IMG/VR virus record: IMGVR_UViG_3300033273_000291
Location: 1-30,878 of that record
Length of the DNA: 30,878 nt
Origin: a virus
Reading direction: 5' to 3' (one strand)
Each line of letters begins with the position of its first letter. Within the stretch, counting starts at the first letter, position 1. The position numbers and the translations under genes were made by a program. The notes under the pieces are model-generated. The model did not search any database. It had not been told where the DNA came from and saw nothing but the letters and a program-made list of their open reading frames with translations. This document shows, piece after piece, positions 1 to 30,878 of the stretch.

Positions 1-141
1 ATGAAAATAAAAAGAGTAATACAATACGCCGGCGCTGAGATCATAGAGACCCAGCCCGGCTTATTTACCGCCCTACCGAATACCCCGAGCTTCTACGGAA
101 GCCGCAAGTTTAACAGCTTGGAAAAAGCTAAATTTTATTTA
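1..141. repeat. Terminal direct repeat, left copy (circle-closing overlap)
   Basis: The first 141 bases are identical to 30738-30878. The length of exactly 141 is a common maximum k-mer size in de Bruijn assemblers, so the simplest reading is an assembly overlap of a circular or circularly permuted molecule rather than a biological terminal repeat. The repeat begins exactly on the start codon of a small gene, which may be chance or a rotation choice. Confidence 0.97.
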
Positions 142-162
142 AAGCAATGGCAAAGAAAGTAA
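1..162 (+). CDS. Small hypothetical protein (53 aa)
   Basis: ATG at 1, stop TAA at 160-162. Basic protein beginning MKIKRVIQYAGAEII, with a lysine-rich C-terminal helix (LEKAKFYLKQWQRK) and no recognised motif. When the circle is closed its ATG overlaps the stop of the upstream 85-aa gene (TAATG), and its 3' end overlaps the next ATG at 147. It is the third member of a string of six tiny genes lying between the terminase large subunit and the portal, probably transcribed from the promoter at 30421-30451. I do not recognise its function. Confidence 0.7.
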   Translation: MKIKRVIQYAGAEIIETQPGLFTALPNTPSFYGSRKFNSLEKAKFYLKQWQRK

Positions 163-296
163 TAACCCAAGAAGCGCGCGACGCGCGCAATTTAGGCCTA
201 TCGGTTTTAGGCGCTATTTTATTTTTTCCAATGTTGAAGCTATTATTTAAAGCAGTAGCTTTGGCCCAATACCTTTTACTGGGTTATGTACAGTAA
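147..296 (+). CDS. Small predicted membrane protein (49 aa)
   Basis: ATG at 147 lies inside the 3' end of the preceding gene; stop TAA at 294-296. After a charged N-terminus (MAKKVITQEARDARN) comes a hydrophobic stretch (LGLSVLGAILFFPMLKLLF, about residues 16-34), and the rest stays largely apolar. One transmembrane helix is the likely reading. It overlaps the next ORF by 11 nt, as expected for translational coupling. Function unknown; a superinfection or host-membrane effector role is possible only by context. Confidence 0.6.
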   Translation: MAKKVITQEARDARNLGLSVLGAILFFPMLKLLFKAVALAQYLLLGYVQ

Positions 297-429
297 CGAG
301 GTAGAGTACTACTGCCAGAGCTGCGGGCAGTACTCGGAAGAGATAAGCGGCATAACGACGCTACAGATTTGCGCGAGCTGCGCCGAAGGAAATAACCCCG
401 AACAAGAAGAGACTATTTTATTTATATGA
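286..429 (+). CDS. Small zinc-ribbon-like protein (47 aa)
   Basis: ATG at 286, stop TGA at 427-429. Two CxxC pairs (YYCQSCGQY near residues 9-12 and ICASCAEG near residues 33-36) separated by about 20 residues form a classic treble-clef or zinc-ribbon arrangement, so a structural zinc site is likely. The remainder is acidic. Such small phage zinc ribbons often bind nucleic acid or host transcription proteins, but nothing here identifies a target. Its stop overlaps the next start as ATGA. Confidence 0.65.
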   Translation: MYSNEVEYYCQSCGQYSEEISGITTLQICASCAEGNNPEQEETILFI

Positions 430-602
430 GAATTATTTTAGTAGAGCGTAAGGGCTCTAAATCTATCGAAGGCTATAGAACATTAACGAAAGCTTGTAAG
501 GCCTTAGACCTCAACTATAGCACCCTTACAAAGGTAATTAACGCCAGCTGCAACTCTTACGAAAACGATACCTATAAGATTACGCGGCTCCCTATACAAT
601 AA
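426..602 (+). CDS. Small putative helix-turn-helix protein (58 aa)
   Basis: ATG at 426 overlaps the previous stop (ATGA); stop TAA at 598-602 region, last base 602. The segment from about residue 18 (YRTLTKACKALDLNYSTLTK) reads like a helix-turn-helix or NUMOD-type DNA-binding helix pair, followed by a beta-hairpin-like tail (YENDTYKITRLPIQ). It closes the small-gene cassette and is followed by the portal promoter, so it could regulate the structural genes. DNA binding is an inference from helix pattern only. Confidence 0.6.
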   Translation: MRIILVERKGSKSIEGYRTLTKACKALDLNYSTLTKVINASCNSYENDTYKITRLPIQ

Positions 603-640
603 AAACAAAAGCAAAGCAAGTATTTTATATATTTTTTTTG

Positions 641-648
641 TATATTTG
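641..648 (+). promoter_or_regulatory. Putative -7 promoter element (TAnnTTTG) before portal
   Basis: TATATTTG at 641-648 matches the Bacteroidota -7 consensus TAnnTTTG, within a very AT-rich 600-665 tract in the non-coding gap between the small-gene cassette and the portal. A clean TTTG at the -33 distance is not visible. A transcript starting about 6 nt downstream would leave only some 15 nt of leader before the TTG start at 671. Best candidate for the structural (late) promoter. Confidence 0.55.
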
Positions 649-670
649 CCTAAAGTATATACTCTAAGCT

Positions 671-1891
671 TTGGCAGATAATAATACCCCTGGGCTACTC
701 GCCCGTATATTTAGAAGCTCCCCGGAAAACCCCAGCACTAGCTTAAGCAATCCCGCTGCGTGGCTTACGGGGCTTTTTAATTCTAGTAAGACGGGAGTAC
801 AAGTAAGCGAAGATAACGCGCTAACCTTTAGCGCTGTTTACGCAGCCGTAAGAATCATTAGCGAAACTATCGCTAGCATCCCTTTAAATGTATACCAAGC
901 CGACGGCGAAACTAGGACCAAGGCCGTAGGCCATCCTATCCAGAAGCTTTTAGCGGAGGCTCCTAATAGCGTAAGCTCTACCTTTACCTTTAGAGAATCT
1001 ATGGCGGCTAACTTGGTCCTCCACGGCAACGCTTACGCAAAAATTGAATTTAACGCCGCAGGGCGTCCTATTTCTTTGATCCCGTTAAATCCTCTTAAGG
1101 TAGAGGTAAAAGTATTAGACGGGGAAAAGGTTTATATTTTTGCAGATAAGCACACCTATTTAGATTACGAGGTACTTCACTTTGTGGGGTTAAGCTTTAA
1201 TGGTTTGACGGGCAAGAGCCCTCTAACAGTAGCACGCGAGGCCGTAGCTATTGGGCTTGCGGCCCAAGAGTACGGCGCTCGCTTTTACTCTAACGGTGCT
1301 AATACCGGTGGCGTTATCACAGCTCCAGGCCGTTTGAATAGTGAAGTTATTAAGCGCCTTAAGGAGAGCTGGAATAGAGCTAACAGCGGAAATAGTAGGG
1401 CACACGGTACGGCTATTCTTGAGGAAGGTATGAAGTACGAGAAAATTGGACTAGACCCAGAGGCGGCTCAGTTCTTACAGTCTCGTAAATTCCAAGTAAA
1501 CGAAATAGCTAGAATCTTTAGAATACCTCCAAGCTATTTAGCGGACCTAGAGAACAGCAGCACGCGAGCCAATGTAGAGCAGCAGGCTATACAGTTTGTT
1601 AGGGACTGCGTAACGCCTTACGTCCGTCGTATGGAGGTAGAGCTTAACCGCAAGCTGTTTAGAGAAAACGAGGCGAACTATTACGCTTACTTTACAGTAG
1701 AGGGGCTAATGAGAGGGGACCTGCAGGGCCGTTATCAAGCTTACGCTACAGCTCGTCAATGGGGCTGGCTGTCGGTAAACGATATTAGAGACCTAGAAAA
1801 CCTTAACCCGGTAGAGGGTGGAGATGTATACCTACAGCCTCTTAATATGATACAGAGCGGCGAAGACAATACTAACGTAGACGCAGACTAG
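671..1891 (+). CDS. Phage portal protein (HK97 family)
   Basis: The 406-aa length and sequence match the HK97-type portal family. The region near residues 45-75 (VSEDNALTFSAVYAAVRII, then SETIASIPLNVY) is the family's N-terminal signature; NPLKVEV, a central aromatic/GLTGKSPL stretch and FRIPPSYLADLENSSTRANVEQ near residues 283-304 are also characteristic. The portal forms the dodecameric ring at the capsid vertex through which DNA is packaged and to which the tail attaches. The start is TTG: an in-frame TAA lies at 665-667, and the next in-frame ATG is more than 100 codons in. It follows the promoter at 641-648 and is separated by 2 nt from the protease gene. Confidence 0.95.
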   Translation: MADNNTPGLLARIFRSSPENPSTSLSNPAAWLTGLFNSSKTGVQVSEDNALTFSAVYAAVRIISETIASIPLNVYQADGETRTKAVGHPIQKLLAEAPNSVSSTFTFRESMAANLVLHGNAYAKIEFNAAGRPISLIPLNPLKVEVKVLDGEKVYIFADKHTYLDYEVLHFVGLSFNGLTGKSPLTVAREAVAIGLAAQEYGARFYSNGANTGGVITAPGRLNSEVIKRLKESWNRANSGNSRAHGTAILEEGMKYEKIGLDPEAAQFLQSRKFQVNEIARIFRIPPSYLADLENSSTRANVEQQAIQFVRDCVTPYVRRMEVELNRKLFRENEANYYAYFTVEGLMRGDLQGRYQAYATARQWGWLSVNDIRDLENLNPVEGGDVYLQPLNMIQSGEDNTNVDAD

Positions 1892-1893
1892 TA

Positions 1894-3189
1894 ATGCCTT
1901 GGACTGATTACCCACAAGCTGCAACCGATAACGCTAAGAGAGCGCTTAAGATCCGCGAGGAAGAGGGGACCGACTGCGGTACTCCAGTAGGCTGGGAATC
2001 TGCACGAATCATAGCGAACCGCGAAGCAGTAAGCCACGATAGGCTGCCGCGTATTTACAGCTTCCTAAGCCGTGCTAAGGTATACGACCAAGGCAGCTTT
2101 AAAGACGAGGACGGAAAGCAAATCTGCGGCAGCATTATGTACGCGGCTTGGGGTGGAGATGAGATGCTTCGCTGGGCTAAAAGAACTTACGAAAAAATGG
2201 AAGAGAAAGAGCTAAAGAGACATATAAAAGGTATAGAGGAAACCGATAGCGAGATTATTATAACCTTCGGTAAAGGCGAGCCTATGGAAGATGCGGGTTA
2301 CAACGAAGAGGAAGACAAGCGCGCCGAACCTGGCGAGCTCCAAGTAGGAGACTTTGTAAGCTGGAATAGCTCTGGCGGTAGAAGCCAAGGGAAGATAACC
2401 CGTATAGAAAGAAACGGTCAAATAGAAGCCGACAGCGGCTTTAAGGTAAACGGGACCGAAGAGGACCCGGCGGCGCTTATTAGTATTTACGAATACGACA
2501 GCGAAGAGGAAGCTTTTGTAGAGCGTAAGCCTCCGCTAAGAGTAGCGCACTTATTTAGCACCCTTCGCAAAGTAGAGGGCGCAGAGGTAAGAAGTAAAAA
2601 CGAGATCGTAGAGCAGCGAGCTTACGATACGGAAATAAAAGCAGCTGTAGAAGGTCGTACCGTAGAGGGCTACGCTAGCGTATTTAATAGTATGAGCGAG
2701 GACCTCGGAGGCTTCCGTGAGATTATCCTACCCGGAGCTTTTAGCGAGGTGCTGGATAACGACGTAAGAGCGCTATATAACCACGACAGCAACTACTTAC
2801 TAGCGCGCACTACCTCTGGGACCTTAGAGCTCAAAGAGGACGATAAAGGACTATATTACCGTTTTGAGATGCCTAACACCTCTTACGGTAACGATATGCT
2901 AGAGCTATTTAGAAGAGGGGACCTTTCCCAATCGAGCTTTGGCTTTACAGTAGAAAAGGATAGCTGGAAACTTGAAAAAGGCCAGCACATAAGATATATA
3001 GAGAGGGTCGGCTCTCTATTCGACGTTAGCCCGGTAGTATACCCGGCATACGCGGCAGCCTCGAGCGGACTACGCAGCGCCGAGCCAAAAGGCGAAGACG
3101 CAGCAGAGGAAGCGAGAGAGACCCCGGCCGAGGAATTGAATTTTAATATTTATAATGCTTTAATTAAACTAGCTAAAGATGAATGCTAA
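1894..3189 (+). CDS. Prohead protease with N-terminal accessory and Tudor-like domains
   Basis: A 431-aa fusion of three parts. Residues 1 to about 105 form a compact conserved-looking domain (YPQAATDNAKRALKIREE ... GGDEMLRWAKR). Residues about 148-200 (VGDFVSWNSSGGRSQGKITR) fit the DUF2945/HVA1 Tudor-like fold, a small SH3-type barrel. Residues about 242-400 are an HK97-type prohead serine protease: EGRTVEGYASVFNS, YNHDSN with His297, QSSFGF with Ser347/348, then SPVVYPAYAAASS. The protease matures the capsid by removing scaffold/delta segments inside the prohead. Its C-terminal codons overlap the capsid ATG by 11 nt, coupling the two. The first two domains are an unusual addition and their role is unknown. 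Confidence 0.9.
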   Translation: MPWTDYPQAATDNAKRALKIREEEGTDCGTPVGWESARIIANREAVSHDRLPRIYSFLSRAKVYDQGSFKDEDGKQICGSIMYAAWGGDEMLRWAKRTYEKMEEKELKRHIKGIEETDSEIIITFGKGEPMEDAGYNEEEDKRAEPGELQVGDFVSWNSSGGRSQGKITRIERNGQIEADSGFKVNGTEEDPAALISIYEYDSEEEAFVERKPPLRVAHLFSTLRKVEGAEVRSKNEIVEQRAYDTEIKAAVEGRTVEGYASVFNSMSEDLGGFREIILPGAFSEVLDNDVRALYNHDSNYLLARTTSGTLELKEDDKGLYYRFEMPNTSYGNDMLELFRRGDLSQSSFGFTVEKDSWKLEKGQHIRYIERVGSLFDVSPVVYPAYAAASSGLRSAEPKGEDAAEEARETPAEELNFNIYNALIKLAKDEC

Positions 3190-4387
3190 ACAAATGCGCG
3201 AAAAGCGCGCTGCTCTTATTGAGCAAATGCAGGGAATGGTAGCGGCTGCAAAAGCAGAAGGCCGTAACCTTTCTAACGAGGAAAACGAGAAATTCGACAC
3301 AATTAACAACGAAGTAGAAGAGCTCCGCGCTGCTGCTGCTCGTATTGAGCGTGCCGAAGAGCTTAAAAAAGAAATGGCTGCTAAAGCTGAAGAGGTAAGC
3401 GACGCTGCCCCAGCTAAAAAAGTAGAGGCTCGCGATGCTTTTAACGCTTACTTGCGTAAAGGTATAAACGGCTTAACTGGAGAAGAGGCACGCGCACTCG
3501 CAGAGCTTCGCGGTACTAGTACGCAAATCACTACCACTGATGGTTTGGGTGGTTTCTTAGTACCAGAAAACTGGAGCGACTTTGTATCTGCTACAGAATT
3601 GTTTAAGTCGGATATTGAGCAAGTAGCTACAGTTATCCGCACAGCAAACGGCCAGCCTTTCAACTTGCCAGCTAACGACGATACCAGCGTAGTGGCTGCT
3701 ATCTTGGGTGAAGGTACAGCAGAGAGCGTTAGCGATTTGACCTTTACTAATGTGAAGTTCGAGCCTTACACTTACTCTTCTAAAATTGTAAAAGTATCTA
3801 ACCAACTTATGGCAGATAATGCCTTTGATTTAGCTGGGTTCGTAGGGTCTCAATTAGCTAACCGTCTTAAGCGCGGTATTAACGCACACCTAACAACTGG
3901 AGACGCTTCTAGCAAGCCGCAGGGTATTGTTACTGGCTCTTCTTTGGGTAAGACTGCGGCTTCTGCTACAGCTGTAACAATCTCAGAGGCGATGGACCTA
4001 TTTTATTCCGTCGACGCAAGTTATAGAAACGCAGCTGGCGCTGGCTGGATGATGAACAGCACAACTGCTAAGGCTTTGCGCGTTCTAGGATTCGGCAGCT
4101 CTAACGACTTCCCAGCGTATGTACCGGGTATGGCCGTAGGTGAGCCAGATATGCTCTTTGGTAAGCCGGTATACATTAACGAAGATATGGACTCTATCGC
4201 TACCGGTAAAAAGACTATCTTATTCGGGGACTTGTCTCAATACTACGTACACGAAGCGGGCGGCGTACAATTACTACGTCTAAACGAGCGTTTCGCTGAT
4301 GCCTTGAGCACTGGCTTTATCGCTTACCGCCGTGTCGACGGTAACGTATTGCAGTCTAGCGCTATTAAGCACTTGATCCAAGCGTAA
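3179..4387 (+). CDS. Major capsid protein (HK97 fold)
   Basis: 402 aa, the usual precursor size. Residues 1 to about 80 are a helical, charged coiled coil (AALIEQMQGMVAAAKAEG ... ARIERAEELKKEMAAKAEE), the delta/scaffold domain normally cut off by the prohead protease. The body has family landmarks: TTDGLGGFLVPENW, NQLMADNAFDLAGFVGSQLA, GWMMNSTTAKALR, MLFGKPVYINEDMD and LFGDLSQYYVHEAGGV. It builds the icosahedral shell. Codon choice (TCT, GCT, TTG) differs from the AGC/CTA-rich neighbours, consistent with high expression. The start ATG lies inside the last codons of the protease gene; no competing start is better placed. Confidence 0.96.
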   Translation: MNAKQMREKRAALIEQMQGMVAAAKAEGRNLSNEENEKFDTINNEVEELRAAAARIERAEELKKEMAAKAEEVSDAAPAKKVEARDAFNAYLRKGINGLTGEEARALAELRGTSTQITTTDGLGGFLVPENWSDFVSATELFKSDIEQVATVIRTANGQPFNLPANDDTSVVAAILGEGTAESVSDLTFTNVKFEPYTYSSKIVKVSNQLMADNAFDLAGFVGSQLANRLKRGINAHLTTGDASSKPQGIVTGSSLGKTAASATAVTISEAMDLFYSVDASYRNAAGAGWMMNSTTAKALRVLGFGSSNDFPAYVPGMAVGEPDMLFGKPVYINEDMDSIATGKKTILFGDLSQYYVHEAGGVQLLRLNERFADALSTGFIAYRRVDGNVLQSSAIKHLIQA

Positions 4388-4401
4388 TTTAATAGCAGCT
4401 A

Positions 4402-4599
4402 ATGAAGGTTTTATTTAACCAAGCTATAGCAGGGGCAGACTTCTACTACGCCAAAGGGCAAGTAGTAGAGCTGCCCTCTGCAGCTGCTAACGAATTTCTA
4501 GCCTCTGGCTTTTGTGAGCCAGTAGTGCAAAAGAAAGAAGTAAAAGCAGAAAGAGCTACAAGTAAAAAAAGCACTAAAAGAAATACTAGAGCCAAGTAA
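4402..4599 (+). CDS. Small head-tail region protein (65 aa)
   Basis: A beta-rich N-terminal half (MKVLFNQAIAGADFYYAKGQ) with pattern KGQVVEL...EFLASGF is followed by a lysine/arginine-rich tail. It sits between capsid and connector genes and its stop overlaps the next start (TAATG at 4597-4601). The core pattern resembles that of the 58-aa protein at 6412-6588, suggesting paralogues. A minor head or neck role is plausible by position; I recognise no named family. Confidence 0.75.
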   Translation: MKVLFNQAIAGADFYYAKGQVVELPSAAANEFLASGFCEPVVQKKEVKAERATSKKSTKRNTRAK

Positions 4600-5189
4600 T
4601 GAGCTATACAGTAATAACCCCAGCAACTTTAAAAGCTTTAACTGTACAAGAGGTTAAGGATTATTTGCGCGTAGACAGCGACGCAGAAGACACCCTGCTA
4701 GGGGTTCTTATTGATGCGGCTACAGAAATGGCAGAGAGCTACTTAGGCCGGTTTCTTTTAACGACCGTTATAGAGGAGTTCTACGATTTTTTCCCGGTAT
4801 ACAGCACGGGAGTAGACCCTTTCCGCGGCGATCGAAATATAATTTTTTTAAGCAGAGGTCCAGTACAAAGCGTAGCCCACGTTAAGTATATAGACGGCAA
4901 CGGAGACGAGCAGACCGTAACGGCTAGCGATTACCGCAGCGACCTTATAAGCGAGCCCGCTCGTATTATGCCCGAGCAAGGCTGGTACGGTACAAAGGAT
5001 ACAGTAAACGCCGTTATAATTCGCTATACTTGCGGCTATACTCAAGCTAGCGACGTACCCGCTAATATTAAAATGGCTATGCTTTTAATGATAGGCGAAA
5101 TGTACGAGAAGCGTATAGACTCGGTACACCGCCTACCCACAGCTTCCGAGCACTTACTAAACCCTTTTAGAGTTTTCCGCTTTGATTGA
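4599..5189 (+). CDS. Head-tail connector (gp6-like)
   Basis: 196 aa with the helical N-terminal signature of the HK97 gp6/SPP1 gp15-like connector family (LTVQEVKDYLRVDSDAEDTL followed by LGVLIDAATEMAESYLGR near residues 34-51). Such proteins form a ring below the portal as the first connector layer. A beta-rich middle and a C-terminal helix (NIKMAMLLMIGEMYEKR) follow. It overlaps the preceding stop by 1 nt and the next start by 8 nt, consistent with a coupled neck operon. Confidence 0.85.
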   Translation: MSYTVITPATLKALTVQEVKDYLRVDSDAEDTLLGVLIDAATEMAESYLGRFLLTTVIEEFYDFFPVYSTGVDPFRGDRNIIFLSRGPVQSVAHVKYIDGNGDEQTVTASDYRSDLISEPARIMPEQGWYGTKDTVNAVIIRYTCGYTQASDVPANIKMAMLLMIGEMYEKRIDSVHRLPTASEHLLNPFRVFRFD

Positions 5190-5502
5190 TCCTGGTAAAT
5201 TAGACAGACGCGTAACGCTGCAAAGTGCTAGCGTAAGTACTGACGGCTTCGGGCAGTCAGTACGCACCTACGGAACTCTTGCCACGGTTTGGGCCAAGGT
5301 AGAATATAGAGGCGTACCTAAAGAAGGCGAAGACGGCGAAAAGCTGGCTAGCGTAAATAAGGTCCGCTTTACTATTCGTTACCGCAGCGATGTAGACGCT
5401 ACAACTAAAATAAGCTGGGACAGCAAAAGCTATGAAGTAGAGGGCGTAAGCCTAGAGGGTAGAGAGCGTTACTTAATTTTAGATACTAGACTTACGGACT
5501 AA
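5182..5502 (+). CDS. Head-tail adaptor (head closure, Phage_H_T_join type)
   Basis: 106 aa starting MIDPGKLDRRVTLQ, the hallmark opening of HK97 gp7/SPP1 gp16-type head-closure proteins, followed by the typical WAKVEYR..EGE and RFTIRYRSDVDATTKISW strands. It closes the connector after DNA packaging and presents the tail-docking surface. The start is TTG inside the end of the previous gene; the family alignment at residue 1 supports it. It ends overlapping the next ATG (TAATG). Confidence 0.88.
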   Translation: MIDPGKLDRRVTLQSASVSTDGFGQSVRTYGTLATVWAKVEYRGVPKEGEDGEKLASVNKVRFTIRYRSDVDATTKISWDSKSYEVEGVSLEGRERYLILDTRLTD

Positions 5503-6026
5503 TGGCGCAAGGGATTTACTTTGAGGTAGAGGGCCTAGAAAAGGCGCTAATTAAATTAGAGAAGCTAAAGGATATAGACCGAAAAAAAGCCCGCCAGTTT
5601 AAAGCAGGAATACGCAAAGCAGCCAAGCCTTTAGTTACTGCTGTTAAAGAATCAATAAAAGACTCTAAGAAAAAGACAGCAACTACAAGAACAGTACGCA
5701 AAAGAAATAAAGAAAGCACAGTAACTAATAAAAGCGGTAACCTTAGAAGGTCTATAGCCTTTTTCCCCTCTAAAAAACGCGGAGCGCTTTTAGGTTATGT
5801 GGGGGCAAGATTTGGTAAAAAAGCGGGTAAGACTTTCGACGGTTATTACGCTGCTATTGTAAATTATGGTTTACCTAGAGGTAGCGCAAAAGCAGAGCCT
5901 AAGAAAAAACAAAATATAAACTATGCTCTAAAGGGAGCTAAAAAAGGACAAGCGCAAGCGCAGGCCCAGCTCTATAGAGAAGTACAAAAAATACTAAAGC
6001 AAACCTTATACCAGCTTAGTAGATAA
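5502..6026 (+). CDS. HK97 gp10-like tail-completion/neck protein
   Basis: 174 aa, strongly basic. The N-terminal segment (YFEVEGLEKALIKLEKLKDI) and central NKSGNLRRSIAFF are characteristic of the HK97 gp10 family, which belongs to the neck/tail-completion set. It lies in the expected order between the head-closure and DUF3168 genes and shares overlapping stop/start codons with both. An in-frame A7 run (5582-5588) shows no productive frameshift. Confidence 0.85.
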   Translation: MAQGIYFEVEGLEKALIKLEKLKDIDRKKARQFKAGIRKAAKPLVTAVKESIKDSKKKTATTRTVRKRNKESTVTNKSGNLRRSIAFFPSKKRGALLGYVGARFGKKAGKTFDGYYAAIVNYGLPRGSAKAEPKKKQNINYALKGAKKGQAQAQAQLYREVQKILKQTLYQLSR

Positions 6027-6415
6027 TGAACGAAGGAAAAGCTATATACTCAATCCTAACCGCCGACAGCGACGTAAACGCTATCGTAAGCGGTAGAGTT
6101 TACCCTCAAATAGCGGCGCAGGGCGCAGCCTTTCCCTTTGCGGTATATGTGCTACAGAACACAGACCCTAGCGATACTAAGAGTGGGGTAAGTACTTTAG
6201 ACGAGGTGCGCTACGATATAGTAGTAGCTAGCGAAACTTACGCGCAAGCTAGCGACCTTACAGAAAAAATAAGAACCGCTCTAGATCGTTACAGCGGTAC
6301 AGTTAGCGGGGTAGTTATTGACTCTATACAGTTTATAGATTTAGATGTAGATAACGACCCAGCTACTGAAACTTATGTAACGAGCTCGGAGTATATAATA
6401 AGAGTTAAGCGATGA
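6026..6415 (+). CDS. Tail terminator / DUF3168 family protein
   Basis: 129 aa. The opening (AIYSILTADSDVNAIVSGRV followed by YPQIAAQGAAFPFAVYVL) and central VRYDIVVASETYAQASDL match DUF3168, the family of tail-terminator/completion proteins related in fold to lambda gpU. It is expected to cap the tail tube and join it to the head. Position directly after the gp10-like gene and before the tube gene fits. Its TGA overlaps the next ATG as ATGA. Confidence 0.85.
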   Translation: MNEGKAIYSILTADSDVNAIVSGRVYPQIAAQGAAFPFAVYVLQNTDPSDTKSGVSTLDEVRYDIVVASETYAQASDLTEKIRTALDRYSGTVSGVVIDSIQFIDLDVDNDPATETYVTSSEYIIRVKR

Positions 6416-6588
6416 AAATAACACTAACGAAAAAAGTAACCCTCCCTAGCGGTAAGAAGCTAGATAAAGGTATAACTTTAACAGTAGTAAACGAATACGG
6501 CCTAGAGCTTATAGAAGCGGGTAAGGCTGTAGAATTTGGGGCCGAGGCTCCGCAAAAAGAAGAGGAACAAATAAATAAATTAGACTAA
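6412..6588 (+). CDS. Small tail-region protein (58 aa)
   Basis: ATG at 6412 overlaps the previous stop (ATGA); stop TAA at 6586-6588. A beta-rich core (KLDKGITLTVVNEYGLELIE, then AGKAVEF) precedes an acidic/glutamine-rich tail. The core pattern K-G-x-x-x-x-x-(A/G)-x-E-(F/L)-(L/I)-x-(S/A)-G echoes the 65-aa protein at 4402-4599. It precedes the tail tube gene by 1 nt. Role unknown; a minor tail or assembly role is inferred from position. Confidence 0.7.
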   Translation: MKITLTKKVTLPSGKKLDKGITLTVVNEYGLELIEAGKAVEFGAEAPQKEEEQINKLD

Positions 6589-6589
6589 A

Positions 6590-7000
6590 ATGGCAACTAC
6601 TGGCATTATGAATGGAACCCTATTAGGGGTTTACTCTGGCGGCACTCTAATAGCTCACGCTACCGAGGGCTCTATCTCTTTGTCAATGGACACAAGAGAC
6701 GCAACTACTAAAGACTCTAGCGGTACAAGAGACTTACTAGAGGCTACTAAATCGGGTACTATTTCTGTATCTGCTCTTTACGCAGAAGACGCAGCTTACG
6801 GTGTAGACGACCTTATGACGGCTTGGAGCGGACGCTCTACGCTTACTGTTAAATTCTCTACCGAAGTATCTGGAGACCACTACTGGTCTGCTGCGGCTTA
6901 TGTAACTTCTTTGGAAGTTAACTCCGGAATGGAGGACAACGTGAGTTACTCTGCGACGTTTGAGCTTACGGGTACGATTACTTACACTACAGTATCGTAA
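6590..7000 (+). CDS. Major tail tube protein (TP901-1 type)
   Basis: 136 aa. MATTGIMNGTLLGVYSGGT, then TEGSISLSMDTRDATTKDSS, a central GTISVSALYAE and a C-terminal SATFELTGTITY are typical of TP901-1-type tube proteins. Hexamers stack to make the non-contractile tail tube. Codon choice (TCT, GCT, ACT) is biased like the capsid gene, consistent with abundant expression. Placed between terminator and chaperone genes, the canonical order. Confidence 0.92.
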   Translation: MATTGIMNGTLLGVYSGGTLIAHATEGSISLSMDTRDATTKDSSGTRDLLEATKSGTISVSALYAEDAAYGVDDLMTAWSGRSTLTVKFSTEVSGDHYWSAAAYVTSLEVNSGMEDNVSYSATFELTGTITYTTVS

Positions 7001-7021
7001 TAACACTTAAACACTAAAGCA

Positions 7022-7324
7022 ATGGTAAAGACGGTTAATATAGGAAGCGAAGTAAGGCCGGTAAAATTTGGCTTTGCTGCTTTAATGCAATTCACAGACG
7101 CCACGGGCTATAAGCTTGCAGACCTAGACAAGATAGGCGAGAGCTTAACATTAAGCGAAGCCCTAGAGCTAGTAAGAGCTGGGCTTAAGCAAGGGGCGCG
7201 ATTAGAAAAGCAGCCCTTTAATTACGAGCTTGAGGAGATAGCCGACTGGCTAGACGATAGCCCCGGAGCTCTTGAGGAGATATTGGCAATTTTTACCGAT
7301 AGCTTTACACAAGAAAAAAAGTAG
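7022..7324 (+). CDS. Tail assembly chaperone G (0-frame product)
   Basis: 100 aa, mostly helical, ending ...SFTQEKK at a TAG (7322-7324). It lies between tail tube and tape measure, the position of lambda gpG. The last codons GAA AAA AAG form the slippery heptamer A AAA AAG at 7315-7321, so a fraction of ribosomes should slip -1 and make a longer product with the frame ending at 7677. G and GT coat the tape measure and recruit tube protein during tail assembly. Function is assigned by position plus the frameshift signal; sequence similarity in this family is generally weak. Confidence 0.9.
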   Translation: MVKTVNIGSEVRPVKFGFAALMQFTDATGYKLADLDKIGESLTLSEALELVRAGLKQGARLEKQPFNYELEEIADWLDDSPGALEEILAIFTDSFTQEKK

Positions 7325-7358
7325 AAGGGGCTAGGGGCCAGAAAGGCCCCGAAGCCCC
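7315..7358 (+). promoter_or_regulatory. Programmed -1 ribosomal frameshift signal
   Basis: The slippery heptamer A AAA AAG (7315-7321) is in the correct phase. Five nt downstream a GC-rich hairpin starts: GGGGCT (7327-7332) pairs with AGCCCC (7353-7358), and after a small internal loop GGGGCC (7334-7339) pairs with GGCCCC (7345-7350) around the loop AGAAA. Twelve base pairs, nearly all G-C, at this distance is the standard stimulator geometry. Confidence 0.9.
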
Positions 7359-7677
7359 TCTTACTTTTGACCGCTGCGAAGAGATAGCCCTGGGACTACT
7401 AGGCTACAATTACAGCGAATTTTTAGACCTAACCCCGCGCAGCCTAAATAATGCTGTAGCGGGTTTTAGCGAAAAGAGAGAAGCCAATAGCCGCGAGCTG
7501 TGGGAGATAATGAGAAGCCAAACGGTAACGCTAGTTAACCTACAGCTACCGAAAGGCAAAAGAGTAAAGCCTAAGGAGCTCTATAAATTCCCTTGGGATA
7601 ACGCACAAAAAGCAGGGCCAAAACTAACTAAAGAGGAAGCTAAAGCGATACTAAGTAAATGGCAAGAAAGAGCATAG
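7321..7677 (+). CDS. Tail assembly chaperone T domain, made by -1 frameshift (GT fusion, 218 aa)
   Basis: The -1 frame is open from GTA at 7321 to TAG at 7675-7677, adding 118 residues to the 100 residues encoded at 7022-7321. Codon use (AGC, CTA, GTA, ATA) is that of genuine genes here. The only in-frame ATG is late (MRSQTVTLVNLQLPKGKRVK), so independent initiation is unlikely. Residues after the junction begin VEGARGQKGPEAPLTFDRCE. The frame overlaps the tape-measure ATG by 19 nt. In lambda-like phages the GT fusion binds tube subunits through T and the tape measure through G. Confidence 0.88.
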   Translation, partial: VEGARGQKGPEAPLTFDRCEEIALGLLGYNYSEFLDLTPRSLNNAVAGFSEKREANSRELWEIMRSQTVTLVNLQLPKGKRVKPKELYKFPWDNAQKAGPKLTKEEAKAILSKWQERA

Positions 7678-9857
7678 CGAGCACTAACATAAGCATAGGC
7701 GCAAACCTTAGCGGGCTTACTAGAGGGTTAAAAGTAGCCGCTAGTAAAATGCGCCGCTTCGGATCACAAGCCAAGAGCTTAGGGACGAATTTAAGCCGCA
7801 GTATTTCCGCTCCCCTTATTGGCCTCGGTGCTATATCTGTAAAAACCTTCTCCGGCTTTGAGGCCGAGATGAGCAAGGTAAAGGCAGTATCTGGAGCTAC
7901 AGCCAGCGAATTTAAAAAACTAGAAGCCCAAGCTAAAGAACTAGGGGCTACCACAACTTTTACAGCTAGCGAAGTAGCGGGCCTCCAAACTGAATTTGCA
8001 AAACTTGGTTTTACCGCTAGCGAAATAGACAAGGTAACCGAGAGCACCCTATACCTCGCGCAAGCAGGTGGGGCCGAATTAGGCCGAGCCGCTGAGGTAG
8101 CGGGTTCTACGCTTAGAGCTTTTGGCTTAGCAGCTGAAGAGACCGGAAGGGTTACCGATGTAATGGCTAAGAGCTTCGCGACCAGCTCCCTAGATATGGA
8201 GAGCTTCGCGGAGGCTATGAAGCACGTAGCGCCTATCGCTAATGCTACGGGCGTAAGTATGGAAGAGGCTAGCGCTATGTTAGGGGCGTTGGCTAATAAT
8301 GGTATAAAAGGAGGTATAGCAGGGACAGCTTTAAAGAAAATACTTAGCGAACTGCACCAAGAAGGTAAGCCAATGAGCCAAACCTTTCAAGAGCTGTCCG
8401 ATAAAAACTTAAACCTAGCAGAAGCTAACGATCTTGTAGGAGAAAGAGCTAAGGGCGCGTTATTGGTTTTAACGCAACAAAAAGGACTAGTAGACGAGCT
8501 TACCACAAGTTTTAATAACGCTAACGGGTCGGCCAAAGAAATGGCCGCCGAAATGATGGACAATACCGCCGGAGCGTTTAAGACTTTGCAGAGCGCCACG
8601 GAGGGGGCGCTTATAGAGCTCGGTCAAGCCATCACAGAAAACGAAATTTTTAAGAAGGTACTGCAAGGGCTTACCGCTACTATGGGTAAAATTACCGATA
8701 GTATTAGAGGAATGAGCGACGCACAGCTTTATAATAAAGTAGTGTTAGGCGGGCTCCTCGCTTTAGTGCCTTTAATCATAGCTGCGGTAGGTTCTCTTAC
8801 GCTAGCCTTCGGGTCTTTGACTGCCGCTATGGGACCTTTAGGATTAGCGATAGCTGGCGTTACTGCTTTGTATTTAGCGTTACGCAAAGAGGTAGACTTA
8901 ACGCAAGAGGCAGTAGACAAGGCGCTAGCTAGCGATAACGCCCAAGAAAGCCTAGAGGAGCTCGAGGGAAGATTCGACACGCTTACCGACTCAATGCGTA
9001 AGCAAGTTAAGAGCATCCAAGATTATAAAAAGAATTATACTAATATCTTCGGTAAAAAAGCAGAGGAGACCCAACGCTATAAAGAGCTTAAAGAAACCCT
9101 CGATAGCTTACGCAAAAAGCGCGAGCAAGTAAGAGAGGGTATAATTAAACTCAAGGCCGCACAGCGAGAAAACAACGAAGAGCAAGAAAAAGGGAAAAAG
9201 AAAACCGAGCAGCTCGCCGCAGTTACTAGAGAGGAATTAGTACCGGCGCTGGCTGTTTCCTCTATGCAAATAGGGGTTAATGAAGACGCACTAAATAGCC
9301 TAGGTAACGCCTTCGACGCGCACCACGGTAAAGCGCTAAGCTACTTCCGTACTACCTCGGAGGGAATGACCCAAGCTATAGACTTAACTAATGGCCTAGC
9401 GTATGAGTTTAGCCAAAACTTGGGCAACGCTATAGCGGGAGCGATTATACACGGCGAGAGCTTTAGCGAAAGTTTTATAACGGCCTTAAAGGCTATGGCT
9501 GCCCAGCTTATTGCTACCATAGCTTTAGTAGCTATTCTCGCAGCTCTTTTAGTAGTAGCTACTGGAGGGCTTGCGGGCTTGAATTTGCAAAGCTTACTTG
9601 TAGGAATGAAAGCGGTAAGCGCCTCTAGTGGTATTGCTATTCCCTTCTTGGCAGAAGGGGGTATAGTTACCGGTCCTACTTTAGCAATGATTGGAGAGGG
9701 GGGCGAGAGCGAGGCCGTAATACCGTTAAGCAAGCTACCGCAAATGGCTGGAGCTACTGGGGGCGCTGTAGAGGTGTTCGGCCGCCTAAGCGGGCAGGAC
9801 ATCCTACTAAGCTCCGAGAAGGCTAGCAGAACACGAAGCAGATATAGAGGTTTTTAA
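7659..9857 (+). CDS. Tail tape measure protein (TP901 type)
   Basis: 732 aa. Residues about 60-250 match the TP901 minor-tail core: FSGFEAEMSKVKAVSGAT, FTASEVAGLQTEFAKLGFTA and NNGIKGGIAGTALKKIL. Two long hydrophobic blocks (about 360-408 and 612-640) are the usual membrane-active segments, separated by a charged coiled coil (about 470-520). The C-terminus has LAEGGIVTGPTLAMIGE ... SEAVIPLSKL, a common end in this family. At roughly 0.15 nm per residue the protein predicts a tail near 110 nm. It sets tail length and helps DNA entry. Its ATG overlaps the T frame. Confidence 0.94.
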   Translation: MARKSIASTNISIGANLSGLTRGLKVAASKMRRFGSQAKSLGTNLSRSISAPLIGLGAISVKTFSGFEAEMSKVKAVSGATASEFKKLEAQAKELGATTTFTASEVAGLQTEFAKLGFTASEIDKVTESTLYLAQAGGAELGRAAEVAGSTLRAFGLAAEETGRVTDVMAKSFATSSLDMESFAEAMKHVAPIANATGVSMEEASAMLGALANNGIKGGIAGTALKKILSELHQEGKPMSQTFQELSDKNLNLAEANDLVGERAKGALLVLTQQKGLVDELTTSFNNANGSAKEMAAEMMDNTAGAFKTLQSATEGALIELGQAITENEIFKKVLQGLTATMGKITDSIRGMSDAQLYNKVVLGGLLALVPLIIAAVGSLTLAFGSLTAAMGPLGLAIAGVTALYLALRKEVDLTQEAVDKALASDNAQESLEELEGRFDTLTDSMRKQVKSIQDYKKNYTNIFGKKAEETQRYKELKETLDSLRKKREQVREGIIKLKAAQRENNEEQEKGKKKTEQLAAVTREELVPALAVSSMQIGVNEDALNSLGNAFDAHHGKALSYFRTTSEGMTQAIDLTNGLAYEFSQNLGNAIAGAIIHGESFSESFITALKAMAAQLIATIALVAILAALLVVATGGLAGLNLQSLLVGMKAVSASSGIAIPFLAEGGIVTGPTLAMIGEGGESEAVIPLSKLPQMAGATGGAVEVFGRLSGQDILLSSEKASRTRSRYRGF

Positions 9858-9860
9858 TAG

Positions 9861-12287
9861 ATGGGGTTAAGATTATATAGCGAATTTCACAGCTCAACAG
9901 ACAAGCTATTTAAGATAGAGATACACGACTCTAGCTATAGCGGTACTGCTGAAGCTTTTACTGTCGCGTCGGACGGGTTCACGCTAGACTATAGCGGGGA
10001 GACGGACGATATAGTAAGCCCTATTATCGGATCTAAAGTAACCATAAGCGCCTATAATAATAGTAGCGCTTTCGATACTTTTATAAGTGCCTTAAAGAAT
10101 TACCAAGAGAGCCGCTTTACGGTCCGTATTTATGGCGAAGCAGAGACTATACAAGACGGCCTAGTATTTGATTTTTACGAGACCGAGCTACCGCCCGATA
10201 ATGGCCTTAGACCTTACTGGGCGGGTATTATTATGCAAGACCTTGTAACGGTAGAAGATACGCATAAGCCGTATGTATTCCAGATTACGGCAGTAGACGG
10301 CATAGGGCACTTAGCTAGTAAAGAATATACCGGCACAGATAATGTAACTATCGAGAGCTTTATAGAGGCTGCGGTAGACGCTATAGGAATAGACAGCTTG
10401 TACGAAGACGACGATTTACTTTACGCTACTTCGGTAAATATTTGGGATACCCAGCACACCTATAACGCGAATAACGATGTAACTACTTTAGTAAGGTTTA
10501 GGGCTCTTGTTTATGCCGACAAACAAGAAGACGGAACGCTAGTATACTCTAGCTATTTAGATATTATAAAAGAGCTCTGTATAGCCTTCGGCGCAAGGTT
10601 CTACCAGCGCGAAGGCGTATACTATTTTGAGCAGTATATAGAGCGCACCGAAACGAGCCGCTATGTAAGCGCCTACTATAAGGACGGAACTAAAGCCTTT
10701 ACCTCAACAGTAAGCGACGATATTACCCTCGACGGCACGACCTCTGGAGGAGCTAGGCTAGCGGGTAACCAGTTTAACTTTTTGCCGGCGCTTAAAAAAG
10801 TACAAGTAGCCTTTAACCAAGAACGCCTAAACAACCTACTCGCTAGCGGTATGACCTTTGTACCCGCTACTGGCAGACAAGATTTAGGCTTCGTTAACGA
10901 CGATAATAACGGCCGACTTCAAATTATAGGCGAGCTTATTTACCAGCTTACCCACAACGGGAATCCGGGCGTAGTAGCTCTAGAGTTCTGGCGCCCTATT
11001 TGGGAGGTAGAGGTTAGGGTAGAGGATGTACTTAACCCAGGGACCTTTTACTATTTAAAAAGAGAATGGCAGCCGGGCTTAACGGGAGCGCAGCTGTACG
11101 GCGCTACTACTTGGACCACTACCCCAAGCTATTACCACATTGACGGGGATATAGGAGTAAACGAAGCTACGGGTATTTACCTATCTACGCCGGTGGGTAT
11201 AGTAACCCCTCCGCTGCCGGTGGCTGGGGACGCTACGCTTGACGTAAACTTCCAAGGTGTATACGATAGTATCGGGGCTACGCAAACGGTCCCTAGTTAC
11301 TTTACGCAGATAGTAGAAAGCAAAAACTTTAGGGTTTTATATTTAGACGATAACGGAAGCGCGAGCGCAGTAACTGTATACAGCGCCACTAATACCGACA
11401 GTAATATAAACAGCAACCTTATACTAGATCTAGGCGAGCTTAGGGTAAGCGACAGCACCGGGCTACAAGGCAGCTTTTATGTATACAACGGCAGCGGCTG
11501 GGTAGCTTCTACGCAATGGAGAAGGGGCAATAGCGGAAGCTATACGAGCTTACTTAAGCTGTTGACTAATGAGGTGCTGGCGCTACATAAAAAACCTATA
11601 GAAAGGTACAGCGGTACAATAGTAGGCCCTTACCCGTTTGGGGTTAGGTATAGTTTTGAGAGCGCTTACTGGCTTCCTATGCAAGGCAGCTATAATGCCA
11701 ATATGGACGAGTGGTCCAGCGAATGGTTCAAAGTCCAGAAAGACCTAACAAATATAACTACAGATACGCCCGTAGGTAGTGGGGGCGGTGCGGACTTTGT
11801 AGCGAGAATAAGCAGCCAGCAAGGCACGGACGAGATTATAACCGCTGTTACAGTAAACGCCACTACGAGCGCCGTAACGGGTAACGCCACCGTAGGGGGT
11901 ACGTTAGGCGTTACCGGCGTCTCTACTTTAGGAGCTACAAGCGTAGGGGAGTTTACCACTACGAGCCGGGTAAATGTAACCCTTAACGAAATTAATGGAA
12001 GTCCAGGAGGAAGCGAAACCCTAAGCGCAAATAGCCATTTTAACTTTATAAGCTACAGCGGGAGTAACGGTACTTATACAATCAACCTACCTGCTGCGGA
12101 GAACGGCTTAATACTGCGCTTTAAAACGGACGATACTATAAGCAATAGCAAGGACATTACCTTACAGCCGCAGAGCGGCGAGCGTATAGATGGCGAGGCT
12201 ACCTATTCAATGGATAGAGCCTACGACGGCATAACGCTTTTAGGTAACGATAGCAACTGGTTTATAATACAAAAGAAAGAGAAATAA
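9861..12287 (+). CDS. Tail hub/tip protein with fibre-like C-terminus
   Basis: 808 aa, starting 3 nt after the tape measure. The first 300 or so residues are beta-rich (MGLRLYSEFHSSTDKLFKIE; PYVFQITAVDGIGHLASKEY) and by position take the distal-tail/hub place. The C-terminal 130 residues change to low-complexity Thr/Val/Gly repeats (NATVGGTLGVTGVSTLGATS) and a domain ending in ITLLGNDSNWFIIQKKEK, like small C-terminal domains of phage tail spikes and fibres. It probably forms the tail tip and anchors the adhesins encoded next. Precise family not recognised; the assignment rests on order and beta-rich content. Confidence 0.75.
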   Translation: MGLRLYSEFHSSTDKLFKIEIHDSSYSGTAEAFTVASDGFTLDYSGETDDIVSPIIGSKVTISAYNNSSAFDTFISALKNYQESRFTVRIYGEAETIQDGLVFDFYETELPPDNGLRPYWAGIIMQDLVTVEDTHKPYVFQITAVDGIGHLASKEYTGTDNVTIESFIEAAVDAIGIDSLYEDDDLLYATSVNIWDTQHTYNANNDVTTLVRFRALVYADKQEDGTLVYSSYLDIIKELCIAFGARFYQREGVYYFEQYIERTETSRYVSAYYKDGTKAFTSTVSDDITLDGTTSGGARLAGNQFNFLPALKKVQVAFNQERLNNLLASGMTFVPATGRQDLGFVNDDNNGRLQIIGELIYQLTHNGNPGVVALEFWRPIWEVEVRVEDVLNPGTFYYLKREWQPGLTGAQLYGATTWTTTPSYYHIDGDIGVNEATGIYLSTPVGIVTPPLPVAGDATLDVNFQGVYDSIGATQTVPSYFTQIVESKNFRVLYLDDNGSASAVTVYSATNTDSNINSNLILDLGELRVSDSTGLQGSFYVYNGSGWVASTQWRRGNSGSYTSLLKLLTNEVLALHKKPIERYSGTIVGPYPFGVRYSFESAYWLPMQGSYNANMDEWSSEWFKVQKDLTNITTDTPVGSGGGADFVARISSQQGTDEIITAVTVNATTSAVTGNATVGGTLGVTGVSTLGATSVGEFTTTSRVNVTLNEINGSPGGSETLSANSHFNFISYSGSNGTYTINLPAAENGLILRFKTDDTISNSKDITLQPQSGERIDGEATYSMDRAYDGITLLGNDSNWFIIQKKEK

Positions 12288-12327
12288 ATAAGTACTAAGT
12301 TTATACTATATTAAATACACATAATGA

Positions 12328-13074
12328 ATGAGAAAGGCTACATTTTTTTACCTGCTACGCAGAGGCCTACTAAGCAGAGCTGGAGGCTTTGTAAAAGACG
12401 GTTTGGTTATGGCGGGTAAGTTTTTAACACAAGGTTTGAGCTTTCCAAGCCAAGGTTCGGCCGTGTTCGACGGGTCGAGTGATTATATTGATTTAGGAAC
12501 CGATTTAGATGAACAACTTGACGGGGATTTTACTATTTCCGCTTGGGTTAATTCCGATTCAACGGGTTCGCAATTCTTACTTAATAGCATCACAACCGCG
12601 GGGACAAAAATCGCTTTTGGTTCTCGTTTTTCTGACCTTGGTTTTTATATCGGGATAGACAACGGCTCTACCTATTGGGCGTACAACAATCAAGTTTTAA
12701 GCGCAAACCAATGGTATCACATTTCAGCCACTTGGGATGATTCTGCAAACGCTTGGAAAATGTATTTGGATGGGAGCGAAAAGCAAACATTACAAACATC
12801 AAGCATTGCGGGTTTTGGTTCGGGTTCGGGCTATGTTATTTTAGGAAAACGCAACGGCTCAAATGACCAATGGTTTAACGGCAACCTCGCCAACGTCGCT
12901 ATATGGAACCGCGCGCTTTCCAGCGATGAGATAAATTCCGTGATGTGGAAAGGGTACCAGTCGCTAACGGACAATGAAAAAAGCGGTTTACAAGCGTGGT
13001 ATAGTTTGGATGACATCAGCGGCACAAGCGTACCGGATTCAAGCGGGAACGGGAACGACGGGACTGCTAACTAA
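12328..13074 (+). CDS. Tail adhesin with LamG/concanavalin-like lectin domain
   Basis: 248 aa. After a basic N-terminus (MRKATFFYLLRRGLLSRAGG), residues about 48-205 form a LamG-like jelly roll: FDGSSDYIDLG, FTISAWVNS, WYHISATWDD, MYLDGSEKQ, and the closing GNLANVAIWNRALSSDEI. Such domains bind host surface glycans. The protein ends in PDSSGNGNDGTAN, a motif that usually opens another such module. From about 12410 codon use changes sharply from the phage norm. An ATG 4 nt upstream (12324) opens only a 31-codon frame, so 12328 is preferred. Likely a receptor-binding fibre component. Confidence 0.85.
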   Translation: MRKATFFYLLRRGLLSRAGGFVKDGLVMAGKFLTQGLSFPSQGSAVFDGSSDYIDLGTDLDEQLDGDFTISAWVNSDSTGSQFLLNSITTAGTKIAFGSRFSDLGFYIGIDNGSTYWAYNNQVLSANQWYHISATWDDSANAWKMYLDGSEKQTLQTSSIAGFGSGSGYVILGKRNGSNDQWFNGNLANVAIWNRALSSDEINSVMWKGYQSLTDNEKSGLQAWYSLDDISGTSVPDSSGNGNDGTAN

Positions 13075-13088
13075 AAAAAAATTATAAG

Positions 13089-15011
13089 ATGGCAGTAACT
13101 ACAACAAAGACAAACAAACCGCTGAACCCTCGCGGTAACGACCAAAGCCCGAAGGGGTACAACCGCGCCGCGCTATATTCGGGCAAGGCCTTGGATTTTG
13201 ATGGGACGAATGACAACATCGTCGCCTCATCTTTTAGTGGATTAAGTGGCGAAGCCAAAGCGAGTGTTTCTTTATATTTCAATTGGGACTCAATCAATAG
13301 TGGAGAAAATTGGTTTATTGGTCAAGATAATCCGACCGACCGCGTTTTTGCTTTTGGTTATGTTGGAAGCACTAACGAGTTAAAATTGCAGATAAACGGA
13401 ACCAATACAACGGGAACGGGTACCTATGATTTTAACACGGGCGAATGGTATCATTATCTTTTCACTTTTGACACCACCACCAACGCCGTGGTCATTTATG
13501 TGAACGGCCAACAAGTGGCAACGGGAACACAAACAAAAGACTTTATAAGTGCGACGAGCGATCTATATATTGGCCAGCGTGAGTATAGCGGAAACGAAGG
13601 CCGCATCAATGGGAAAATCGCCAACGTCAAAATATTTAATGAGGTACTAACCGCCGCCCAAGTGGCCGACCTATACAACAACCCCGAGAAGATTGTACCT
13701 ACTGGCGTGGCAGATTCAGCGCTTAAACTTTACTTGCCTATGATGGAAGGTGCGGGAACGACGGCGTACGATGGAAGCGGAAACGGAAACCACGGCACGA
13801 TAAGCGGTGCAACGTGGACGCACGGCATCGGCGCACCCGTAGCGCAAACGGCGGTGATTGATTGGAATAAGGGGACGAATAAAGCTAAATACTCGGAGCA
13901 GTTTGAGAATGGTTATTATGGTCGAGTACGAATATCAAGCGTTACGGCAAACGATACAACGGCACCCGACGGACAAACCACCGCAGACAATGTTTTATCC
14001 GACACCGCAAACGACCAGCATTATGTTTTTAATAGCACAATTGCTTTAACTGGTCAAAATACTATCAGCGTATTCGCGAAATACAACGGGTATAATATCG
14101 GTATTCGTCCGCAAGGAATTGGAAGCGGTCAAGCGTTTGCGAATTTTGATTTGCAGAACGGCACCATTTTAGGAAGTGGCGGAACATCTTATGACGATTC
14201 AAGCATCACAAGTTTTGGCGATGGATGGTATCGTATATCTATGACGATGGACAATGCTGCGTCTTACGGGTTTAATTTTTATATGATAGACGGAACAACG
14301 GCAACGGAATTGCCAAGTTTTACGGGCAATAGTTCTAAAGGTTTTTATCTATGGGGCGCACAAGTAAACGCTGGCGCAACATTAACGCCTTACGTCCGCA
14401 CGGGCGCAACCGCCCAAACATCCGACGTCCTCTTGCCCCAAGGCCTCACAACTGGCCGCGACATTACGGGCGTGAATCTATTCGAGAACGTGCGCAAACA
14501 AGGTGCGCTCAATCTTGATAACAAAAGTTTTTCAACTATTCACGACAACGGCTCTTTAGATATTACGACGGCCATAAGCGTTGAGGCGTGGGTTTATATT
14601 CCAAACGGACAAGCGTCTTTCCCAATGTTGATTTGTAAGAAGCCAATAAATTCGGCTTACTTGCTCTTTATTGATACGGCGGCACAAAAGATAATGTTCA
14701 GAGTAAAACCGAGCGGGTCATATGAAGATGTAACCGATACCGACGCATTTAGTTACAATACTTGGATTCACGTCGTAGGTACAATGACTGCAACAAATAT
14801 GAGTCTTTACATTAACGGCGTTAATAAAGTAAGCACGGCAAAAACGGGTTTGACTATTTCTACAACCGATGAAGAGTTATCAATTTCTCACGAATTGACA
14901 AACGAATTTAATGGCCAAATCGCCCAACCGCGCATCTATAACCGCGCATTGACCGCCGAGGAGGTGCAAAGGAATTACGACGCCCATAAGAGCATTTACA
15001 CTAACAGTTAA
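13089..15011 (+). CDS. Receptor-binding tail fibre with two LamG domains
   Basis: 640 aa in three modules. Residues about 35-205 form a LamG domain (FDGTNDNIVASSFSGL, WYHYLFTFDTT, GKIANVKIFNEVLTAAQV). Residues about 265-430 are a beta-sandwich (YSEQFENGYYGRVRI ... WGAQVNAGATLTPYVRT), a pattern common in phage carbohydrate-binding modules. Residues about 490-635 form a second LamG domain (AISVEAWVYIPNG, SLYINGVNKVSTAKTG, GQIAQPRIYNRALTAEEVQ). GSGNGNHGT occurs at a module boundary. Codon use is foreign to the genome. It is the best candidate for the host-range determinant, binding surface polysaccharide. Confidence 0.87.
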   Translation: MAVTTTKTNKPLNPRGNDQSPKGYNRAALYSGKALDFDGTNDNIVASSFSGLSGEAKASVSLYFNWDSINSGENWFIGQDNPTDRVFAFGYVGSTNELKLQINGTNTTGTGTYDFNTGEWYHYLFTFDTTTNAVVIYVNGQQVATGTQTKDFISATSDLYIGQREYSGNEGRINGKIANVKIFNEVLTAAQVADLYNNPEKIVPTGVADSALKLYLPMMEGAGTTAYDGSGNGNHGTISGATWTHGIGAPVAQTAVIDWNKGTNKAKYSEQFENGYYGRVRISSVTANDTTAPDGQTTADNVLSDTANDQHYVFNSTIALTGQNTISVFAKYNGYNIGIRPQGIGSGQAFANFDLQNGTILGSGGTSYDDSSITSFGDGWYRISMTMDNAASYGFNFYMIDGTTATELPSFTGNSSKGFYLWGAQVNAGATLTPYVRTGATAQTSDVLLPQGLTTGRDITGVNLFENVRKQGALNLDNKSFSTIHDNGSLDITTAISVEAWVYIPNGQASFPMLICKKPINSAYLLFIDTAAQKIMFRVKPSGSYEDVTDTDAFSYNTWIHVVGTMTATNMSLYINGVNKVSTAKTGLTISTTDEELSISHELTNEFNGQIAQPRIYNRALTAEEVQRNYDAHKSIYTNS

Positions 15012-15032
15012 AAAAAATAAACTAGATCAACA

Positions 15033-15398
15033 ATGAGAGGTAATTTATATATAAGCGTACCGGCTGCCGACAAGGCTAAAGCTATTCCTTCAGCTATTAC
15101 GCGTTACGATTGGACCGAGAATGTTTATAACGAAGAGGGAGAAGTAGAGAGCTCTAGTAATGTGCATCCCACTTGGGACCAGTACGGCGCTAAATACTCT
15201 GGAGACTTCGGCGCTCCCGTTAGCGTAACGGTAGGCGCAAAGGAGTACATTATTTACGAGATGCTCGCAAGCTGGAAGGACTCGGAGGTAAGCGCGCTTA
15301 TCGCTTTGGGTTCTGGCAAGGCGGAGCCTAAGTATACTGTAATGACTGCAGAAGAGGCCAGGGCTTTAATTATTGCTAACCAAGAGCCGCAGCTATAA
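15033..15398 (+). CDS. Hypothetical protein after tail fibres (121 aa)
   Basis: Begins MRGNLYISVPAADKAKAIPS; contains WTENVYNEEGEVESSSNVHP and a C-terminal TAEEARALIIANQEPQL. No signal peptide, membrane segment or recognised motif. Codon use returns to the phage-typical pattern at this gene, which marks the right edge of the lectin cassette. Position directly behind the fibres suggests a fibre chaperone or accessory tail role, but this is inference only. Confidence 0.7.
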   Translation: MRGNLYISVPAADKAKAIPSAITRYDWTENVYNEEGEVESSSNVHPTWDQYGAKYSGDFGAPVSVTVGAKEYIIYEMLASWKDSEVSALIALGSGKAEPKYTVMTAEEARALIIANQEPQL

Positions 15399-15399
15399 A

Positions 15400-15681
15400 A
15401 TGCCTAGAGAAATATCCGAAAATACCGTAGTAGGCTTATCCCTAAAAACCATAGGGGGAATAGCGGCGGCGGCCGGTACTATAGCTATAGGCTGGTTTAG
15501 TTTGCAGGCAGATATAGCAGAAGCCAAAGAGTTGCCCGTACCGGTTATTAGCCGTACCGAATACGAGTTAAAAGACGAGCTTATTCGTGAGACCATTATG
15601 AATACGCAAAGCGATGTAGAGGATATTAAGAAACAGCTTAATAAAATAGAAGACCGTCTCTTTGAGGTAAACAGCAAATAA
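15400..15681 (+). CDS. Membrane-anchored coiled-coil protein (93 aa)
   Basis: Start ATG at 15400 is chosen because it immediately follows the previous stop (15396-15398) and leaves the N-terminus MPREISENTVVGLSLKTIGG; an in-frame ATG at 15373 would overlap that gene by 26 nt. A hydrophobic helix (about residues 14-32, LKTIGGIAAAAGTIAIGWF) is followed by a heptad-like charged region ending IKKQLNKIEDRLFEVNSK. A signal-anchor topology with a coiled coil facing the periplasm or cytoplasm is likely. It opens the envelope cassette; holin or spanin-partner roles are possible but unproven. Confidence 0.75.
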   Translation: MPREISENTVVGLSLKTIGGIAAAAGTIAIGWFSLQADIAEAKELPVPVISRTEYELKDELIRETIMNTQSDVEDIKKQLNKIEDRLFEVNSK

Positions 15682-15682
15682 T

Positions 15683-16039
15683 ATGAAACCTTTACTACTA
15701 AGCGCTTTTTTATTGTACGCAGCAACTTACAGCGACACCCCTACTAAGAAGGTATGGCTAGAGGGCATAGCGGTAGTGCAATATAACGCGGAGTTTAACA
15801 AGAGTAACAGCGTGCAGAACCTTGCTAAGGTTTCGGACGCTAGAATTTTTAACGCTTGGATAGATAAAAACCCCGAGCTTAAAGAGTTTGGCCGTATTAA
15901 ATCCGTGCCTACTGTAGTATTATATAAGGACGGGGAAGAGGTCCGAAGGTGGGAAGCCGGGCTATCTATGAAGCTCGAGGTTAGTTATAGAGAGGTCCAG
16001 CAATATGTAGATAAATTAACCGGAGCCAATAAATTTTAA
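15683..16039 (+). CDS. Exported thioredoxin-fold protein lacking cysteines
   Basis: 118 aa with a short signal-like N-terminus (MKPLLLSAFLLYAATYS). The rest follows the thioredoxin plan: a strand (GIAVVQYNAEF) where WCxxC should follow, a helix, then IKSVPTVVLYKDGEEVRRW, which contains the cis-proline loop (SVPT) and the YKDGEEV hairpin. There is no cysteine anywhere in the protein, so it cannot be an oxidoreductase; a binding or scaffold role is more likely. It starts 1 nt after the preceding gene and ends 1 nt before the barrel gene. The fold call is by motif pattern. Confidence 0.75.
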   Translation: MKPLLLSAFLLYAATYSDTPTKKVWLEGIAVVQYNAEFNKSNSVQNLAKVSDARIFNAWIDKNPELKEFGRIKSVPTVVLYKDGEEVRRWEAGLSMKLEVSYREVQQYVDKLTGANKF

Positions 16040-16040
16040 G

Positions 16041-17123
16041 ATGCGAACCTTATACCTAGTTACCTTTTTTTTATTTACAAATGCTTTAACAGCTCAAAAC
16101 GCCGTAAAGAAATTCTTTAAGTATTCTACTATATATACGAGCGCCTACGCTTCTAACCCTATGTACGCGGAGGAGTTCTGGTATACAACCCAAGCTGGGG
16201 ACCTATACAACTATACAGAAGAGTACCCTTTTGATTATACCGCTACTATAGGTATACGCAAGGTAGCTCGTTATAAATACGAGAACCGACAAAATAGATT
16301 TTACGACGGCCAGCGAGAGGCCACGACCTCTTTAAGTGCTACGGTGGGAGCTGTTAAGGGCTTTGAGTATTTGGCCCAATATGATCTAGGAAGGCAGCAA
16401 GGTAGAGGGTATAATAACCAGCGTTATTTTTTACGCTACCTAACCAATAACTTTATATTTAAAGGGGAGTACCAGCGCCAAGGTCTAGCACGCTTAAACT
16501 ATACGCAAGTAGAAAGTAGGCTAAGACTACACATAGGGGAGCTAGACTTTTCGGCGGGTATAGCCGGAAGGTTGCACGAGCCTTACGGCTATAACCCTAT
16601 AGAGGATTACCTGGAGCACAGCCCTTGGTGGGACCTAGTGCGTAAGATGGGTTACGAGGATTTTTACTACGGTATAGACTACGATAATGATGACGAGCTG
16701 GATAGCTTCGACTGGTACTGGCTCGATCCTAACGGAGAAAAGGTAGCAGATACAGACGAGGACTTTAGAAGGTATATCTACCCCGGAATTATAAACGAGT
16801 TCAATAGGTTGAGTATAGACAGCGTAGGGGTAATGCAGTCCTTATCTGCTGTTCTGGGTATAGACTATTACCACTACTCCGATAATTTTTGGCTGCACAG
16901 CTGGTTTAATGTGCTGCCCTACCACATACATATAGGCGATAAGGAGGAGTTTTCTTACCAGAATTATGTAGACGGTAACCAATGGATAGACCACAGCGGA
17001 GGGTTAGTATTTGGCTGGAAGCTTGGGGCGAGCTGGGGCATATTTTTAGAGAGTGAATATATGCGCTATTGGGATAAAAATATTTATAACTTTCGGCTCG
17101 GTCTTAACTACCAATTTAGGTAA
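16041..17123 (+). CDS. Predicted outer-membrane beta-barrel protein
   Basis: 360 aa. A signal peptide (MRTLYLVTFFLFTNALTAQN, cleavage probably after TAQ) is followed by many short alternating, aromatic-rich strands (ATTSLSATVGAVKGFEYLAQ; YFLRYLTNNFIFKGEYQRQG; LRLHIGELDFSAGIAGRL) and acidic loops (YDNDDELDSFDWYW near 225). It ends on an amphipathic strand (NIYNFRLGLNYQFR) with a penultimate Phe, like the C-terminal beta-signal of outer-membrane barrels. It sits between the thioredoxin-like and holin genes. Possible roles are receptor masking, superinfection exclusion or outer-membrane weakening at lysis. A virion role is less likely because of the signal peptide. Family not recognised. Confidence 0.7.
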   Translation: MRTLYLVTFFLFTNALTAQNAVKKFFKYSTIYTSAYASNPMYAEEFWYTTQAGDLYNYTEEYPFDYTATIGIRKVARYKYENRQNRFYDGQREATTSLSATVGAVKGFEYLAQYDLGRQQGRGYNNQRYFLRYLTNNFIFKGEYQRQGLARLNYTQVESRLRLHIGELDFSAGIAGRLHEPYGYNPIEDYLEHSPWWDLVRKMGYEDFYYGIDYDNDDELDSFDWYWLDPNGEKVADTDEDFRRYIYPGIINEFNRLSIDSVGVMQSLSAVLGIDYYHYSDNFWLHSWFNVLPYHIHIGDKEEFSYQNYVDGNQWIDHSGGLVFGWKLGASWGIFLESEYMRYWDKNIYNFRLGLNYQFR

Positions 17124-17139
17124 ATACTAACTTAGGTAT

Positions 17140-17253
17140 ATGAATAAAAATATAGAGGACAGCTTTAACGATTTTGTAAAGGAATTAGAACAAGCCCAGC
17201 AGCCGGTTTGTAATGTAGAAAACCCAGAGGACTGCACTTCGTGCGGAAGCTAA
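17140..17253 (+). CDS. Tiny cysteine-containing protein (37 aa)
   Basis: ATG at 17140, stop TAA at 17251-17253. The acidic helix MNKNIEDSFNDFVKELEQAQ is followed by CNVENPEDCTSCGS with three cysteines at the C-terminus. It lies in the gap between the barrel and holin genes with an acceptable start and phage-like codons. Metal binding or a disulfide is conceivable. Function unknown and existence moderately supported. Confidence 0.5.
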   Translation: MNKNIEDSFNDFVKELEQAQQPVCNVENPEDCTSCGS

Positions 17254-17302
17254 ATAGCTTCCTAAACGATAGCTGCGGCAGTAAAAATTTAAAATTAAAA
17301 TT

Positions 17303-17473
17303 ATGTTCGATAGAGTATTTAACAACTGGAAGACTAGCGTACTAGGCGCTTTGCTTATGTGCGCTAGCTTTGCTTTTGTGTTATGGGAAAAGGCTACGCT
17401 AACGGAGGCGGGAGCCTTTCTAGGTGTGGCCTTTACCCTTTTCTTTGTAAAGGATCCGAAACGCGTTAAGTAA
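17303..17473 (+). CDS. Holin-like protein with two membrane helices (56 aa)
   Basis: ATG at 17303, stop TAA at 17471-17473. A short charged N-terminus (MFDRVFNNWKTS) precedes a first hydrophobic helix (VLGALLMCASFAFVLW), a turn (EKATLTEAG) and a second (AFLGVAFTLFFV) with the basic tail KDPKRVK. This two-helix design is common for small holins in Bacteroidota phages. It would make membrane lesions that time lysis. The lipoprotein with spanin topology lies 195 nt downstream, whereas the endolysin is far away at 26441. The stop overlaps the next ATG (TAATG). Confidence 0.72.
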   Translation: MFDRVFNNWKTSVLGALLMCASFAFVLWEKATLTEAGAFLGVAFTLFFVKDPKRVK

Positions 17474-17676
17474 TGCAAATAGAGGCCGGAACCCTGCACC
17501 TCGAGCACAAGGGCGTAGAGGTAGAGGCTCCAATAGTTTGGGATATTGAGCAGGGCGGCCCTATTTACTTAATAAAGGAGGGCAAAATATTTGCCTCCCT
17601 ATCTCCAGAGGAGCTTAAGGCTATTTATGTGCTGTACCGAGATTTAGAATTAAAGGGAAAGGTAGAAGATGTATAA
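17473..17676 (+). CDS. Hypothetical protein between holin and spanin (67 aa)
   Basis: MQIEAGTLHLEHKGVEVEAP opens a beta-rich acidic protein that ends in a helix (SPEELKAIYVLYRDLELKGK). No export signal or motif. Its start overlaps the holin stop and its end overlaps the spanin start by 8 nt, so it is translated with the lysis genes. Function unknown. Confidence 0.7.
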   Translation: MQIEAGTLHLEHKGVEVEAPIVWDIEQGGPIYLIKEGKIFASLSPEELKAIYVLYRDLELKGKVEDV

Positions 17677-18079
17677 ACTATTTACAGCGCGTTTAAGCGC
17701 ATATCTTTTGCTCGGTGGTATGTTACCCTTACTTACGGGGTGTAAAGCCATTAGAAACGCTCTAACACCCCTTAAAACGGAAGTAACGCTAACAGATACT
17801 ATCTACGTCGAAGAGGTAAAAGTAGATACTGTAGCTATTACCCTCCCCGTAGATACCGTCGTAATTCAGACTGAGCGCGTGAGCGCCAAGGTTATACGAT
17901 CGTTTGATACTATCGCCGTAGAGGTGGAGTGTAAAGCCGATACGGTAGTAGTTACCAATACGGTAACTCTTCCCACTAAAGTTAAGACCGTTACCAGAGT
18001 GCCTTGGTGGTTTAAGCCAGCTGTAGCTATTGGCGCTTTACTTATTGGGTTAGCTTTATTTAGAATACTAGTAAAATAA
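17669..18079 (+). CDS. Putative unimolecular spanin (u-spanin) lipoprotein
   Basis: 136 aa. The N-terminus is a lipoprotein signal with lipobox LTGC (Cys25), followed by Lys rather than Asp, which favours outer-membrane sorting. The periplasmic part (about 26-110) is rich in alternating Thr/Val strands (TVAITLPVDTVVIQTERV). Residues about 112-135 (WWFKPAVAIGALLIGLALF) form a C-terminal transmembrane helix with a short basic end. A single polypeptide tethered to both outer and inner membranes is the definition of a u-spanin, as known for phage T1 gp11, which is about the same length. It would fuse the two membranes in the last lysis step. A strong terminator follows directly. Confidence 0.8.
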   Translation: MYKLFTARLSAYLLLGGMLPLLTGCKAIRNALTPLKTEVTLTDTIYVEEVKVDTVAITLPVDTVVIQTERVSAKVIRSFDTIAVEVECKADTVVVTNTVTLPTKVKTVTRVPWWFKPAVAIGALLIGLALFRILVK

Positions 18080-18080
18080 A

Positions 18081-18107
18081 AAAGCCCCGCTAGGGGCTTT
18101 CTCTTTA
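18081..18107. terminator. Bidirectional intrinsic terminator
   Basis: AAAGCCCC (18081-18088), loop GCTA, GGGGCTTT (18093-18100), followed by TTTCTCTTT on the plus strand. On the minus strand the same stem is followed by TTTTTTATTTT. It separates the late operon, ending at 18079, from the convergent gene ending at 18105 and can stop transcription from both sides. Confidence 0.92.
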
Positions 18108-18347
18108 ATCGGCTTTAGCTTTTAATCTAGCTACAGCTTCTTCTCTTGGGATGCCGTGAGGCCCTACCCGGAAGTTACTTATAAACTTTCTTTTTCTACC
18201 TTCTTTCAAAAATAACCCAAGATACAGCCTAGAGCAGCCTTTTACTACCATCTCTGCGATTAAATAATTATTGTGCTTATTGTCCCTTGATCCAGTAAAG
18301 ACTTCTACTGGGGTGTGTACTGTACCAAATTGCGTCCAGCTTTCCAT
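18105..18347 (-). CDS. Lone minus-strand hypothetical protein (80 aa)
   Basis: The only credible gene on the minus strand. ATG at 18347-18345 is preferred; an in-frame TTG at 18368 would add seven mostly hydrophobic residues. The protein begins MESWTQFGTVHTPVEVFTGS, has a central basic stretch (GLFLKEGRKRKFISNFRVGP) and ends REEAVARLKAKAD. No named family recognised; beta-rich with a helical end. It converges on the late operon and shares its terminator. Divergent orientation from the early promoter suggests a regulator or first-expressed host-takeover protein, which is inference only. Confidence 0.65.
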   Translation of the reverse strand: MESWTQFGTVHTPVEVFTGSRDNKHNNYLIAEMVVKGCSRLYLGLFLKEGRKRKFISNFRVGPHGIPREEAVARLKAKAD

Positions 18348-18552
18348 AGTGATAAAAAAATAAGCCAAGGTTTCGAAGGTGCAGCTCCTACTCCCAAGGC
18401 CTTTAAACTTTCTTAAGCTATCCAGTTCTGCACTACTGGTTAACTATTATGCAAGGTGGTACTTTTTTTAATTAAAAACAAGCGACCTATACAAGTACCC
18501 CGCTTTTAATATTAACAAGCTAAAACTACATACCTAGACAGCTCTAGCGTAA

Positions 18553-18614
18553 TGTAAGCGCTCCGGGTTAGTATCCCCTTCGCTATGGCTCGGGGCTCCT
18601 ACCCTTCGCTTACA
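18553..18614. repeat. Nested long hairpin
   Basis: TGTAAGCG (18553-18560) pairs with CGCTTACA (18607-18614). Inside, GGGTTAG (18565-18571) pairs with CTACCC (18599-18604) with one bulge, and CCCC (18575-18578) pairs with GGGG (18592-18595), leaving a 13-nt loop. Eighteen pairs in 62 nt. Either an RNA structure or a DNA cruciform; the strand of function is unknown. Confidence 0.75.
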
Positions 18615-18687
18615 CCAGCTTAAACAGCTTCGCTTTTTTTCTTTTCTTGATTTTCTTTTTTTCTTAAGCTACTTAAGACTACTTCGT

Positions 18688-18741
18688 AGTATAGTAGCGA
18701 GCTACCGAAGCTTCAGCTTAAGGTAGCTCCGCTACTATACT
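18688..18741. repeat. Imperfect inverted repeat, 19-20 bp arms
   Basis: AGTATAGTAGCGAGCTACC (18688-18706) is the reverse complement of GGTAGCTCCGCTACTATACT (18722-18741) except for one bulged G, with a 15-nt loop containing GAAGCTTC. It overlaps a perfect 14-bp palindrome ACTTAAGCTTAAGT at 18739-18752. Confidence 0.85.
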
Positions 18742-18780
18742 TAAGCTTAAGTAATACTCACGTATGATCTAGGTTTGACA

Positions 18781-18842
18781 AAAAAAGCTTTTAGTTTGAA
18801 TTATGCAATAGGTATTTATACCTAATGTGCTGGAGCTTTTTT
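18781..18842. repeat. Nested inverted repeats, operator- or terminator-like
   Basis: The outer arms AAAAAAGCT (18781-18789) and AGCTTTTTT (18834-18842) enclose a perfect inner inverted repeat TAGGTAT-TT-ATACCTA (18809-18824). The inner 16-bp element has the size of a dimeric repressor operator. Confidence 0.7.
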
Positions 18843-18854
18843 GGATGGGGGTTA

Positions 18855-18931
18855 GGGGCGCGTGAGCGCATAATAGTAAATTTTTTTTTGCTGCGGAGCC
18901 CAGTATTTATAAGGGCTGGGGCGCGTGAGCG
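18855..18931. repeat. 14-bp direct repeat pair
   Basis: GGGGCGCGTGAGCG occurs at 18855-18868 and again at 18918-18931, 63 bp apart, each followed by a similar A/T tail (AtAAtAgTAAA and AAAATAAATGTAAA) and a T run. The GC-rich core stands out from its AT-rich surroundings just upstream of the early promoter. A protein-binding direct repeat or iteron is plausible. Confidence 0.8.
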
Positions 18932-18962
18932 AAAATAAATGTAAACTTTTTTGCTTTTTTAT

Positions 18963-18994
18963 TTGGTAGAATGAAAAGAAAGCCCTTATATTTG
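18963..18994 (+). promoter_or_regulatory. Early promoter (TTG / TAnnTTTG, Bacteroidota type)
   Basis: TATATTTG at 18987-18994 is an exact TAnnTTTG -7 match, and TTTG at 18962-18965 lies 21 nt upstream as the -33 element. The expected start near 19000 gives a leader of about 28 nt, A/C-rich (taacaaacaacaaaacaaat), before the ATG at 19028. It should drive the whole rightward early module. Confidence 0.8.
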
Positions 18995-19027
18995 TCTTAA
19001 CAAACAACAAAACAAATATTTACTACT

Positions 19028-19228
19028 ATGACACTTTCACAACTACAAACAGAAAAAGCTAACCTACTAAATACCGTAAACGAATTAGTAGCGATTAAAA
19101 AAAGACTTTACTCTAATATGGATATTAAGCAGCCAATGAGTACAGAAGAAAAAAAACTAAACGCTCAAATAGCAAGCCTTTACTCTAAAGTGAACAAAGT
19201 AGTAAAGCAAATTAGAAGCTGTAAATAA
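19028..19228 (+). CDS. Small coiled-coil early protein (66 aa)
   Basis: First gene behind the early promoter. MTLSQLQTEKANLLNTVNEL then LNAQIASLYSKVNKVVKQIR suggest two amphipathic helices that could form a helical hairpin or dimer. Basic overall. Being promoter-proximal and separated from the methyltransferase by a terminator-like hairpin, it is probably made early and in quantity. No family recognised; regulator or host-takeover function is inference. Confidence 0.75.
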   Translation: MTLSQLQTEKANLLNTVNELVAIKKRLYSNMDIKQPMSTEEKKLNAQIASLYSKVNKVVKQIRSCK

Positions 19229-19238
19229 AACACTTCAC

Positions 19239-19301
19239 CCCCCGCCTAGCTGGTCCTTTGGTTTTGGTTTGGTTAGTAACGAATGCCGGGCGGGGGTTTT
19301 T
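19239..19301 (+). terminator. Terminator/attenuator before methyltransferase gene
   Basis: CCCCCGCC (19239-19246) pairs with GGCGGGGG (19289-19296), followed by five Ts (19297-19301). The 42-nt loop contains four spaced GG pairs. The stem sits between the 66-aa gene and the methyltransferase ATG at 19316, so it probably reduces read-through into the replication operon. Confidence 0.75.
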
Positions 19302-19315
19302 AAAACATAAAGCAA

Positions 19316-20569
19316 ATGGCTAAAACGAAAAAAATAACGCAGCTTGATTTATTTAGCGGTATAGGTGGCTTTCACCTGGGCTTTGAGAAAGCTGGCTATA
19401 AAGTAAAGAGTTACTTTAGCGAGATAGACAAACACGCTATAGCAGTATATAAACATCAATTTAAAAACAGTACTTATGCCGGTTCAGTTATCGATATTAG
19501 AGGAAACGAATTACCAAGAATCGACCTTATCACTTTCGGAAGCCCTTGTCAAGATTTTAGCGTTGCTGGAAAGCGTAAAGGGATGGGAGGAGAGCGAAGC
19601 TCCCTTATCCTTGAAGCCATTAGGCTTATCGATGAATGCCGACCAAGTGTATTTATCTGGGAAAATGTTAAAGGAACTTTCTCCTCAAATAATGGGGCCG
19701 ACTTTGCGGCAATCCTGCAAGCGTTTACCAACCTTGGGGGCTATAGACTTGAATGGCAACTGCTTAATACAAGCTGGGTACTACCCCAAAATAGAGAGCG
19801 GATATACCTTGTCGGATATTCTACAACACCCCGAAGAGATTGGAGAGGAGTTTTTCCTATCGGAGAAGACAATAGAGAGAATGATGGAATACAGCGACAA
19901 GTCAGTAAAACCCTTACTTGCCGGTACACTGCAGACAGCAACGGGTCATTCCTTATTACAAATCAACAGTCTGCGGAAAGATTCAAAATAAAGAGCGCCA
20001 CTAAACAAGGCTACGAGGTAGCAGAAGAAGGGGATAGGATTAACCTATCTAATGCTAACAGCGAGACTCGTAGAGGCAGAGTAGGTAAAGGTAAAGCGAA
20101 CACGCTGGAGACTTCTTGCAATCAAGCGGTAGTGCAGCCCACTTTAATAGAACATAGAGGCCATAAGAATAAAGCCCCAAAGGTTATAAAAAATGGTAAG
20201 GTGCCAACTTTGAGAAGCGAAAGCCACGGCCACGAAACAAAGATAGTGCAGCCGGTACAAATAGGGCAAACCTCTAATTCCTATGCGGCTCAAAATGGCA
20301 CTCTAATAGGTAAAGAGGGGCAGGATGCCTTTACTATAAGAAGCTCGAATCCTAACGGAGTGTTAGACCAAAGTTATCGAATAAGAAGATTAACCCCTAT
20401 TGAGTGCGAACGCTTACAAGGCTTCCCAGACAACCACACCGAGTACGGCAACTATGATGGTGAGGTTAAGAAGGTGAGCAATACCCAACGCTATAAGCAA
20501 TGTGGCAACGCAGTTACGGTAGATATCGTAGCTTCAATCGCAGAAAAAATTAAGCCATTATTTAAATAG
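19316..20569 (+). CDS. C5 cytosine DNA methyltransferase (Dcm type)
   Basis: 417 aa with the ordered motifs of C5 methyltransferases: motif I DLFSGIGGF (11-19), motif IV SPCQDFSVAGKRKGMGGERS with catalytic Cys near 79, motif VI ENVKG, motif VIII LPQNRERIYLVGY and motif X YKQCGNAVTVDIV at the C-terminus. The target-recognition region lies at about 170-350 (NLSNANSETRRGRVGKGKA; RRLTPIECERLQGFPDNH). It transfers methyl from SAM to cytosine C5, probably masking restriction sites. No cognate restriction enzyme is adjacent, so it is an orphan enzyme. Codon use is somewhat less phage-like than its neighbours. A long +1-frame ORF (19476-19991) overlaps it. Confidence 0.95.
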   Translation: MAKTKKITQLDLFSGIGGFHLGFEKAGYKVKSYFSEIDKHAIAVYKHQFKNSTYAGSVIDIRGNELPRIDLITFGSPCQDFSVAGKRKGMGGERSSLILEAIRLIDECRPSVFIWENVKGTFSSNNGADFAAILQAFTNLGGYRLEWQLLNTSWVLPQNRERIYLVGYSTTPRRDWRGVFPIGEDNRENDGIQRQVSKTLTCRYTADSNGSFLITNQQSAERFKIKSATKQGYEVAEEGDRINLSNANSETRRGRVGKGKANTLETSCNQAVVQPTLIEHRGHKNKAPKVIKNGKVPTLRSESHGHETKIVQPVQIGQTSNSYAAQNGTLIGKEGQDAFTIRSSNPNGVLDQSYRIRRLTPIECERLQGFPDNHTEYGNYDGEVKKVSNTQRYKQCGNAVTVDIVASIAEKIKPLFK

Positions 20570-20594
20570 AACTGTTTAACTAAATATATATATA

Positions 20595-21095
20595 ATGCAA
20601 AAAGCAACAGTAACGGCAGCCCAGCCTACGGGCCAATGGGAAGGACAGTACGGAATTATGTACACCTTCAATGTAACCCTAAGCGATGGCGCTACGGGGG
20701 AAGTAAACAGCAAGAGCCCACAGCTCCGCTTTAATATCGGCGAAGAGGTCGAGTACGAAGTGCCTAAGCAAGGCAAGCTAAAGCTAAACAAGCCCAACCC
20801 AATGGGCGGCAGCTACAGCAATAACACCGGAGGCGCTCGCGCGTCCTATTCTGGAGGGGGTAAGGACTACAGTAAGCAGCACGGCCTTAACGCAGCTTGC
20901 ACCTTCCTAAACGGCACGGGAGCTACTAAAGAGCAGATCGTACACCTCGCGGATTACTTCGCAACTTGGTTAAAAGGCAGCGCTGCGCCTCAAGTGCAGC
21001 AAGCGACCCCACAAGAGAGCGCACCAGCTCCAGCGCCTACGGCTTCTGCGGACGCTTGGAATAGTACATATGATAACGACGGCTTGCCGTTCTAG
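20595..21095 (+). CDS. ssb: Single-stranded DNA-binding protein
   Basis: 166 aa. Residues 1 to about 66 are a beta-rich OB-like unit (MQKATVTAAQPTGQWEGQYG; YTFNVTLSDGATGEV). A glycine/serine/asparagine linker (GGSYSNNTGGARASYSGGG) and a helical segment follow, then a Pro/Ala/Gln-rich disordered tail ending in the acidic tip DNDGLPF, the mark of SSB proteins that recruit partner enzymes. It coats single strands during replication and recombination. It precedes a PD-(D/E)XK exonuclease, a usual phage recombination pairing. An AT-rich run (taaatatatatataATG) precedes the start. Confidence 0.85.
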   Translation: MQKATVTAAQPTGQWEGQYGIMYTFNVTLSDGATGEVNSKSPQLRFNIGEEVEYEVPKQGKLKLNKPNPMGGSYSNNTGGARASYSGGGKDYSKQHGLNAACTFLNGTGATKEQIVHLADYFATWLKGSAAPQVQQATPQESAPAPAPTASADAWNSTYDNDGLPF

Positions 21096-21098
21096 GTT

Positions 21099-21329
21099 AT
21101 GTATTTGTCTAACCATACAGCAGACAAGGTTAAGCTGGCTTATATGTATGTTGAGCATTTGCGCCTAAATTGGCGTAAGCTCGACATACCGGCCAGAGAC
21201 CAGCTGCTAAAACAAATAAGCAACCTCTTGAACATTCAGTTTATAGAGGAGCGATACGAAAGCAAAATAAACACGGCAAGCAATGAGCAAAGAGATAAAG
21301 CTATTAGATGGCAAGAGCTGGAACTGTAA
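21099..21329 (+). CDS. Hypothetical helical protein (76 aa)
   Basis: MYLSNHTADKVKLAYMYVEH continues as an all-helical charged protein (DQLLKQISNLLNIQFIEERY). It starts 3 nt after ssb and overlaps the exonuclease start by 47 nt. No motif recognised. Position between SSB and exonuclease hints at a recombination accessory, without direct evidence. Confidence 0.65.
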   Translation: MYLSNHTADKVKLAYMYVEHLRLNWRKLDIPARDQLLKQISNLLNIQFIEERYESKINTASNEQRDKAIRWQELEL

Positions 21330-22062
21330 CGACCTGCTGGATAAAATGCAGCTGGACGAGTTCTATTACGGCTACCTAGCTACAGCAGCTCTCAGCAGCT
21401 CCGCACTAAAGAAGCTACTGCAAAGCCCCAAGGCGTACCAGAGCAGCTTAGAGGAAGAGCAGCAAGAAACTAAAGCCATAAGAGAGGGAAAGCTTATACA
21501 CCTCTTACTATTAGAGCCGCACAAAGAAGAGACGCTAAAGGTAATAGATGTAAAGACCAGAACAGCGAAAGCCTATAAAGATGCTGCGCTAGAGTTTGGC
21601 AGCGAGAATACTTTTACGGCGGTGGAGATAGCCACAGCCAAAAAAGTAGCTCGAGCTGTAAAGGACTGCCCCGAGGCTTGGGATATGATCTACGGCGCTG
21701 CTACAGAAGTGCCGGTAATTGGAAATATAATGGGCTACCCCTTTAGAGGCAAAGCAGATATACTACATAAAGGTACGCGTATTGTAGACTTAAAGACTAC
21801 AGCCGATATTCATAAGTTTAAGTATAACGCTTATACTTTCGGCTACGATGCCCAAGCGGCTATTTATACGCATCTCTTCGGCTTAAAAGAGTTTGCCTTT
21901 TTAGTAGTAGACAAGAGCAGCTACGATGTAGGAATATTTACCACTACGCCAGAGTTTATAAACGGCGGTAAGGAAAAGGTAGCTAAAGCTATCGGTATTT
22001 ATAGGGAATACTTCCAAGAAGGCAAACCGATAAGTAGCTATATTATTAAAGGAGAATTATAA
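21283..22062 (+). CDS. PD-(D/E)XK exonuclease (DUF3799-like)
   Basis: 259 aa. The N-terminal LSSSALKKLLQSPKAY and REGKLIHLLLLEPHKE are the family openers. The nuclease core is at about 140-180: ATEVPVIGNIMGYPFRGKAD, then ILHKGTRIVDLKTT with metal-binding Asp and the D-L-K motif, and a later helix with YDAQAAIYTHLF. This group is related to lambda exonuclease/RecE-type enzymes and resects DNA ends for recombination. A single-strand annealing protein would be expected nearby, but none is recognisable. The start at 21283 overlaps the previous gene; the next in-frame ATG (21346) would trim 21 residues. Confidence 0.85.
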   Translation: MSKEIKLLDGKSWNCNDLLDKMQLDEFYYGYLATAALSSSALKKLLQSPKAYQSSLEEEQQETKAIREGKLIHLLLLEPHKEETLKVIDVKTRTAKAYKDAALEFGSENTFTAVEIATAKKVARAVKDCPEAWDMIYGAATEVPVIGNIMGYPFRGKADILHKGTRIVDLKTTADIHKFKYNAYTFGYDAQAAIYTHLFGLKEFAFLVVDKSSYDVGIFTTTPEFINGGKEKVAKAIGIYREYFQEGKPISSYIIKGEL

Positions 22063-22066
22063 GCAT

Positions 22067-22140
22067 AGGGGCCGGGGGTTTTTCTATCGCCCTTTCTGGG
22101 CAGCGTAGTAGTAGGTTTTTTGTTGTTAAGCCCGGCCCCT
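22067..22140 (+). terminator. Hairpin after exonuclease gene (terminator or attenuator)
   Basis: AGGGGCCGGG (22067-22076) is the perfect reverse complement of CCCGGCCCCT (22131-22140), with an inner hairpin GCCC-TTTCT-GGGC (22089-22101). The right arm is followed by only a short T stretch and an ATG at 22150. It occupies the 87-nt gap between genes; it could be a weak terminator, RNA-processing site or translational control element. Confidence 0.65.
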
Positions 22141-22149
22141 TTCATAACT

Positions 22150-22290
22150 ATGAAAGAGCAAGAACTACTAAAGCTTATAGCTAAGAATACGAAGCGCCTA
22201 AATAAAGACGCTAAGAGGTTTAAGGTAACCCTATACCCTGGTTTAAGGAAGCCTAAAAAAAGAAAAATAAAAAGGATAGAAAGATGCTAA
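22150..22290 (+). CDS. Small basic protein (46 aa)
   Basis: ATG at 22150, stop TAA at 22288-22290. MKEQELLKLIAKNTKRLNKD opens a lysine-rich helix; the C-terminus is KPKKRKIKRIERC. A nucleic-acid binder by charge. Overlaps the next gene by 7 nt. Confidence 0.6.
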   Translation: MKEQELLKLIAKNTKRLNKDAKRFKVTLYPGLRKPKKRKIKRIERC

Positions 22291-22481
22291 AGAAATACTA
22301 CCGAAAAAAAGTGCATTTAAGGTATGTAAACAAGTACCTAAACGATACCCGCTGGGAGATCATAAACACGGTAATAGCGGCTAGCGCCACCGAGTATAAC
22401 CAGAGCGTTACAAAGCACCTAGATAACCTAGGGGCGCTTATAAGAAAGTACGAACGCCGCAGAAGGTGGTTAAGGTTTTAG
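22284..22481 (+). CDS. Small basic hypothetical protein (65 aa)
   Basis: MLKKYYRKKVHLRYVNKYLN begins a strongly basic helical protein that ends RKYERRRRWLRF. No motif recognised. Overlaps the preceding gene by 7 nt and is followed by 4 nt before the next, so it belongs to the early operon. Possibly nucleic-acid binding by charge only. Confidence 0.65.
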   Translation: MLKKYYRKKVHLRYVNKYLNDTRWEIINTVIAASATEYNQSVTKHLDNLGALIRKYERRRRWLRF

Positions 22482-22485
22482 GATT

Positions 22486-22800
22486 ATGAGTAAATACAAT
22501 ACCTTTAAGGAAGGCGTAAAGCTTGTAGCCTTATTACAAGCCAGCTTAGAACAGATGGACGAGCTTAAGGGCACGAGCTTACACCGCCAGAAGGTTAAGC
22601 AGCTGATGGCTCAACTAGAGCGAGAGCTGGAGAAGGTCCTCAAGGGACCGCTCGCCAGCCTCGATAATGAAGACCCCGAGCTATTGACCAGAATACAAAG
22701 TAATATAGAGCTGGTACTTGGGATGGACCTAGAAGAGCTGCTAATGCTTCGAGCAGAGGTCGATGAGTTGAGAGCGAGTAAAGATGAGCCGAATAGGTAG
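22486..22800 (+). CDS. Helical coiled-coil hypothetical protein (104 aa)
   Basis: Almost all helical: LVALLQASLEQMDELKG, QLMAQLERELEKVLKGPLAS and LELLMLRAEVDEL-like heptads near the end. Acidic C-terminus. It is the last gene before the non-coding block at 22801-23041 and may end a transcription unit. No family recognised. Confidence 0.7.
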   Translation: MSKYNTFKEGVKLVALLQASLEQMDELKGTSLHRQKVKQLMAQLERELEKVLKGPLASLDNEDPELLTRIQSNIELVLGMDLEELLMLRAEVDELRASKDEPNR

Positions 22801-23041
22801 CGGAATCGGCTCACTTTGTTAATTAGCGAAGCTCAAATCCTCCCAATGATGAGCCACAAATCGTCACAAAAAGAGCCACAATTTGTGACAAAGTAAGGGT
22901 AAAAATGTACAATGGAGTATATATTTCACTTAAAAGTGAAATAATGCAATAAGCAATAAGCCGATTCAATGGTGCTTATTTACACCAATAATGAGAGTTT
23001 AAGCATATAGAGATGGGTTTATCCATCAAAACTAATTATTT
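22801..23041. promoter_or_regulatory. Non-coding block with several inverted repeats
   Basis: 241 bp with no gene. It holds GTCACAAA (22863-22870) / TTTGTGAC (22882-22889); a near-palindrome TATTTCACTT-AA-AAGTGAAATA (22922-22943); a doubled GCAATAA (22946-22959); and AATAAGC (22955-22961) / GCTTATT (22974-22980). No full TTTG-TAnnTTTG promoter is visible. These look like operator-type sites controlling the genes from 23042. Confidence 0.6.
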
Positions 23042-23167
23042 ATGACACAAAGAGAAATACTACTTGAGATGTACGAGAAACTTTGGAATGCTGACAAGGA
23101 CAAGTTTATTTGGAATGTGATACTAAAGGATACACTTGAGAAAATAGAAACCTTGAAAACAAAATAA
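23042..23167 (+). CDS. Tiny hypothetical protein (41 aa)
   Basis: ATG at 23042, stop TAA at 23165-23167. MTQREILLEMYEKLWNADKD continues as one amphipathic helix pair. Codons (CTT, GCT, TTG, GAC) are less phage-typical than elsewhere. First frame after the inverted-repeat block. Function unknown. Confidence 0.5.
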   Translation: MTQREILLEMYEKLWNADKDKFIWNVILKDTLEKIETLKTK

Positions 23168-23169
23168 AA

Positions 23170-23304
23170 ATGCCCAGAAAACAAACAACACTATGGGTAG
23201 AGAAGCCTAAACAATCAAGGCCTAACATCCACGCAAAGACTAAGCGCTCAAACCTAAAAGGCTCTAAGCATTATAAAAAGAAATATAGAGGGCAAGGGAG
23301 ATGA
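23170..23304 (+). CDS. Small basic protein (44 aa)
   Basis: ATG at 23170, stop TGA at 23302-23304, overlapping the next start as ATGA. MPRKQTTLWVEKPKQSRPNI leads to HAKTKRSNLKGSKHYKKKYR and GQGR. Extremely basic and unstructured in appearance, rather like a ribosomal-protein tail. Nucleic-acid association is likely from charge; the role is unknown. Confidence 0.6.
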   Translation: MPRKQTTLWVEKPKQSRPNIHAKTKRSNLKGSKHYKKKYRGQGR

Positions 23305-23363
23305 CAGATATAATTTATTTAATGAACCGGGACTTAGAAGAGAACGGTATCGAAAAAGACTAA
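23301..23363 (+). CDS. Very short ORF (20 aa), possible leader peptide
   Basis: MTDIIYLMNRDLEENGIEKD, ATG at 23301 overlapping the previous TGA, stop at 23361-23363, followed 5 nt later by the next ATG. Only position and the coupled start support it. Confidence 0.35.
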   Translation: MTDIIYLMNRDLEENGIEKD

Positions 23364-23368
23364 AAGTT

Positions 23369-23551
23369 ATGACATTACAAGAATATGAAACCCTATTAAA
23401 GTGTATGGACTGGAACTATCAATATATAGACCAGTATAAGAAGTGGTTAAGGTACAGCGACCTGCATACTAGAATATTAGTCGCAAAAAGCGAGATAGGA
23501 TACGAAGCCGAAAGGCTATATAAAAGTTATAGAGATAAGCACATTAAATGA
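23369..23551 (+). CDS. Hypothetical helical protein (60 aa)
   Basis: MTLQEYETLLKCMDWNYQYI, then RYSDLHTRILVAKSEIGYEA. Aromatic-rich helical protein, stop overlapping the RusA start as ATGA. No motif recognised; co-translated with the resolvase. Confidence 0.65.
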   Translation: MTLQEYETLLKCMDWNYQYIDQYKKWLRYSDLHTRILVAKSEIGYEAERLYKSYRDKHIK

Positions 23552-23919
23552 GGGGTATAAAGGAGGTAACAGTAACCCTAGGTAAAGTACCTAGCTTAAA
23601 CAGTTTTTATGCGGGGAGCCATTGGACAAAAAGAAAGAAAGCTAAAGACGCAGCGCTTCAAGAGATTAAAGAGCAACTGGGATATAATACGCTACCTCCT
23701 TACCGTAGCTTTAGAATTGTGGCGTATGTGCGTTACCGTTACGACCTGGATAACAGTATTATCGCTGTTAAATTCATTAGCGATGCTCTCAAAACGCTGG
23801 GGTGGGTTATCGACGATAGCCCTAAATACTTTCGATCGTGCCTTCTGGTATGGAAGGAGCAAATACCGACAAACCAAGCAAAGGTTATAATAACCCTATC
23901 GGATGAACACCCGGAATAA
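23548..23919 (+). CDS. RusA-like Holliday junction resolvase
   Basis: 123 aa, the family length. GKVPSLNSFYAGSHW near the N-terminus is the usual RusA substrate loop, and RYRYDLDNSIIAVKFISDAL followed by KTLGWVIDDSPKYF carries the conserved acidic set (Asp66, Asp68, Asp89/90) that binds Mg2+. It cleaves four-way junctions or branched DNA during replication and before packaging. Its end overlaps the next nuclease gene by 17 nt. Confidence 0.92.
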   Translation: MRGIKEVTVTLGKVPSLNSFYAGSHWTKRKKAKDAALQEIKEQLGYNTLPPYRSFRIVAYVRYRYDLDNSIIAVKFISDALKTLGWVIDDSPKYFRSCLLVWKEQIPTNQAKVIITLSDEHPE

Positions 23920-24316
23920 AGGAGCTCTAGCCGAGTACCGATTTATAAGCACGGCCATAAGTTTAGACCTTCGAGTATTAGCTCCCGCAGTAGAAGGCTA
24001 TCCTTACGATGTGGTTATAGACAACGGCCATAGCTTTTACCGCATCCAAATTAAGTACGCCACAAGAGACAAGCGACAAAAGAAAGGCTTTAGCGTGATG
24101 ACCCAAAGAAGGGTAAAAAGCACTACAGCCGCCTATAGAAAATACACCGCAGAAGAGGTAGACTACTTCGCCGTCTATATCTGGTATATAGATACCTTTT
24201 TTATTATCCCCTACGACGCTGTAGAGGGCAACAGCATAGGCCTAAACCTAGCCAACGATAACAACAAATACAGCAGCTATAAGAATAACTGGCAGCCACT
24301 ACTACGCAGAAAATGA
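23903..24316 (+). CDS. PD-(D/E)XK nuclease (PDDEXK_5-like)
   Basis: 137 aa. KGALAEYRFISTAISLDLRV, then AVEGYPYDVVIDNG and YRIQIKYA give the ordered triad Glu11, Asp36 and Gln49-x-Lys51, matching the PDDEXK_5 group related to intron endonuclease I-Ssp6803I and to archaeal-type resolvases. It likely acts on branched or specific duplex DNA. Overlaps RusA and the primase gene (ATGA), so three DNA enzymes are translationally linked. Confidence 0.8.
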   Translation: MNTRNKGALAEYRFISTAISLDLRVLAPAVEGYPYDVVIDNGHSFYRIQIKYATRDKRQKKGFSVMTQRRVKSTTAAYRKYTAEEVDYFAVYIWYIDTFFIIPYDAVEGNSIGLNLANDNNKYSSYKNNWQPLLRRK

Positions 24317-26280
24317 CAACAATACTAACAGCAGCACAAAAATACCTAGAGCACGGCTACAGCCCTATACCGTTAGTAAGCGGACAAAAAAGGCCGCTGC
24401 TTAAAGATTGGACGAAATACAAAGACAAGGTTATAGAAGATCTAAGCCTATTTACTACCGACAGCATAGGCTTAGTATGTGGCTATAATGGTTTAGAGGT
24501 TTTAGATATAGACGCTAAACACTTTACCAGTAACGAGTTCGTAATATTTATAGACCTGCTAGAAAGCAAAGGCCCGGGCATACTGCCTAAGCTGGTAATA
24601 CAGCAAACCCCTAGCGGCGGCTTCCATTTCCTTTACCGCTGCGAGGTAATAGAAGGAAACCAGAAGCTCGCAAAGAATGAGGCTAAAGAGGTAACCTTTG
24701 AGACTCGAGGCGTAGGGGGACAGATAGCAGCTTGGCCTACGCCCGGCTATACACTAGAGACCAAAGCCAGCACTATACAATACATAACCCCAGAGGAGCG
24801 CGATATAATATTAAGCTGCGCTAGGGAGCTCGATAAGACGCCAAAGGTAGAGGTAACTTATTCGTTACCTAAGCAAGCTTTAGACCATAACGAGAAGCTT
24901 ACCCCTTGGGCAGATTATAACAGTAAGGTAGACTGCCTTACGATACTGCAAGGCCACGGCTGGACCGTAGTAAGAGAAGACTCTAAATACATCTATGTAA
25001 AGAGACCGGGACAAACTGAGGCTAGAGACTCGGGCAAGATATTTAAAGACAGCGGTAAGCTCTGGGTATGGAGTACTAGCACAGCTCTAGAGGCCGAGGT
25101 ATTATATAATCCCTTTGCCCTACTTACAGCTCTAGAGTATAATAACAATTTTAAAGAAGCAGGCAAAGCGCTAAAAGAGGAAGGCTACGGCTACCAAGCG
25201 CCTAAAAAATTAAACGAGGTAGAGCAATACGAGGAGGCGCAGAGCGAACAAACAGAGAGCGAAGAGCCTACCGAGGACTTACTGGCTAAATATTTGCTAG
25301 ACCCAACCGAAGAGATTAAAATCCCTCCTAGCGTATTAGAGCTGCGAATAGGAATAACAAACTACATAATAGGTACTGCTGGAAATATAAGCCTAGTACA
25401 AGGTAAGGCTAAGAGTAGAAAAAGCTATTTTGTTAGCGCATTAGCTGCCGCTTGTATTAGAGAAGGCTTTAGCGAGAACCTTCTTAAAGCTGGTGTAGTA
25501 AAAGGTAAAGTAGCCTATTTCGATACAGAGCAAGGTCTATACCACGCCCAAAAGGTTAACCAGAGAATCTTAAGCCTCGCGGGTATCCCTACCGAAATAG
25601 GCCAAGAACACCTAAAGTATTTTGCGCTTCGGCAGGCCGATACAAACGCCGACCGCCTAGCAATTATAGAATATGCTTTAAAAAGATTAGAGGGCCTTAG
25701 CCTTGTAGTTATCGACGGTGTAGTAGATATTACCAGCGGTGTAAATGAAGAGCCCGAGGCTATAGCATTAGTTAGTAAGCTTATGAAGATAAGCGCAGAG
25801 AAAAACTTACACCTAATTACAGTACTTCACGAAAACAAAAACGACCGGGGAGCCAAAGGCCATTTAGGATCTTATTTGGTGCAGAAGAGCGAAAGCGTAT
25901 ACGGGGTAAGCAGAAGCGAAGACGGGCACAATACAACTATAGAGGGGCTATATACTCGTAACGCTCCTTTCCCGGACCTAGACCTTATGGTAGACGGCCA
26001 AAGTTTACAAATAAGCGTAAAAGAGATAGAAGGATCTACGGGTAAAGAATGGAGCCCAACAGATTTAGAAAGGCTGGCTAAAGCGGTAATGGGTAAGACC
26101 CACAACGCAGCTAAAGAATATATACGAGACGTAGAAAGGGTAAAGATGCAAGAAGCCTCTAAGGCGGTTTCGTTAATGGAAGCTGCAAAAATAATAACCT
26201 ATACTAACGAAAAATACCCTAAAATTTGTGTAGCTTTAAATAAAGACACCTATAATAATACCGATATACCGCCATTCTAA
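24313..26280 (+). CDS. Primase-polymerase / RecA-like helicase fusion
   Basis: 655 aa. Residues 1 to about 180 are a Prim-Pol domain: YLEHGYSPIPLVSGQKRPLL, catalytic GLEVLDIDAKH (Asp65, Asp67) and TPSGGFHFLYR (His105). A middle linker (180-340) follows, including an acidic Glu/Gln stretch (EEAQSEQTESEEPTE). Residues about 345-560 are a RecA/AAA_25-type ATPase: Walker A SLVQGKAKSRKSYF (364-371, second Gly replaced by Arg), VAYFDTEQGL, Walker B SLVVIDGVVDI and the sensor-like LHLITVLHENKNDRGAKGH. It primes and unwinds DNA; no separate DNA polymerase is seen, so host polymerase is probably used. Confidence 0.9.
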   Translation: MTTILTAAQKYLEHGYSPIPLVSGQKRPLLKDWTKYKDKVIEDLSLFTTDSIGLVCGYNGLEVLDIDAKHFTSNEFVIFIDLLESKGPGILPKLVIQQTPSGGFHFLYRCEVIEGNQKLAKNEAKEVTFETRGVGGQIAAWPTPGYTLETKASTIQYITPEERDIILSCARELDKTPKVEVTYSLPKQALDHNEKLTPWADYNSKVDCLTILQGHGWTVVREDSKYIYVKRPGQTEARDSGKIFKDSGKLWVWSTSTALEAEVLYNPFALLTALEYNNNFKEAGKALKEEGYGYQAPKKLNEVEQYEEAQSEQTESEEPTEDLLAKYLLDPTEEIKIPPSVLELRIGITNYIIGTAGNISLVQGKAKSRKSYFVSALAAACIREGFSENLLKAGVVKGKVAYFDTEQGLYHAQKVNQRILSLAGIPTEIGQEHLKYFALRQADTNADRLAIIEYALKRLEGLSLVVIDGVVDITSGVNEEPEAIALVSKLMKISAEKNLHLITVLHENKNDRGAKGHLGSYLVQKSESVYGVSRSEDGHNTTIEGLYTRNAPFPDLDLMVDGQSLQISVKEIEGSTGKEWSPTDLERLAKAVMGKTHNAAKEYIRDVERVKMQEASKAVSLMEAAKIITYTNEKYPKICVALNKDTYNNTDIPPF

Positions 26281-26282
26281 TT

Positions 26283-26444
26283 ATGTGGATAGAGATAGCT
26301 AGCAATACCTGGGCTGAAGCAAAAGACGAGAAAGACGCCCAGCGTATACGCGAGAAATATAAAAGCTATAAGAAAAAGCAAGGCGATTTAACAAGCCGCC
26401 ACTATATCGTAAACTATATAGAAGAGACAAATTTTATAAAATGA
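26283..26444 (+). CDS. Small basic hypothetical protein (53 aa)
   Basis: ATG at 26283, stop TGA at 26442-26444, overlapping the endolysin ATG (ATGA). MWIEIASNTWAEAKDEKDAQ then RIREKYKSYKKKQGDLTSRH. One helix with a basic patch. Function unknown. Confidence 0.6.
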   Translation: MWIEIASNTWAEAKDEKDAQRIREKYKSYKKKQGDLTSRHYIVNYIEETNFIK

Positions 26445-26926
26445 AACTAAGCGAACATTTAAGCCTAAAGGAGGTAACCTATAGCGCTACAGCTATAAAA
26501 CACGGAATAAATAACGAGCCCGTAATAGGCCAGCTCGAAGTATTAAAGGAAATGGCTAGCACTATCTTTGAGCCTTGCCGGGAGTTTTGCGGTGGTCCTT
26601 TGAAGGTAACCAGCGGCTACCGAGGACCAGAGTTAAATAAACGAATAGGAGGAAGTTTAAGCTCGGACCATTGTATAAGAGACTACGCTACCGCTGCACT
26701 AGATTTAGACTGCGACGTATATAAGAACAGCACGAATGCAGACCTATTCCACTATATAAAAGATAACCTCCCCTTTAAGCAGCTTATTTGGGAGTTCGGA
26801 AACGAAGAGCAGCCTAACTGGGTACACGTTAGCTATAGTATGAATCACAGACTTAATAAAGGAGAAGTACTAATAGCTAAACGATTGGGGAGCCGCACAG
26901 TTTATGAGTATTGGAAGGAGGAATAA
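26441..26926 (+). CDS. M15-type peptidase endolysin
   Basis: 161 aa. LKVTSGYRGPELNKRIGGSL, then SSDHCIRDYATAALDLDC and near the end NWVHVSY, give the zinc set of M15 D-Ala-D-Ala peptidases: His77, Asp88 and the His of WVHVSY (about 132). Four residues appear inserted between the first His and Asp compared with the usual HxxGxAxD. Cuts peptidoglycan cross-links at lysis. It lacks a signal peptide, so it depends on the holin (17303) to reach the wall, yet it is encoded among replication genes 9 kb away. Confidence 0.87.
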   Translation: MKLSEHLSLKEVTYSATAIKHGINNEPVIGQLEVLKEMASTIFEPCREFCGGPLKVTSGYRGPELNKRIGGSLSSDHCIRDYATAALDLDCDVYKNSTNADLFHYIKDNLPFKQLIWEFGNEEQPNWVHVSYSMNHRLNKGEVLIAKRLGSRTVYEYWKEE

Positions 26927-27113
26927 AATAATAGAGCACATAATACAAATGGAGGTCGGAGCTGTAGCGCCTATAAGCGACCCTACAGCGATACCTCTAC
27001 TACACGAGGCAAATAACACTAAAGCACTAGGAAAATGTTTAATAATAACGAATACGCATATAAAGAAGCAGTACGCCTCAGCGCTAGAAAAAAAACTAAA
27101 GGGCCTAGTCTAG
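26904..27113 (+). CDS. Hypothetical protein (up to 69 aa), start uncertain
   Basis: Frame open from ATG at 26904 (inside the endolysin end) or from ATG at 26949 to TAG at 27113. MEVGAVAPISDPTAIPLLHE is typical phage codon use, but the last 79 nt overlap the 27035 gene in another frame. Both frames look coding, so either a genuine overlap exists or one is spurious. No motif recognised. Confidence 0.45.
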   Translation: MSIGRRNKIIEHIIQMEVGAVAPISDPTAIPLLHEANNTKALGKCLIITNTHIKKQYASALEKKLKGLV

Positions 27114-27244
27114 AAGCCTTCGAGGAGTTCGCTAGACTATGGGACGCTAGAGAGTACGGCCTAGCTAACGAGATTAGAACAGACGCCAAAGACGAGGGCT
27201 TCTATACTGCCGTTAGCTTTATGAATCAATACACGGACCAATGA
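27035..27244 (+). CDS. Hypothetical protein (69 aa)
   Basis: MFNNNEYAYKEAVRLSARKK, then SLEAFEEFARLWDAREYGLA. Charged helical protein whose stop overlaps the next ATG (ATGA). No recognised family. Codon pattern (AGC, CTA, GCC) supports it. Confidence 0.65.
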   Translation: MFNNNEYAYKEAVRLSARKKTKGPSLEAFEEFARLWDAREYGLANEIRTDAKDEGFYTAVSFMNQYTDQ

Positions 27245-27651
27245 CCGAGCCGGAACTATTTTACGAATTTAAAGAGAAGTACCTACCAGACTTAAAGGTA
27301 GCTATAGACAGCTACAGCCCCTTCGATGCAATATGCCACACGGCTAAAGTAGTGGTAGAGTTTAAGTGTAGACGCTCCCACTTCCACGAGCTACTAATAG
27401 AATGGACCAAATACCAGAGCTTACTTAATCGAGCAGCAGATAGAGGCTATAAGCCTATATATGTCTGCTCTACTCCGTTGGGATGTTGGGCTTGGGACCT
27501 TACCCACTTGGACCTTTTCTGGTTTAAGAAAAATCTGCCTTACGAGACTAAAAGCAATATACACGCTGTTAATGATAATAGACCAGTATTAAAGCAAGTA
27601 GCTTACTTAAGCTTGGACGATGGAAGTTACTTAAAGAGAATAGAAGTATGA
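27241..27651 (+). CDS. PD-(D/E)XK-like nuclease/resolvase
   Basis: 136 aa. YSPFDAICHTAKVVVEFKCR gives Asp29 and Glu40-x-Lys42 in the spacing of PD-(D/E)XK cores, followed by ELLIEWTKYQSLLNRA, the usual helix after the core. Short and with no fused domain. It could process branched DNA at the replication/packaging interface. It overlaps neighbours on both sides by 4 nt. Confidence 0.72.
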   Translation: MTEPELFYEFKEKYLPDLKVAIDSYSPFDAICHTAKVVVEFKCRRSHFHELLIEWTKYQSLLNRAADRGYKPIYVCSTPLGCWAWDLTHLDLFWFKKNLPYETKSNIHAVNDNRPVLKQVAYLSLDDGSYLKRIEV

Positions 27652-27830
27652 GAATAAAAGAAGTAGACGAAGTACTTAAGCGCAACGCCCAGCTCTTCCA
27701 GAACCTAGGGCTCGACAGTACAAAGACAGAAATAAACGCAGCCAAGGTGCAAGAGCGTAAGAACTTACGCAGCGTGCGCCGCTATGCGCCGGAGCTTATT
27801 GATAGGCTGCTAGTAGACGGAGACAAATAA
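27648..27830 (+). CDS. Hypothetical protein upstream of HNH (60 aa)
   Basis: MRIKEVDEVLKRNAQLFQNL, GLDSTKTEINAAKVQERKNL and a tail RYAPELIDRLLVDGDK. Helical and charged. One nt before the HNH gene. No function recognised. Confidence 0.65.
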   Translation: MRIKEVDEVLKRNAQLFQNLGLDSTKTEINAAKVQERKNLRSVRRYAPELIDRLLVDGDK

Positions 27831-27831
27831 A

Positions 27832-28122
27832 ATGCCGTACATCCCAAAGAAAGGAACGCCTAAGCCTTGGATGGCCAAGCGCCAGACCTTCGCCGGTAAC
27901 AAAGGAGAGGACTCGGACTTCTATAATAGTAGAGACTGGCGCAAGCTCCGGGCTTATATATTATCCGGGGAGCCACTCTGTAGAGAGTGTAGCCAAGTGG
28001 CTACAGTAGTAGACCACATAGAGCCGATACGATTAGGCGGCAGTAAGTGGAGCCACGATAATTTACAGCCATTATGCACGAGCTGCCACAATAAAAAAAG
28101 CAGAAGCGAGCGCGGTAAATAA
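27832..28122 (+). CDS. HNH endonuclease of the packaging module
   Basis: 96 aa with an HNH fold: zinc pairs Cys50/Cys53 (CREC) and Cys82/Cys85 (CTSCH), catalytic Asp61-His62 (VVDHIEPI), and Asn77 in WSHDNLQPLC. This compact HNH immediately upstream of terS and terL is typical of HK97-like cos phages, where the HNH partner supports TerL cutting at cos. The gap to terS (28123-28249) is therefore a cos candidate. Confidence 0.93.
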   Translation: MPYIPKKGTPKPWMAKRQTFAGNKGEDSDFYNSRDWRKLRAYILSGEPLCRECSQVATVVDHIEPIRLGGSKWSHDNLQPLCTSCHNKKSRSERGK

Positions 28123-28249
28123 TATACCTAGGGGGGTATAAAATATAGAAGCAAAACAGCTGTACATCGACGCACGGAGCCGCGTTTTTATGGTGGCAAT
28201 TCCGATTAGGAAAGTGGGAAATATAACAAAGTGTTAAAAATTTAACAAG
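28123..28249. promoter_or_regulatory. HNH-terS gap: candidate cos and terS operator
   Basis: The first bases contain TATACC (28123-28128) / GGTATA (28135-28140) around a G6 run (28131-28136). At the far end TGTTAAA (28232-28238) / TTTAACA (28241-28247) is a perfect inverted repeat ending 2 nt before the terS ATG. The position between HNH and terS is where cos sites lie in HK97-like phages. Cleavage positions cannot be read from sequence. Confidence 0.5.
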
Positions 28250-28717
28250 ATGCCGAGGAGACCAGTACCTCAAGAATTAAAGAAAAAACGAGGCACAGCT
28301 CGTAAAGATAGAGCGCCACAGAACCCCGTAACCGTTACAAAAGGTAGGCCTAAAAAAACTACGCCTAGCTTTTTAAGGGCAAAGGGTAAAATGATGTACG
28401 AGCGTACCGTCGGCCACCTTCACAGTATGGGGCTCTTATCCACGGTAGACGATACAGCCCTAGAGCTCCTAGCTTTAGCGTACCAAGAATGGTACACGGC
28501 AGAGCTACGCCTCCAGAAGGAGGGCCGTATATACGAGACCTATGCAGCTAACGGAGCCAAAGTATTAAAGCCGCACCCGGCCGCAGCTCAAAGCGCGGAC
28601 GCGTGGCGGCGCATAAGAATGATGCTGATAGAATTTGGGCTAACGCCTGCGAGCAGGTCCAAGCTAGAGAAGCCCGAAGGCCGCACTCTAGATATAGACG
28701 ATATTATAGAAATGTAA
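28250..28717 (+). CDS. terS: Terminase small subunit (P27 family)
   Basis: 155 aa. MPRRPVPQELKKKRGTARKD is the conserved start of P27-type small subunits, followed by a central DTALELLALAYQEWYTAELR and the defining C-terminal block KPHPAAAQSADAWRRI followed by EFGLTPASRSKL. It binds the packaging site and loads the large subunit. Four nt upstream of terL. The inverted repeat at 28232-28247 adjoining its start could allow autoregulation. Confidence 0.93.
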   Translation: MPRRPVPQELKKKRGTARKDRAPQNPVTVTKGRPKKTTPSFLRAKGKMMYERTVGHLHSMGLLSTVDDTALELLALAYQEWYTAELRLQKEGRIYETYAANGAKVLKPHPAAAQSADAWRRIRMMLIEFGLTPASRSKLEKPEGRTLDIDDIIEM

Positions 28718-28721
28718 GCCA

Positions 28722-30266
28722 ATGTACGACGAGGCAAAAGCAGACCGGGTTATAAAGTTTATAGAGCGAATAACAACCCACACGAAAGGCGAGCTAGCAA
28801 AGCAGCCTTTTATTTTGGAGCCATTCCAAAAGGAGGTTATACGCGATATTTTCGGCAATGTAAACGAGGAGGGCCTCCGCATCACGCGGGAGGCTTTCCT
28901 ATTCTGGCCTCGTAAGAATGGTAAGACAAACTTTTTAGCAGCTCTAGGGCTTTACCTTCTAGTAAGCGATAACGAACCGGGGGCAGAGATTATCGTATGT
29001 GCGGCTGATCGTGGCCAGGCGGGAATGATTCACGAAATACAAAAGCAGATGGTCCTACAGTCCCCGCTTCTTATGGATAAGGTAAAGGTATACCGTAACA
29101 GTATAGTAGCTAAAGACGGCAGCTTTATACAAGCCCGAAGCGCTGACGCAGATACAGCCCACGGGTACAACGCTCACGCCGTACTATTTGACGAGCTCCA
29201 CAGCCAGCCTAATCGCTTATTGTACGACGTAATGAAGACGGCTAGCGGTGCTAGACGCCAGCCGCTCTTCTTTAGTATCTCAACCGCTGGAAGTAATAAG
29301 GAAAGTATCTGCTACGAGGTATACGACTATGCTAAGAAGGTAAGGGACGGTATTATAGAGGACCCTACCTTTTACCCGCATATATTTGAGGCTGACCCGG
29401 AAGACGATATATATAGCCCTAAGACTTGGAAAAAATCTAACCCCGGCTACGGCGTAACGATTAAGGAGGACTATATAAAAGCCCAAGCTCAAAAGGCTAA
29501 AGCTCTGGTAACTTACGAGAACACTTTTAGAAGGCTTCACCTTAACCAATGGACTAGCTCCGAGACTAGGTGGGTAAACGATGACGACTTTAATAGCTGT
29601 AAGCTCGAGTACGAGCTCGCAGACTTAAAGGGTAGAGACTGTTACGCAGGGCTCGACCTTGCAAGCACCGAAGATTTGACGGCCTTTGTTTTAATTTTCC
29701 CGCCAGTATATGAAGATGAACCTTTTAAGACGGTGGTCTATAGCTGGGTAACGGAAGCCGCAGTAGAAAGAAGGCAAGGCAAAGTAGGAGCGGACTATAA
29801 TAAATTTATAGCCAAGGGCGAGCTAATGGTAACGCCGGGTAACGTAACGGACTACCGCTATATAAGCGACGTTATTTACGATGCTGCCGAGATGTTTAAC
29901 ATAAAAGCTATAGCTTACGACCGCTGGAACTCTAGCAGCCTTATTGCGGAGCTTGCAGAGGAGGAGCTCCCAGTAGAGCCTTACGGCCAAGGTTTTGCTA
30001 GTATGAGCCCAGCAATTAAGCAGCTCGAGATTTGGTTAAGGAGTGGGGCTGTAGCCCATACGGGCAACAGCCTACTGCGCTGGTGTATAAGCAATGTACA
30101 AGCTAAAAGCGATCCGGCCGGAAATGTAAAGTTTGACAAAAGCAAAAGCTCCGATAAAATCGACGTCGCGCAAGCTTGGGCTATGGCTGTAGGTATTTGG
30201 CTTACTAAGCATAGGACCGACGAAGACGGCAGCGTTTACGACGAGCGAGACTTAATTATTCTATAA
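28722..30266 (+). CDS. terL: Terminase large subunit
   Basis: 514 aa. ATPase: Walker A-like FWPRKNGKTNFLAALG (Lys68-Thr69), Walker B AVLFDELHSQ (Asp157-Glu158), coupling motif FFSISTAGSNKES. Nuclease: CYAGLDLASTEDLTAF with catalytic Asp about 312, a second acid in IAYDRWNSS, and DKIDVAQAWAMAVGIW at the end. This is the Terminase_1 group of HK97-like cos phages. It cuts the concatemer and drives DNA into proheads through the portal. It ends directly before the small-gene cassette. Confidence 0.96.
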   Translation: MYDEAKADRVIKFIERITTHTKGELAKQPFILEPFQKEVIRDIFGNVNEEGLRITREAFLFWPRKNGKTNFLAALGLYLLVSDNEPGAEIIVCAADRGQAGMIHEIQKQMVLQSPLLMDKVKVYRNSIVAKDGSFIQARSADADTAHGYNAHAVLFDELHSQPNRLLYDVMKTASGARRQPLFFSISTAGSNKESICYEVYDYAKKVRDGIIEDPTFYPHIFEADPEDDIYSPKTWKKSNPGYGVTIKEDYIKAQAQKAKALVTYENTFRRLHLNQWTSSETRWVNDDDFNSCKLEYELADLKGRDCYAGLDLASTEDLTAFVLIFPPVYEDEPFKTVVYSWVTEAAVERRQGKVGADYNKFIAKGELMVTPGNVTDYRYISDVIYDAAEMFNIKAIAYDRWNSSSLIAELAEEELPVEPYGQGFASMSPAIKQLEIWLRSGAVAHTGNSLLRWCISNVQAKSDPAGNVKFDKSKSSDKIDVAQAWAMAVGIWLTKHRTDEDGSVYDERDLIIL

Positions 30267-30440
30267 ATGACGGTAGAGGAAGCTAAAAAATTAAGTTTTT
30301 TTTTAATAGATAAAAATATTAACGCTTGGCCCCAGCTCAGTAATGGCGGGGCCTGCGTGAATATATTAGTAGAGGGAGAGTGCTACATACTAAAAAAAAA
30401 TGAAAATTTTTACGGAAAAGTTTGCATATATAAAAAATAG
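30267..30440 (+). CDS. Small hypothetical protein (57 aa)
   Basis: ATG at 30267 follows the terL stop without a gap; stop TAG at 30438-30440. MTVEEAKKLSFFLIDKNINA, then GGACVNILVEGECYILKKNE. Preferred here over a longer start at 30400 in another frame, because the promoter at 30421-30451 lies inside it and the next gene has a better start at 30481. Function unknown. Confidence 0.55.
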   Translation: MTVEEAKKLSFFLIDKNINAWPQLSNGGACVNILVEGECYILKKNENFYGKVCIYKK

Positions 30441-30451
30441 CCGTATATTTA
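30421..30451 (+). promoter_or_regulatory. Promoter of the small-gene cassette
   Basis: TTTG at 30421-30424, 19 nt, then TATATTTA at 30444-30451 (TAnnTTTG with one change). A start near 30457 gives a leader of about 24 nt (taacaacaaaagcaaacaaa) before ATG 30481, closely resembling the leader of the early promoter at 18987. It serves the genes that continue across the circle junction to 602. Confidence 0.7.
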
Positions 30452-30480
30452 CACCAGTAATAACAACAAAAGCAAACAAA

Positions 30481-30738
30481 ATGAAAAAGACAAGACTATA
30501 CGGTTCAGTAACTTACGATTACTCTCAAGAGCTGCCTACTGGATTCGAAGGCTACGAATTTATTTTTAACGGCGAAAGATATTTTATACCCTTAACGCGT
30601 TTAGGTTTACAAACTGATAAATATAGAGTTATGAAGCATAATATTTCTACTTGCGGAATACATCACAGCTTAACGGATACTATGCTAGAAGCAAACACTT
30701 TAGGAGAAATTAAAAGATTTGCTAAATATACGCTGTAA
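30481..30738 (+). CDS. Promoter-proximal small protein (85 aa)
   Basis: MKKTRLYGSVTYDYSQELPT opens a beta-rich N-terminus (YEFIFNGERYFIPLTRLGLQ) followed by a helical end (TLGEIKRFAKYTL). The ATG at 30481 is chosen because it follows the promoter leader; a start at 30400 would lie upstream of the promoter. The stop overlaps the ATG at 30738 (TAATG). First gene of the cassette between terL and portal. Family not recognised; accessory, anti-host or regulatory roles are possible. Confidence 0.7.
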   Translation: MKKTRLYGSVTYDYSQELPTGFEGYEFIFNGERYFIPLTRLGLQTDKYRVMKHNISTCGIHHSLTDTMLEANTLGEIKRFAKYTL

Positions 30739-30878
30739 TGAAAATAAAAAGAGTAATACAATACGCCGGCGCTGAGATCATAGAGACCCAGCCCGGCTTA
30801 TTTACCGCCCTACCGAATACCCCGAGCTTCTACGGAAGCCGCAAGTTTAACAGCTTGGAAAAAGCTAAATTTTATTTA
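30738..30878. repeat. Terminal direct repeat, right copy
   Basis: Exact copy of 1-141. It contains the first 47 codons of the 53-aa gene that is complete at 1-162; here that gene is cut by the window end. The gene at 30481-30738 runs into it with a TAATG stop/start overlap, showing that the operon continues uninterrupted across the junction when the molecule is closed. Confidence 0.97.

Follow-up and report, generated by a model that had tools for sequence, protein, structure and literature searches.

A conserved three-gene envelope module beside lysis genes in uncultured, probably Bacteroidota-infecting phages

Three adjacent genes (hereafter A, B and C), and not the block of seven genes in which they were first noticed, constitute a conserved unit in a large group of uncultured phages that probably infect Bacteroidota. 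The analysis started from the window (i.e. the whole stretch of DNA under study, a 30,878-base viral fragment from IMG/VR with a tailed-phage gene set), for which a preliminary description had proposed that seven consecutive genes (15400-18079) form an envelope-directed cassette, serving either an expanded lysis system or the remodelling of the host surface. The holin-like and u-spanin genes of this block proved to be neighbours that differ from phage to phage; the lysis connection held by context, as lysis enzymes and holins adjoin the module far above shuffled expectations, and surface remodelling gained no positive support. We consider it likely that A-B-C has some role in lysis or in lysis control. 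That the three products form an envelope-spanning complex, acting together with holin and endolysin on the outer membrane at lysis, is the reading we favour, tentatively and with a little less than even confidence. The way in which Bacteroidota phages open the outer membrane is poorly known, and the module is common in environmental viromes, yet searches of phage records did not turn it up and it belongs to no named family; phages that carry it may possess a means, so far undescribed, of breaking the bacterial envelope or controlling it.

Along the window, the portal, protease, capsid, connector and tail genes are followed by LamG-type fibre-like proteins, then by the block (seven ORFs, all on the + strand; Table 1), and finally by replication genes and the terminase. 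A hydrophobicity scan of the 39 window ORFs (a crude scan, the gene calls and signal predictions being likewise simple computations) found exactly five strong N-terminal hydrophobic segments, all of them within the block, which bears out the initial observation that five of its seven genes carry membrane or export signals; the probability of such a concentration arising by chance is about 4e-5 (C(7,5)/C(39,5)), for a block that was chosen post hoc. The related contig L001 holds counterparts of all seven ORFs in the same order (63-89% identity), with dN far below dS for the six larger genes. As other viral contigs share the gene order, it is not unique to the window genome, and the terminator said to end the block was recovered as a terminator-like hairpin. 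An Rfam scan of the window gave no match. Two features further along may be recorded here: a 38-nt direct repeat that begins with GGGGCGCGTGAGCG occurs twice, 63 nt apart, in the gap between structural and replication genes (18855-18955), and the ORF at 19316-20569 carries cytosine-C5 DNA methyltransferase motifs (FSGIGGF, SPCQDFS), as read from the sequence.

Table 1. Features of the block, its terminator and the probable endolysin in the window
Feature	Position	Strand	Description	Database match
Gene A	15400-15681	+	93 aa; N-terminal TM segment and predicted periplasmic coiled coil	
Gene B	15683-16039	+	118 aa; exported thioredoxin fold	
Gene C	16041-17123	+	360 aa; signal peptide and modelled 12-strand outer-membrane barrel	
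Small ORF	17140-17253	+	37 aa; cysteine-rich end; counterpart in L001; neighbour of the module	
Holin-like ORF	17303-17473	+	56 aa; holin-like only in its topology (two short hydrophobic segments)	
Soluble protein	17473-17676	+	67 aa; conserved in L001	
u-spanin candidate	17669-18079	+	lipobox LLTGC and C-terminal TM segment	
Hairpin	18081-18100	read on both strands	terminator-like; closes the block	
Probable endolysin	26441-26926	+	M15 peptidase type	phrog_894, E 7e-25

The first search looked among viral contigs for relatives of gene C, the barrel. In the contigs L002 and L003, A, B and C still stand together although most of the flanking genes have no relation to those of the window; near the module, essentially A-B-C alone matches the window. 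Wider searches with C and A yielded 163 sequences (duplicates and the window included), in which ORF profile searches detected C in 150, A in 157 and B in 151; whichever gene served as the query, the three co-occur in nearly all of the uncultured viral loci retrieved. A broader C profile uncovered at least 589 relatives of C in environmental viromes (a search with A gave at least 535 relatives of A), and all three genes are present in 70 of the 76 new loci that the C profile brought in; in most of the remaining six, C lies where the contig or the retrieved stretch stops. A-B-C and C-A-B are the usual orders; in some loci an insertion of 0.1-1.7 kb separates C from A. An overlap of A and B by four bases is the commonest arrangement. 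A tree of 91 C proteins implies six changes of gene order; counted on well-supported branches, there are at least three (A-B-C label) or at least four (C-A-B label). Linkage that outlasts at least three to four rearrangements, together with the overlap of A and B, is the pattern of a functional unit. Correlations between distance matrices were slightly higher within A-B-C (0.38-0.53) than with most neighbours (0.11-0.48), a difference that does not settle the matter, and no fusions among the three genes occur in the loci examined.

The locus counts overstate independence, since the loci are related and most of the dereplicated ones chain into one group by shared neighbouring genes. A-B pairs without C also exist; as the loci are fragments, the missing C may in some cases reflect absent sequence, L098 aside, in which a 60-kb contig shows no C. 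Second copies of gene A adjoin or neighbour the module in five loci (L112, L128, L105, L110 and L114), the first copy in L112 matching phrog_20984 (E 1e-11). A tblastn search of 50,697 phage records with representatives of A, B and C gave no credible match, and no homologues of C were found in cellular genomes. The cellular-genome search with A returned three matches, at least two of them on virus-like contigs binned with Bacteroidetes MAGs; from these contigs and the style of the signal peptides we reason that the host is probably a member of the Bacteroidota.

Gene A had been described as an anchored coiled coil, in agreement with the single TM segment found in 155 of 161 relatives and with a heptad-like C terminus (the periplasmic coiled coil itself being predicted only). 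Charge bias suggests an N-in topology, with about 55 residues outside the membrane and a conserved juxtamembrane motif in which E54 and D59 are invariant. Family searches produced weak matches to PHROGs of unknown function. An N-terminal TM segment followed by a predicted periplasmic coiled coil is what characterises an i-spanin; i-spanins are usually longer than gene A.

The second gene had been taken for an exported thioredoxin-like protein, of which the fold stands and the catalytic cysteines do not. The thioredoxin fold was recovered by profile comparison with PDB sequences (best E 1e-11), by a Pfam match in 45 of 66 members and by comparison of models (TM about 0.55). With thioredoxins the family shares this fold and an invariant cis-proline (P76); it differs from them in being exported (N-terminal hydrophobic segment typical of export in 147/150 proteins), in lacking CxxC, in carrying a conserved N-x-x-N at the cysteine positions (N39 and N42, with N in 78 and 84 of 90 aligned sequences, respectively) and in ending mostly with an aromatic residue (F, Y or W in 128/150). 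An active thioredoxin was rejected as an identity for gene B, none of the 150 relatives having CxxC; a general lipobox was not found either. Judged from these sequence features the protein is exported and redox-dead, and the combination of a fold without CxxC, an export segment and a mostly aromatic last residue indicates that it is probably a binding module.

For gene C, the proposal of an outer-membrane barrel is backed by an AlphaFold2 model (pLDDT 85.5), in which a closed antiparallel barrel of 12 strands (counted from the assigned strands) follows the signal peptide; export signals were present in 137 of 148 family members. Foldseek comparison of the model with the PDB retrieved generic barrels only (TM about 0.3 or less), and one viral model, A0A516LKJ4, matched end to end (TM 0.78). 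No sequence relation to solved barrels in the PDB was found, and the candidate identity of a known barrel enzyme or porin was rejected on both grounds.

Lysis-type genes lie within 3 kb of the module in 47 of the 68 dereplicated loci that have at least 3 kb on both sides (DUF5675 is counted in, as is a two-segment membrane family that lacks database support), and 25 of these 47 have both an enzyme and a holin-like gene; the other 21 have no recognised lysis gene within that distance. When only families supported by Pfam or PHROGs are counted (M15 endolysin, Amidase_2 and two holin families), 70 of 86 endolysin or holin genes, spread over 62 loci, are found within 1 kb of the module, against an expectation of 30.7 (sd 4.1, maximum 45) from 5000 within-locus shuffles. 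For control genes the same procedure gave 24 observed versus 18.8 expected for small basic genes, 5 versus 12.4 for ribonucleotide reductase and 14 versus 8.5 for LamG fibres. The probable endolysin of the window lies 8 kb from the module, next to which stand the holin-like and u-spanin genes; relatives of this endolysin adjoin the module in other loci. The 56-aa ORF keeps the topology for which it had been called holin-like, and its family searches gave nothing significant, the sole hit being LrgA (E 0.054), with PHROG holins absent from the results.

The last gene of the block bears both the lipobox and the C-terminal TM segment, as first described, a build like that of unimolecular spanins of the T1 gp11 type, and its family has a conserved periplasmic cysteine (...VECKADT...) that is kept in other members. 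We regard it as a candidate u-spanin of a variant family, differing in this cysteine from the 58 u-spanins of an earlier survey, none of which has a periplasmic one (an observed trait and not a strict definition; PMC6139136). A u-spanin-like protein is located within 5 kb of the module in 7 of 102 dereplicated loci, and a crude scan detected no lipoprotein candidate within this distance in 78 of the 102. A-B-C and a candidate u-spanin occur together in the window, L001 and L091-L096, and holin-like or lipoprotein genes are occasionally found inside the module. The 37-aa ORF is related to an ORF elsewhere in L003. In four loci (L068, L074, L077 and L082) the interval from C to A encodes a secreted protein of about 220-230 aa; these proteins are rich in DT-type repeats and resemble the periplasmic part of this u-spanin family.

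We reason that A may sit in the inner membrane with its coiled coil extending into the periplasm, that B, as a redox-dead thioredoxin fold, may serve as a protein-binding adaptor, and that C may form a barrel in the outer membrane. The endolysin would open the wall first; the bridge formed by A, B and C would then attack the outer membrane, by destabilising it, fusing it with the inner membrane or opening it. Such an assembly would be spanin-like, with a barrel instead of a lipoprotein as its outer-membrane part. Known spanins consist either of an inner-membrane coiled-coil protein and an outer-membrane lipoprotein or of one lipoprotein with a C-terminal TM segment (PMC6139136). Two-component spanins (lambda Rz/Rz1) resemble A-B-C in having an inner-membrane protein with an N-terminal TM segment and a periplasmic coiled coil (predicted in A), in the adjacent or overlapping genes within a lysis region and in parts addressed to both membranes, but A-B-C has a barrel and an exported thioredoxin fold in place of the lipoprotein o-spanin. 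Lacking this lipoprotein partner, it is not classed as a two-component spanin, though it may work like one; unlike the unimolecular type, it has neither lipobox nor C-terminal TM segment, and it showed no match to spanin-labelled families. A 2025 survey of viral lytic proteins reported, for Bacteroidetes phages, no spanins other than unimolecular ones (PMC12596118), and flavobacterial phage isolates have a holin, an endolysin and sometimes a u-spanin (PMC8776804). No report of the A-B-C triad was found in the open-licence literature searched.

The scarcity of u-spanin-like proteins near the module leaves room for another outer-membrane factor. A stronger version of the preferred reading, in which A-B-C is a lipoprotein-free, three-part machine for outer-membrane disruption that works in place of or alongside spanins throughout this large phage group, is possible but more doubtful. 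Since the window possesses both A-B-C and a u-spanin candidate, the module may assist the u-spanin and not replace it; by the same token the outer-membrane step may already be covered there, which speaks against the favoured reading. So do the 21 loci without a recognised lysis gene within 3 kb, the A-B pairs without C, the shortness of gene A for an i-spanin and the enrichment of a virion-associated gene beside the module (see below). Were the module the outer-membrane step, it would define a principle of lysis built on a barrel and could serve to mark lysis cassettes in the genomes of uncultured viruses; failing that, it would still be a presumed envelope complex with tight gene linkage and no name.

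The alternative that survives best, which we nonetheless hold to be unlikely, is that the module times lysis: C and B would act as sensors of the envelope's condition or of a superinfecting phage and would, via A, restrain or trigger the holin, in a manner functionally like the lysis inhibition of T4. It would account for the lysis genes next to the module and for the possible coexistence of A-B-C with a u-spanin, a redox-dead binding fold would suit signalling, and one relative of gene A weakly matches a holin family; against it, no antiholin family was matched.

Phage-encoded outer-membrane barrels are known (Lom-like proteins, phage porins), and some alter the host surface. Gene C resembles them as a phage gene for a (modelled) outer-membrane barrel, but it is linked both to its two partner genes and to genes for lysis. 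It could accordingly be supposed that C occupies or masks the outer membrane, excluding superinfecting phages or changing the surface, and that A and B help to assemble or anchor it. This we judge quite unlikely. Gene C is about 80% identical between phages with unrelated neighbouring genes, and, on the topology of the model, conservation is no lower in its periplasmic turns than in its outer loops (mean majority-residue frequency 0.55 vs 0.47), the opposite of what a surface arms race would leave; both observations argue mildly against a surface-receptor role, and surface exclusion leaves the lysis linkage unexplained.

A large virion-associated gene is also enriched beside the module, often directly upstream (26 of 30 within 1 kb vs 15.2 in shuffles), so that the module typically lies between structural and lysis genes. 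This arrangement, and the tail-fibre-like genes that precede the block in the window, would fit a virion-linked role in which the three genes are expressed along with the structural ones and serve particle assembly, adsorption or DNA entry, which we find improbable given that the export signals of B and C and the TM segment of nearly all A proteins would direct the products to the envelope and not to particles assembled in the cytoplasm. That the three are unrelated envelope genes, kept together through shared phage ancestry only, draws on the chaining of most loci into one group (the backgrounds are not fully independent) and is very improbable in view of the linkage through repeated order changes, the nearly exclusive match of A-B-C near the module in L002 and L003 and carrier contigs ranging up to 181 kb.

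Two further kinds of protein recur around the module. In 15 loci (L060, L069, L071, L081 and others) a gene near it encodes a secreted protein of about 750 aa whose repeats contain cysteine, and about 40 loci (e.g., L119, 2-2734) have a gene for a very large protein (median length about 2,200 aa) directly upstream, one such protein giving a weak match to polynucleotide kinase.
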